A program made the position numbers and the translations under genes. A stretch of 64,000 nucleotides of DNA. Origin: Tribonema minus (Eukaryota; Sar; Xanthophyceae; Tribonematales; Tribonemataceae). Positions 1-64,000 of the stretch are shown piece after piece. The stretch is taken from contig JAFCMP010000020.1 of assembly GCA_017506865.1 (NCBI GenBank), positions 1 to 64,000 on the forward strand. The letters run 5' to 3'. The notes under the pieces are model-generated. The model saw only the letters and a program-made list of their open reading frames with translations, did no database searches and had not been told where the DNA came from. How positions within the stretch are numbered: position 1 is the first letter of the stretch; each line of letters begins with the position of its first letter.

Positions 1-1
1 A

Positions 2-3000
2 ACAGCAGCAAGCGCCACGACACCATCTGGTGATCTAGGGGCCCTGGACCAGTGCGACGTGTGGCGCTGCGCCGACTGCCTCGCAGGCCCGGTCGCCGCG
101 ACAGCATGCACACTGTCAGGCTGTGACCGTGCATCAGGCCATGATCACATTGCTGACATACACACCCGACCAACGACATGCGCGGCGGCAGCGGGTGGTG
201 CAGCTGTTGGTGGGGGGAATAGCCTGAAGCCAACAGCCGCGCTGCTCGCCGCCGCTAGCAAATGTGGTCCCATACGCAAAATCCTCGGATGCGAGCACCT
301 GGGGGTAGACCCCAGGCAAGCCCATGCATCTACGTTGGACGGTGTGGCAGATGCGCCGCTGCCGAGACTGACCCGGAGCAGCACAATGGGTGTGCTGCCT
401 GGCGAAAGTCGTGCTAGCGATAGCGGCGCAACGATGTCAAGCAACGATCGTGTGCCCAGCACACCTGGCAGTGCCGCAGCTGCTGTCGCAGCGGGCGCTC
501 AGTCTAGCGAATGCCCCAGGGACCCGACGGGATCACACTGGCAAGGCCTGCTGGGGGCGGCTGGCGCACTCGCGCGCAGGGTACGTGCACTGGCCCTTGC
601 CCCCAATCGGGCACGCGTCACGGTGCTTTGCGCTTGGCCGACGGGTACCAAGCTTGGACCCTTCCGCACGTCACGCCGACTGCATATGCGGCCGGCGCCC
701 AGCGACGCGCCAGCAACACAGACCCTGCTGGGCCGGACTTCCTGCGCACCGCTGGCGAGTCAGATGCATGACCTGACGGTCACGTTCAGCTTGCTCTCCC
801 TCCGAGAAGAAGGTAATGACCTGGCAACGGTGTTTGACCAACTCTCCCTTAGGGAACCGGTCGTTGCCAGGTCGCCTCGCCAGCCAGCCGGGAAACGTGG
901 TGAGTCAGACGTAACGCAGGCTGGTGATAACAGCACCCACGCAACAATGACCGAGACAGCACCTGTCACGGCTATGGTTGCCAGTGGAAAGCGCAGTCGA
1001 CGCAGAGGTAAACACAGACGGCGGACGCAGGAGCGACAGGCCCAGTGCGACAATTCTCGTGCACCCCTGGCACCAGCCACCACACCGCCGAGGGGCGGTG
1101 CCTCTGCCCCCTCAGCACCAATATCCGGGCCGGCGAAGGTCACCACCGTGACGGTGGCGACCCGGATACCCTCAACCGTGTGCCATACAGTCACCGTGGA
1201 GGAGCAGCAAGACGCGCTGGCAAAAGCCACCAACTATGGTTTTTCCACTTGGCACACGGGCCTGCAGGCACTCCACAAACAGGCGCTTGGGGAAAACACA
1301 GCGACGCTAGCACGTGGTGGGGAGCTTCGCCCCGTGAGCAACGTGGGCAACGGCAACTGCCTGATTCATACAGCTCTACACGGCATAGGCAGCGTCGCAG
1401 TTGAGCACGGACTGCCGGCCCCAGCACTGGTGATTGCCATGCGAGAGGCACTGCTGGACGGGATGGTGGCATACGTCACGCAGGGGGCGGGCAAACAAGG
1501 GGCCAGCATGTCATCGATGCGTCAACTGACCGCGCATGCAGCAGCCCAACCTGCGTGTACACGTGAACAATTCGACACGTACGGGACACGCGCTCGCTGC
1601 CTCGCAATCGAGTACGGCACAAATGAAACGGACAGCGCGGACAGCGGGCACACGCTCCTGCTGCAACGCCTACAGGAAGAGGGCGTGTGGGGACGGCCCC
1701 TCGGTTTGTCTGTGTGGGCCATTGTTGCAGCGGTCTACGCGGTCTCGGTGACGGTGTGGCAGGCCGAGCCTCAGGCCACTGGCAGCACGCAAAAATCAAC
1801 AGGGCTGGTGCTGGCACAACTGATGGGGCTGCCAGCGGTATTCGCACCGGTAACTCCAGCTCAGCCTGACTGCCATCTGGATGTGCTGTGGACGCCGCCT
1901 GGGCTATATACAAATGTGGGACACTTTGAACTGCTTGTCGCCCCTGCGGCAGCTCCGCCCTTGCCAACCACTATGACAGCGTCGGCGACCACTCAAGCTC
2001 ACAGCACCCACATCACGGCTCCGAGTCGGACACAGCCCCGTACTGCGCTACAGTTGCCACAGCAGCATGAGCCACTGAGGTGTCCTTTATGCACACTGGC
2101 ATTTTGGCAGCTTGGTCAGAAAGAGGACAGCAAACAGCGAGGCAAACTGTCAGCTGCGAGCCGCATGGCACCGGTAGTGGCCCACTTCAACGGTGGTAGC
2201 TGCACGAGGTCGATGCTGAACCCTGAGGCGAGCACATCACACTGTCAGCAAAATCTGGCGGCAGCATACGCCAAGGGCATCCGGCAGCAGGTTGATCACG
2301 ACCCATCCGGTGACCGTGCCCCTTCAGGCAGCAGTACCTGCAACACTGGGGCACACCATGCCAAGCGTGTGCAGGAGATGAGCACCATGTATGGTTGCAC
2401 GGCAGAAGACTTCCTACGGGCGGTAAGGAAGCTGAGTGCATGCACAGGTGCCTGCGGTCTGGTCCATATGTCAGCCAGCGCGGGGCAGAGGCAATGCGCG
2501 CTGACCTCGCCATGCCACACGTGTCGACGGAATGGAAGCGCCCCCACGCGCGCACGCCCGGCAGTACCCCCGGGCCAGTCCGAGGGCGGGGGTGCGGGTA
2601 GCGACGGCGCGGCCGCGGCGGCGGGGGCTGCCGCAGCGACACCTCCAAAGCCACCGGCGGTGCCGGCTAGTGGCGCTGCCAACTCAAAGTCCAGCAAGAA
2701 ACGCCCGGCGGCCACGGCAACCGGCGCGCAACGCCGGCGCCGAACGGCAGCTGCTGCGGCACCGCCTGGCAGCGCCGGCAGCCGCACTCAGTCTAACAGC
2801 CTAAGGCTGCAGGACAGCAGCCCCCCCCACGGGACGGCCGTGGGATGGGCGGACATGGACTTGGACCCGCCGGACGATGCCGCGTCACCGCCCCCCCCGA
2901 CCACCACCACCAGTGGCAGGCCCTCAAAGCCCCAGTCACGAGCATCCCTGGCTTGGGACCTCTCGACGCCCTCGGTCGTCCACGCACTTGACCAGACCAA

Positions 3001-4420
3001 TGAGGCGGATCTACTGCTGCTACGGTTCACCACGACTGCCAACCCCTTCCGCACTCAGCTGCAGTGCACCCAGTGGGCACGGCTAGTGGAGCACGCCACA
3101 CGACTACTGGCGGACGCCACAGACAGTGCACGTGAGGCGGCACGGGTGCGCCTCCACCATGGTGCCGGGGCGTTTGCTCATCAGGTTTCTCAGACTCTAG
3201 TGCAGCGCGGCTACAGGCTGCTGCACCTGCTAGCAGCAATGGCCTTTGGTAGGCAACCGGAGGGAACCGGTATGCCGCCTGCGGCCCGGCTGGCAGCGTT
3301 GCTGTCTGGCGACTTTGCGGAGCTACTGAGAAAGACGCTGTCAGCAGCAGCGGCGCTGCGGGCCCCCAAACCAAACAACGCAGCTACGGCGTCGGCACAA
3401 ACGAACTTCGATGCCGACTGGACGGAGGCTGACTCCAGGCAGCAAACAGCATGCGCTGCCCTCTCAGGCAAGCGACGGGGGGTAGGCCTGGCTGCCGCAC
3501 GACTAGAGGCGCGTGAAGCATGCGCCCCAGCAGACGAGGTCACGGCACAGGTGCTGGCAGCAAAGCACCCTGAAACTGGCACCCGGCCCGGGGTAGTCGA
3601 TACGCCAATGGAGCAAGTGCGCGGCCTGGTACGCGACGCCCGGCGGCACTGCTTGCACGGCGCAGGGGTGGCAACGACCGCCGGGCCCGCTGGCAGCGGC
3701 AGTCCCGTCTTCGAATCGGGTCAGGCGCATGATCGCAGCGATAGGCCTGAGGATGCTGCCAGCGCAGCCGGACGGCGCCTCGAGGTGGAGGCGACAGACA
3801 TACTGTCGACCTTGTCCGCAGCAGGGGCGGGGAAGGCAGGAGGGCTGGACGGCCTACGCTATGAACACCTCTTGATGGCCGCTGGGCCTGGTGCACCAGT
3901 GAAAGCAGCCACCCGCCCCGTGGGCAGTGCCTCGCCAGGACTAGCTGGTGATTCAGAATCGGATGTGATGGAACCGGCATTCGCCCATCACCTGGCCAAG
4001 GTGTTCACGACGCTGCTTGTTGAGCCCGAACTGCTGCCGGAGCAATCGCAACGGCTTCTCCGCGCCGCGGCCCTCTCAGGCATAGGACAGAAGCGGCGTC
4101 CGATCGCCTGCTCCAGTGTCTGGCGCAGACTCCTCGGGTCCACAGCGGCACGGGGTGTCAAGGGCAAAATATCGGGGCTGCTGGCCTCCATGTCGCAGTT
4201 TGGCGTAGGATACCGGTCTGGCGTCGAGCATGTGGCAGCGCGCGCGCGCGTGTGGCACGAGCTGTATGGCACCACAATCCAGCTGGACTGTGAGAACGCA
4301 TTTAACAGTGTGGATCGCGCCGCCATTGTGCGGGGACTTATGCTCTTCTGTCCGGAGCTGCTCCCGCACTTTGAGTCCGTATACTGTGGTGACACTGCCC
4401 CAGAGATGCGAGTGAGGTGA
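2..4420 (+). CDS. Retroelement polyprotein, N-terminal part: OTU protease and first half of RT (partial, frameshifted)
   Basis: The frame is open to the left edge, so the true start is outside the window; the first in-frame GTG at 59 is not a convincing start. The first residues contain CxxC/CxxxxxC spacing (VWRCADCLAG), possibly a zinc finger. An OTU-like cysteine protease follows at about nt 1335-1935: GNGNCLIHT carries the catalytic Cys and GHFELLV the likely catalytic His. A Pro/Ala-rich linker then leads to the RT fingers and palm: GGLDGLRYEHL near 3840, RRPIACSSVWRRLLG near 4100, and motif A IQLDCENAFNSVDR near 4275-4316 with the first catalytic Asp. The frame ends at TGA 4418-4420 before RT motif B, which continues in another frame. 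The element was therefore probably inactive at this locus unless frameshifting occurs. Confidence 0.8.
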   Translation, partial: TAASATTPSGDLGALDQCDVWRCADCLAGPVAATACTLSGCDRASGHDHIADIHTRPTTCAAAAGGAAVGGGNSLKPTAALLAAASKCGPIRKILGCEHLGVDPRQAHASTLDGVADAPLPRLTRSSTMGVLPGESRASDSGATMSSNDRVPSTPGSAAAAVAAGAQSSECPRDPTGSHWQGLLGAAGALARRVRALALAPNRARVTVLCAWPTGTKLGPFRTSRRLHMRPAPSDAPATQTLLGRTSCAPLASQMHDLTVTFSLLSLREEGNDLATVFDQLSLREPVVARSPRQPAGKRGESDVTQAGDNSTHATMTETAPVTAMVASGKRSRRRGKHRRRTQERQAQCDNSRAPLAPATTPPRGGASAPSAPISGPAKVTTVTVATRIPSTVCHTVTVEEQQDALAKATNYGFSTWHTGLQALHKQALGENTATLARGGELRPVSNVGNGNCLIHTALHGIGSVAVEHGLPAPALVIAMREALLDGMVAYVTQGAGKQGASMSSMRQLTAHAAAQPACTREQFDTYGTRARCLAIEYGTNETDSADSGHTLLLQRLQEEGVWGRPLGLSVWAIVAAVYAVSVTVWQAEPQATGSTQKSTGLVLAQLMGLPAVFAPVTPAQPDCHLDVLWTPPGLYTNVGHFELLVAPAAAPPLPTTMTASATTQAHSTHITAPSRTQPRTALQLPQQHEPLRCPLCTLAFWQLGQKEDSKQRGKLSAASRMAPVVAHFNGGSCTRSMLNPEASTSHCQQNLAAAYAKGIRQQVDHDPSGDRAPSGSSTCNTGAHHAKRVQEMSTMYGCTAEDFLRAVRKLSACTGACGLVHMSASAGQRQCALTSPCHTCRRNGSAPTRARPAVPPGQSEGGGAGSDGAAAAAGAAAATPPKPPAVPASGAANSKSSKKRPAATATGAQRRRRTAAAAAPPGSAGSRTQSNSLRLQDSSPPHGTAVGWADMDLDPPDDAASPPPPTTTTSGRPSKPQSRASLAWDLSTPSVVHALDQTNEADLLLLRFTTTANPFRTQLQCTQWARLVEHATRLLADATDSAREAARVRLHHGAGAFAHQVSQTLVQRGYRLLHLLAAMAFGRQPEGTGMPPAARLAALLSGDFAELLRKTLSAAAALRAPKPNNAATASAQTNFDADWTEADSRQQTACAALSGKRRGVGLAAARLEAREACAPADEVTAQVLAAKHPETGTRPGVVDTPMEQVRGLVRDARRHCLHGAGVATTAGPAGSGSPVFESGQAHDRSDRPEDAASAAGRRLEVEATDILSTLSAAGAGKAGGLDGLRYEHLLMAAGPGAPVKAATRPVGSASPGLAGDSESDVMEPAFAHHLAKVFTTLLVEPELLPEQSQRLLRAAALSGIGQKRRPIACSSVWRRLLGSTAARGVKGKISGLLASMSQFGVGYRSGVEHVAARARVWHELYGTTIQLDCENAFNSVDRAAIVRGLMLFCPELLPHFESVYCGDTAPEMRVR

Positions 4421-6915
4421 ACGGTGAAGCTCGCATTATCTGCTCCCACCTAGGGTGCCAGCAAGGGGACCCTCTAGGGCCGCTGTACTTTGCAGTGGCA
4501 GCGGCATTCCTACTCTTCTACCCTGATGGAGTGAATGCGACGCCCGGCAGTATGCCGGCCTACGGCCACAGCACAGCGGAACCGCCAGCCCCGCACTGCG
4601 CTTTCCTGGATGACCTCAACGTGCTGCAAGCTGCCTACTTCGACGATGCAGCGGCCGCTGGGGTGGCAGAGGTGATCCGTCGGCTTGCGGCAGGGGGCCT
4701 ACGCGTTCGACCAGACAAGTCGCTGGCCATTGCCATGCGCGGCACAGTGTTTGATGAAGCGGCCAGAGCACGCCTGCGCGCCCTTGACATACCGTTTGTG
4801 GACGCCACCATGCCAGAATCCAGTCAGGGCTTTACGTCGGTCGGGGTACCGGTAGGGCACCCAGCCTATGTGCATGCTGCCATGAGCAAGCATCTTGTTG
4901 ACGCAGGGACATGGCGATTGTCGTGGCAGCTAGCTGGGATGGCGCGGCATCACCTACAGGCAGCACAGTTCATTCTGCGCAGGTCACTGACGAAGCGGAT
5001 GGGCTTCTTAGCTCGGGTCGTTGACACGGCTTTGAGTGAGACATGGCTGCACGCATTTGACGGGTTCTGTGCATGGACGCTTGAACGCATGCTGCACCTG
5101 CACGGCTGCGCTACCGCGGCAGTCATGAAGTCACACCTGCTGGCCGCCTGCACTGCTGGTGACAATGAGGTAGCCAGCAGTGGCAGCGTGCTGGTATTGC
5201 CGCGCTTGGGCCCGCCAGAACTCACGGACATCGCAGTGCCACTGCGGGCGTCACGGTTGCCGGAGCGACGAGGCGGTCTGGGCATGCCGCTTTTGGGGCT
5301 ACTGGCACCAGCCGCATACACGGCCCAGGCATGCACAACACTGCGGCCTGCAATAATTCATGCCACTGTGGCAGCAGGGGCCCTGAGGCTCGGCACTGAC
5401 GAACACGGCGCAGTCACCTGGTTCGCGCAGCACTCATGCGCAATACGCGAGGACCAGGGACTGCCGCCAATCATCGAGGCCGTGCGACGCTCTACGCGAG
5501 CGCTGACAGCTGATGGCGGCGAAAAATCACGCACAGCTGTGGCCGAGCAGCTCCCAGCATCGTTGCTACGGTGGGCAGCGGATACAACGGCCGCAGCGTC
5601 GACGCTCCCCACTGCGGTGCAAGCGATCTACGCCGCAACTGCCGTCACGGAGACGGGGACCACTGAGCCAGCCCCACACACCCACGGCATTGTGCCTGGC
5701 GCCGAGGCGGCCGCTGCGGCGGCGACCGTACCTGGCCCTCAAGCCGCTGCCGCGGCTGCCTCTTCCACGCCCGCTAAAACACAAACTAGCGCGGAAGAAA
5801 GCAGCTGCAGCGGCGGGCAGGAGGACGACGACGACGACTGGGAGGCCTATGCTGACGAGATCTGCAGAAAGGTAGTGCCCCGCCGCCGGCGCGGTCACTT
5901 CACGCACGGACTACAAGCCCGCCTTTCAAATGTTCTTCGACGTCAATACGAGGACTGCCTGGTGGAGGACCTAGAGGCTGCCTCGGCTGGTGCCGTGGGC
6001 AAGCCGACGCAGGCTACACTTATTGGTGACTTGCGTGACACCAGCCGCCGCCGCCAACAGGCTAGCGCGCGGGTCCTGGCGCAGCTGCGCAGCCAGCGTG
6101 CGTCCGGGGCAATGGCGTGGATGAGCGCGCCACCCGCTGCCAATGACCGCCCGGGTGCGGCGCCCATGTCCAGTATGGCAGCAGCCACGATGATTATGGT
6201 TGCGATCTTTATAGACGGGTGGGGCATACAGGGCGAGGTGTGCCCATGGCGGTGCAGTGACGTGAGCCCCACCTCCACGCATGCGATCAGCTGCCCCAGC
6301 CAGCACATACGGGGGCACAACGCGACACACACTGCCCAAAAGCGGTGCCTACAGCGCATCTTGAGACAGCACCATGTCTCTATTGTCCGCAATGAGGACG
6401 CTAGCGTCTTCAAGGTACCGGGGTATCGGGCGGACACAGTCATTGACCCAGGGTGTCTGCACTTTAGCAGTGCATACCGTAACAAGGGAATAGTGCTAGA
6501 CACAAGTGTGCGCGCGCCCACAGCGAGCTCGTACCTGACAGGCAAAACAAATGCCTCGAACACGGACGGCTATGCTGCTGGGGTGGGGGAGGACGCGAAG
6601 GTCAAGCACCACACCGGCACCTTGACGTCATCTTGGGCTTTTGTGCCATTCGTGCAGGAGTCGTACGGACGGCTGGGCAAGCAGACAAGCCTTTTTGTTA
6701 AGGAGTTGGCAATGCACTCAGCACTGTGCTCAGGGGGGGGGAAGGCAGATGTGTTACGCAAGGCCGGGTTAGCTAAGCGTCAGATCCTCATTGAGCTGAG
6801 CATATCGCTGGCGCGGGAGTTGGCGGAGCGCGTCATGGCATACACACGTGGAGCGCGAATGCTGGGCTGTGTTGCGGCGCCGGTATCCAAACTCCTAGGG
6901 CACAGCGCAGACTAG
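4393..6915 (+). CDS. Retroelement polyprotein, C-terminal part: RT motifs B and C, thumb, Cys/His and nuclease-like domain
   Basis: This frame opens after a stop at 4390-4392 and overlaps the previous one by 28 nt. It starts directly with RT motif B (GCQQGDPLGPLYF, near 4456-4494) and has motif C CAFLDDLNVL near 4600, so the two frames are one RT. There is no plausible independent start codon. The C-terminus has a Cys/His cluster (CPWRCSDV, THAISCPSQHIRGHN, near 6241-6320), followed by YRADTVIDPG and GIVLDTSVRAP (near 6420-6520), resembling the D...D-x-S core of PD-(D/E)XK nucleases found after the RT in many retroelements. Acidic (EDDDDDWE, near 5821) and Ala-rich linkers separate the modules. 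The nuclease call rests on motif shape only. Confidence 0.75.
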   Translation, partial: HCPRDASEVNGEARIICSHLGCQQGDPLGPLYFAVAAAFLLFYPDGVNATPGSMPAYGHSTAEPPAPHCAFLDDLNVLQAAYFDDAAAAGVAEVIRRLAAGGLRVRPDKSLAIAMRGTVFDEAARARLRALDIPFVDATMPESSQGFTSVGVPVGHPAYVHAAMSKHLVDAGTWRLSWQLAGMARHHLQAAQFILRRSLTKRMGFLARVVDTALSETWLHAFDGFCAWTLERMLHLHGCATAAVMKSHLLAACTAGDNEVASSGSVLVLPRLGPPELTDIAVPLRASRLPERRGGLGMPLLGLLAPAAYTAQACTTLRPAIIHATVAAGALRLGTDEHGAVTWFAQHSCAIREDQGLPPIIEAVRRSTRALTADGGEKSRTAVAEQLPASLLRWAADTTAAASTLPTAVQAIYAATAVTETGTTEPAPHTHGIVPGAEAAAAAATVPGPQAAAAAASSTPAKTQTSAEESSCSGGQEDDDDDWEAYADEICRKVVPRRRRGHFTHGLQARLSNVLRRQYEDCLVEDLEAASAGAVGKPTQATLIGDLRDTSRRRQQASARVLAQLRSQRASGAMAWMSAPPAANDRPGAAPMSSMAAATMIMVAIFIDGWGIQGEVCPWRCSDVSPTSTHAISCPSQHIRGHNATHTAQKRCLQRILRQHHVSIVRNEDASVFKVPGYRADTVIDPGCLHFSSAYRNKGIVLDTSVRAPTASSYLTGKTNASNTDGYAAGVGEDAKVKHHTGTLTSSWAFVPFVQESYGRLGKQTSLFVKELAMHSALCSGGGKADVLRKAGLAKRQILIELSISLARELAERVMAYTRGARMLGCVAAPVSKLLGHSAD

Positions 6916-7358
6916 GCTGCTGCGTTGACGCAAGCTTTTCGATTGCATAGGCAACCCGGCCTCCCTTGGGCCTTTATAAATACAAGTCCATACGTTCATC
7001 AGGCACAGGAGCAAAGATGCAGCTGTCAACAAGATCATCACTGGCAAGGTACGTGTCTCAACCTTAAGCAATAATACAGTAGACAGTAATCGTCTGCCAG
7101 ATGCAAACCTGCTGTTGGCATGCCAAGTGCACCACTTCTTGGCACACGTTGGCAGCCGCTTGCACGCAAGTACGTACTCCTCGTCTGTGACACATGCATG
7201 CTGTCACTAATGCCTCCCACTGGTACACCTGCTGGAGCTCATGTTTGTCGCAGACGCTGAGACACTAGATGACATGTAGCGCACCGTGACATCCTTGTAC
7301 GGCATCTTACACAGAAGCTTCATCGTGCTCCAATCAAAAACAACAACAACGCACGCAG
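6916..7358. other. Gene-free stretch after the retroelement
   Basis: No convincing coding or RNA gene. It probably includes the retroelement 3' untranslated region, but I see no defined 3' end or target-site duplication. A short ACAACAACAAC run lies at about 7340-7350, just before the inverted repeat. Confidence 0.5.
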
Positions 7359-7509
7359 AGTACTTTTTATTAATTCTCGCTCAGGGCGCGAAAAAGCCCA
7401 GATGATTGGCATCTAGCTGTAAGGAATCTACATGTCGTATGGCAGTCTGAAAGTGTCGCAACGACAACCACTCAAACGCCGCCGCCGCCAAATGGCATCT
7501 CGGGGTCCT
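7359..7509 (-). repeat. Left arm of a 151-bp inverted repeat (retroelement 3' terminus, minus orientation)
   Basis: Reading inward from AGTACTTTTTATTAATTC, this arm is the reverse complement of 8117-8267 with one mismatch at about 7441. Its inner end is CGGGGTCCT. In the right arm the same sequence is the tail of a coding remnant plus its 3' untranslated region, so both arms are best read as 3' ends of the same retroelement in opposite orientation. Confidence 0.9.
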
Positions 7510-7516
7510 AATAATG

Positions 7517-7580
7517 AATTAATAAAAAGTAGCAGAGTACTTTTTATTAATTCTCGCTCAGGGGGAAAAAAAGCCCAGAT
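7517..7580. repeat. Two further fragments of the same retroelement 3' terminus
   Basis: 7517-7531 is a short plus-orientation piece (AATTAATAAAAAGTA) identical to 8251-8265. 7536-7580 is a minus-orientation copy beginning AGTACTTTTTATTAATTC and continuing through CTCAGGGGG and AAGCCCAGAT, after which it diverges from the left arm. Both minus copies are preceded by GCAG. Confidence 0.75.
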
Positions 7581-7825
7581 TACTTGTTGATATCGTTTCC
7601 AAGTGATCGTCAATGCGCATTGAGACACTTTGTCGCAAGGTACACGTAGACTTGTATGTAGCGAGCTTAACATCAACCATCTGATTTCTTTTTCGTCCAT
7701 GTCGGCGAGACGAAAGACAAGCACTTGTGACCTTACATCCATAGCAGCCCCAAGGTGGGCTTGGTTTCTGGAATAATGTGAAAAAAACAAACTAAATACG
7801 CTCGCTGAGAGCAGTGCCAAGACTA

Positions 7826-8267
7826 CCCACTATTCTGGTCATTATGATCAGAATTGCTACAAACTTGCCACATTGGCAATAGGGTCATTTGGCAGCATCG
7901 GGGAGCAGGGGCGGAAGCTGCTGGAGGCTGTGGCGACGGAGTATGCCAGCAGGATGTCAGTGCCCGGAGGAGCGCGCCCTAAAGCTCTCAAGGGCATCGC
8001 CCTGGCGCGCTTACGCTCGGCACTGTCGGCAGCGCTCCACATGGCGTACTCTGGCCGTGTCATGACACACATGGCAGAATCCAGGGGGGGGGGGCACATG
8101 GAGGAGGACGTAGGGGAGGACCCCGAGATGCCATTTGGCGGCGGCGGCGTTTGAGTGGTTGTCGTTGCGACACTTTCAGACTGTCATACGACATGTAGAT
8201 TCCTTACAGCTAGATGCCAATCATCTGGGCTTTTTCGCGCCCTGAGCGAGAATTAATAAAAAGTACT
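7826..8267 (+). mobile_element. Retroelement 3' remnant: C-terminal coding fragment and 3' end
   Basis: An open fragment at about 7873-8154 encodes a peptide starting MAIGSFGSIGEQGRKLL and containing a short helical region (ALARLRSALSAALHMA). This resembles in layout the extreme C-terminus of the upstream element (PFVQESYGRLGKQ, then LAKRQILIELSISLARE). A diverged copy lies at 57495-57880. After the stop, the sequence runs into the right arm of the inverted repeat and ends AATTAATAAAAAGTACT. It is 5' truncated with no RT left, so it is a dead fragment. Confidence 0.65.
8117..8267 (+). repeat. Right arm of the 151-bp inverted repeat
   Basis: Pairs with 7359-7509 at 150 of 151 positions. It includes the Gly-rich C-terminal codons and 3' untranslated region of the retroelement remnant. 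Confidence 0.9.
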
Positions 8268-8340
8268 TAGAGTTAAAAATAAAAAACATTGTAACATGTG
8301 TACACATGCGTACATGCATGAGCACAAAAAGAAGGGGGAG

Positions 8341-8347
8341 AAAAAAA
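8341..8347 (-). terminator. Pol III T-run terminator for the tRNA
   Basis: Seven A residues on the plus strand give T7 on the minus strand, 11 nt downstream of the tRNA 3' end, as expected for RNA polymerase III termination. Confidence 0.7.
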
Positions 8348-8358
8348 GTCACGCTGAG

Positions 8359-8431
8359 TAGTCACAACGGGGCTCGAACCCGCGACCTTAGCCTTATCAG
8401 AGCTACGCGCTGCCAATTGCGCCATGCGACC
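8359..8431 (-). tRNA. tRNA with GAU anticodon (Ile by anticodon, Met-elongator-like body)
   Basis: The minus strand folds into a 73-nt cloverleaf. The acceptor stem is GGTCGCA/TGTGACT with G-U pairs, the D stem GCGC/GCGC, the anticodon arm TAGCT-CTGATAA-GGCTA and the T arm GCGGG-TTCGAGC-CCCGT. Discriminator is A and no intron is present. The A box (TGGCGCAATTGG) and B box (GGTTCGAGCCC) match pol III promoters, and a T7 terminator follows. The anticodon reads GAU, which decodes AUC/AUU. Eukaryotic nuclear isoleucine tRNAs usually carry AAU, and the D and anticodon arms (GCGCAATTGGCAGCGCG) look like an elongator tRNA-Met, one base from CAU. It may be a mutated Met tRNA or a pseudogene. Confidence 0.8.
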
Positions 8432-11400
8432 TTGACACAATTACTCTTAATTTCATAGAATCCCCACAGGTGCCGTGTTGGCGCCGATTCGTTGCTTCAC
8501 CCCCCCCGTCGCGCCTTGGTCTAAGCGCTTTAGTGCTCCCGCACTCTTTGCTCTCGAGCAGTGCCCCCAGCCCCAGCACGTGCCGCTTTTCCCCGTCGGC
8601 GCTACGCACGAACAGCTCCTGGGCATCATGAAGCACAATTCAGGGCACCCGGAGCAGCCTGCGCCGCCCGTGCCGCGCCCGCGGCGGTGGCTGGGCGACG
8701 CCGTCGGCTGGGAGCCGTGACACGCAGAGCAACGTAATACACATACATGCACAGCATAGATTATATGCCTGTCGTGTCCAGGCCCTGTATGCCCATGGGC
8801 GGCTGCCGATGTGCCGTTGTTTTTTGATGCATGTGCGAAAGGGAGGTGGCGATCATAGGGTGAGGGACACGGGATGCTCTGCGTAGATGCCGAGGTCATC
8901 ACAGTGGGTCTTCACAGTCTTTCTGCCGCTGTGAATCTTTCTGCCGCTGTGAAGTGTGTGCTATGTAGAGGAAAAATTGCTCAGCGACGCCCTTCTCAAG
9001 GCTTCCACAGCCAAACCCTGTTTACTGGCCAAGCTGCCATGCTATTGATTTTACTGACGCACGCATTCAAAATTGAAATAAAGGTCCATCAGTGTCATGC
9101 ACCCCCTTTTCCACCCGTAGAGTGCGCTCTCCTGGCGGCAGTGCAAATGCCTCAAGGAATCCGACGCATACCATCATGTCATCAGTGCGCGTGACGATTG
9201 CCACGCAGTGCAAAATTGTTGATGGCAATGTGTATTTTCGTTGCCGCTCCCTCACTTGTTCGAACATTGTGGTTCCGTACTGCTGCTCATGACTGCAAGG
9301 TACCAAATGCATATAGGTCAAAGGTACGACGACCGTGTGAGGTGCTGTCGATCATTGCATTTGCTACTGGCTACAGCAGTTGGACGCTGATGCGGCTACA
9401 TTCAAAGGGGTTACTCCATAGACTGACATTTCTGGGGCACTGAGGAAGGCGAAGTCGATGGTGGTTGACCGTGAAGGGCGGCACAGTATGGCATGCCACT
9501 CAAGAGCAGAGGCATTTATGAACCGCCCTTGTCGTTGTCTCATAGGCTGTTGGCAGTAGGCAGCATCGTGCAGGGGCATACACACAGGCAGTTGCGTGCA
9601 TGCGCGTCATGCGTTGCGCAGAGAACCACACGCGTACCAGTATTCACAAGTTGCATTACATCCTCTCCGCTACCGTGGCCGTGCTTGCTGTGATTTTCGT
9701 GACATGGCAAATGCGCAGTCTGTACAAAACGCAGCCTTCACCACAGCGGCTGCTTCACTGCCCCCCCCCCCCCCCCTTCCACCTACGACTGTGATACAAC
9801 ACCGAGTAGTAATGCTGCGCATGAATGAAACGGATGTCGATGCAGCGCCTTGCAGTCAGCATGCCGTCACACAATGTAGGGCCTGTCGTATGTGTATGTG
9901 GATGAAGGCCGTTGACGCAAAGGCTGTTGTTGTGGCGCGGCGCAGCAGCGCGCCTACGGCGACGGTAACACGGTGCACTGCCGCCGTGCGCACCGGCAGC
10001 ACTGCTAGCCCCAACAACCATCGCCACCGCACTGCTGTCAAGAAGGAAGCGCAGGCGCCGCAAAACGGCGCAGCGGCGTCCGCGCACAACGGCTACGGGG
10101 GCATCAGGTTTTAGCGCCACAGCTGGAACACAGCAGCGGCAGCAGCACAGCGGCCGTGCGAGCATCCCTTTCCATTTTCACCAAAGCTGTACAGTGACTG
10201 CCGTGGCTCGCTGCTGCTGTCGCTGCCGCCGCCGCTACTGCTGCCACTGCCGTCGCCGCCGCCGCCGCCGCTGCTGCCACAGTCTTGACTTCCGCCGCCG
10301 CTGCCGCCACCTTCGCTGCTGTCCCCCTCGTTGCTGCCGCCGCCTGTGCCGTCTCCGCTGCTGCCGCCGCCTGTGCCGCCTCCGCTGCCGCCGCCACTGC
10401 CGCCCCTGACATCTAGTATGCCGCCGCCGCTGCCGCCACTGCTGCTGCTGCTGCTGTAGAGCGCTGCCCTATGCGTGAGCACCGAGTGCCGGCGCGTAGC
10501 CCATGGCCTTCTGGTACGCAAGCCGCTCCGGCAAGGTGAGCTTGTCTTGCAGCCAGTTGCCGCTGCTGCTGCGCGTCACGTAGCGCTGCGAGTGCGCACA
10601 GGAACGGCAGCGCGCGCACACATATTTTCAGTGCTTCTGCACTTTCTGCTCACAAGCGCTGTAGAAATGTGCAACTGCGGTCGGAGGTCATGCCTGCCAT
10701 AAGGAAACAAGTCCCGATCTGAGCAGCTGCTGGCATCCTAGTATACTTGTAGGGTTGCAAAATGCGTATGTTGAAGTTTACTTCTGAGTTCAAGTGCCCT
10801 CTTGTGGTGGACTGTCTGCTCGGAATTGAGCAGATTCACCACATGCCCCACAAATACGCCCTCCGCGCAGCATGTAATCAAGTTGAGGCTTGCTCAAGAC
10901 GTATTCCTGGTTGCCAAATACGGCCGAAATACGCCATAATATGTTCCCGTGCAACCCTATATCCTTGCATCGCTGTCGGTTTTTATCTGCACGTAGTCAG
11001 TGGCAGTCCTCATGCCAAAAGGCACATGCGTTCAGCGAATGAGCTGCAGTCAACAATGCATTACGACATGAGTGCAGCACGCGAAGCATGCCCCGCAGGC
11101 CGCCTGCTGAGGGTTGGGGGTTAGTGAACTGTACTCATGATAGTGAACTGTACTTATGACTTCAACTCATGTCATGAACTCATGTCGCCTGCACTACTGT
11201 GGCCTTGCGCCCTAGAGTCAACTTTAGTCCTCAATGACACATTTTACATGCACTCAACTGCCACAGCAAACTTGTGGCAAATTACAGGCAGCCGTTTGGC
11301 GCCAAAGCAATGATGATCTTGGGACAATGTACAATATTTGCAGGTAATTCGCAATGCGAGGGGGGGGAGGGGGGGGGTCGAGAGCGCCCGACTGGTGCCT

Positions 11401-11487
11401 GGTTTCACCAATACTTCCACCATCACTAGCACTTTTGCTCATGAGAGAAGTCTTGGCAAAGGAACAACAGTTCAGAAGTACACATAC
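8432..11487. other. Long stretch without a confident gene
   Basis: No recognisable protein. Two minus-strand open segments (9364-9585 and 9067-9321) have fairly ordinary amino-acid composition and could be exons, but I cannot connect or identify them. Other contents are an 18-bp tandem duplication near 8930-8960 (TTTCTGCCGCTGTGAA twice), a C-run at 9760-9777 and the trinucleotide tract listed separately. The last exon of the INCENP-like gene is expected somewhere left of 11488 but was not found. Confidence 0.5.
10194..10460. repeat. Imperfect (GCC/GCT)n trinucleotide tract
   Basis: About 265 bp of interrupted CTG/CCG/CCT triplets, open in several frames on both strands. The resulting poly-Ala, poly-Gly/Ser or poly-Arg/Cys frames carry no domain, so they are treated as low-complexity DNA. 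Confidence 0.8.
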
Positions 11488-12302
11488 CTTTTTGCGTGTG
11501 TCGAAGATGTGCTGCAGGTCGCATGTGAAAAACTCCGCGAATATCGTGTCGGGATTGATGGGCGCGGAACCGCCGAACTGCCGCTCCAGGGCCGCCTCCA
11601 ACTGCTTGCCGCGCGCCCACGCGGGTATCCCCCTGCCGCCCCCCTCCTCGTCTTCCTCATCCTCGTCTTCGGCTTGCGCGAGCTCCGCTGTGAGAGCCGC
11701 CGCTGCGGCCGCCGTCATGACCTCCGCCTTTGCGGCGTTTTCCTGCGGAGACGGGGGGAGATGGGTCGTCGTACCGGTGTGAGGTCACGCAAGCTCTGGA
11801 GGCTGGGCAAGAAGTGGTGCTGCTAAACGGCACATATGTGGATATGTACATCAGGGTGCCACGGCAGCTGCTCCACGATTGCGGTCAGCGCTACATCACT
11901 GTAGCTCTGGAACAGCACTTGAGGAACACTGCTGCGAATTCAGTGTCTGCCGCCGCCGCGTCACACAGCTGCGCACGCAGCTGCCAGTCACAGGCATCAG
12001 CTCGAGCATTCACGCATCGTATCGAGACAGTGCACCGCGCCCTCAGCCGCTCTCTCCTCCTTGTCTTGCTCACTGCTCCATGCGCGTCACATGACAGACT
12101 GTATGGCGTTCATCGTCGCAACACAATGATGCCGCGCTGAGCGCAGCAGCTGCCGCTGCCGCCCGCTGGCCCGCGCGCGCGTCAAGCGCGCTTGAGACAC
12201 GACTGACTGCACGACATCCACCGATGCAGCACAATGATGCACTGAGTACAGCCTAGCCCTCGCCCTAAGCGGCAGCAGCAGCGGCAGCAGCATCATCATC
12301 CT

Positions 12303-12333
<31 letters not shown>

Positions 12334-15033
12334 AGCGCAGCGCCGCGCACCTCGACAGCGCGCTCCGCCTCGTCGTCGCCGTCGCTCTCGTCGGACGACG
12401 AGCCGCCGTCGACGCCGCACTCGCGGTCCGTGCGCGGCGACGGCGCGTCCACGTCGTAGCCATCGTAGCTCTCGCGGTCCTGGCCCGTGCGCCCCGCCGC
12501 CGCCGTCGCGCACGACGCGTCCGACGCGATGCGCACGTGCCCCGGCTTTGCCGCTTTCGGCGCCGCCGCCGCCGCTGCTGCCTTAGGCGATGCCGCCGCT
12601 GCCACCGCCGCCTTAGGCGATGCCGCTGCCGCCGCTGCCGACTTGGGCGATGCCGCCGCTGCCGGCGGCGGCGGCGACGGCGGCTGCGGCGGCGGCGACG
12701 GCGACAGCTGCGCGCGCCGCATGTCGGAGACGCGCGCCTGGATCTCGCGCTTCTTGCGCTCGAGCGCGTCGCTCGTGTACGTCGGGCTCGACGGCCGCGG
12801 CGGCAGCACCGGCGCCTGCTCCGTCGGCGGCGACGGCAGCGGCCGCGCGGCGGCGGCGGCGGCGGCGGCGGCGCGCGGCGATGCAGCCGCGGCGGCACCT
12901 GGCGACAGCGGCGGCGGCGTTGGCAGCGGGTACACCGCCGACTGGTACGCGGCGGACGGCCGTGCGGGGGCGGCGGCAGCGGCGGCGGCGGCGGTGGCGT
13001 TCGTGTGCTGCGTGTTGGTCGCCGCGTGCGTGGCGGCGAGGTCGAAGGGCCGCGGCGGCGACGCGCTGCGCACCGCGGCGCCGAACGGGCTCTGCTGCAC
13101 TGCTGCTGCCGTCGCTGCCGCCGCCTGCGCCCCCGCCGCCTTGTCGGCTGCTGCCGCACTCTGCGTGCGACATTGCGGACGATTATTGGTCAGGGGTAGT
13201 GTCCCTGCGGAGTGGCTCACAACCGCCGCTGTATCGCCTGCATGGCAATCACCAAAGCAGGTGTGCACTTCACGGTGCGTCATGGAGAGCGGCGCGTTCC
13301 ATGCTGAGGCGGATTCATCGACTTCATGTTTGAAGTAGAGCTCATCTGCGAGTGGTTGTTCACACAGTGCTGCAGGCGCACCACAAAACCACAACAAAAA
13401 CACAAGGCTGTACCCTCCCCTGCCACAACTAAGACTGCGGCTCAGCCAGCTTTCACAATGGGCATGAAGGCCAACGCTGGCGTGAATGAGCCCACATTCA
13501 CCCCAGTCCTCACCCTAACCCTAACCCTAATCCCGCAAAGTCCTTCAAAACACATTGGTAACGCAGCTCGCCATGATGACACAGCGCTGCTGGCCTTGAG
13601 GTCAGGGTTAGGGTTAGGGTTAGGGTTAGGGCTGGGTTAGGGCTGCGCTGCGCAAACGGCAGCAGCCCGCAATACGACAACTCGCGCACAAAGGCACAGC
13701 TTTGTACATACCATAAAACGCTTCTGAGGCATACATATGGCAAACGCGTCGACAGCACTAGCGTCCAATTGCTCACCTCGTGGGCGTCGTCGCGCGCAGG
13801 CGACTTGCCGCGGCTGGGGCTGCGGCTGTGCGCTGCCGCCGCCGCAGCAGCGGCGGTGGGCTCCCTGCCGGGGCTTCCCGCATCCACTTTCGACTTACTA
13901 GGAGATGCAGCAGCGAGCATCCTCGAGGGAGAGCGCCCTCTGCCGTCGACAGGCGACTTGGGCTTCGCCGCCTCCACCGCCGCCGCCGCCGCCGCGGCCG
14001 CCTTGGCGTTGGTGCGTGCGGCGAGCGCTGCCACGGTGCCGTCGTCGATGGCCTGACGCACGGAGTTGAAGTTTTAAGGAAGTGGCGTGTGCTGCGTTGA
14101 AGTGATGAAGAAGTGTGTGGACTTGAGGTGTGTGCGACAGAGCAGCTGTACACCACCTCTGTAGACATGTTGAGAGGGATCTCGGGTCGCCTGTTGCCTG
14201 TGCGGGCGTGTTTGCGGAAGTTAAAGTTCTGCGCGCGTGGCGATAGCTGCTGCGGATCTACCTAGCAGGCGCCTCTGTACATGTCGATTGCGCCGGTTGA
14301 AGATACACGTGTCAAGAAAACGTCCAACAGTGGACCAATTTGCATCCGGCGCATCAAACGAGGAACTGATCTGCGCCGTACGCCAAGTGGTGGCGGTGAC
14401 TAGTGTAGTCTAGATTTTCTGCAAAGAGACCTGTTGCTGTGCGTATTTGTTCAATGCAGGCAGTGTGCTCGACGACAGCGAGTGAACGTGCTTCAGGTGT
14501 GCGGGCGTACTTGGAACCGACAACCCCATCGGCTGTAGCTTCCTGAATTAAAGTTGCGAAGGCTTTGGCGTGCTTGCGGCAACACGATCTTCTGTGATTT
14601 CTGCTGCTGTCGGCAGCTGTTGGCATGAGCGATGCGGCGCACAAGACCGCCGAAGCAGGATCAAGTCATGGCACGAATGCCTCGAGTGTGGGTTAGGCTG
14701 CCATAGAGAATGAGTGCGATGACGGCAATATGCCTATAGAAAACCTCGACGGCGCCTTCAGCGACACACCGCGATGGCGTCATGCACGGCTTGTGAGAGG
14801 CAAAATGTGACCTCTCGCAGAAACGAGTACTCCAGGGCACCGGCTCTTCGCGTCACCTGCTGCAGCTTCGACGCCAGCGTAGACCTGGTCCCAGCGGTAG
14901 GTAGATTGAGAGCCCTGAGCACCCGCCTAAGCTGCAGCACCGACATGTTGGGAGGGTCAAGATGTTCCAGCTCCGACGCCGGCACACTCACTGTCGCGCA
15001 GGGCATGATGCCGCTCCCTGCTGAAAAACTCAT
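11488..15033 (-). CDS. INCENP: INCENP-like chromosomal passenger protein with SAP motif (four exons, 3' end missing)
   Basis: The minus-strand exons are 15033-14857, 14052-13777, 13160-12351 and 11742-11488, all joined in phase 0 with GT-AG introns. Exon 1 starts MSFSAGSGIM and has a SAP-type motif (NMSVLQLRRVLRALNLP, then TRSTLASKL), normally DNA-binding. The middle is Ala/Pro/Ser-rich with RSPSRGKSPAR-type basic repeats and a short charged helix (DALERKKREIQARVSDMRR). The last exon has an acidic run and then IPAWARGKQLEAALERQF, PINPDTIF and DLQHIFDTRKK, the hallmark of the INCENP IN-box that binds and activates Aurora kinase. Family members end shortly after this with a basic, Ser-rich tail; that exon (after the donor AAAAAG/GTATGT) was not located. 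A further open segment in intron 1 (14354-14644) may be an extra exon. The role is inferred as the scaffold of the chromosomal passenger complex in mitosis. Confidence 0.75.
13513..13642. repeat. Facing telomere-like blocks (CCCTAA then TTAGGG) in an intron
   Basis: 13513-13534 is CCCTAACCCTAACCCTAA plus TCCC; 13604-13631 is four and a half TTAGGG units, with another unit to 13642. The blocks are inverted about 70 bp apart inside an INCENP-like intron, so the single strand could form a hairpin. Confidence 0.9.
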
Positions 15034-16040
15034 GATGACCTCACGGCCTTTCTCACACGGTCGTCACCTCTCTCGTGCTGCAGGCTTCTGCTGTCCTGCA
15101 CTACCTCTTTTCCTGTTCGCTCCTCCTCCTCCTCAAAAAAAGCGGCGGTTACATGTTTGGATCATACCTATGTACGTACGTATGACCCCCTCTCCTTCTC
15201 AACCACCGCGAAGGAAGCACACTTTGCAATGCATCTGCAAGGCCACCCCTGAGTGTGCTGTCCTGTCAAGTGTAAGTCCCTCACAACTTCAGCACCATTC
15301 ATGACATTGGCTGCAATTTTTCCAAAACACCTTGCACACTGCACCTCTACATGTACCAACATGCAATTCACTGCAAACACACAGCAAGACCAAGAGTCAG
15401 CCATCAATCTGTACAAGGCACGCACTTTTCGCGTGCCACTGTCTTTGACTGCTCTTCCCGATAGGGGGAGGGGGGGGGGCTAGACACAACTATCGTCTAC
15501 GCGTAGAAACGGGCGCAAACGGGTCCCCCCTACGACTGCTGTTGATGATTGAGATCACACAGAAATGTGTAGGTACACCCTGCGGATTTGAAGAAGTGCA
15601 GGGGGGCAAGGCAGCCCCCCCCTGTCCACCGGCCGTATTCACACAGCTACAACTAATGCGCCCATATCGCCTTTATACAATGCACACGACGCCGGCCGCC
15701 ACTGTAAGAGCGCCGCGCGTGTCCCCTCACCGCCGCCCCGATGCAGCCGGTAAACCCCCTGCATCATGCCCCCTTCCGTAGATAGATCAGCGGCGCTCAA
15801 CGAGCTATCAAACACACGCCCCCGACCAAACCCCCCCCGCCTCTTCTCGCCCGGCCCGTGCATTTGCGAACCAGCGCTTCACGGCCAGACACCAGACACC
15901 CAGCCCTCTAGCCATTACTCCGCAGCGCCAGAGACCCAGAACCGGAAGTAGCCCTTGAAGCGGGCCGTCGAAGCGGCTGCCGCCCGAAAACCCACGCCGT
16001 TGCAGCATGCGAGACTCCGCCGCCGCTCTGCCCGCGCCGT
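15034..16040. other. Intergenic region between INCENP-like and cysteine protease genes
   Basis: No supported gene. It lies between the start of the INCENP-like gene and the stop of the protease gene, both on the minus strand. It contains TC-rich and G-rich runs and no recognisable repeat family. Confidence 0.5.
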
Positions 16041-19043
<3,003 letters not shown>

Positions 19044-20705
19044 GACTGCCGCGCAGAGGATAGAAAGTAACACCAAGGGAGAGGCACAACACACGTGTCA
19101 GTTTAAATCAGGTCGGCGACGGGCAAGGAGGTCGCGAGTGCGTCGATATCTCAAATTCGAAAGCGCAGGAGTGATGCTAGCAGGTTCACGCATTGATATA
19201 GCAGCAAGACGCTATCCTGTAGCAGCCGGCGCATCTCTAAGGCACCACCTGTATGTGCCTATCCGAAAAAAGAAAGCGGGAGATGGGCCGTGTGCAGAGC
19301 AGACACGACAGGAGGCCTGGTGCGCTTTCCAAACGTGAAGGAAGGTGAAAGAAAACTGAGCGCGAGCCGCCAGGCTGGCGGGTGGGAAGCCTGTCGTGCT
19401 AACGCGCGCTCCTGTGCAAGGTTGAAGGCTGATTGAACGAGAGAAGCAGCGGCAGGAGGAAACGCGTCCGCACCTGTGCCTTCCTGCTGCGGTGGGAGAA
19501 CGTGTAGACAGAAAGGTTGAGGCCGTCGCCTGTGCCGCACACTCTGCTGTTCACGCTCCTCTCGGCTGCTGCAGGTTTGTCTCCAACGTTGTCAGTCAAA
19601 GTCTTGCGCCTTTTCGCCTTTCCGCCTCCTGCGGGTTACGCCTGAAGATTGTTTCGCCTGTGGATGCGCCTGAAGATTTGTCGCCAGCTGTTGTTTGACT
19701 TGCCCAACGTGATACATTGCCCCCGTTTCAACTATTTAGTACGCCCGTACCTAAACCGGCCAGCAATTTTAATGCAGTGCCAGATGAAGGTTGAGTGGTG
19801 GCCTGTTTCGATCAAGCTTGGTCGAACCTGACTCAGAAGTCACGACAATGTGACATTTTGAAGTCATCACTTGCACAAGTCAAGCGGAGAAGTGTTTGAG
19901 TTAATGAACTGCACGCCCGAGTAGCAAAAGGTAGCAGCTTCGGCAATGGTCACAAAACCTACATGGCATAGCGTATCAAGTCCATCGCGGAGCAGAATTC
20001 CTCATCATGCTGTACCGCAGTTGTGATCGCTCAAGGCTTGATGCTGCTGCAGAGCGACATAACCCTAATGCATGCAAAAGACAGGTGCAACGGCACATGT
20101 GGCAGCATGATCGCGGCGGCGCAGAGAGGCACCTGTATTGTGCAGAAAATGCAAGACCATACATTGGATAAGGCGCACCATACATTGGGAAAGGCGACCA
20201 GAGGCCACCAAAGCCGTGGTCTGCGCCCGCATATGCAGCAAACGCGTGATTTGCTAACAAACTAGGTGTTGACTATGCAGCGTGCCTGCATACATAAACT
20301 GCGGTCATTGACGTGTCACGGCTTGTTGCCACTCCACTCGCATGTAGCATGGCGTCAACAGCGGTGTCTGCTGCACGGCAACGCGTGGCTGCAGCCGCTG
20401 CAGAAGTATGATGAGCGCCAATGCGCCCCCCAAACACGCCTGTCCTCTAAAGCTTTGTGCATGATGGACAACAGCCATTGCGCGCGTGTCACGACGCCGC
20501 GCTGGTGAGGAGGCATGCCCGTTCTGCACGTCGCTGCCGCAGCGAGTGCATGTGCCGCTCGCGCTCCCTGTGTGCAACGCCTCGAGGGTATTCACGTCTT
20601 CGCTTGCCCTGCTGGGTTTATCGACTGTCCACATGTAGGAAGCATCATCGAGAGCTGAGCAGTAAGGTGTATACGGCCACATGGCAGCAGGGAGCACAGC
20701 CTTGC
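19044..20705. other. Intergenic region between protease and SAAL1-like genes
   Basis: No supported gene on either strand. It includes the protease promoter (to the right of 19043) and the 3' flank of the SAAL1-like gene. A short direct repeat, CATACATTGG(A/G)(T/A)AAGGCG, occurs twice near 20159-20190. Confidence 0.5.
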
Positions 20706-22454
20706 TCATGTGACTGCTGATGGTGCCGCGAACCTGCTGCGGCAATGCAGAAGACACTCCCTCGCCCCTCCGCGTGCCGCCCACCCCCCACCCGCATCGC
20801 CCAGTGCTAGAAGCGCATTCAAGAGCTCGCATGCCGCCGCCGCAAACTCCTCCGAGTCATCTCCTGCCGTTTCCGCTGCGGCACCTTCGAGCCCTGCCAA
20901 GACTCGCTGTGCTCTTGTACAGACGATTCTTGCGCATTCCGCCTGAGCACCCGCCGCGTGCACACTATCTGCCCAGGGTTGCGCTGCTGCAGCTGCCGCC
21001 GCCAGTGCCGGTGCCACCCGCGCGAGTTGTGCTGCCGCGCCTGTTTCCGCTGCCTCCATGGGCGCTGCCGCAGTGCCGTAGACACCAAGTGCTCCCGCGA
21101 GGCAGCCGCACACAGTGGCCGCAGTAGAAATCAGGGTGGCAGGCGCATACGCCCTCGCACGGCCGCCGCCCGCGCCGCCGCTGCCGCCGCCTCCGCCTCC
21201 TGCTGCCGCCGCGGGCAGCAGGTCCAGGACGCCTGACAGCAGCACCGCCGCGCCGACGCGTGCAGCGCGGCCGTCCTCCTCGTCCGCTGACGCGGGGCGC
21301 GGCGGCGCGGTGCACGCGCGCAGCAGCTGCGCGCCGTCGCCGAAGAGCTCCAGGCACCACGCCAGCGCCGCCAACGCCGTCTCCTGCGCGGCGCGCGCGT
21401 GCTCGAACGGGCGCAGCGCCGCGCACAGCCCCGCGCACAGGCGCCGGCGCAGCGGCGCCGCGGCGAGGGCGCGCGCCGCCGCCGCATCGCTCGCCAGCAG
21501 GCACTCTATGACGCCCAGCAGCGCGTCGAGCCCGGAGGCCTGCGCGCCGCTGCCGCCGCCGCCGGTTGGCGTCGCAGCCAGGTCATCCGCGTGCTCGACC
21601 AGGGCATTGACGATGCTGCTGGGCTGCACGCGGCTGACGTCGGCGGAGGTTGCGGCGGCTGGACCGGCGGCAGGGGCGGCGGCGGCGTCGATGACGGCGG
21701 CGGCGCCGAGGCGGAAGGCGAGGGCGTGCAGCAGCGCGAAAGCGTGCGCCCTGACGCTCGAATCGAGCGTGCTGTCGATGATCAAGGCCAGCCGTGCGGT
21801 GAACTCAGGTTGTGCCAGCGCCGTCGTCAACTGTTGGGTGTCAGCTGCAGCAGCTGAGAGTGGCGGTGCCGCTCCTGACGCTGCCGCTGCTCCTTCGAGT
21901 TGCGATGCTTGCAGCGCGGACAGCTCTAGCCTTGAAGCCAGCGTCGTGAACAGGCGCAGCAGCTCTGTAAGCGTCGGCGGGTCCAGAGTGCTCTGGTAGA
22001 GCGCAAACAGGTGCGAGTCCAGCCGTCCCTTGCCCACACAGGCCTCCCACTGGACGTGCTTGTGCGCAGCGAGATTAGCAAGAATGCCTACCGCTATTTC
22101 CTGCATCCGCGCCCCTCCAAGCGACAGGTCTTGGCTGTGCTCGTCCAGCACTGCTTCCAGGACACCAGTGATGCGATTCTGCAGCATGACATCTGCAGCT
22201 CGCGCATTTGCTGACATGTCCCACAGAGCGCACGCTGCCTCCTCTCGTTGATTCTCTTGCTGCAGGTGATCCGCATCGCTGTGTTCACGCTGCTGGGATG
22301 TTTCCTCACAATGGACGAGCTGCAGCAGCAGATGAAGGATTGACGCATTCGACGGGTCTTCAACTTCCATCGCTGGCAAGTCCTCACCTCCTGGACTGCT
22401 GCTCATATAACCCGGGTGTGCTCCTCCTTCCCGGCGGAAGTAGGCGAGTCGCAT
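20706..22454 (-). CDS. SAAL1: SAAL1-like ARM-type repeat protein (single exon, 582 aa)
   Basis: One open frame from ATG 22454; a second Met 16 codons in (MSSSPGGEDLP, 22406) is an alternative start. The N-terminal third matches the SAAL1 family: CALWDMSANARAADVML, then RMQEIAVGILANLAAHK and STLDPPTLTELLRLFTTLA, consistent with helical armadillo-like repeats. The rest is Ala-rich with poly-Ala and Gly tracts (near 21170-21230 and 21540-21720) and weaker helical repeats, ending AAPSAVT. In vertebrates SAAL1 is linked to cell proliferation; the biochemical role is unclear and none is inferred here. It is divergent from the dehydrogenase gene, 143 bp away. Confidence 0.75.
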   Translation of the reverse strand: MRLAYFRREGGAHPGYMSSSPGGEDLPAMEVEDPSNASILHLLLQLVHCEETSQQREHSDADHLQQENQREEAACALWDMSANARAADVMLQNRITGVLEAVLDEHSQDLSLGGARMQEIAVGILANLAAHKHVQWEACVGKGRLDSHLFALYQSTLDPPTLTELLRLFTTLASRLELSALQASQLEGAAAASGAAPPLSAAAADTQQLTTALAQPEFTARLALIIDSTLDSSVRAHAFALLHALAFRLGAAAVIDAAAAPAAGPAAATSADVSRVQPSSIVNALVEHADDLAATPTGGGGSGAQASGLDALLGVIECLLASDAAAARALAAAPLRRRLCAGLCAALRPFEHARAAQETALAALAWCLELFGDGAQLLRACTAPPRPASADEEDGRAARVGAAVLLSGVLDLLPAAAAGGGGGGSGGAGGGRARAYAPATLISTAATVCGCLAGALGVYGTAAAPMEAAETGAAAQLARVAPALAAAAAAAQPWADSVHAAGAQAECARIVCTRAQRVLAGLEGAAAETAGDDSEEFAAAACELLNALLALGDAGGGWAARGGARECLLHCRSRFAAPSAVT

Positions 22455-22597
22455 ATTTTGCAGTTGTGGTTCTTCGCGCGAGATCTTTGAGTGCAGATTA
22501 GAGGCTCCTTTAAGCGTACGCTTGGTTCAGCGAGGCCAATGCGTGCATCACGGCTAGCATAGATCCGCATGACCAATGCGTACAGCGCAGAGAGCCG
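22455..22597. promoter_or_regulatory. Short divergent promoter with two CCAAT boxes
   Basis: The 143 bp between the two start codons contains CCAATGCGT twice, at 22536 and 22573, 37 bp apart in the same orientation. CCAAT is a common NF-Y site, so a shared bidirectional promoter is inferred. Confidence 0.5.
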
Positions 22598-24376
22598 ATG
22601 CGCATCGCAGTGCTGTCACGCATCGTTGGCTTGGCAGCCAGGCTGTCTGCGGCAGACCTGGCGCCATTGGTTGCAACGGACGTCAGCAGCAACGGTTCTC
22701 TCAGCGAAGCACCAACGATCACATTTCACGCTTCGGCCACCGACGCCGCACTAGAAGTGCTTGCTGCGGCTGAAGTCGTGCTGGCGGACCCTCCCATCCT
22801 CATTGATGCTCTGAGCAAGCTCTCCTCCCCACCTACTAATCTCAGATGGGTACAGTCAACGTTTGCAGGAGTGAACCAGCTTATGACCTCAGACAGCCCA
22901 CGTGGGTACTGCTTGACAAGGCTGGCAGGGGTGTTTGGACCTCACATGGCGGAGTACTGCTTGGCTCACATCGTGGAGCGGGAGAGGAGCTTTGGCGCGT
23001 TTCGGAGAGCGCAGGTGAAGGCTTGGGCGCCGTATGCCTGCTTACACTGACACTGCTGGAGCACTACCAATTGGTCTACCCACAAGTACACATGCACTCT
23101 ACCACACACAGGTCCATGCAGCCAAATGTGAGAGAGGTTAGACTCACACATTCAAGTGTCGTTGAATCACAACGGCCGCGCGTACTTCTTGATGCAACCC
23201 TGTCCACCATACATGGCAGAGCGGGCGCCAGTGGCTCTGCATAAGCACACCTTGGGAACTCAGTCGCGAAGGCGGCGCATGTATCTGCACGCAGGTTACA
23301 TCAATAGGTGCCAAGAACCTGCCACCGGCTCTCGACTCCATGCACCGACTCTTCAGCTGAGATCGTATCGTCTGTTGAAGGTGCGAGTTGCCGTCAAGGC
23401 TCAGACCATCAACTCCAGCTGTGAGGCGGCGGTGTCTCATTGTCTAGACGCCGCCAATGGATCCCATCTCATGCATCGCAAGCCTTGACTGCCAACCTTG
23501 CATCATGCAAGTGGTGCAGTTGGCCGATTCCAGTCATGTGCCGCCAGCGCTTACCAATACAATTCACCAGCAAGCGACACAGTCACCGTTTATCACTGCT
23601 GGCCGTATTCATTTGCATCACAGGAACAGGCAATGTGGTCACCGGCAGAAGACTACTCCTACCGCACTCTCGGTGAGCTGCGCATTGGGATTCTGGGCCT
23701 GGGAGACATTGGCGCTCATGTGGCCGCCACTCTACGCTCCTGCGGCTGCACGGATGTGCACGCGCTGGTGCGCCGGCCACGCAGCAGTACCAGCAGCAGC
23801 TGCGGCGACAGCAGCAGGAGCGGTGACAGTGGCCGCAGCAGCAGCAGTAGTGCAGCTGGCGGCAGCAACACGCGCCACGACAGCGGCAGCGGCGGCGATG
23901 GCACCAGCGGCGGCGGCGCCGGCGTGACGCTGCACGGCGCGCTGCCGTCGCTGCTGCGCGCGCGCTGCGACTACCTCATCAACACGCTGCCGAGCACGCG
24001 CGCGACGAGCGGCCTGCTCGACGGCGACACGCTGGCGGCGGCGTGCGCGCCTGGCGGCAGCGCTCAGCAGCATCAGCAGCTGCAGCAGCGCGCGCCCGTC
24101 CTCATCAACGTCGGCCGCGGCGACGTCGCGTCTGAGGCGGCGCTGCTGCGCGCGCTCGACGCAGGCTGGCTGAGCGGCGCAGTGCTGGACGTGCTGCCAG
24201 CGGAGCCGCTGCCGCGGAGCTCGCCGCTGTGGCGCGCGCGCGGCGTAACTATCACGCCGCACGTCGCCGCGAAGAGCACTGCCGCGGACGTCGCGCGCGT
24301 GTTCCGGGAGAACTTGCGGCGGCACGCACGCGGACAGCCGCTGCTGTACACTGTGGACTGGGATCAGGGTTACTGA
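22598..24376 (+). CDS. D-isomer-specific 2-hydroxyacid dehydrogenase, GhrA-like (two exons, 389 aa)
   Basis: Exons are 22598-23014 and 23624-24376, joined in phase 0 (GCAG/GTGAAG donor, CACAG/GAACAG acceptor). The N-terminal lobe has LRWVQSTFAGVNQLM and the bridging helix GVFGPHMAEYCLAHIV. The NAD(P)-binding fold follows: GILGLGDIGAHVA, NTLPSTRATSGLL, the substrate Arg in INVGRGDVASEAALL, the catalytic Glu in VLPAEPLP and the catalytic His in TITPHVAAKS. All catalytic residues are present. The layout fits glyoxylate/hydroxypyruvate reductase-type enzymes that reduce 2-keto acids. A Ser/Gly-rich insert of about 40 residues (nt 23790-23915) sits after HALVRRP in the nucleotide-binding domain and is probably a surface loop. 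No targeting peptide is evident. Confidence 0.9.
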
Positions 24377-24725
24377 CCTGATGACCTGATGACACTGGTT
24401 GCAGTTGCGCGCGCACCAGTACGTTCGACTTTCGCATGAGTCAGTGCGCCCCCTATTTGTCAAATGGCTCATCGTGATCGTCTGGTGACGATCATTTCAC
24501 TGTGGAGAGCAAACTTAAATATATGTACTCTACTTTTAATTTAAACAAACCACGTGTTCTCAGGGGATGTGACTCATGTGGTGGTGGTCCATCTTTATGC
24601 AGCTGTTGCAACCGAGAATGATCAAAGGACCCCAACAAAATCAAGTTGTTGGCACGCTGCGAGCATGAGGGGCCAATCGTTACAAACACAGGCTCCACAT
24701 CATAACGATCTGTACAATCTTTCAT

Positions 24726-26211
24726 TCATTCCCATTCAGCGAATTGTTCGCCGTCATGAGCGTCCTGCATGACCGGCGCCTGTACATACTTTCGTAACCG
24801 CTCTGCGACCGCCGCATCGAACCCCGCCGCCGCCGCTTGCGCGCGCCAGTCCCCCGCAGCTGCGGGCGACAGCACAGCCGCCATCTGCGCCTCCGTCAAC
24901 CGGCCGCGCGCTGCCTTCTCAGGGCCCTTAACGACTTTGGTGCGACTCGTTGGCAAGGGGCGGTCCTTCGTGCCAGACACAGGCCGAAACGGCGCATCGT
25001 CCGGAACTGTTTTGCCAAAGTCAATGAGGGTCTTTGTTGCAGGGCCGCGCTTGTTTAGGAAGGCCAGGAGCTCCGGGGTCATCTCCGGGACCTGCGCGGC
25101 GCTGTGCAGCGCTGCTGCCGCCTTGGCATTCTGCTCCGTCATATGTACAACTGCAATGCAAGGCATGTTGAAGACCATGTTGTAAAGCAAATGGTGAAGC
25201 GAGGGCCATAGACACTGCACTGCAAGAAAGGTGCGAAGTGAACAGCAACACTGAACAGCCAGTTGTGTAGAGTCGCTGCTTTTTGACAGAATCACTTGCG
25301 CTCCAGCCATAGTGCCGCTTGTCTAGGTATGCCCAGGCGAGTTATGGCCAGAATAAGTTTTGTCTATTTCAGCCCAGTTTGTCTCAGCATGCGGCGCTCA
25401 GCATTACAGTTATTCATCAGCCAACACAAGTAGCCAACATTGAATCCATACGCATGTGTGGCAGACTCGAGATGCAACGCGAAACTGGCGAGAGAGTTGC
25501 TGTAGTAGACTTGCACTCACCGCAGATGCTGCACACTGTATAGCCTTGTCAGTGCATCTGCAAGTACATGAGTATGGCTACGGCTTCATAAATACCAATT
25601 GTAGCTCACCGCACGCAATATCTGACGTGTGTGTCCATCAAGGTCTCAGCTGATCGGTGTGTGGGACCACTCATGACGAATCGGCAACACAAAAGCAACC
25701 CATGCGTGATGGAAACAGCGAGGGCTCGATAGATACTCATTCTTACCTGCCAGACGGACCATGTGCTCGTCACCGTGATACATGCACTGATGCTGTTCTG
25801 AGGTTCAACTTCCACCAAGTTCGTGTGAGTTTTCACAACTTCATAGAGATTACAATCCACCGGTGCTCTGACCTTGTTTTGGTCTGAAGCTTTCGGCACT
25901 GGTTCCAGCAAACACATCCTGCAGCGGAGCTGTGTCCTCCTGCGATCCCCCCCACCGCCGCTTCTTCGCCGCGTACTCCTCTGCTTCCTCAGCTAGTTTT
26001 TGGGTATTTCTTCGTGTAGCGGCTGCAGCGGCGTTTGCAGCTGCGTCCTTTGCGCCTTTGCTGGCTCTGGCCCCCATGCCCTCCTTGAGAGGATCTCGCA
26101 AAATAGCTGACACTGATTCCTTCGCTAACAAGCTCTTTCTGGAAAGCCTGGACTTGAAGTTGAAGTTCCGCTTTTTGTGTGCCAGATTTAGGGCAGCGAC
26201 ATGGTGGTCGT
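24726..26211 (-). CDS. Unrecognised protein, at least two exons
   Basis: Two minus-strand exons join by phase: about 26211-25873 (HDHHVAALNLAHKKRNFNFK at its start, donor CAAG/GTCAGA) and 25150-24726 (acceptor TTGCAG/TTGTAC, TGG GAA TAA end). The start is uncertain: the first exon begins at a possible acceptor, and Met codons inside it (EGMGARASKG) are alternatives. The first part is basic and Ala-rich with a helical stretch (RRNTQKLAEEAEEYAAKKRR). The second has MTPELLAFLNKRGP, LIDFGKTVPDDAPF and a compact C-terminal helical motif (GRLTEAQMAAVL, then DAAVAERLRKYV). That tail faintly recalls complex I assembly factor NDUFAF4, but not enough to name it. The 5' end overlaps the start of the opposite-strand ER lectin gene. 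Confidence 0.45.
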
Positions 26212-29200
26212 GCTGCTGCGGATGCCATGGCTAGTCCTGGTTCTGACACAGCATGCATGGAAAGCGCTCTCAGCGCACCAAACACTTTCTGCTGGCAGCG
26301 ACAAGGGTTTGAGCATTCACATGCTCGAGAGCACACTTCTGGAATCCAACAGTACCAGCGATGGACATTTCGAGGAGTGGCCTGTGTACCACGCCACAGA
26401 TCACACTGGCAAGGTACCAGCTGCTTCGACTTGTCTCGTATTTTATTATAATCATGGACCGTGAGTCAAGTGGACCGTGAGTCAAGTGATGCCTGTCAAA
26501 GCACTCTCGACTAGTCAGTACTGACTTCGCTGGCAGGCGCGATCCTCACTTCCAATAGAGATCATCTCGCACAGGTTGTCACCATCATCTTTTTGCTGGA
26601 ATATGCGCCGAGCTGCCGTTTTTTCTTCTATGATAAACAGCGGCACCCTCCTGAAAAGCAGGACGCAATGCGCTGTCTCTCTCACCACCGTCGACGGGTG
26701 GTTGGTACCACTCCAACAACTACAGAAGCACTTGATCGCCGGCAGTGTCGTCAACAAAACGACCAGAGCCTGCAAACGCCAATTCGGCACGATGGCAACC
26801 GATAGTTGCTCCTGTCACGAATTTCTGTGCAGCAGCTGACGTCACACTCCATCGTTCCATCGACTGGCCGCCTTCGTGATGCCGAGGCATCAGGAACACG
26901 AATGCAGGGTGATGGCGCCGCCGGGGAGCGCTGCTGCGGCGCGGCAGCGAGCAGCGGCCAAAGCGCGGCAGCCCGTCAGCATGAGCGCGGACGCGGAGGC
27001 AGCTCGGAGCACTGACGTGGAGGCAGTTCTGGCGCCGCTCAGGGGCCTGTGCGCCACGAAGGAGGTGACGCTCAAGGTACAGTACGGAACTGTACAGCAC
27101 GGTACAGTGGTGCGCGGCGCTTGGCAAATGTGTGTGTGCAGGGCTCGTCGTCGTCACATGCGTGCCGCTCGGCACTGCAGTCGACAGATGCATGCATTGT
27201 AGGCTTGTTAGTTGGCGCTTGGAAAGACGTTGCCGGCAACTGCCGACAGCGTGCATTCATGATGTGTGAGCACGTGGCAGCAATGCGAGCGATGCGCGCT
27301 GACTCACTCGGCAATGCTCATGCAGGCATGGCTCATTGTCCAGCTGCCAGTGCGCCCGCATGCACAGCACTCGGAAAGGTGCTGCTGTGAGACAAGCGCT
27401 GCAAGGGCGCAGTCACGTGGCGGTGTCACCGCCGAGTGAGGTTCGATCGTGTCTACGTCTCCACAGAGCCATTGTGACCGAAGCGGCGCTGGCGTCACGG
27501 TGCCACGGCGCAGCCTCGGTGCGCGTGTGCGCCGCATCTTGTGCGAGCGTTCCCCTGCTGACACAGCCAGGCCCTGGCCCAGCACACCATCACTCTGGAA
27601 CTGCCCTGTACCTCAAACGTGCACTGCGCTGCAGTCCCGGTGTCGGCACCGGCAGATTTTGTCGCGCAAGCGCGCTGCGAGCGCAGCCGACTTCGTCCGT
27701 GATGCATGTTTTGGTGATGCACCGCTGCAACGCCCCGGCCGGCACTGCGCAACGAATACTCTCATCGTCCCGCTACAGGCACGTATAGTACACGACGCGC
27801 TGCGCGTCTGCGGCTCCGAGATGCACGTCTCGGCGACGGACCGCCGCAATGCCCTACATAGTGGGCACTGCGCGACGATCACTCATTATCCAACTACAAG
27901 CACGTATAGCATACAACGCGCTGCGCCTGTTGCCCCCCGATCGCGCGCGCGCAGTCCGCCTTCTGGACGTTCGAGTACTGCGTCCACGGCAGCGTGCGCC
28001 AGCACCGTACGTACGCGCAGCGCAGCGACGACCGCAGCCTCGGCACATTCGTGAGGGCAGAGCTGGCGCCGGCAGAGGGCATGGACATCGGGACGCAACC
28101 GCAGACGGCGGCGAAGGGGGGGATAGCGAGGGGCAGTGTCAGCACTAGCGCAGGGGGGGGGGCGAGGGGGGGGGGCGGCGCCGAGGCGGCGCCGGCGATA
28201 CTGGAGCGCTTCGAGGGGGGGGACGTGTCGGAGGAGAGTGGCAGAGCCAGGAACACCACCGTGGTGAGCGGGCCTGTCATCTACAATAAAATGCTTTACG
28301 AGTGGAATTATTACTTGCCAAAGGCGAACGAAGAAAGCTGCAGGTTGCACGCGTTGCGTGTTGTGCGTCGGTCGTGAGGAGCACGCGCTGTTTCACAGTT
28401 GAAGTTTTGTCACAGTTGAAGTTGAAGTGCGGCTTGCGCGCATGCCTAGCTGGAAGGTTGTGTCGCCCGGCGCCAGAACGCGGGCCGCACTGAATCAATG
28501 CGCGTGCAGCGACACTTGCGGCGCGCGTGAAGAGCCGGACGTCGTCGCATACGCACCGCTCATGTGAGCACGGTCACTGAGCACTGTCACTGAGCGCGTG
28601 CGGCAGGTAGCACCCCGACTGTTGAAGAGCGACCCAGGCCCTCAACGCAGCGTGTCACAACGCAGTTGCCGTGTCAACGCTGCTCGAAGGGTGTCTGTAC
28701 TTGCCTACCTCATGTGCATGCCATTATCTGTAACGCCCCTCCTGCGTCGGTGCTCACATGCCAGGCCTCTATGTTTTGGGGGCAGGGGCTTGCATTGGTG
28801 GAGCACGAACGCCGCGACCACGTCGCCGCTGACGCCGGCGCGCTCGTCAGCGACCCGCGCGAGCACTCGCTGGCTTGAAGTTGACATTGAAGTTGAAGTT
28901 GGAGCCGTCCCGTTCCATCACAGTCTCCCCACCGTGCCCCCTCTGTGAACAGCGCATGCGCGCGTCGACCGCAATGGCCACAGGCTCTTCAACCCCACCT
29001 TATGAACACTACGTACCCTGCTAATATGGCAGCTAACCACACCTTGTCATTCGTCACCTACTAAGATCTCCATGACCTTTTGAATCGTTTCCATTGCTAA
29101 TATGCCGCATTTGATTGCGGCCGCGCATGCGCCAGTTCCTGAGGTGCTGCGGCAGCGCGCGCGTGGTGGGCGCGCCGGCGCTGAGCCTGGCGCGCGCGCG

Positions 29201-32200
29201 CGAGCCGCGCGACGGCGAGTTTGAGCTGGAGGCGTGCGCGCCCGCCATGTGCGACGTGCTGCCGGGGCCCACCGCCATCGACCTGCTGGAGAAAGCGTGA
29301 GTCGGTGTTGTGGGCACGCGGCAACCCTTTACTTCAAACAGTAAATGCAGGTCGCGGTGCATCTTTTGTTTCAAGCACGTGTTGCGATGCTACAACCCTT
29401 CACCCAAAACATTCAGGTGCAGTGCAGCTTTTTTCAGAGCATGTGTGCAACGTGCTGCCGGGGCCCACTGCCAACAACCTGCTGGAGAGAGCGTGAGTCG
29501 GTGTTGTGGGCACGCGGCAACCCTTTACTTCAAACAGTAAATGCAGGTCGCAGTGCATCTTTTCTTAAGCATGCATGCGACGCCACAACCCTTTACTTCA
29601 AAGCATTTAGATCGCGGCGAATTTGATGTCGAGCATGTGTGCGATGTGCTGCCGGAGCCCGCCGCCATCAACCTGCTGGAGAGAGCGTGAGTCGGTCTCT
29701 TGCGTGCACGCGTGCGCATGTGCTCGGTTCGGACCACGAACCGTGAACCATCGAAATTGTTCACAGGCATTCACAAGAGGGTGAGTCGACACGCCGCTGT
29801 ACTGTCGAAACGTTCAGATCGCGGCGAATGTGTTCTGAAGCGTGTTTGTGATGAGCTGCCGGGGCCCACTGCCATCAATCCGCTGGAGAGAGAGCGTGAG
29901 TCGGCGTCATTTGTGGATGCGTGCTTGCGCATGCGTGGGCTGGGAGTAGGCGCCATGCCGGCGCTGCCCGCCGGCGCCCCGCCTTTCAGCATTAGGGTTG
30001 AGGTCAGGGGTCGGTGTTGCGGCGGGCCATGCAGCAGTATCTGATGATGCGCCTTGCATGGTGCATGGCAGCTGGGCACAAACACACTGACTGGCACACC
30101 GTTATTGCTGGTGCTGCGCGCAAAGCGCTGCTGCGTGACGCCGGTTCCGAATGGAGAGTCACACGCCAACGTTTTCTGAAGACTTCAAATGCGTATGGCA
30201 GTCGGGGAGTGCTACGGACACAGATCCTCCAACTCGCGGTGCCACCTGGCATGGGAATTGATTGAGATGTCAGACGGGCGCACTGTCGACGCCGGTGGGT
30301 GATCTGATAATCAGCTGGAGACGCAGTGCTCAACGTACACTGTTGCTGCTGATCGTGATTTGATAAACGAGCCGCAATCGCGATGCTCAACGTGCTCTGT
30401 CGCCGCTGATCAGTGATCTTCAATAACCGAGCCGCAATCGCGTTGCTCGACGTGCACCGTTGCCGCTGATCTGAAATCGGCCTCGCTTGCATCGCTCGAT
30501 ACGTGCAGCATGCGCAAGGGGGGGGTGGGGGGCGAGGGGCGCTGCATGGCAGCGCTCAGCTACATCTGGTGGACATACAAGTTCTGCTACGACAAGGGCA
30601 TACAGCAGCTGCACCTGACGGAGCCCAGGGCTGACGGCATCCTGCACGTCTACACGGTGCGTAACAGTTGACGTGCGGGGGTCACGGTGATGCGCCGCGG
30701 TTGAGAGGCAAGAGAAGCAATCGCTGCTTCCGCGTTGTGATTGAGGTGCGCTGTGTGCAGGGGGCCTGTGAGGGGGTGTAGGAGTCGAGGACGATGCAGC
30801 GTGCCACGTGGTTGCCAGTGCAACATTGAAGTTGCGAACTGCAAAAGGGACGCGCTGTCCGCCTGTCGTGTCGCAGCGCTTCGGACTGTGCATGCAGCAT
30901 GTCATTGAATGCGCTTTCCGCAGGGATGTATCCGCAACGACAGGGCGCTCATCGATGCACCCGTCACGTGCCCTCACACCTTGCGACACAGGTAGATATA
31001 GAGCACTGGCTGGGCAGATACAGCGCGGCATTCGGCCGCACCCGCAAATGAGCAGTTGGCAATTGCAGATGCAACCGCCACCCTAACTCCAGCGACACAC
31101 ACATACTTCCTGTCATGCTTCTCTAAACTGTGTGAACATAAACTTCCCGTCATGCATCTCCACATCATGTGCGCAGGTGGAGACTGAGTACTGGCTGGGC
31201 AGGTACAGCGCAGCGCTCGGCCGTACCACAGACGACGACCTCATTGTGGAGCAGCCAGATGGCAGGCCCAGCGTCCTGCAGGTACTTCAAGTATGACTTC
31301 AAGTATGAGCGCTGCTGCTGACTGAACTGTTGAGCGCTGCTGCCGCTGCCGACCTCATTATGGAGCAGTCAGATGGCAGGTCGAGTGTTCTTCAGGTACT
31401 TCTAGGTGTGAGCGCTGCCAATGAATCGTTGTGCTCAAGAGTTGCTGATGGAAGTAGATGGCCCGCAAAATACTGTTGAACGAGGGCCTAGTCTGAAGGT
31501 TGTATTGATCACTACACAAAGCAGCTGCATGTCACGAGCGCCTGCTGTCAAACAGGATTTATACAATGGGCCGGCCGTAGATGATGCCCTCAAGTACTGC
31601 AGACACCACGCATGTGCGCAAGGCCTGGTGGTTGTGTCTCATGTGTGATTCATGGCATGTGAATATACAGAGTGAGTGCAAAGAGTGAGAATGTGAGCTT
31701 GTGGAAGCGGTCGTAGCACTTTCGTTGTTGTGCAGGTGCCGCTGCTGCCAATGCTGATCTCTACAGTAGTTACCGTGCAAAATACAGCTGGCATGGCTCA
31801 CACTGTGCCGTGTCATGACTGCGGCTGTGGTGCGGCGCGTCGCCGCAACGCGCGCGAGCGCTGTCATTGCGTTGGCGTTACGCAGGCACTCCGTCCCCCC
31901 CTCAACCACAGCCCAACCGTTGCAGCATCAGCCTATTGTCTGAGCTAAGCCTGGTGGGGGTCAGCATGATGGGTTAGGATGCTGTCACCGTTTGCGGGCA
32001 TTTGCAGGCCCAACACATCATGCAGCGGGCCGTGAGCTTGCGCCACTATTGCAACTTGCAATCTAGGGCTACAGGGATATGTTTGAGGGTTAAGGGTTTT
32101 GGGTTAGAGTCAGGTGTATTTGTCGTTGCCATGCCAGACCGGCCAAATTAAAGCTAGCATGCTACACCAACGAACTGATCATCATCATACACGCGCCCCT

Positions 32201-34190
32201 TTGCCAATGCACTTCAGCACCACAGCACTGGAAGCGCCACGTGGCATTAGGGTTAGCATTAGGGTTAGGGTCCGGGCCTACAACGACTTTGGCATGACAG
32301 GGGCGCAAAAGATGTCAATCGGGGACATGCACAATGGCTCCCTTGTGCCGTTTCCTGCGCGCCCTAAGCCTGATCCTGACCCTAACCCTGACCCTAGCCC
32401 TAATGCTAACCCTCCGCGCCGCGGCACTGCGGTCGAGCGGCTACCATAGCGCGTCAGCTTCTCCTCGATACCGTTCACGGCTGCGGATGAGTGTGCATTG
32501 CCGCTGCGTGTTGTGCCCGTCCAATGGAGCAGCTTCACCGACTAAGTAGCGTCTATCGCGTCAACCGCCACAGACCGGTCGTGACAGCACAAACACCATT
32601 CCTGAGCACTGTTGATCTATCCCCCACTCCTACTCCCCCCCCCCCCCCCCTTCCTTCCTGTGTTTTCCCACCGCAGCTCGAGTATGAGGGCGGCACCCCC
32701 TGCGACTCCACCGCGGGGGGGGCGGAGGAGGGGGACCACGTACGGGGGCAGCTGCGGTCGAGCACGGTGCAGTTTGTTTGCGGCGACACCGAGGCGCTGC
32801 GCAGTGTGGCCGAGGACCATACGTGCCACTATCAAGTGGTCGTCACGAGGTGAGGTTGACACTCCAAGAGTTGAAGTTTGTGGTTCAGGTGAAGTTGAAG
32901 TTGGTGCTTCAAGTAGAGTAGTGACGCGGAGGCGCTGCGTAGCGCTGTTGAGGATCACACATGCCACTACCAGGTGGTGGTGACGAGGTGAGGTTGACGC
33001 TCCAATAGTTGAAGTATGTGCTTCTAGGCGAAGTAGCGACGCGGAGGCGCTGCGCAGCGTGGCCAAGGACCACACGTGCCACTACCAGGTGGTCCACTCT
33101 CCAAGAGTTAAGTATGTGCTTGTGAAGAAGTGACGCGGAGGCGCTGCGCAGCGTGGCCAAATCACACGTGCCACTACCAGGTGGTGGCAAGGTGAGGTTG
33201 ACGCTCCAAGAGTTGAAGTCTGTGGTTGGAGGTGAAGTGGCGGCGAAGTGGAGGCGCTGCGCAGCGTGGCCAAGGACCGCACGTGTAACCCGTAAGGTGC
33301 CGTCTCACCAGTTCAACTTGCATTTGATATGCTCACCTCACTGGACATTTAGCGCTTGTGCACTACGGTCTCTCACCTGCAACTGCCTCTCCGCTCTGCC
33401 CCTGCCGCTGCGTTGCAGTCCCAAGTTGTGCCAGCACCCGGCGCTAGCGCAGGCCAAGCCCGTTGTCTACGAAGTCCGCTGCCTGCCGACGCAACAGTGG
33501 GCTGCCGCAATGACCAGCAGCAGCGGCAGCAGCGGCAGCGGCAGCGGCAGCGGTAGCGGCAGCAGCAGCAGCGGCGGCGGCAGTAGCAGCAGCGGCGGCG
33601 GCAGTAGCAGCAGCGGCAGCGGCAGCACCAAGCCGGCAGCACTGGACAAGGGCACGGCCGCATCTGCAGTGCATGCCAGCAGCAGCAGCCCCGGCGGCGG
33701 CGGCAGCGTGAAAGCGTCAATGAACAAGGAAGCAGCCGCAGATGCAGTGCACGACCGTGGCAGCAGCAGCGGCAGCAGCAGTGACAGTAGCAAAAGCGGT
33801 GGCAGTGGCAGCAGCAAAGCAGCACCAAAGGCGAAGGAGGCAGCAAAGCCTGCAGTAAACGATGGCGGCAGCGGCAGCAGCACTGGCGGCAGTGGCAGCA
33901 CCGGCAGCAGTAGTAGCAGCAAGCCAGCATCGAAGAAGAAGAAGACTAAGGCAGCACCTGCGGTTCATGATGGCGGCGGCAGCGGCAGCAGCAGCAGCGG
34001 CGGCAGCAGCAGCAGCAGTAGCGGAAAGGCATCAACCACTGGCAGTGGCAGCGGCAGCAGCGGAAAGGCAACAACAACCGGCAGCAGCAGCAGCGGTGGC
34101 GGCAGCACCAGCAGCGGCGGCGGCAGCAGCGGCAAGGCAGCAACAAAACGCAAGAAGGCGGCGACAACTGCAGCGCGTGCTCGCTTATAG
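26201..34190 (+). CDS. OS-9/erlectin-like ER lectin (MRH domains), multi-exon
   Basis: Likely exons: 26201-26413 (signal peptide MVVVLLRMPWLVLVL), an unresolved part, about 26900-27076 (VEAVLAPLRGLC), 27955-about 28261 (FWTFEYCVHGSVRQH), about 28786-28877, 29136-29296 (FLRCCGSARV, FELEACAPAMC), 30509-30656 (IWWTYKFCYDKGIQQLH), 31177-31281 (TEYWLGRYSAALG), 32677-32849 (LEYEGGTPCDS, TVQFVCGD, TCHYQVVV) and about 33416-34190 (PKLCQHPAL). The later exons join with matching phases. WWTYxFC...QxH, YxGGxxC, VxFxCG and CxYxxVVxxPxLC are MRH signatures of OS-9/Yos9/erlectin, which read trimmed N-glycans on misfolded glycoproteins for ERAD. Two WTxE blocks suggest a two-MRH, erlectin-type layout. The last 200 residues are a Ser/Gly tract with short Lys/Ala-rich segments and no HDEL-like end. 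Exons 2-4 are uncertain. Confidence 0.7.
27640..27950. repeat. About 117-bp tandem repeat just upstream of an ER lectin exon
   Basis: CACTGCGC(A/G)ACGA, then CTC(A)T...CACGTATAG.A and ACGCGCTGCGC recur at about 27749 and 27866, with a more diverged copy to the left. The array ends at the acceptor of the 27955 exon. Confidence 0.7.
29248..29905 (+). repeat. Four tandem copies of an exon end with its GTGAGT donor (ER lectin)
   Basis: The exon end TGCCGGGGCCCAC.GCCATC, then CTGGAGA(A/G)AGC and the donor GTGAGTCGG occurs at about 29248-29305, 29445-29501, 29636-29693 and 29844-29900. The first three are about 195 bp apart and the last about 210 bp. Copies 2-4 lie in the intron after the true exon end at 29296. 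Copy 2 is preceded by TTTTTTCAG, so 29438-29492 could be read as a 55-nt cassette exon, which would shift the frame. Confidence 0.85.
30300..30508 (+). repeat. Tandem repeat ending at a splice acceptor (ER lectin)
   Basis: Units of about 50-60 bp with GC(A/G)(A/T)(T/C)GCTC(A/G)A(C/T), near 30323, 30379, 30440 and 30489. The last is the acceptor of the 30509 exon (ATACGTGCAG). Three earlier units also contain CGCTGATC or GCTGATC. Confidence 0.75.
30992..31052 (+). pseudogene. Decayed upstream copy of the 5' end of the 31177 exon
   Basis: CACAG/GTAGATATAGAGCACTGG, then CTGGGCAGATACAGCGCGGC, parallels the true acceptor and exon start at 31177 (offset 185 bp). The copy ends in a stop (CGCAAATGA). 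Confidence 0.85.
31350..31402 (+). pseudogene. Downstream copy of the 3' end and donor of the 31177-31281 exon
   Basis: GACCTCATTATGGAGCAGTC, then AGATGGCAGG and TTCTTCAG/GTACTTC, parallels the exon end at 31281 at an offset of 114 bp. The GTAC donor context is kept. Confidence 0.88.
32249..32413. repeat. Inverted telomere-like blocks sharing a 16-mer (ER lectin intron)
   Basis: AGGGTTAGCATTAGGG at 32249-32264 is exactly the reverse complement of 32398-32413. Each arm has further TTAGGG/CCCTAA-like units around it. The order here (TTAGGG left, CCCTAA right) is opposite to the pair at 13.5 kb. Confidence 0.9.
32850..33300 (+). repeat. Tandem copies of the 3' end and donor of the 32677-32849 exon
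   Basis: GCGGAGGCGCTGCGCAGC, then GTGGCCAAGGA, CACGTGCCACTACCAGGTGG and a GTGAGGTTGA donor region recur four times after the true exon end at 32849, at spacings of about 95-140 bp. Donor-like GTGAGG is retained after 32987 and 33191; other copies have lost it. Confidence 0.88.
33513..34140 (+). repeat. Imperfect (AGC/GGC)n tract coding Ser/Gly
   Basis: Interrupted triplet tract inside the last exon of the ER lectin gene. Lys/Ala-rich segments such as ASKKKKTKAAPAVHD divide it into similar blocks (AVHD occurs repeatedly), suggesting internal duplication. Confidence 0.85.
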
Positions 34191-36220
34191 CCCAGCAGTT
34201 GGCAAGAAATTGGCATGTTCAACCCCGCCGCAGCACTGACAGGACACACACGAGGCCCGCTGCAAGGGTTCCCCAGCTCTTGTGGTCGCACTGGTCAACC
34301 ATATCGCCTGTGGCCGATTCTTGCAGTTCAACTTTGTCAGTTTGCACACGCCCGATCCTGTTCAGCGCCGCAGTGTGCGCTGCAGGGGCTGGCGCGTCAA
34401 TCGCAGACATGACCTAACGGCTGCATTTGCCGGTGCAGCTGCGAAGGCGCGGCCGCTGCTGAGCTGAGCGCTGCTGCAGCAGCGCTAAGCAGCGCGCTTA
34501 GCGTTGCTGCAGCGCGCAAACCACCAGCGCGTTGACAGCACGCCACGCAGCCAGTGGCGCTCTGCCGTTGCAGCTGCAGAGGCACGGCCGCTGCTGCGGC
34601 GACTGACATGCAGCTGGCTGTGCTGCCGTCGCTGCCCCCGTTGCCAGCGGCCACCGTGGCTGTCAGTCACAGCAGCTCTGGTTGTCCGTGCCGAGCGCCT
34701 GATCAATGGCACTATGCCCAGCGCGCACACCGCGAGCCTGCTGCAGCATGAGTAACGTCAAAAACTGCCGGCAGCACCGGCAGCAGCAGCAGCAACAGCA
34801 GCAGCAACAGCAGCAGCACCACCACCACCACTGGTGGCACCCTTCAATGCGCCAGTGCTGCATCATCGTCAAGCACTCGCTTGCGCTGGTTGCTGGCGCT
34901 GCTGCCATGGCCATGGGTGGCAGATGCTACCGCCATGCGATCACATCACACAAGCTGCTGCCATCGCCGTGGGCGCATCTCACGCCTGGCGACGCGCAGC
35001 ACTCTTGACCAGTCGTCTGACGTAGTCACACCGCATGATCACGCCACAGACGCGGGCATGTGTGAGAATGGTGGGTCAAGGAAGGGGGGGGAGGGGGGGG
35101 CAGACTCCTCAGGGAGTGAGATATTTCCTCGTCTGGGAGCACCTGTCGTGTCAGCCCGGTTTCCATTGTTGGAATACAACACTGCCTTGTGTGGCACACA
35201 CATGCCAGATGCATGCTACGCGTGGCACTTGTCTTGTTGAAAAACAAAGCGCTTGTGTGTTTGAATGACATCGTAGGCCAGGCTGGAGGTCTGACGCTGT
35301 GCCAGAGGTTATGTGCATGACGCACTTCGGCAATACCAGGCTTCAGCGTCGGATCCACGCAACCCCTGCTTTGCTTCTTGAAGCGTCCAAGCTGCTGCGC
35401 CAGTGCTGATGCATGCCGATGCTGTGCTGCGCCAAATTGCATTTTTGTGTCTACCGTGCTGGTGTTTCACTGCTGGGCCGCTTGGGCTGGCCGTGCACGC
35501 GTTCGCGCGGGTGCCGCAAGCAATGGCGTGTGCACATATATGATTGGCTGGCTGAGCGCTGATGCCGTGTTCAGCAGTAGTTGGCGCCTCCGCGACTGAT
35601 GCGACTTTGCGCTAGATTGTAGGGCATCTCCTGCATGTAGACTGTGTGGGGTTGGGTCCTGATGGTTGCGTATGCACACTCAAGAATATACTTCAACATC
35701 TTCCGACCAGTGGCTGGCTCAGCCACCAGGCCAATGACATGCCCTGCACCAGGCAATCAGTTTGCGCGCACATGGATCGTACAGACCGCAGTAAGCAATG
35801 GCCATTCCTACACCCAAGAAGTGTGTACACGCATGTACAGATTCCTGAATGCAAGCATAGGCACACACACACGTACATCTTTTGTGCACAATGTGGCCTC
35901 TTGACCCGCATGGTCACTGCAAGCAATGCAGCACTCTGAAACGCAGGCCAGCACAAGCGCATGCGAGCATTTCAAGAAGCAGTGGCTCTTTACTTTAGTG
36001 CTATTTACTTTGTTGTAGGGAACAGTGTACCTACTGCGTCCCCACACCCGTATACACTGACACCGATACACAGGCTGCAGCAGCGGACGCGGCGGCAGCG
36101 GCCGTGGTCCAAGAAAGCCCCATTTGAGAGCTGCTGCTCTGCCGTGCCACACATGGCTTGCGTGGCCTGTGGGCCAGCAGCACTGGCTTTGAAACCGCAC
36201 CGCAGCTTGAAAACCGCACC

Positions 36221-36280
<60 letters not shown>

Positions 36281-36351
36281 CTGCAGCAGCGTGCAGTGGC
36301 AACGCCCGGCCGCCGCTGCCACAAACAGCAGCAGCGCTCAACAGCGTGTGC
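34191..36351. other. Intergenic region with CAG/CAA tracts
   Basis: No supported gene. Triplet tracts at about 34781-34835 (CAG/CAA then CAC) and 36219-36281 (about 20 CAG units) are open as poly-Gln, poly-Ser or poly-Cys in several frames but have no coding context. An 18-bp tandem pair, GAAA(A)CCGCACCGCAG, precedes the second tract. Confidence 0.55.
36219..36281. repeat. (CAG)n microsatellite, about 20 uninterrupted units
   Basis: Perfect CAG run between CGCACCG and CTGCAGCAGC, about 70 bp beyond the stop codon of the first SDR gene. Confidence 0.95.
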
Positions 36352-38351
36352 TCACATGACGAGCGACGCGCCGCCGTCGACCAGGTGCACGGAGCCGGTG
36401 ACGAAGGAGGCGTCGTCCGACAGCAGAAAGCACGTAAAGCGCGCCACCTCCTCCGGAGAGGCCGCGCGCTGCATGAGCTGTATGCCCTTGGCCAGTTCGT
36501 CAATGTCGTTGTCCTGTATGCCGGGGGCGAAGACCTGGAAGATGGGCGTGCGGACCGTGCCCGGCGCGATGCTGTTGATGCGCGTGTTGTGCAGCGCTGC
36601 TTCCACGGCCTGCGCAATGGGGAGTGTACTACATAGTGTGAGGGCCGTGGCGTGAAGGCGGTGACGTACATGTGACGCGGTGCCGTTGACTTAGGGTCAA
36701 GGGCTAGGCCTACGCTCACCGCTCAGACTGAGCTGCCGTGGCATTCGGTTGCAGGAGGAGAAGGAAGTGCACAGTTGTAGAATGTTACGGTGTGGACGCA
36801 GGCAGTTGACCCGGATTTCAGCCTTGACCCTGACTTCAGCCTCAAGCCTTGCCAATCTCAGGATAAGAGCCGATGAAGCGTGTGATTCGACTGTGCGCTT
36901 GTGAAGCCAGAAGCACAGGCTGCATACATGAGCGACCAGCGTTTCCCCAGGCCAGCCACACAGTAACTTTGCCAGGCAACGCCCACAGGTCATTGTAGCC
37001 AGTGCCGTCAGTGGCAAGAGCGAGGGCGCGCAGCCGCTGCTGCAGGCCGTCACTTGAGGCCGCTGCTAGAACGTGTGTGCGCCAATATCATAGCAGTATC
37101 TCCCTCGCAATGGGGCAGCAACATGTCTGGGCTGCAGCAGCACCAACGGCTGTGCGACTTTGACTCTCTCTACTCACTGACTCACCGCATACTTGACGAG
37201 CATGTCCACGGCGGCCTTGCTCGCTGCATAGGCGTTGTTGCCACTGGCAAGCGGACTCGCGGATGCAACGCTGCCGGCGACGCTGGAGTTGACAACGATG
37301 CTGCCCTGGCCTCCGCTCTTCTCAATGGCGGGCAGTGCGTACTTGAAGCCGAACACGGCGCTCTTGAAGTTGGTGGCAAATACCGTGTCAACCATTTCAT
37401 TGGTGATCTGCGCAGCAGCAAAGGCAACGCTTGCGGTCAGAGTCACTCTTGAAGTCTATGCTACTTTGATTATGAGTGAGTTGTGACTTCTACCTTCTCA
37501 TACTGCTGTAGTACAGCTGACTCAAAGTCTGCCGGAGGCTACTTTGCTGTCTTGTGCAAGTGCAGAAGCGTCTGGTACACAAGCTGTGTGGTTGAAGTGT
37601 TAACTCAGCCGCTTGGCATCAACTTGATGCATCACTGATGCACTTGAGTCAATCGAGAAAATTGAGGTGATCGCAAGCCTCGACGTTAGCTGCGTTGAGC
37701 TCTGAGACAAGGACGACCATTGGCGGTATGAATATGTTGAGGTTGAAGTCTTGCCTGCGCAAGGGGCGCGCCTGCGAATGTGCCCGCGTTCAAGAAGGCA
37801 ACGTCCAGGCGCCCGTACTTGCTCATTGCCAAATCCACCATGGCTTTGCTGGTGGCCTCTTGGCTGACGTCCGCAGCCAGGGTTGTCACCTGGCCGTCCT
37901 TGGCCTGCAGCAGCCATGAATATGAACAGTGTCATGGTCCAACAATGATGGTGGGGATTTGAACAAGCAGCTGATGGCTCCCTGCCTTTCACTGGCAACT
38001 GTCACATGGACACAGCAAGCAGGAAGCGTACTCTGTGCTTCACCAACCCATTCAGAGCAGAGACTGACCTTGATCTCAGCCACTGCAGCATCGAGCTTGT
38101 CCTGGCTGCGCGACACCAGCACCACCTTGGCTCCCTCGTGCACAAGCTGTACTGTCGTTGCCAACCCGATGCCTGTCGAGGCTCCAGTAACAATAGCGAC
38201 CTTGCCTTCGAACCTCTGCAGCGGTGCATGGCGAGCAACACATGGCGTATGACGAGGAATGCACGCGTATACTCGCTATGCTTCGTCGCAACGTTCCTTC
38301 TACAGGCTCTCACAACAGCAGGCATGCGATCTCACTCACCTTGGCTGCCAT
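36352..38351 (-). CDS. Short-chain dehydrogenase/reductase, paralogue 1 (five exons, 262 aa)
   Basis: Exons are 38351-38340 (a 12-nt first exon, MAAK), 38215-38069, 37904-37755, 37407-37186 and 36609-36352. All junctions are phase 0. It is a classical SDR: cofactor loop VTGASTGIG, Arg after strand 2 (VSRSQDKL, suggesting NADP(H)), NAGTFAG, the structural Asn in ATNFKS, the catalytic Ser in [14 protein letters not shown] with Tyr and Lys, and the C-terminal IAPGTVRTP and [14 protein letters not shown]. Length is normal for the family; substrate unknown. Intron 3 begins with GC (GCGCAG/GCAAGA), as in both paralogues. Introns 4 of this gene and paralogue 2 are still alignable, implying a recent duplication followed by inversion or transposition. 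Confidence 0.93.
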
Positions 38352-38954
38352 GGTGCTTGATCAGGATGTCTGTGAAATTTCTTGTTGCTGTTGTTGGAGG
38401 TGTAGCAGGGAATGAGTGCCCTCAGTCCTGCATGCGTAGAAGGAGGCATCGCCTGTCCGCCGATCGCCGCAGCAGGGCCGGTGAGAATATCACCGGCCAC
38501 CAGGCATCGCTACCGCCTCGAGCCCTCAGGCCGAGCAAATAAGCGCGTAGTGAGGCCGGTTTATTCCTGACGTCGCACGTACGTACGTACGGCGGTGCGC
38601 AACTTGAACTTGAACTTCACCTTGCTGGAAATTGATCGCTTTGTGCGCAGGAAGTGATTCTTTGACAACTTTAGCAACTCATTGCCATAGCACAGTACAC
38701 AGGCACGGCCGATTCGTGCCAAGACAAAGAAGCAGCTGCTCACACGCCTCAAAGTAGTACCTACTTAGCCGCCAACGCGTGCGACGGCTCAGTGTTGAAT
38801 GTCCTCAAGAAGAGCAACGCGGCACGCACACAGAAAACGAGCGTGCGGTCACACCACGCACCCATGCAAACATCACAACAACGCCGCCTCAGACATCACC
38901 ACCACGTTGAGTACGTACACTTCTACATTGCTGCGCGCGCACACGGAAACGACG

Positions 38955-41900
38955 TCAAACCCCCTTCCCCCCCCCCGGGCCCTTTCTCCGCCCCCCCGCC
39001 TTGCGCGCGATGCCCGTGTCCGCAATGTGCGCCTCCCACAGCGCCGCGATGCGGTCCGCTTCACGCTTCTCTTCGGCGGGCGTCTGGGGCACGCGCCCGC
39101 CCTCGCTCCAGCCCCCCCCCTCAGCCGCGCCTTCTTCCTCCTCTTCGCCGTCAGCTTCGTCGCTGTCTTCGTCGTCCTCCGAGTCGTAGTCGAGGTGGTT
39201 CACCCAGTCCTTGGGGTTGTAAGGCTTGATGTTCTCCCACCGCGCCTCGAGATTCAGCTCCTGCAGCGGCGGCGGATGTGCGTGCGGGGAGTGAGGGTGT
39301 AGTCAGTGCTACTAGTCACTACACACCGGCGTGTGCACTAAGGATTCAAGTACCTGCCCCCTCTGATTTGAGTCAGCACATGAGCATATGAGCTTCAAAG
39401 TATGCAAATATACTTTCAAGTACTTCAAGTTGAAGTACTTCAAGTAGAAGTACTTGAGGTACGAGCAGAGTCAAATGTCTGCAAAGCATGATCACGCTGC
39501 CGGCATCAGCAGTGGTCCCAGGGTGAGCGTTTTGGCCATCCACCCTCCTCACTGGACCGAGAGCGTACAAGACTTCACGCACGTCGGCAAACACCAGTGC
39601 TCAACAGCGGTCTTTCTGTTGACACCATCAGCCGCAAACGCCATGGCCAGGACTCCTCGACGATGCAGCCGCTACAGCTACAGGCTCTTCACCTGAGTGA
39701 AAACCTTTGAGCCATGCAGCCTTCATCATACCCCTCCCTCCCCGGCCCTAACCCTAGCTGCCTACAACAACCCTCGCGACACTTTCTTTGGGTTCGCACC
39801 CCTAAATCCCCAGCTCACCCTAACCCCAGCTGCCTTCAATGCGCACCACAATGTATTTGGGCTTCGGACCTTTACACTCATGCCCCACCCTAACCCTAGC
39901 TGCCAGCAACAAACCTCGCAATACTACTTGGCTTCAAACCGCCAAGTCCCTACCGCGCCCTAACCCTCACCCTAACCCTACATGGCGCCCCCCAACGCAC
40001 CTTGCGATACTTGGCTTCGAACACGTGTACAATCAGATTCCAGCAGTCCACGATCATCCAGTCGTCGCAGTCGTAGCCCTCCGCGCCGGTGATGCCCGGC
40101 GCGTGCGACAGCTTCCGCCGCTTCAGCGCGTACGTGATGACATCGCTCAGCCGCTGCAGCGAGGGGGGATGCAGGGGGGAAGGGGGGGGGGGGCGTTGTC
40201 TGTGCAGATGCGCAGGGTACAGATACGGGACACAGTGAAGTGCGCAGTTCAGCGCAGTACAGAGTGCCTGGGACACTGCGCATGGCATCAGCGCGCGCAT
40301 GTATGGCGTCGAGCGCTTTCTAGTGCTTCACAGCGCCCAGAAGGCATATTGCGTGCAGGGTATGCAGGTGCTGGTCTACTGCAAGTACTTGAAGTACGTA
40401 ATTTGTCTCATGCGCTTCTGGAGTGGCGACACTGGGATCAGCGCTCAGGCGATCGTCACTACCGCAATCACGCTCACAACGTGCATACGCAAGTTGATGG
40501 CGATGCGGCGCGATTTAGTGATCCCATCGGTGTCGTTCACCCATCAATGAAACTGTTTTACGTGCGTGCGGCTCTGTAGTCCGTGCACAAGCACTGGATG
40601 CAGGTGCAGTGGTATAGCTGACAGACACAGCACGATGACAGCTGTGATGCAGTGCAGAGGCGCTGAGCCACTTCTTGACCCTAATCCTAACCCTAACCCT
40701 TCACGGGCCATTCGTGCATTGAACTATGTGGCTCACGTGGCTCAGCTATGCCGCACTTCAACTTTGTGAGAACCCTGACAGAGCGTGCGCTGTGCAACCT
40801 CAACGCGCCCAGCGACTAGAAGTCCAGGTGTGTGGCCTACAGCTCCATGTGTCACTGTACCGCCAATCCGCGCACCATGCGTCCCCGTGAAAGTGAGACA
40901 GCACGCAACAGTAGACAACAGCGATAGACAGCAGGCGCCTCGCCCGCACGCGCACCCTCACCTGCATGTGCCGCATGCTCCTGCCCGTGCAGAAGATCAT
41001 GGCGTCCGCCAGGTCGCTCTTCCCCGCAAGGTGCACCACCCTGATGTCCGTCCCGCCATTGTTCTCCAGCGCCGTCACCACCTCCCCCACCGTCAGAGGC
41101 ACTCTGCAGAGTGAAGTGCGTGCAGGTGGGCAGCGGCGGGGGGGTTGAGGGAGGGTCAGCATAGAGCTCTGCAATCTTTTGATTCGTTTTCTTCAGTGTG
41201 TGTGTGTGGGGGGGGGCGGGGGCAGCATTCAGTACGTGCGCTAGACATGCCTGGTGATTTCCAAAGGGATCAGGTTGTGAATGGCATGCTGTAAAACGTT
41301 GCAGTGGCGCGTACGGAGCGGCGCACGAGGGCGCACCGGCGGCAGCTAACCCTAGCCCTAGCGCCAAGCAAGTAAAGGCATGCGACTGTGGAGAAATATC
41401 TGGGGGTACGGGAACGCGCAGCAGCTGTGGTGCTGCGCTGCGCAGCTGCTGCGCTGCGCTGACATGCATCAAGGGACGCTGCAGCCGATGGACTTGATTG
41501 AAAGACTGTGGTCGTCTGTGCTGGTGCAATATGCTCAAAGCATGTTGCTCTGGTGGTGCACCTCTGTCTGGGCACATCAAAGATGACTTTGCAGTCACGC
41601 AGAGAAAGCTGCCCGGTGCTGCGGCTAAAGAAAAGGGTGGCCATCGTGGAATGCAGGCAAGACTTTGAGCAGAAAACGTGAATCAAAACGTTTAGCGTTG
41701 GCGAGCTTGATGTTGGCAGTGGCAGAGGCACTGGTAATGAGTGGGCAATGTGGCTACATGTGCTGGGGGACAGCGGCCTGAGGGGTTGCCTCACGTAGCT
41801 GGTGGTTTGTATTGCACAGTAGATCTTACATACCACCCACAACCAAACTCAAGTTCATGACCAGTCAACTCATCGACAGCAGATGCCAGCAGCATGACGA

Positions 41901-42600
41901 CTGCTTCAGCAAGGGTTGTCGGTGCACCTGCCTGCGCTGCCAAAGAAAGGGTAAGCAGCCTCGGTCAAGAGTCGCCAGAAGCACTGAAAATATCAAATCT
42001 GCCATATCATGCTGGGTAAAGAAAACACTCATCACAGCCCCGTGAGGGTGCAGGCACCCTATGTATATTTAGAAAAGCAATACGACAGGTTGCACAAGTT
42101 GACCAAAACCTTACCTATGTCGGTGGACTCTGTCACTTTCTTGCGAGCACAAACGGCAGCCTTCTCTTTGACGCAGCGCTGGCACAGCTGCAGTGGCGAT
42201 ATGCATCGATATGATTCGATGAAATTGTATTCAGAATCATCTTTATCTTTGCATGCAGACGAATACCAAAAGATGCTGTGCCAGAGCTCCGGACTCACTT
42301 CGGTTTTACATCGATGTCTGCGCTCCCTCCTGCCTTCCTGGGTGCATTACTGCTCCACGTCCAGCTTCTCGCCTTGACGGCACTCCTATCAGGACCTGCG
42401 GCTGTTCCAGCTGGAGATTTGGCGCCGCTGCTTGTCGCTGTCGGATTTTTTGCTGCTGGCTGCTTGGCACCCGCCTGCACGTTTGCCTTACTGCTGCCGG
42501 CGCTAGTATCTGTTGTCGAAGCTCTTGCGCAAAGCAGACACACTCGTGGCAGCGCTCGCGCACCCTGTCTGATCACCGGCCGCAGCAGCGTCGTTGCCAT
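38955..42600 (-). CDS. Iojap/RsfS/MALSU1-family ribosomal silencing factor (four exons, 300 aa)
   Basis: Exons are 42600-42299, 41103-40962, 40153-40001 and 39260-38955. The first junction is split inside a Lys codon (AA/A), the others are phase 0. The N-terminus MATTLLRPVIRQGARALPR is Arg-rich, lacks acidic residues and fits a mitochondrial (or plastid) presequence, followed by an Ala/Ser linker. Exons 2-3 form the RsfS/Iojap domain: VPLTVGEVVTALENNGG, VVHLAGKSDLADAMIF, TGRSMRHMQ, GYDCDDWMIVDCWNLIVHVF and EAKYRK. The C-terminus has WENIKPYNPKDW and a very acidic run (YDSEDDEDSDEADGEEEEE). Family members bind uL14 on the large organellar subunit and block or assist subunit joining. The exon 1 link rests on phase, splice consensus and the targeting-like sequence, so it is less certain than the rest. 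Confidence 0.85.
39746..40000 (-). repeat. About 70-bp tandem array copying the exon 3 end of the Iojap-like gene, with TTAGGG units
   Basis: CCCTAA(CCC) blocks start at 39746, 39818, 39888 and 39958 (spacing 72, 70, 70). Between them are degraded copies of the exon 3 end: exon CTTGCGATACTTGGCTTCGA at 40001-40020 parallels CTCGCAATACTACTTGGCTT and weaker versions further left. The array starts exactly at the donor of exon 3. Confidence 0.8.
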
Positions 42601-44929
42601 CGCCAGGTCTTGTGCACACGATTCGTTCTTCAACTTTGCACAGTTGCAGTTGGACGTTGAACTAGAAACGTGGCGTGGCTGTACACTGTAGGCTGCCCAG
42701 CATAACGTCTTATCCTCTCAGTCGTCAGCCTCATTCTCATCATGCTTAGCTTGCCAGCCTCGGGACCAGGCTAGACACACACCACCATACCCGGAAGTTC
42801 TGCGCCGGACCCCCCAACGCTTGCACCGAAGTTGATCGCCTAGACCCTGGGCCGGGTCTCTTCAGTGCGTTTAGGCACTCTCAACGATACTCGAGCTGCT
42901 GAAGTTCCGACATCATCCCCAGCTTTCACACAGCTTGCGACAGCATGCATGCTCTGGGTGACACAGACAACAGAACGGGATGTACAGCTGCGAGGATCCC
43001 TGAGATCGAATATCTTGTATCTTGCAAAGTTTTGCTGTAGTACTGTGCAAAAAAATCCTGCAAACGACATGTGGAGACCACGGGCCGGCCCATGACGTGT
43101 CAGGGGTTTCTGGTGGTGATACCTTTTAGTGCGGTGGTGGTAAGGCAACTCATGCAGATCGGTTGCATCAAATGTATGCACGTGTTGTTTGTGGAACGCT
43201 GTGAAGCAGCTACCACCAAGCAATCAGCCATCGTCAGTGGTCCTCCGCTGACGTATACGTTCGTAGTTGGGGCGGCCCTAGCACTGTGCATGCTTTGAGC
43301 CCTGCATGCGCCGCTCCAAGCTCAAGCCCTGCGAGCTTCACAGCCCTCAGTTAGCTGCAAGTACACGACCTACTCTCTGCACCAAGCACTGCTGCTCACC
43401 TGCTACGCCTATAAACGTTACCACGGATAATTCAACAACGGGCACCTAGGCGCGACAGTTGCTGGTACACAACTGTAGCTGGCAAATGCACATTAATACT
43501 TCCAAGTACAAGGCGACACACCTACAACATGGCATTTCCACAGCCACAAGTGGAATATAATAAAAGTACAAGAATGCTGAAAGGCAGCAAATCACACCTG
43601 AGAATGAAAGCGTAGTGCGCAGGTAGGCGATCAAGTATGTTATGGGGTTAGCTGACATCATGATTAGTCAACGCTCTTCAGATGGTCACTAATGTAGCTT
43701 GATGTGCATTGGCATGCCTGCAGATGATGCAACGCCCTGATGCATGCATTGCTCACATACACGCTTCTGTGGTGTCTCAGCTTTCCAGACAACAGGCAGC
43801 TACATCACCATGGCAGCACGGTACTTGAGTGCGCGCAGTAGGGCACATGATGACACACGCAGGTGCAAGCGGTGCTCACCATCAAACCTTGACACACTGT
43901 ACAAATCTAGAATGGAGCAAGCTATCAGCAAGGCCGCAAGCATGCAGTATACCTCAATACACAGGCAGTACGAGCGTGAACGAACGCACACGCAATCGCT
44001 CGAACCACAAACAGGCTTGTTTGACGCACAAGACCAGCAGTCGCACATGGGCACAAGCAAGCAGCAACAGTGAGAAATCAAACGCATGGCTGTGAAAGTT
44101 GCTGACTGATATTCAAGGAGCAGGGGGGGGGGGGGACGGGGGGTCCATCACACCTATCATGACAAACTCCGATGCAGCAGCACCAGTCACAGCACCCACT
44201 GTACACAGGCGCATCCCTAATCCACGCACCGCACCTCTCTCACCGTAGCCGAAGGGTAGCGACGGGCCGCGTGTCACTATCCTGGTAGCACACAGGCTGG
44301 CCCCACTGTAAACTGATTAACCTGACCCTAACACCTGACCGTATGCAACGTCGGAACAGTTGTGTCCCCCGGCTGTGGGGCGGGGAACATAACATGAACA
44401 AAATTACTGTAAGGGCCTACATCCAAAACAGGCGCGCGGCGCCTAGAAACTGCAGCGGGAGAGTGGTAGGAGGGGGAGGGGGTTGTCGGCGCAGCCGACA
44501 GGAAAAATGCAAAACAATGCCTGAGACATCGCCCTGGAGCCATGGCAGCAGGCTGCGTGCCACCCAAAGTCCGCACTCTCGCCCCCGAATGCGTCTAGCT
44601 ATAACAGGCAAAGAGGTGGTGCCTCCGCACGAAAACAGTCGACAGCTACGGACTGACAGAGAGAAAGAAGCTTAACCGCGCTCAGCATCGCCGAGGCGTC
44701 GGGGGGGGGGGGAGAGACGCCCGAGGGGGGGGCGGCGCGCGCGCGGGGGGGCGCGCGTGCATGTATCCTATAAGAAACTATGCTCTGTGTGTGTGTGTGA
44801 CACTGTGTGTGTGTGTGTTGCGAGGGGCGGCGAAGGCAGTGAGCGGAGCGACAGACGCCGGTGGTGCGTAGCGCGCGCGGGGCGGCGCGCGCCTCACCTC
44901 CCACCGGCCGAGCGCTGCTGCCGCCGCCG
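42601..44929. other. Intergenic region upstream of the Iojap-like gene and downstream of RWP-RK
   Basis: No supported gene. There are G-runs at 44121-44140 and 44700-44710 and a (GT)n tract at about 44785-44818. CCTGACCCTAACACCTGACC near 44321 is telomere-like. Confidence 0.5.
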
Positions 44930-46870
44930 TCACGCCAGCGGCGCGCTGCCGGCGCGCTGCCCGCCGCCGCCGCCGCTGCCGCCGCCGAGCAGGTCCGGGC
45001 TCGACCCGGCGTGCGACCCCAGGCAGGGGGTCGTGGAGCCGGGGCGCGAGAAGGCGGAGAACGCTGACGTGCTGGAGCTGCGCCGCAGCGCCGCGTGCGC
45101 CGCGCTGCCGCCGCCGGCGGCGGCCACAGGGCTGTTGCTGTGCACCGAGCGCAGCGCGTTTGCGAGTGCCGTCTCCGCGTAGTCGGCCTCCGCTGCCGAC
45201 CACGGCTTGAAGGTGTCGAGGTCGATGCCGCAGCTGCCGCCGGCGGCGGCGGCGGCGGCGTCGACGACGACGGCGGCGGCGGCGGCGGAGCTCAGCGGCG
45301 GCGACGGCAAGCGGTGCGCGCTGCCGCGGTCGCGCGCGAGCTGCGCGACGCGCAGCTCGAGGGCGCGGCGCTCCGCCTGCAGCTGCGCGCGCTCCTCCTG
45401 GCGCTCGCGCTGCAGCCGCAGCAGCTGCTGCTGGACCTCGATGAGCTGCTGCGTGGGCGAGGGCGTGCCGAGGCGCTCCTGGGCGGGCGCAATGTCGGGC
45501 AGCGTGAGCGTGAGCGATGGCGCGACGGGCGGCGCCGGCGGCGCTGCCGCTGCTGCTGCCAGCGCTGCAGTTGATGCCGGCGGAGGGGGCGCGAGCGGCG
45601 CTGCAGCCAGCGGCGCCACTACCGGCGTCGCGAATGGCGCCGCCTCGCTGCTGCCATCGGTCGCGGGTGTCGCAGGCGCCGTGGGAGCTGCCGCCGCTGC
45701 CGCCGCCGCTGCCGCCGCAGCGGCTGCATGCTGAGTAGAGCCAGCCGCAATGCCGCCGGCGGCAGCGGCGGCGCCAGACGCGCACTGCTGCTGCTGCTGC
45801 TGCTGCTGCGCGTCGGGCTGGGCGCGCGAGCGGTACAGGTGCGCGCCGCGGCTGGTGGCGCGGCAGATGACCTCCTTCTTGCTCTCGAGGTGCGCGACCT
45901 TGTTGCGCAGCGTGACGGCGGTGCGCGTCTCGCCACCGCCGCCGCCGCCGCCCGCCGCGCGCAGCCGGTCCTGCGCGGCGAGGCGCACGCGCAGGCGCGC
46001 GATGACCTTGTCGATGCTCGCCAGCTGGCGGTGCGGCCAGCGCTTGATGCCGAAGCTGCGGCACACCTTCTTGAGCATGGTGGCGCTGAGGCCGAGCTCG
46101 CGCGACGCCTCCGCGAGCGGGTGCGAGTAGTAGCGCTCCAAGTCCGCCAGCGTGAGGGAGCTCGCGCGCCGCCCCTGGCGCGGTTCAGGGCGCGGCGGCA
46201 GCTCCAGTGGGCAGTCGACGGGGCGCGCTTGCGGGGAGGGCGTGGAGGCGATCGGCGTGCCCCTGTCGAGCGCCTGAACGGGCGAGTGGCGGTGCAGGTG
46301 CCGCATGTACGCCGCATGCTCCGCGGACTCCAGGTTGGGCTGGCGCAGCATGGAGGCTGAGGGCGAGGGGGAGCTGCGGTACTGGCTGCTGTGGCAGTGG
46401 AGATCCTCCTCGTCGCTCAGCTCCATGGAAGGCAGCCGCTCCGAGCGGTAGAGGTCGTCGATGTCCGCGCTGTCAGAGCCATCGCAAAACGGCCGGCCAG
46501 CGCGCCTGGCAGAGCGAGGATGCTCGCCGTCTTCGGACAGGTATTGGTGGTCGTCGCCGCCGATGTCTTCGGCGGAGCCGTAGCAGGGGCTGGACGGGCG
46601 CTGCGTTCGGGCATAGCTGTGATCGTCGTCGAGGAGCAAACTCAGAAGGCTGCCGTCGCCGTGCCGGGGGGGCTCGTACGCTCGCACATAGCTGCTGGTG
46701 TCGACGCTGGTGCCCGCGAAGAGCTCGCTGTCCCTGCAATCGTGGCGCACAGAGGGGACGACTGCAATGGGCTGCGCAATAAACGCAGACCTGAAGATGC
46801 TGCTGCGCCGTGCGCCTCCAGAGCAGCCGTTGCTGCTGGCGCCCTGCCTGGTCACCTGCTGAGGGTGCAT
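44930..46870 (-). CDS. RWP-RK domain transcription factor (646 aa)
   Basis: Single open frame. I chose the ATG at 46870 (MHPQQVTRQGASS); the frame continues upstream without an earlier ATG, so a further 5' exon is possible. The RWP-RK DNA-binding domain lies near the middle: LTLADLERYYSHPLAEASRE, LGLSATMLKKVCRSFGIKRW and PHRQLASIDKVIARLR. The signature reads RWPHRQ in place of RWPxRK. A coiled-coil-like stretch follows later (IEVQQQLLRLQRERQEER, then RALELRVAQLARD), with poly-Gln (DAQQQQQQQQC) and several poly-Ala runs. The N-terminal half is Ser/Asp/Glu-rich (MELSDEEDL) and may be an activation region. No GAF or PB1 domain is seen, so it resembles RKD-type and not NIN-like proteins. The family regulates nitrogen response and gamete programmes in green lineages; the target here is unknown. 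Confidence 0.88.
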   Translation of the reverse strand: MHPQQVTRQGASSNGCSGGARRSSIFRSAFIAQPIAVVPSVRHDCRDSELFAGTSVDTSSYVRAYEPPRHGDGSLLSLLLDDDHSYARTQRPSSPCYGSAEDIGGDDHQYLSEDGEHPRSARRAGRPFCDGSDSADIDDLYRSERLPSMELSDEEDLHCHSSQYRSSPSPSASMLRQPNLESAEHAAYMRHLHRHSPVQALDRGTPIASTPSPQARPVDCPLELPPRPEPRQGRRASSLTLADLERYYSHPLAEASRELGLSATMLKKVCRSFGIKRWPHRQLASIDKVIARLRVRLAAQDRLRAAGGGGGGGETRTAVTLRNKVAHLESKKEVICRATSRGAHLYRSRAQPDAQQQQQQQQCASGAAAAAGGIAAGSTQHAAAAAAAAAAAAAAPTAPATPATDGSSEAAPFATPVVAPLAAAPLAPPPPASTAALAAAAAAPPAPPVAPSLTLTLPDIAPAQERLGTPSPTQQLIEVQQQLLRLQRERQEERAQLQAERRALELRVAQLARDRGSAHRLPSPPLSSAAAAAVVVDAAAAAAGGSCGIDLDTFKPWSAAEADYAETALANALRSVHSNSPVAAAGGGSAAHAALRRSSSTSAFSAFSRPGSTTPCLGSHAGSSPDLLGGGSGGGGGQRAGSAPLA

Positions 46871-49166
46871 GGGGTCCAGGTTGAAGGGCAAGGGGCCTGG
46901 GTTGTGAGAGCCTGTCACCGGGCATCGGTCAACAAGGGCTGCTTCCCATCGCCTGCCGCTCCGCAGCCCCCAACTCCTGCAGCCCCAAGCAAGCTACAGA
47001 CACGCAGGAAACCTCCAGACTGCAGTTTCCCCCCACTGCCCCTTGTCTGTATTGGCTCTTATCCGCCAAGTCACATACCCTCGTCAAAACTCGCCAGAGA
47101 CCCTCGCAAATATGAGAGTATTCGCTGGATGGAATGCAACTGTTGGCGGACATTCGGAGGGGTTTTACTGGCTGACAGCGGTTGTGAGCGCTTGTCAGCG
47201 ACCGCGAAGGCTCGCCAGCGAGCGGCAGCGAGCGGCAGCGCGCACCGCTGGCTTGAGGGTGAAGGGCCCTGACACGAAACGTCCACTTCGTGGTTATCTG
47301 GGGTAATTCTGGACAAGTTTAGGGGAAAATGGCCACAGCGCCGCGAACCCTGTGCGAAAACAGAGATGCCTCTTGACAGCACTGCTGTATCCCCGAGGAG
47401 CGTAGGTGACTGCAGCAGGACAGACCCGGGACGGCTCAGCGCCTCTTGGCGACGCTGCTGCGGGACACCCGCGCCGGCGGGGCAGCACAGGACAGGATAC
47501 CTCTGCTCGGTGGCTCGTCGTCGATTATCGCTGCCGGGATATCAAGGTGCCCCTCGGGTGTCAGGCACCTCACTGACGCTGAGGCATGACGTGTGAGAAC
47601 ACTTCATTTGCACTGCCTGATTCTGCGAGACACAGAAACTGAGCAACAGAGAGCAACAGAGAGAGATCCACGCTCACGATGTTTGCTGTGGGGTCTGAAC
47701 GACAGACTCTCCGCTGTCTCATGCTGTGCTGCCTTTTTGCTGTAGCTGACCTCCGTCGGCATTTCGATGGTACTGGTGGCGAACAGCACACATACCTACA
47801 GAACCTGTTGCAGAGCAAGGTGTGCCCTTGGCACAGCAGCCACCACTTGTCACTGCAAACAAAAGCCAGTCATGATTTCGTTTGTGACCATGTTGCTGAT
47901 GGTGCACCAGCTGTGACACAAACATCTGATGCCTCTACTCCAGTTCGCCTGATGCCGCTGGTTGTGCCCTAGAGCTTATCCCACAGTGTCCACTGCTGCA
48001 GCTGCAGCAGCAGCTGACTGGGTAAACACTCGGTTGCTGCAGACGCAGCTGTGATGCCTCCTCAGAAAAGACATCAGTGGCAAACAGAGCTGCTGACAGT
48101 ACCAATTGAACTCCCTCGTACACGCAAAGAGCGCGATGATAAAAACAGCCACGTTTCGCAGTGTGTGCAGCACACACTACCTCAGGTGTGTCCGCCATTG
48201 CCATCACCGAGTGCACATGCTTTTTGCTGGGGCATCGACTGCGCCTAGAGCCGCGGCCTTTAGCCTCTAATGACTTGTGCAGGTTGCCTACGCTTTGGGA
48301 CAGCGGCGTTTGACATGCCGGCATGTGTGCACTCGCGCATGCACCAACGCATTGCGTCTTAGCACGCAGACACAGACATACCTGTCCCAGGCTAGTGTTT
48401 TCGGGACAAACGGATGTCACCGGCTTCTGTTCGACAATCAAAGCCGTTGTGACAGAGACAGCCTGGTGTGATTTGCTGCAATTTGTGTGCAGATTGGAAC
48501 GGCCTGCATTCCTAAGCAGACGGCGCAACCCGGAGGCATGCAGTGGCGCCAAGGTAGGGTAACTAGATGCGACCATGGTGCAACTTTGCACGTGACTTTC
48601 TATGGGTGCACACATTTGCTTAGCAAAGCTACATACTGTAGGACAATGTGAGTGCACGGTACCATTGACAAACGGCTTTAACTATTTGATTTTCGTTGCT
48701 GCACCAAATCAGGTTCGGGCTCTCCTGCGGGCAACAACCGTGACTACCCACGAGCATGACTTCTGACAGAGTGCATGCCTACCCAGCCTCAGCTGTGCAC
48801 ATGCGCTGAAGTTACCACTGCGACCATAGCACGCAAAGGCTGCAACGAGATCGCATCGACTTGGTACATGGAAATTGCATGCCACACAGACGCACTGACA
48901 TAATCCCAGTTCCTGCTGCAAAGCGCTCGAGCACGGTGCCGTCGAGTCAGATCCGCACTGGAAAAAAAAAAGCACACCATGCATACATTGCGCACTACAA
49001 GAGCCAAAGCAGAGCACGCAGCAGCAGCCAAGTCGAGCACGCGCACCATCCGTAACAGACGTTATATGAAGGCTGTCACCCGCGTGCGCGCGCGCTTGTG
49101 CATGCGTATGCATGCGTGTATGTGTGTGTGTGAGTGTGCATGTGATGAGAACTTCAAGTTGAAGTT
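46871..49166. other. Intergenic region between the RWP-RK and EF1B genes
   Basis: No supported gene on either strand; open frames are short and compositionally random. The palindrome ACTTCAAGTTGAAGT lies at 49151-49165, immediately after the EF1B stop. Confidence 0.5.
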
Positions 49167-52100
49167 CTAGCTACAGCGCTGCATGTTGATGAGGTCGACG
49201 GACTGCACGTCGTCCTCCAGGGCCTCGATCATGTCGGAGATGTCGTTGAGCCCGACCTTGTCATCCTCAATGGTGCACGCAATGACCAGCTTGTTGATGC
49301 CAAAAGCGACGGGGGCCAGCGTGCAGCCTGCGGGGTGTGTGTGTGTGTGTGGGGGGGGGGCAAACAGGCAGGCGCGGCACGGTGAAATTCAAGCTCAGGT
49401 TGCACGAGACTGAGCGTTGTGGACGAGCTACTGTCAAGGGGTACCTCAGCAAGAGGTCCTTATCATCACCAGCTCGTTTCATAAAATGGCTGACCCTGCA
49501 AGTCGAGCAATGCACGTGACAGTGGGACACAACGCAGCTGGCAAAGGCCATGCCATACTACGTATAAAGGCCAGATGATTGGGGGCAAAGGAATGTGCAG
49601 CTGCTGTGTAGCCTTGGCCCTTCTCTGCAGCGCTGTCGACATTGACGGCTCAGTTGCATGCTGTCACAGCCGTGTAGTAACACGTAATACGCCAGGGGGT
49701 GAGACAGTCGGTCGCTTGCAGCGCTATGTACGCCGTGCTGCAACACCAGCCTGTGCGACAGGCAAATGCTGCGGCAGTCAAACACACGACGCGATGGGCC
49801 AGAACCGACTGGTGTGGCTGCCATGCGCGGCAAGAACTTGTGCCTTGTGTACTCGCCAGTGCACGTGTCACGCGACAAAAGCCACTGAAGTTACAGTTCC
49901 TTTTCCCGATGACACATGTGCAGCCTCAGTAGCCTACAGACTGCCCAAATCATCCACGTCACCGCGTGACGGGAGACCCACAGGGGGGGCGCAGGACCAC
50001 TCTATACCTGAGGCTGTCCATGGCACACTTCGCGTTGGTATGCTACTGTACAGATTACCTACTTGATATCCTGTGCACAGTTTGCCTGCTGCAGTGAGCC
50101 GCGGCAACGAGCAAGGGGGAGGGGGGGCGCAGGGGGGCGCGTGCCCGCATGTGCCGCAGGTGACTCACCTTCAGACCACCTCAGGCCGTCCATGGCGCAC
50201 TCCTTCTTGATCTTCTCGTACAGCGCCTTGAGGTCCTGGTCGGCCTCCCAGGGCTTCACCTCGTACACCACCTGCAGACAGCGCAGCGTTGCGCGGCGCA
50301 TGTTGGGTAAACAACGATGAACTAGGGGCATTCGCTTCGCTTTGCACGCGACCTGCAGGCGGCACAGCGCGGCGCAATGCACGCTGGGTAACTGTGTACG
50401 GATTGGAGGGCTTTTGTAGAGTGTGCGGGGGTGCGCCGCGGAGCATCGCGTAACCGTGGACGAATTGGGGGTACATGCGTGTAGCGGGTGGGGCGCGGCG
50501 TTGGCGCCGGGCATACGCGCGCCACTGCTTGGTGATGGGTGCGCGCGGGAACAGTCATTGGAACTCAAACTTGTGGGAAGAGTGACGAGAACTTGAACTT
50601 GTGTGTGCGGCTGTTCAAATTGCCAGACATACGAGCCCGGGCATCCAGGCCAAAGACGGCGACTGCAATACAGCCCAGGCTTGTCAGTGAGCACGATGTG
50701 AACACGTGATAAAAGTTTGTTTTTTGTGGTTTGGCACGCAATGAGGGCTCCACAAGATGTGTGGCGCTGTATCCGCTGCGGGGGGTGGTGCTGATGAACG
50801 AACAATGCCGCGAGCATTTCCTCTAGCATTTATGATGAGTGTTTGGCGGGCTGAAAGAGGCTGACACTGCTGGGCGACGCGCCTGCGTACAGTGACTTGC
50901 CGCAGGCGCTGACAGCGTGCGATCAGCAGCTATGAGCCGCCAGTGACCTGTTACTCTCGTCCCCACATCGGGACATGATCCCAACCCGCACTTCAACTCC
51001 TGCCTTCGCTCCCCCTGCCCCCTCCCCCCCGCCCCCGGCCGGGAGCACCTGTGCGCCCCGGTCTGCTTCCGTTTCGGTGCCTGTTTGTGCACACACAAAT
51101 CACATGCTAGGCCTGCTTGCGCACACAACTTCGCTCCGCGTCACGCCCGGTGATGCTCGGCGCGACACCTGCATGAGACGCTGGTCTTCTACTTCAAGTC
51201 ATAACTTCTACTTCAAGTACGATGACTGCGGCAGAATATCCACGCTGGCTCGGTGCGGAGCGCTGCTGGGCGCTGTCGCTGGCAACAGCTCACGCACAAT
51301 GCGCAACTGCAAGCTCCATGTGCGCATGCACCAATTGCCCGTCGACCGGCATGCGCGGCTTGACCTGCAACCATGCGCGAGCCACCCAGGCAATGCGACG
51401 CATGCTGCCAATGCACTTCCCCATCTGTGCAGGCAACTACCGGGTGAAGCTGGCGCTGCGTGTGTACGTGCTGCACCGCTTGCCCTTGCCCATCGGCCAA
51501 CATGCGCGGCTTGACGCGCGACAATGCGCGAACCGCCCAGGCGATGCGCGGTGCATGGTACGCACTCCCCTTCATCGCAGTCACCAACAAGTTGAAGTCG
51601 GCACTCAGCAACAAGTTGAAGTTGGTACTCAACAACAAGCAAAGTTGGTACTCACATTGCTCATCTCTATCTTCTTCTTCTTGTCCTTTGCTGCCTTGGC
51701 GGCGGCCATCTGCTCCGCACGCGAGGGCCCCTTGGCAACAGGTGCTGCCTCCTCAGCGTCCTCGTCCCCAAAGTCAATCTGCAGTTTCATGATGGTGGTG
51801 GGTGATAGCGAGGCTCAATGAATTGGTGATGAAGGAAACTGAAGTCTGAGCAGGAGAGATTGCATGCATGCGCTCAGTGCGGACCCTGATGAAGCTGGAG
51901 GTAATGAACGAGTGAGGGCCCTGCTCACAGCCAACAGGCTCAGCAATAATTCCTTCCGCAAATGAGGGACTGGCATCAGCCCAGGGGTATACAGGGAGGC
52001 AAGGGCGCCAGAGATTCTCACCGCTGGTTCAGCAATCGGTGAAGTAATACGCATGTATGCATGCTGCACAGCGCAAACTTACATACGGGACACTGTCAAG

Positions 52101-52826
52101 CTGCGGCGACAGGCTTCGTCGAGCACCGCCGTATGTGACTGCCATGCCATGAGTCGCACGATGTAGAAAGAGGCAGCACATGTTACTTGATCTAAGCCTT
52201 TGCACCCCAGAGAAGGAAGCCGTAACGCAGATGCTAGGCGCGCAACACAAACGCACGAGCTCGCGGACACCCTTTGCAGTACCACCACCGCTGTCAAAAC
52301 TGCTGCTATGTTGGATCACTTAGATCATAAACAATACGAAATACCTCTCTATTCCCGCAGTATTTGCACAGGAATGGCTTCAGCCACGGCGGTCGTGCAA
52401 GCACACAATTGCGTGCGCAGCAGGGACCATTGCAGCTGCGCTGAGTCAGTGAGGTGTCGTCGTGCACCAGACCTTTTGAGCAGACTGCGTGTACTGCCAA
52501 TGCTGCTTGCAATCAGTCAAACAGCTGTACACCAGGTGCAGATTCGCTCACACGTGCTTTTGTGAAAGCATACCAGGACATCACTAATCCACACAGGCTT
52601 GAGCTGAACGCGGCTGTCTCAGACCGTGCAAAAGCCGTGATTCAGAGCTCACTTCATCGTCGTCGTCATCCGCCTTGGCGGCGGGCTTGGTCTCCTTCGC
52701 CTTGGCCGCCTCCTTCGGGGCTGGTGCGGCCTTCGCGGCTGCGGGGGCGGCAGCGCTGGTGCTGATGCCCAGAGCGTACTCCAGAGCAATGCTCAGCTCA
52801 TCGTAGGAAATGTCGAACGCTGCCAT
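49167..52826 (-). CDS. EEF1B: Translation elongation factor 1B, beta/delta type (four exons, 186 aa)
   Basis: Exons are 52826-52653, 51778-51656, 50271-50169 and 49327-49167; phases sum to 187 codons. Exon 1 (MAAFDISYDELSIALEYALG) is followed by an Ala/Lys/acidic hinge. Exon 2 starts IDFGDEDAEEAAP, the conserved acidic box before the catalytic core, then a Lys-rich helix (AKAAKDKKKKIEM). Exons 3-4 form the guanine-nucleotide exchange domain: VVYEVKPWEADQDL, DGLRWSEG, CTLAPVAFGINKLVIACTIE, and the C-terminal EALEDDVQSVDLINMQRCS. This domain reloads eEF1A with GTP during elongation. The protein is shorter than typical (about 220 aa) and lacks a full GST-like N-terminal domain. Introns are long (about 0.8-1.4 kb); a decayed copy of the exon 3 start lies in intron 2. 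Confidence 0.93.
50330..50420 (-). pseudogene. Decayed tandem copy of the EF1B exon 3 start and acceptor
   Basis: GCCTGCAG/GTCGCGTGCAAAGCGAAG (minus strand, boundary near 50352) parallels the true TCTGCAG/GTGGTGTACGAGGTGAAG at 50271, offset 81 bp. The intron upstream of each is also similar (TTACCCA, GTGCATTGCGCCGCGC versus CATGCGCCGCGC). Confidence 0.75.
51240..51560. repeat. About 165-bp tandem duplication in EF1B intron 1/2 border region
   Basis: CATGCGCGGCTTGAC, then (A/C)AATGCGCGA(A/G)CC.CCCAGGC and GATGCG-type sequence occurs at about 51348 and 51511 with similar flanks (GCACC..TTGCCC). It lies in intron 2, left of exon 2. Confidence 0.75.
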
Positions 52827-54753
52827 GATCCTCTCTTTGCGCTGCTGGTGGTGAAAGATGGGTCCGTGCAAGCCAACCATGATCAAACTTCACGATGAAC
52901 GTGAAGTTTTGTGAAGTTTTGTTCAGAGCGTGAGCAGCTTTAAATTTACGCAATGTCAGCCCAGCTAGCCAACGAGTTGATCGCGTATTCCCAAGACCCT
53001 TGATTCAGTAGATGCACCAGAATGGGCGACACCATGAAGGCTGGGTTCAACACCTGGATCCTCCTGAACACCAAAGGCTGGACATCCTGAGAATTTCACG
53101 GGGCCATGGACGACATGTGCTGCTACCTACTCTGATACACGATTTTGACTGCAACTAATGTTGCGGCGAGAGCGCATGCAGAGGGCAGGTTTCGCATGAG
53201 CGCGGCCAGAGCAATCCAGCCTCTCACCCCCCATGGCAGGCCCATAGACACCAGTTCTTCAGGCACAGCAGCCCATTCCAGCGCTGTCGCACAACGCGCG
53301 GGCGCCAGCATTCCGCTGCTGGTTCTACAGCGCACGCCGTGGCGTGCGCGGGCTGATGGCACTGACGCACTTATGCGGAGGGGATGTCCTGCGTCGGGCG
53401 CACGTGCGCAGCAGCCTCCAGGGGGGGCGCAATGGGCTTTCATTGCGGCTAGCGCGACGGCAACCGCTCACTGCGGACTCATAGGCGCACCGTCATGGAT
53501 GGCGCACACTGACGCATGGTCGGGGGGCTGGGAGGTGCTCAGCAGTAGAGTACAGGGCGGCGTCCATGTAGGTGGTCAGTCCCTTCCACAGCAGCAGCGA
53601 CGCGCCGGGCGGCCTCAGTTAAGCGGTTTCAGTTAAGCTTGAGCAAAGTGGCGGCGCGCCGTGGCAATGCTGGCACACTGCAGTTCTTGTGCAACGGAGA
53701 TGGAGACGGCGGCAGCGGCAGTGATGGTGGCACTTGCAGCGCAGACAGCAGCTCCTTTTACCAGTACTTGCAGTGGCGGCACGCGCACTGCTGTTTGAGT
53801 CCTTATAGATCCACTTGAGCATTGGCAGCTGCAGCAAGAACAGAGGAGGCAGCACCGCAGCGGGGCAGCGGCGGCCGCGGCAGCCTTGTTGGTGGCAGCA
53901 GCTCCTGCACTAGGCTGTGACACTGTCAGCGCGCATGGTAGTACTCTCTGCACCACATTTGGATGTCCTTGATTCTTAGAAGCGGCTGCAAGGCCCGAGC
54001 TTCAAGTCGGCTGGCAAAATAGGGTCTTTGAAGGCGATTAGTGGGAGGAGGGCAAGACGCACCGTGCACTGCCCAGGTCGCCATTGGTCGCTAACGGCGG
54101 GGGCACTGCTTTAATTCTTGAACCGCTTCCATTGTTATGACGAGCTGCTGAGAGCGCTATGGCTGCTGGCTTGTTTACATATATGCAGCAAAGCCCAGGC
54201 CACTGTACCTATAGCTGAAGTCAATCTGTGAAACGAGCATACGCCCCTTGCCGCTCGGCCTTGAAAGTTTACACAACATCGTCAAGTCGCTGCCTCTGAA
54301 ATCAGAAGCTCACATTGGGCGTCCGACCAACACACACAGCTGCTCGAACAAACTGATGATGCCATGGTCAATATTGCCGCGCATTAACTTCCTGCTTGCT
54401 GGTCAACAGGTCTTCTCGCGTTCCCGGGTTCCGAGAACGATGCCAGTCCGAGAACGTCGGCGCTTTGGGGATCCTCGCCGGATCCTCGCCGGCGGGCCGT
54501 CGTGTTGCCTTGTATGACTAGGAAGCATGCTCAAGGGCACCGCCGAAGCAGCAGAAAAAGAGGTACGAGCAGCCAGAATTGCAGTTTCGGCCTCTTGCCG
54601 ATTTTGGGCCGTGAGATCAGCACGGGCGATGCTCCGGGCTAAAAGCTCGGGCCCAGGCCCAACAGCGGCCATTCCTGCCCGGCTGTGGCATGCTGCATCA
54701 GCAGCAGTAAACCATTCGCAGCAAGTCAGACGCGCAAAAGCTGATAGAGAATC
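52827..54753. other. Intergenic region between EF1B and the second SDR gene
   Basis: No confident gene. A minus-strand open segment at 53123-53443 ends with a hydrophobic stretch (ACALAATLVAVKIVY), and another at 54403-54819 is moderately long; neither has recognisable motifs or a clear splice context. Confidence 0.45.
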
Positions 54754-56854
54754 ATGGAAACCAAGGTGAGAAGCACGCCTGCTTGCCCCCGAAAGCACGT
54801 GTGAGCGAGCGCCAGACAACCTTGGCTTTCTTGTTCATGACATCACATAGAGGCGTAATCGTTTGTGCACCCTGCACTGCTCACTGCTCGCCGGTCACTG
54901 CAGAGATTTAACGGCAAGGTCGCCATTGTTACTGGAGCTTCAACAGGAATGGGACTGGCGACAACAGCACAGCTGGTGCGTGAGGGAGCCAAAGTGGTGA
55001 TGGTGTCGCGCAGCCAGGACAAGCTTGATGCTGCAGTGGCTGAGATAAAGGTCAGTCTCTACTCCGAATAGATTGGTAATCACACAGTATGCTCTCTGCT
55101 GACTTGTTTGCATGTGCCAGTTGCCAGTGCCGTGCAGCTATAGCCAGATCAAAATCCCACCACTGCTGTTTCACTATGATGATTCTTTCCATTCGTGGCT
55201 GCTGCAGGCCAAGGTCGGTCAGGTGACGACCCTGGCTGCGGACGTCAGCCAAGAGGCCACCAACAAAGCCATGGTGGAATTGGCAATGGCCAAGTATGGA
55301 CGTCTAGACATAGTGTTCTTTAACGCGGGCACCTTTGAAGGCGCCCTCCTTGCGCAGGCAAGTCTTCAACTTCACCAGCTGCAGAGCGTCATTGGTTGCC
55401 CTTGCCTCAGAGCTTGATGCCGCTCAATGCCGAGGCCGCCACAAACAGGTTGCGATCACCGTACTTTTGCTGCTGGTGTGCGATGCACTGTGCATCAGTC
55501 ATGTGGCGAGGATGACAACAAGCGGCTGAGTCATACTTTGACCACAGAGCTTGTGCGTCAGAAGCTTCTGCCTTGCATTGCGTAAGACAGCACAGTACCT
55601 TTCTGTGGCAGCACAGTAGCATTGTAGCTAAGAAAACTTGACGCTCATTTTTGTCTGCCGGGTGTCCAACAGACTTGAGTCAACTGATGATGTTATGGTA
55701 GCTATAGTGGAAAAGTAGGTTGAACAACTTGCTGGGTAGGACTATACACAGCCAGCATTCGAGATCCTTGTTTTCAGCACTTGCTTTGCCTTACATTACT
55801 GCGTTGCTAGACTGTAATAAAGACAAGCTATTGAACAGTCCTTGAAATAACTGCGGCAGCCGTGGCAAAAGACTTGAGTCAACAATCAGACTAGATGTAT
55901 ACTCTTCGAGAGTATCTAACGCAGACACTGCCCTCGCTGCCTTGCAGATCACCAGTGAAATGGTTGACGCAGTCCTTGCCACCAACTTCAAGAGCGCGGT
56001 GTTTGGCTTCAAGTACGCGCTGCCCGCCATTGAGAAGAGCGGTGGCCAGGGCAGCATCGTCGTCAACTCTAGTGTCGCAGGCAGCGCTGTATGCGCGCTT
56101 CCGCGTGCTGCAGGCGCCGCCGTCTATTCAGCCAGCAAGGCCGCCGTGGATATGCTCGTCAAGTATGCGGTGAGTCAGTGAGTAGAGTGAGTCAGAGTTG
56201 CATGGCTGCTGGTGCTGCAGCAGTCCAGACGTGTTGCTGCCCCGATGCAACAACTTCAACAATGTGACGTTGCTGCACGCACATTCTAGCAGCAGCCTCA
56301 AGTGACGGCATGCAGTAGCAGCTGCGCGCTCGCGCCCTCGCTGTTGCCACTGACAACTCTGATGACAAGGACTGTGAGCATTACCTTGCAAAGTTACTAT
56401 ATGGCTGACCGGGGGAAATGTTGGTCGCCCATCGCACCGTGTTACCACTTCCCACTTCCTTTCCCCCCTGCAATCGAATGCCACAGCTGCTCAGTCTGAG
56501 CGACTAGCCCTAGCCTTTGGCCGGAAGTCAAGGGCATTGCGTCACATGAATGTCGTCATCTTTACGTCACTGCCTTTCTACACGACCGCCGCGCAGGCCG
56601 TGGAGGCAGCGCCGCACAACACGCGCGTCAACAGCATCGCGCCGGGGACGGTCCGCACCCCTTTCCTGCAGGGCGTCCACCCCGGCCTGCAGGACAGTGA
56701 CATCGATAGGGGGGCCAAAGGCATACAGCTCATTCAGCGCGCTGCCTCTCCGGAGGAGGTAGCGAAGTTTGTGTGCTTTCTGGCGTCAGATGAGGCATCC
56801 TTCGTCACCGGCTCCGTGCACCTGGTCGACGGCGGCGCAGCGGTCGCCATGTGA
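54754..56854 (+). CDS. Short-chain dehydrogenase/reductase, paralogue 2 (five exons, 262 aa)
   Basis: Exons are 54754-54765 (METK), 54904-55050, 55208-55357, 55948-56169 and 56597-56854, identical in length to those of paralogue 1. Motifs: [44 protein letters not shown] and IAPGTVRTP; the C-terminal end is [12 protein letters not shown]. All catalytic positions are present. Intron 3 uses a GC donor (GCGCAG/GCAAGT). It is tandem with paralogue 3, about 2 kb downstream, separated by a retroelement remnant. Confidence 0.93.
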
Positions 56855-57494
56855 GCGCGCTGTTGAGCGCCGCCGAGCGAGCCGCTGAGCGCTGCCTCTG
56901 AGCGATGCTGCTGCTGCAGAGCAGCAGGCGGTGACATGCCACCAGATGAGAAGTTGAATGCACAAATCACAGGGTGATGTGGGACATGGCAGAGCAGCAG
57001 TGCTCATGCGCGTCAGGAGAGCCTCAGTGCGCAGCATGCATGTGTCACGCTTGTGTTGTACTTTATGAGGTGGATGTGGCAGAACTCTGGGCACTGGTCA
57101 GCTGCCAGCATCCTGATGCCACTGAGAGAGCGTGTGGTGGTGAGCAGACGAAGAAAAGGTATGCTGCATTGCAGCGCAACCTTGTCTCGAGCCTTCACTC
57201 TCACCCCTACTTTCAATGGAGTGATCTGCATGTGCTTTCCTGCAGAACTCTCGACCTTTTCTGACATGCTGTTGATCGTGAAGCCTTGCATAGCTGCAAA
57301 TGCTTCGAAACCGCTCCCGCATTACCGGCGACCACCACGGCGCCTTGCAGCAGCATTGCACCATTTTTCAAAGAGCGTTCACATATCGTTGTCATGGTTC
57401 AGTATTCAGAGCGCACTCGTTACTCGTCGCGCAAGCCCTGTACGACAGGCCAGAACAGTGCCCTGTGCGGCGGGCGAATTAGGCCACATGCGCG
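56855..57494. other. Spacer between SDR paralogue 2 and a retroelement remnant
   Basis: No supported gene. Confidence 0.5.
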
Positions 57495-57880
57495 GTGCTT
57501 GGCGGCTTTCTCGTCCTTAGAGTGCTACCCACTGTTCGTGTTGCTATGACTGCTACAAAGCTGCCCCATTGGCATTGGGGTCGTTTGGTTGCAGAAGGGC
57601 GCAGTGGCACACGTTGCTGGGTGTCGTCGCTGCGAGATATGCGAGCAGGATGTCTATGCTCGGTGTAGCCAGCAGTCTAGCTTTGAAGGGCAGATCCGAA
57701 GGGGGCGGGCAGATGGGCGAGGATGCAGTGGGGAGGCAATGCTGTTTGATAGCTTTGAAATGTGATCATAATGAGCGTCGGCGCACTATCATGCTTCGAA
57801 GTAGGGCGTATACATACTCTAGACTAGTAGCAATCTTGACAGTACTCATCTGGGCTGTTTTGCGCACTGGGTGAGTACAT
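57495..57880 (+). mobile_element. Diverged copy of the 7.8-8.3 kb retroelement 3' end
   Basis: TACCCACTGTTCGTG, then GACTGCTACAAAGCTG and CATTGGCATTGGGGTCGTTTGG parallels 7826-7893, and the encoded MALGSFGCRRAQWHTLL and ARYASRMSMLG parallel the other fragment. Similarity continues to the terminus (CATCTGGGCTGTTTTGCGC versus CATCTGGGCTTTTTCGCGC). It has frameshifts and an internal deletion relative to the first copy. Confidence 0.7.
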
Positions 57881-58813
57881 GCAGACCTCGCAATATCTCA
57901 ATGCAGCACCATACACACATGCATGCAGCGTACAAACGGAGTGCGCACGCATGCACTTGTTGTTGTGTGCAGGGCCTGAATGTATGCACACAACCGAGAG
58001 CAAAGATGTTGCCTATAGCGCCTAGTACGTGCTTGTCAACTGGCAGCACTTTGTCGTTGGGACTCTACTATTAGCAGCTGGTCTGCTGTGCCACGTCCGC
58101 TATTATGAGCCCAGTTGCGATGTCGATGCAACACATCTCGGTACCTGTGCGACATTAGGGCCGCCTCACAACAACAGTCAGCCGTGCCATCGGCACACTA
58201 TCACAGGCACTTGACGAGCTATCTGGGTCAGCAGACTGACCTGCCACTGCCAGTGCGAGGTAACTGCTCGTGCTGAGAGCAGTAGCAGCGCCTGATGGTG
58301 CCTGCATATGCGTATGAGCTGCTTGCACAGCACCTGCCGGCTTGAATCACATGCACAACATCTTTCGTTGCGCAGCGAGGCTACGCGTATTCAGCGATGG
58401 CACGGCTTTGCGCCAGCAGAGGCGCGCCAACATGCGCAAACCTGCAATCGTTCGCTGCAACTTCGCTCGACGCAAAGTTTTCCGTGAGGTCCACCAAAAA
58501 ACTTGAACTTCAAGTTGCTCGCGCTCGCTCTGGAAAAGCTGATCACATAGGCAGCTGGATCGACCACTTAGCCTGACGTGTTCGAGAAATGCTCTGCGCT
58601 GGCAAACAGACACCATGCGAGCTGTTGCGTAGGACCCGACGACCCTTCCTTCGGCCTCACATTTTTTGGCCGCTCTACGAAGGCTCGGCTCGGTTCGGTC
58701 CTCGGCTCCCTGGCCTCGGGCCGCGGGTCGAGGATCAGGCGTAGCCTCCTTGTCGTCATTCTTTCATAGCAAAACAAGTCAGAGCAAGACATACAAGCCA
58801 ACGCCAGATCGCC
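57881..58813. other. Spacer upstream of SDR paralogue 3
   Basis: No supported gene. It contains short repeats such as AACTTGAACTTCAAGTTGC at about 58502. Confidence 0.5.
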
Positions 58814-60737
58814 ATGCCAGCCAAGGTGATGTGCCCGTAGAGCGAGCGCGAGCACGTTGAAGTTCAAGGGCAACCGCCCGATCTGCTTGGTTGCTGTGCT
58901 TTAGAAAGATGCGATCTTGTCGTTCTCAAGAACTCAACTTGGTGCATGCCTGTCCCTGCAGAGATTTGAAGGCAAGGTCGCCATTGTTACAGGAGCCTCG
59001 ACGGGCATCGGACTAGCGACGACAGCACAGCTTGTGCGCGAGGGAGCCAAGGTAGTGCTGGTTTCACGCAGCCAGGACAAGCTCGATGCTGCGGTGGCCG
59101 AGATCAAGGTACGTGTGGGTCACCGAGAATGCGTACTCTGCCCGACATGCCAGTTGTATCTGCCGGATATCCCACATACCTAACTCGAAACAGATGTCTC
59201 AATCCATATCCTTCTTTCGCATCCATTGCTGCTGCAGGCCAAGGACGGTCAGGTGACAACTCTGGCTGCGGACGTCAGCAAAGAGGCCACCAACAAAGCC
59301 ATGGTGGACCTGGCCATGAGCAAGTACGGGCGACTGGACGTTGCCTTCTTCAACGCGGGCACATTCGCAGGCGCACCCTTTGCAGAGGCAAGTCTTGGCC
59401 ACGTTTCACTGCTTTTGAATCCTTCACATCTCGCGACTTCCTGCCACCAGGACTAGTTGGGGTTTATCCACACCACTCTAAGCTTACCGTTGAGGACCCT
59501 GCCAATGTTATTAGTGCATGAAATGTTATTAATGCATGTAATGCGCGGTGCACGTGCGGTGGCTCAAACGCGCCCTCTCTCGCGCGCACACAGGTCACCA
59601 ACGAGATGGTCGACACGGTTATGGATACCAACTTCAAGAGCGTTGTGTTCGGCTTCAAGTACGCGCTGCCCGCCATTGAGAAGAGTGGCGGCCATGGCAG
59701 CATCGTCGTCAACTCCAGCGCCGCGGGCAGCACTGCGTCTGCGAAGTCGGTGTGCGCAGGCATCGCCCCCTACGCAGCCAGCAAGGCTGCAGTCGACATG
59801 CTGGTCAAATACGCGGTGAGTGCCTGAGAGGTGCTGCGCTGCTAAGTTCAATAGCGACGGTAGCTCCTGCACAGTGCATGCCCTATTCAAGGCTACAGTG
59901 CGCGGAATGATTTGACTATTGCTACAGGAACTTGAGCAGCGATAGGTTACACTCTGTTGCATAAATGACCTGCAGCGCACCGATGACATGTTCCTCACCA
60001 GTCATACCAAAACGCAAGTCACCACTGCTACAAACCTGTCCATCAACATCTAGTGTTTCGGCGCTGCTGTAGAATTTGCCTGCCTTCACCCAACGTTGTG
60101 AAATCACAAGTCATAGCACTGCACTGCAGAGGCGCACCACAGGTCTGTTTCACCCACAAAACCCTTTCTTGCAGAAATTTTGGCATTGAAGCGTACACCG
60201 TCACCTTCTGAGACCTGCACTGTCATACGCTGTTGCGTTCGAGCCAGGCGCACAATCTCAGGAACAGAGATATGCACTCTGACGCATCAGCCGCTGCATG
60301 TGCGCGCGCACTACAGTATGTATATGCGGCATATAGTAGAAGCATGCAATCCTCATGCACATGAGGCGCTTGACGGTGCCCACCTGGCTACCATGCTATC
60401 TCAATACAATCATTGCATGCTATCTCAGTACAATCACTCCTTGACGTGATTTACACGATGCATGCGCTTTCCATACATCCAGGCCGTCGAAGCGGCGCCG
60501 CACAACACGCGCGTCACCAGCGTCGCGCCGGGCACGGTCCTCACCCCCATCTTCCAGCTCTTCGGCGATATGAAGGACAGCGAGGTCACGGACATGGCCA
60601 AGGCGATACAGCTCATGCAGCGCGCGGGGCGCCCCGAGGAGGTAGCGCGGTTCGTGTGCTTTCTGCTGTCGGACGACGCCTCTTTCGTCACCGGCTCCGT
60701 GCACTCTGTCGACGGCGGCGCGTCAATCGTCCTGTGA
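58814..60737 (+). CDS. Short-chain dehydrogenase/reductase, paralogue 3 (five exons, 261 aa)
   Basis: Exons are 58814-58825 (MPAK), 58962-59108, 59238-59387, 59594-59815 and 60483-60737. The first four exons match the paralogues in length; the last is one codon shorter. Motifs: [44 protein letters not shown] and VAPGTVLTP, ending [17 protein letters not shown]. The IAPGTVRTP motif is altered to VAPGTVLTP. Intron 3 again uses a GC donor (GCAGAG/GCAAGT). Its introns no longer align well with those of the other two, so this is the more distant copy. Confidence 0.93.
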
Positions 60738-62248
60738 GCGCACGCTGTTGAGCGCTGCTGCTGCTGAGCGCTGCCGCCGCGCGCGCCGCAGCTGCTGCTG
60801 CTGCTGCTGCCGTTGTAGAGGACGACCCTATGATGCTGGTTCACGGGTCACAGGGGGAGTGTGGTTGCGGTAGAGCAGGGGCGCTCCACGTTTCCGGCGG
60901 GACGGTGCGCAGTGTGCATGCATGTCACACGTGCGTCCATTGTACATACATAAGAGGGCTGGGCGCAGCTTCGGGCCTTGGCCCGCAGCAGGCGTCCGAT
61001 CAGTGTTCTGCAGTATGCAGCAGAGCAGGGGAACAGGGTGCGCTGCACAGATGATCAATTCGACCGCAACCTGCAAGAAGCAATCATTTATATATAAAGG
61101 AATTTTTGTACATGTCCGCAGTCCCGTCACTTTCTGATGTGCCCTTCCCTGTGAACGTTCACACATGCCGCTGCATTCGCGTTGTGAGTTCGGAGTCACT
61201 CCTGCGACATATGTAGCCAGACGCCAAAGCCATTGCAAAACCATCAACATGCGCCAGCACATGCAATAGGGTCCCGCCATCCCTGGCAAGCTGTGCACGG
61301 TCTTGGTGACGATGTGGCGGAGCATATGCTGCGCGCCGCCGCCGCTGCTACTGCTGCTGCACGATGCTGCACGCTGCACACACGTCTGTCATTACCATGT
61401 GTACGGGCTCAACACACCACGAGTGCTTAGATCACCACTGCCACAACAACCAAAGAGCGCAAAGCTGGAGACCACAGCCTCTGAGGCAATGCACTGCTGC
61501 GGGGCGGGCGGCGCTGGTGAGTTCCTTTCAGTCAGTAGGAAGCTGAGCGATGCTGTGACATCACGCGCCTCGAGGTTGCAGCAGCTGCTGCAGACGAGGC
61601 CAACAATGCCATGGCCAAGTCCGTCCAGACCAGTTTGCATTGGCGCCATCGAGACCTCCCAGTCTGAATCCTGAGGACAGTGGCAGCGCTTCAACTTCAG
61701 GAGTCATGACACAGCGCGCGCTACTTGGACCACCATCAAGCGCAGTCAGTCAGTCTACATTGATACCCGCCAGCGCCGCCGTGTGCTGCTGGTTGCTGGC
61801 GACAATCTTCAAGTAGCCGTGCTTACGTGTCATGAAGACGTGTCTGTTGATCTCTGTGAGCTACATGTAGTGGCGTCACACGCGCGCGCGGAGGCTGCGT
61901 GAGTGGCTTGTTGAAGTGCGCGCACGGTTGTCGTCACCACGGTTGACAGCGGCCAGGTTTGTACGTATGCAGCACGGGGGGGGGGTGCCGAACATGCCCC
62001 ACAGCGGCTCTGTCAACTGCTTTGCGCCGCCGCCGCCGCCGATGCTGCTCCCATTTTCCCGCTGTCGCTACTGCTGTTGAGCATCGCTGCCATTTGACTC
62101 TGTCGCTCGGTCCGCCACCAGACCAGATCAGCGCGCTGCTGCTGCCACCACTGTAGCCGCCGACCACATCAACACGCTCTCACACGTGCACGCTGCCCGC
62201 GCCTCCACAAACTTTTTGATCGTTACGAGCTGAGCGTTGCCGCGCAGC
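60738..62248. other. Gene-free stretch downstream of the SDR cluster
   Basis: No supported gene. It holds CTG/CTGCTG runs near 60750-60815 and short GC-rich triplet tracts near 61320-61375 and 62020-62040. Confidence 0.5.
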
Positions 62249-62440
62249 TCATTGCCTTTGCGCTCCAATGCCTGATTTGATGCGGATGTGGCAGCGCTCA
62301 GCCCCGTTAAAGCACTTCAGCACCCGCGATGCAATGTGCTGCCACTGCGTCCTTGCCGTCTGCTTCCTCACAAGAAATTCCGCAAAGTCGACCTTCTCTG
62401 CACATTGCCGTGGCTCTTGCTTATTGCCATCCGCGTTTCG
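62249..62440 (-). CDS. Possible exon of an unidentified minus-strand gene
   Basis: After a plausible acceptor (ATGTGCAG, near 62401), the frame reads KVDFAEFLVRKQTARTQWQH, then IASRVLKCFNGAERCHIR, before a stop at 62249. The composition is ordinary and not repeat-like, unlike its surroundings. No family was recognised and no partner exons were identified. Confidence 0.25.
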   Translation of the reverse strand, partial: RNADGNKQEPRQCAEKVDFAEFLVRKQTARTQWQHIASRVLKCFNGAERCHIRIKSGIGAQRQ

Positions 62441-63252
62441 CCTCTGCTGCCGTATGCACCGCCTCTGCTGCCGCATGCACAATGCTCAGCGGTGGCAGCG
62501 TGTTGGTTCCTCCACCTTGTAGGGGCGGCGGCGGTGGCGCTGCGAAAGCAGGTGGCATAATTTGAATGAGCAATAATTGGACTTTGTGCTCAGAGAGCAA
62601 CATTCTCACGGTGAACTTGAGGAAGCATGCCATGTGCAGAACATGGCTTGGCCTCATCAGATTGCTGTTGGCCGGCCCATTTAACGGAAGCAAGCGCCCC
62701 CCCCCCCCCCCCCCGCGTCCCTCTTGCGTATGTGAAGCAAGAAGCCACCGACAAAAAACATCAGCCAGCGACAGTTGACATGCAACCCCGGACACCGTGC
62801 AGAGAGTGTCATTGCGTCAAGCCGTCCAAGCCATACACAAAAGGCCTCCGAGCCCCATCCAAGTCAACCTGTGCCAGACGACAAACGGGCACAGCGGCAC
62901 GCCATACATTGCATACCCACTGGATGTTGTCAGCTGCAGTGTCGTCCTGCAATGTGCACAGAATGTGTCCATTACCACGTGGCCACTGTCGCCTTGCACA
63001 TCAATATCTTGTCAGTCACTTGGCACCAGTACATTGGTGCAAGCCTACTAGCCTTCATGTCACTTGGCAGCAGCAGCGCCACCTGCTCCGTCACACCACT
63101 CCCCGCTGCTGCCGAATTATCCAAGTGTCTTGCCACCACAGTGCAATGCCGCAACCCGTATGTAATGCAGTGCAACGAGAACCATTCCCACGTCCTCCTT
63201 GCCACTGCCTGCCTCCGTGGCCCTAGCATAGCTACACAAGGCCCGGCTTCTA
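62441..63252. other. Gene-free stretch with a poly-C run
   Basis: A C-run lies at about 62697-62714. No supported gene. Confidence 0.5.
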
Positions 63253-63664
63253 CGCACGCCGCCACTCGCTCACCGCTGCGCGCCGCCTGCGCCGCCAACG
63301 CCGCTGCGCGCTCCGCTGCGGCTAGAGCGCGCTCTGCTGCCGTTGCACACCACTGCTCGCGCTTCTCCGGGTCAAACGCCCGCTTCTAGTCGCGCGCGTG
63401 CAGCCAGGCCTTGCCCTCCCTCTCCAGCGGCGCCAGGCAGTCTAGCTAGTGCAGTCACATGCGCACCGCAGCCACATCCAGCGCGCGCGCTGCCTCCACC
63501 GCTGCCGCTGCGTCCACATAGCGCGGCAGGCGCTGCTGCAAGATGCATGAGAATGGTGGCATGTCAGGGCGATGCTTCTGTTGCCCATGTACCTGAACGG
63601 TGCGTTTGAGTTGGCCGTCGGCTCGGTTGTCGTGCATGCTGTCCCACACCCTAAACAATGCCAC
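63253..63664 (-). pseudogene. Possible decayed coding segment with three in-frame stops
   Basis: The minus frame reads QQRLPRYVDAAAAVEAARAL, then after stops at 63455 (TGA) and 63446 (TAG) continues LDCLAPLEREGKAWLHARD, and after a third stop at 63386 (TAG) KRAFDPEKREQWCATAAERA and an Ala-rich helix. The frame stays the same throughout, with normal-looking charged composition, suggesting a formerly coding helical region. No family was recognised. Confidence 0.3.
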
Positions 63665-64000
63665 GCACGCGATGGAAGTGAGTAGATTCTACATCATGCA
63701 TGCTGGAAGGCTGCCTGGAAGTGCCTGCTCACAGGTAATCTGTGCACAATATGCACTGCATATCTACATGGTATTGTCTGAATAGTGCCCGATATACATC
63801 GTTGAACGAATCAAAGATGGTACAAGAGTTGCAAGCGTGCACGGGAGGGGGCGCACATGCATATGCTGGCACTGAATGGCATCACGAACGAGCGGCGATC
63901 GCTTACGTTTCATACGTTGTCCCACAAGCTGCATCGTGCGCCATGCGCGCAGACTCTCTTACCAGCGCCCGAGCCTGCCCCTGCGTCCTGCGCTGGCGCA
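63665..64000. other. Right-edge stretch, possible minus-strand exon at the boundary
   Basis: A donor-like CGCTG/GTAAGAG on the minus strand at about 63957-63962 suggests an exon of a gene extending beyond the window. Nothing else is supported. Confidence 0.25.

Follow-up and report, generated by a model that had tools for sequence, protein, structure and literature searches.

The window, by which we mean the whole 64,000-nucleotide stretch of Tribonema minus DNA under analysis, is part of a 158-Mb genome in 554 contigs. The predicted gene at 29136-34190, on the forward strand, is by its protein matches that of an MRH-domain ER lectin of the OS-9/ERLEC1 type: the best PDB match of the product is Endoplasmic reticulum lectin 1 (E = 1.4e-13), and the Pfam models PRKCSH and PRKCSH_1 both score above cut-off. 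A small gene finder trained on the fetched DNA, to which the lectin exons were not supplied, placed exons at 29127-29296, 30509-30656, 31177-31281, 32677-32849 and 33453-34190, and also called an exon at 33037-33088 that is false, being an intronic copy. The first exon was initially annotated as 29136-29296, while the gene finder starts at the ATG at 29127. Exon 30509-30656 carries the MRH domain, with the motif WWTYKFCYDK, and exon 32677-32849 its second half (both supported by Pfam and the gene finder); exon 31177-31281, which has half-copies on either side, is supported by the gene finder and by alignment. For the last exon we used 33419-34190 in the protein, with an acceptor chosen by eye at 33419. 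From 33491 to 34190 this exon encodes a long Ser/Gly low-complexity tail, derived from GCAGCG-type repeats.

Exon ends, together with splice site and adjoining intron, had been described as repeated in tandem at five places in this gene, and this holds at four of them, all on the forward strand. At donor 29296, the duplicated unit comprises the last 49 bp of the exon and about 147 bp of intron. The original is followed by three further copies: 29444-29610 (exon end, donor and intron start, 150/166 identical to 29248-29416), 29638-29712 (65/73 identical) and 29847-29921 (59/71 identical), with GAGAGC/gtgagt intact in all three (the slash marks the border). Upstream of exon 31177, a single copy at 30960-31042 repeats the intron end, the acceptor and the first 51 bp of the exon (62/82 identical, ACACAG/ intact). 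Downstream of the same exon, a single copy at 31350-31434 repeats its last 46 bp, the donor gtactt of 31281 and the intron start (72/85 identical, CTTCAG/gtactt intact). Donor 32849 has four further copies in 32923-33320 (32923-33034, 33036-33131, 33132-33238 and 33240-33320), the exon part being the last 65-67 bp of 32677-32849; /gtgagg is intact in two of them, one has no aligned base at the site, and the last reads CACCAG/ttcaac. The copy numbers and the retention of GTGAG or GTAC donors in several copies (three at 29296, one at 31281, two at 32849) are thus as first reported. At the fifth place, acceptor 30509, alignment of the exon edge to the adjoining intron gave no junction-spanning copy; the tandem array there, at 30280-30471, is made of intron only and ends about 30-38 bp before the exon. 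It is true that the copies point outward from the junction, but trivially so for any duplication across it, because, by definition, the functional copy is whichever one adjoins the remainder of the exon.

The lectin copies are only 76-91% identical, that is 9-24% diverged, and the arrays are therefore not assembly stutter. The introns in which they sit have outer splice sites that agree with the conserved domain, so that no additional intron is needed for this gene.

Introner-like elements make introns larger or give rise to new ones, and they bring splice sites with them. The arrays likewise enlarge introns and carry splice sites, and mobile elements of that kind inserted at splice sites could have been their source. 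Three lectin queries, one exon and two copies, were run against the genome, and among the matches listed they found their own locus only: for the first copy of donor 32849 this was the 32923-33320 array, and for 31350-31434 that place alone. Near-identical introns dispersed at many loci, as introner elements would leave, were thus not seen with these three queries among the matches listed. In addition, the units contain the local exon end. Insertion of such elements seems to us extremely improbable.

We analysed 350 kb in all: 160 kb contiguous with the window, and one 10-kb piece from each of 19 other contigs, 19 pieces in total. Local tandem duplications (at most 800 bp apart, at least 65% identity) formed 90 clusters in this sample, some of them in coding repeats, and were present in 18 of the 20 sequences; of the 19 samples taken on other contigs, 17 had them. 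The lectin gene is therefore one case among many, in a sample that covers 0.2% of the genome and of which 160 kb adjoins the window. What had been presented as a property of one gene is widespread in these 350 kb; one of the five places in that gene does not span a junction. The shortest periods of the clusters had quartiles of 129, 157 and 202 bp, with 73 of the 90 between 100 and 250 bp, and unit length ran from about 103 to 368 bp (5th to 95th percentile).

Every junction predicted with confidence was tested by aligning up to 150 bp of its exon and 25 bp of its intron to the adjoining intron. Nine predicted exons were left out beforehand, either because they were copies themselves (at most 120 bp long, with 60% aligning to a longer exon no more than 1500 bp away) or because the gene to which they belonged was doubtful. 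Two of the nine come from an all-repeat gene (C20 gene 11), whose remaining two exons scored under the cut-off. By the strict count, 41 of 328 junctions were spanned (21 of 158 donors, 20 of 170 acceptors). A looser set of 48 includes seven more whose alignments reach only 0-5 bp into the intron. When junctions were aligned to introns of other junctions as decoys, a spanning match was found in 1 of 918; among relaxed junctions, 4 of 75 had an array. Nearly half of the clusters (43/90) touch a spanned junction, and at least one spanned junction was found in 19 of 50 genes. The units studied straddle predicted donors or acceptors.

Arrays reach eight further copies; the median distance from the original to the first copy is 153.5 bp. 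Six of 15 junctions were spanned in an EH-domain gene, and 5 of 9 tested junctions had exon-edge arrays in a SET-domain gene (C20 139318-145195, loci L029 and L030). The latter gene has the highest spanned share among the listed genes with more than three tested junctions, and it carries an array on its stop-codon side too, with an exon part of 58 bp. In a protein-kinase gene (L015, 2344-2749), exon end and intron start are repeated seven times, with 42-59 bp from copy to copy; none of the other events in the set of 48 keeps so short a spacing over more than two copies. Within the window, a donor-edge copy of exon 16793-16955 of another gene lies at 16622-16742 on the reverse strand; its exon part is 67 bp, and the GT is lost in the copy.

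Junctions and gene models in this study were predicted with the gene finder trained here, and neighbouring genes are probably fused in some of the models, as with UPF0029 and PIG-H. The pattern might then be an artefact of gene prediction, or of assembly through repeat stutter. However, the divergence of the lectin copies is unlike stutter, the clusters recur on most of the other contigs sampled, and eleven array-bearing genes match known families, namely the lectin gene and ten others supported by Pfam, the ten having been picked for their arrays. We regard an artefact as very improbable.

Exon-edge arrays were present in 33 of 136 introns and made up 10.1% of intron bases. Introns with an array were longer than those without (median 1237 bp, n = 33, versus 720 bp, n = 103; p = 0.006). 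This fits the earlier suggestion that such duplications make introns grow, but long introns may simply collect more arrays.

Decay of the copies was followed at 48 junctions, for a total of 127 copies. Exon parts were about 85-86% identical and intron parts about 79-81%. Mismatches between copy and exon amounted to 11.8% (234/1990), 11.2% (223/1993) and 20.0% (395/1974) at the three codon positions. Such figures are expected if the copy drifts freely, by about 0.115 per site, and the exon accumulates changes chiefly at third positions; they would not be expected of a translated copy. As judged from the alignments, the copies thus look neutral and the exon copy constrained, and the proposal that duplications are tolerated where one copy can be spliced out fits well.

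Could the copies instead be functional, kept by selection as alternative donors, acceptors or exon ends? The splice dinucleotide, GT or AG, is intact in 96 of 115 copies. Flanking identity predicts 0.73, which this exceeds (p about 0.005-0.007); codon positions 1 and 2 predict 0.78, from which it does not differ significantly (p 0.11). A slight excess of intact dinucleotides is possible, and alignments favouring matches near the site could cause it. Several exon copies are open in frame, the gene finder called some of them exons, and net indels are multiples of three in 62 of 113 copies, including copies with none. Yet no coding constraint was seen in the copies, since mismatches at codon positions 1 and 2 are at the level of free sequence. 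The kinase domain matches better without the copies (180 bits versus 162.3 with them). For the EH domain, scores were equivalent (48.3 bits without the copy, 48.2 with it), but the domain was matched whole, over residues 9-82, only when the copy was left out; with the copy in place the match was confined to 52-100. Of six EF-hand models, four scored higher when the copies were kept (for instance 70.5 versus 63.5 bits) and two scored lower, a comparison that is confounded because the EF-hand sequence is itself repeated. The sequences thus give no good sign that the copies are used; the generation of alternative splice choices, which the initial annotation had also proposed, has no good support, and we consider selection for function improbable.

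The same annotation had called for a comparison of junctions with intron interiors, and in the 350-kb sample its outcome was positive. In intron interiors, 158 of 3618 point-orientations had a copy on one side only, and 32 of 1809 points had copies on both sides. The ratio of junctions to interiors was 2.86 (bootstrap by gene, 2.13-3.84). Easier detection alone gave a ratio of 1.28-1.29 in a simulation that combined uniform duplications of 90-250 bp with neutral copies and an exon held frozen; junctions are therefore about twofold over-represented. Point coverage, taken before clean-up and inflated by spurious copy-exons, was 6.9% in intron interiors, 6.1% in exon interiors and 2.7% in intergenic DNA. 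Coverage within exons came mostly from coding repeats, as far as looked at. As it is not low, purging of duplications within exons is an assumption of what follows. Coding ends other than splice sites served as a control, small in number: 2 of 45 had an array, one of them with an exon part of 58 bp.

The exon part of the unit had a median of 62.5 bp (quartiles 51 and 71, sd 22) and the intron part a median of 91 bp (sd 63). In the strict set, 23 of 41 exon parts fell in 50-69 bp, versus 15-17% expected from a simulation with detection built in; among those of 20-99 bp, the count was 23 of 40, versus 25-28% expected. This 50-69 bp window was picked after the data had been seen. In the looser set of 48, exon parts numbered 11 at 20-49 bp, 24 at 50-69 bp, 10 at 70-99 bp and 3 at 100 bp or more. 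One of the 48 is a whole exon (L007 3967, 105/105 bp). Detection bias was simulated as a cause of the 50-70 bp peak and was insufficient. The evidence for an upper limit is strong: exon parts of at least 100 bp made up 1 of 41 events in the strict set and 3 of 48 in the looser one, for an expectation of 37-39% (p about 1e-7). The shortage of exon parts below 50 bp is weaker; in the strict set, parts of 20-49 bp were rarer than those of 50-69 bp (9 versus 23, p 0.003-0.006), and a KS test on the whole shape between 20 and 99 bp gave p 0.005-0.017. If real, this lower-side shortage calls for a mutational cause. Recognition of longer exon copies as exons, if it occurs, would set an upper limit near 70-90 bp. 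Only a loose parallel is offered by the 94% of mammalian coding exons that exceed 51 nt according to an excerpt of PMC4317164.

These figures bear on our main rival explanation, in which duplication is physically tied to junctions, with one breakpoint 50-70 bp inside the exon and the other variable in the intron. The exon breakpoint might be set, for instance, by a nucleosome or a co-transcriptional RNA-DNA structure at the exon edge. Such a process would account for the narrow exon part beside a far more variable intron part, for the concentration of exon parts in 50-69 bp, and for the enrichment above the simulated ratio. It also agrees with the independence of the exon part from exon length over 82-1000 bp (Spearman 0.14, p 0.36, n = 48), and with the four single-copy events having the least diverged exon parts (96-98% identical), at 51, 53, 57 and 64 bp. 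On the other hand, inspection by eye of the breakpoints listed brought out no motif, units of similar kind occur in intron interiors, and arrays occur at two of the coding ends that are not splice sites. The peak itself could partly reflect a selective upper cut-off combined with sampling noise, the p value on the lower side being no better than given above. We hold this explanation to be rather unlikely. Its bolder form, in which splice junctions are mutational hot spots with a breakpoint 50-70 bp into the exon on both sides of the intron and at any exon length, and a ratchet anchored at the junction lengthens introns, is in our opinion doubtful to the same degree.

The explanation that we prefer, at a probability of roughly 0.6, is neutral tandem duplication that occurs genome-wide and is tolerated at exon edges. 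The genome would often duplicate segments in tandem, mostly of 100-250 bp. Where a splice site falls within such a segment, the copy that adjoins the remaining exon would go on working, and the remaining copies, with their duplicate splice site and exon fragment, would lie inside the intron and be spliced out. Exon-edge duplications would survive because the outermost copy remains the exon end; being near-neutral, they would persist, multiply within the intron and decay. Duplications within exons would be purged, and copies with some 70-100 bp of exon or more would be rare, probably as they are recognised as exons. A ratchet may add to persistence: if a diverged intronic copy were deleted by recombining with the exon copy, its mutations would end up in the exon. 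Such deletions would be selected against while interior arrays shrink freely, which may explain the twofold excess. Neutral tolerance alone does not fully explain the data, for it predicts about 1.28-fold junction coverage instead of 2.86-fold, and no lack of short exon parts. The twofold enrichment and the 50-70 bp exon breakpoint thus leave room for a splice-site-linked process such as the initial annotation had put forward, although neutral tolerance is preferred.

Several known systems resemble these arrays in part. Excerpts of PMC4974935 and PMC3443670, in which Hellsten 2011 and Gao and Lynch 2009 are cited, treat tandem duplication as a source of new introns, and PMC4974935 describes a potato RdRp case in which an intron-exon border is duplicated. 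The common feature is a short tandem duplication carrying splice signals. As presented in these excerpts, however, the outcome is a new intron (through an exonic AGGT segment in the classic model, through inserted exonic sequence in potato), whereas in T. minus an intron already in place grows by up to eight further copies, the protein showing no sign of change, and this at 41 of 328 sampled junctions. Internal gene duplications are commonly observed in eukaryotes (Gao and Lynch 2009, as quoted in an excerpt of PMC4974935). Rogers and Bendich 2025 (PMC11782384, in part) report direct repeats that likewise lie near intron borders, those of 6-30 bp being commoner than chance. These repeats are of 4-30 bp, with a mean of 11.4 bp, and are read as insertion-site duplications, unlike the steps of some 150 bp found here. 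Minisatellites and internal tandem repeats in genes, as outlined in an excerpt of PMC2812944, also consist of head-to-tail copies able to alter gene structure, and our arrays are head-to-tail as in minisatellites or VNTRs; they differ in their long units and in that close to half of the clusters touch a spanned junction. Duplicated, mutually exclusive exons repeat a whole exon with both splice sites and keep coding constraint in the copies, whereas here exon edges are copied, and they diverge at codon positions 1 and 2 as free sequence does. Tandem arrays of exon edges were not found in the open-licence PMC literature among the matches listed.

The lengthening of introns is usually ascribed to transposons and random insertion. 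Exon-edge arrays offer a way for introns to grow that can be seen and dated, and the protein seems to be spared. The 96 copies with an intact dinucleotide also provide near-intact decoy splice sites, for asking how the spliceosome chooses among near-identical neighbours. A fixed exon-side breakpoint, if it held across the genome, would argue for a mutation process that senses the location of splice sites.

Some other features of this DNA were recorded. Interstitial telomere-like CCCTAA/TTAGGG runs lie at 13508-13645, 32244-32413, 39958-39980 and 40678-40700 of the window. Such runs are strongly over-represented in non-coding DNA, TAACCCTAA occurring 77 times in the 270 kb counted versus about 0.2 expected. 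Runs of AACTTCAAC / TTGAAGTT are found in non-coding DNA at 28414-28428, 28875-28901 and 38601-38624, also near the lectin arrays; AACTTCAAC occurs 71 times versus 1.4 expected. Composition had at first pointed to a green alga as the host. Two light-harvesting proteins (L032 and L033), however, match antenna chains named ACPI, CAC and FCP. For one of them, the top matches are five long multi-domain LHCI chains of 9vfj, with antenna chains below, and for the other FCP-D and Fcpb5. We take these names to denote chlorophyll a/c antennae of red-type plastids, and the host is therefore probably an alga with such a plastid.
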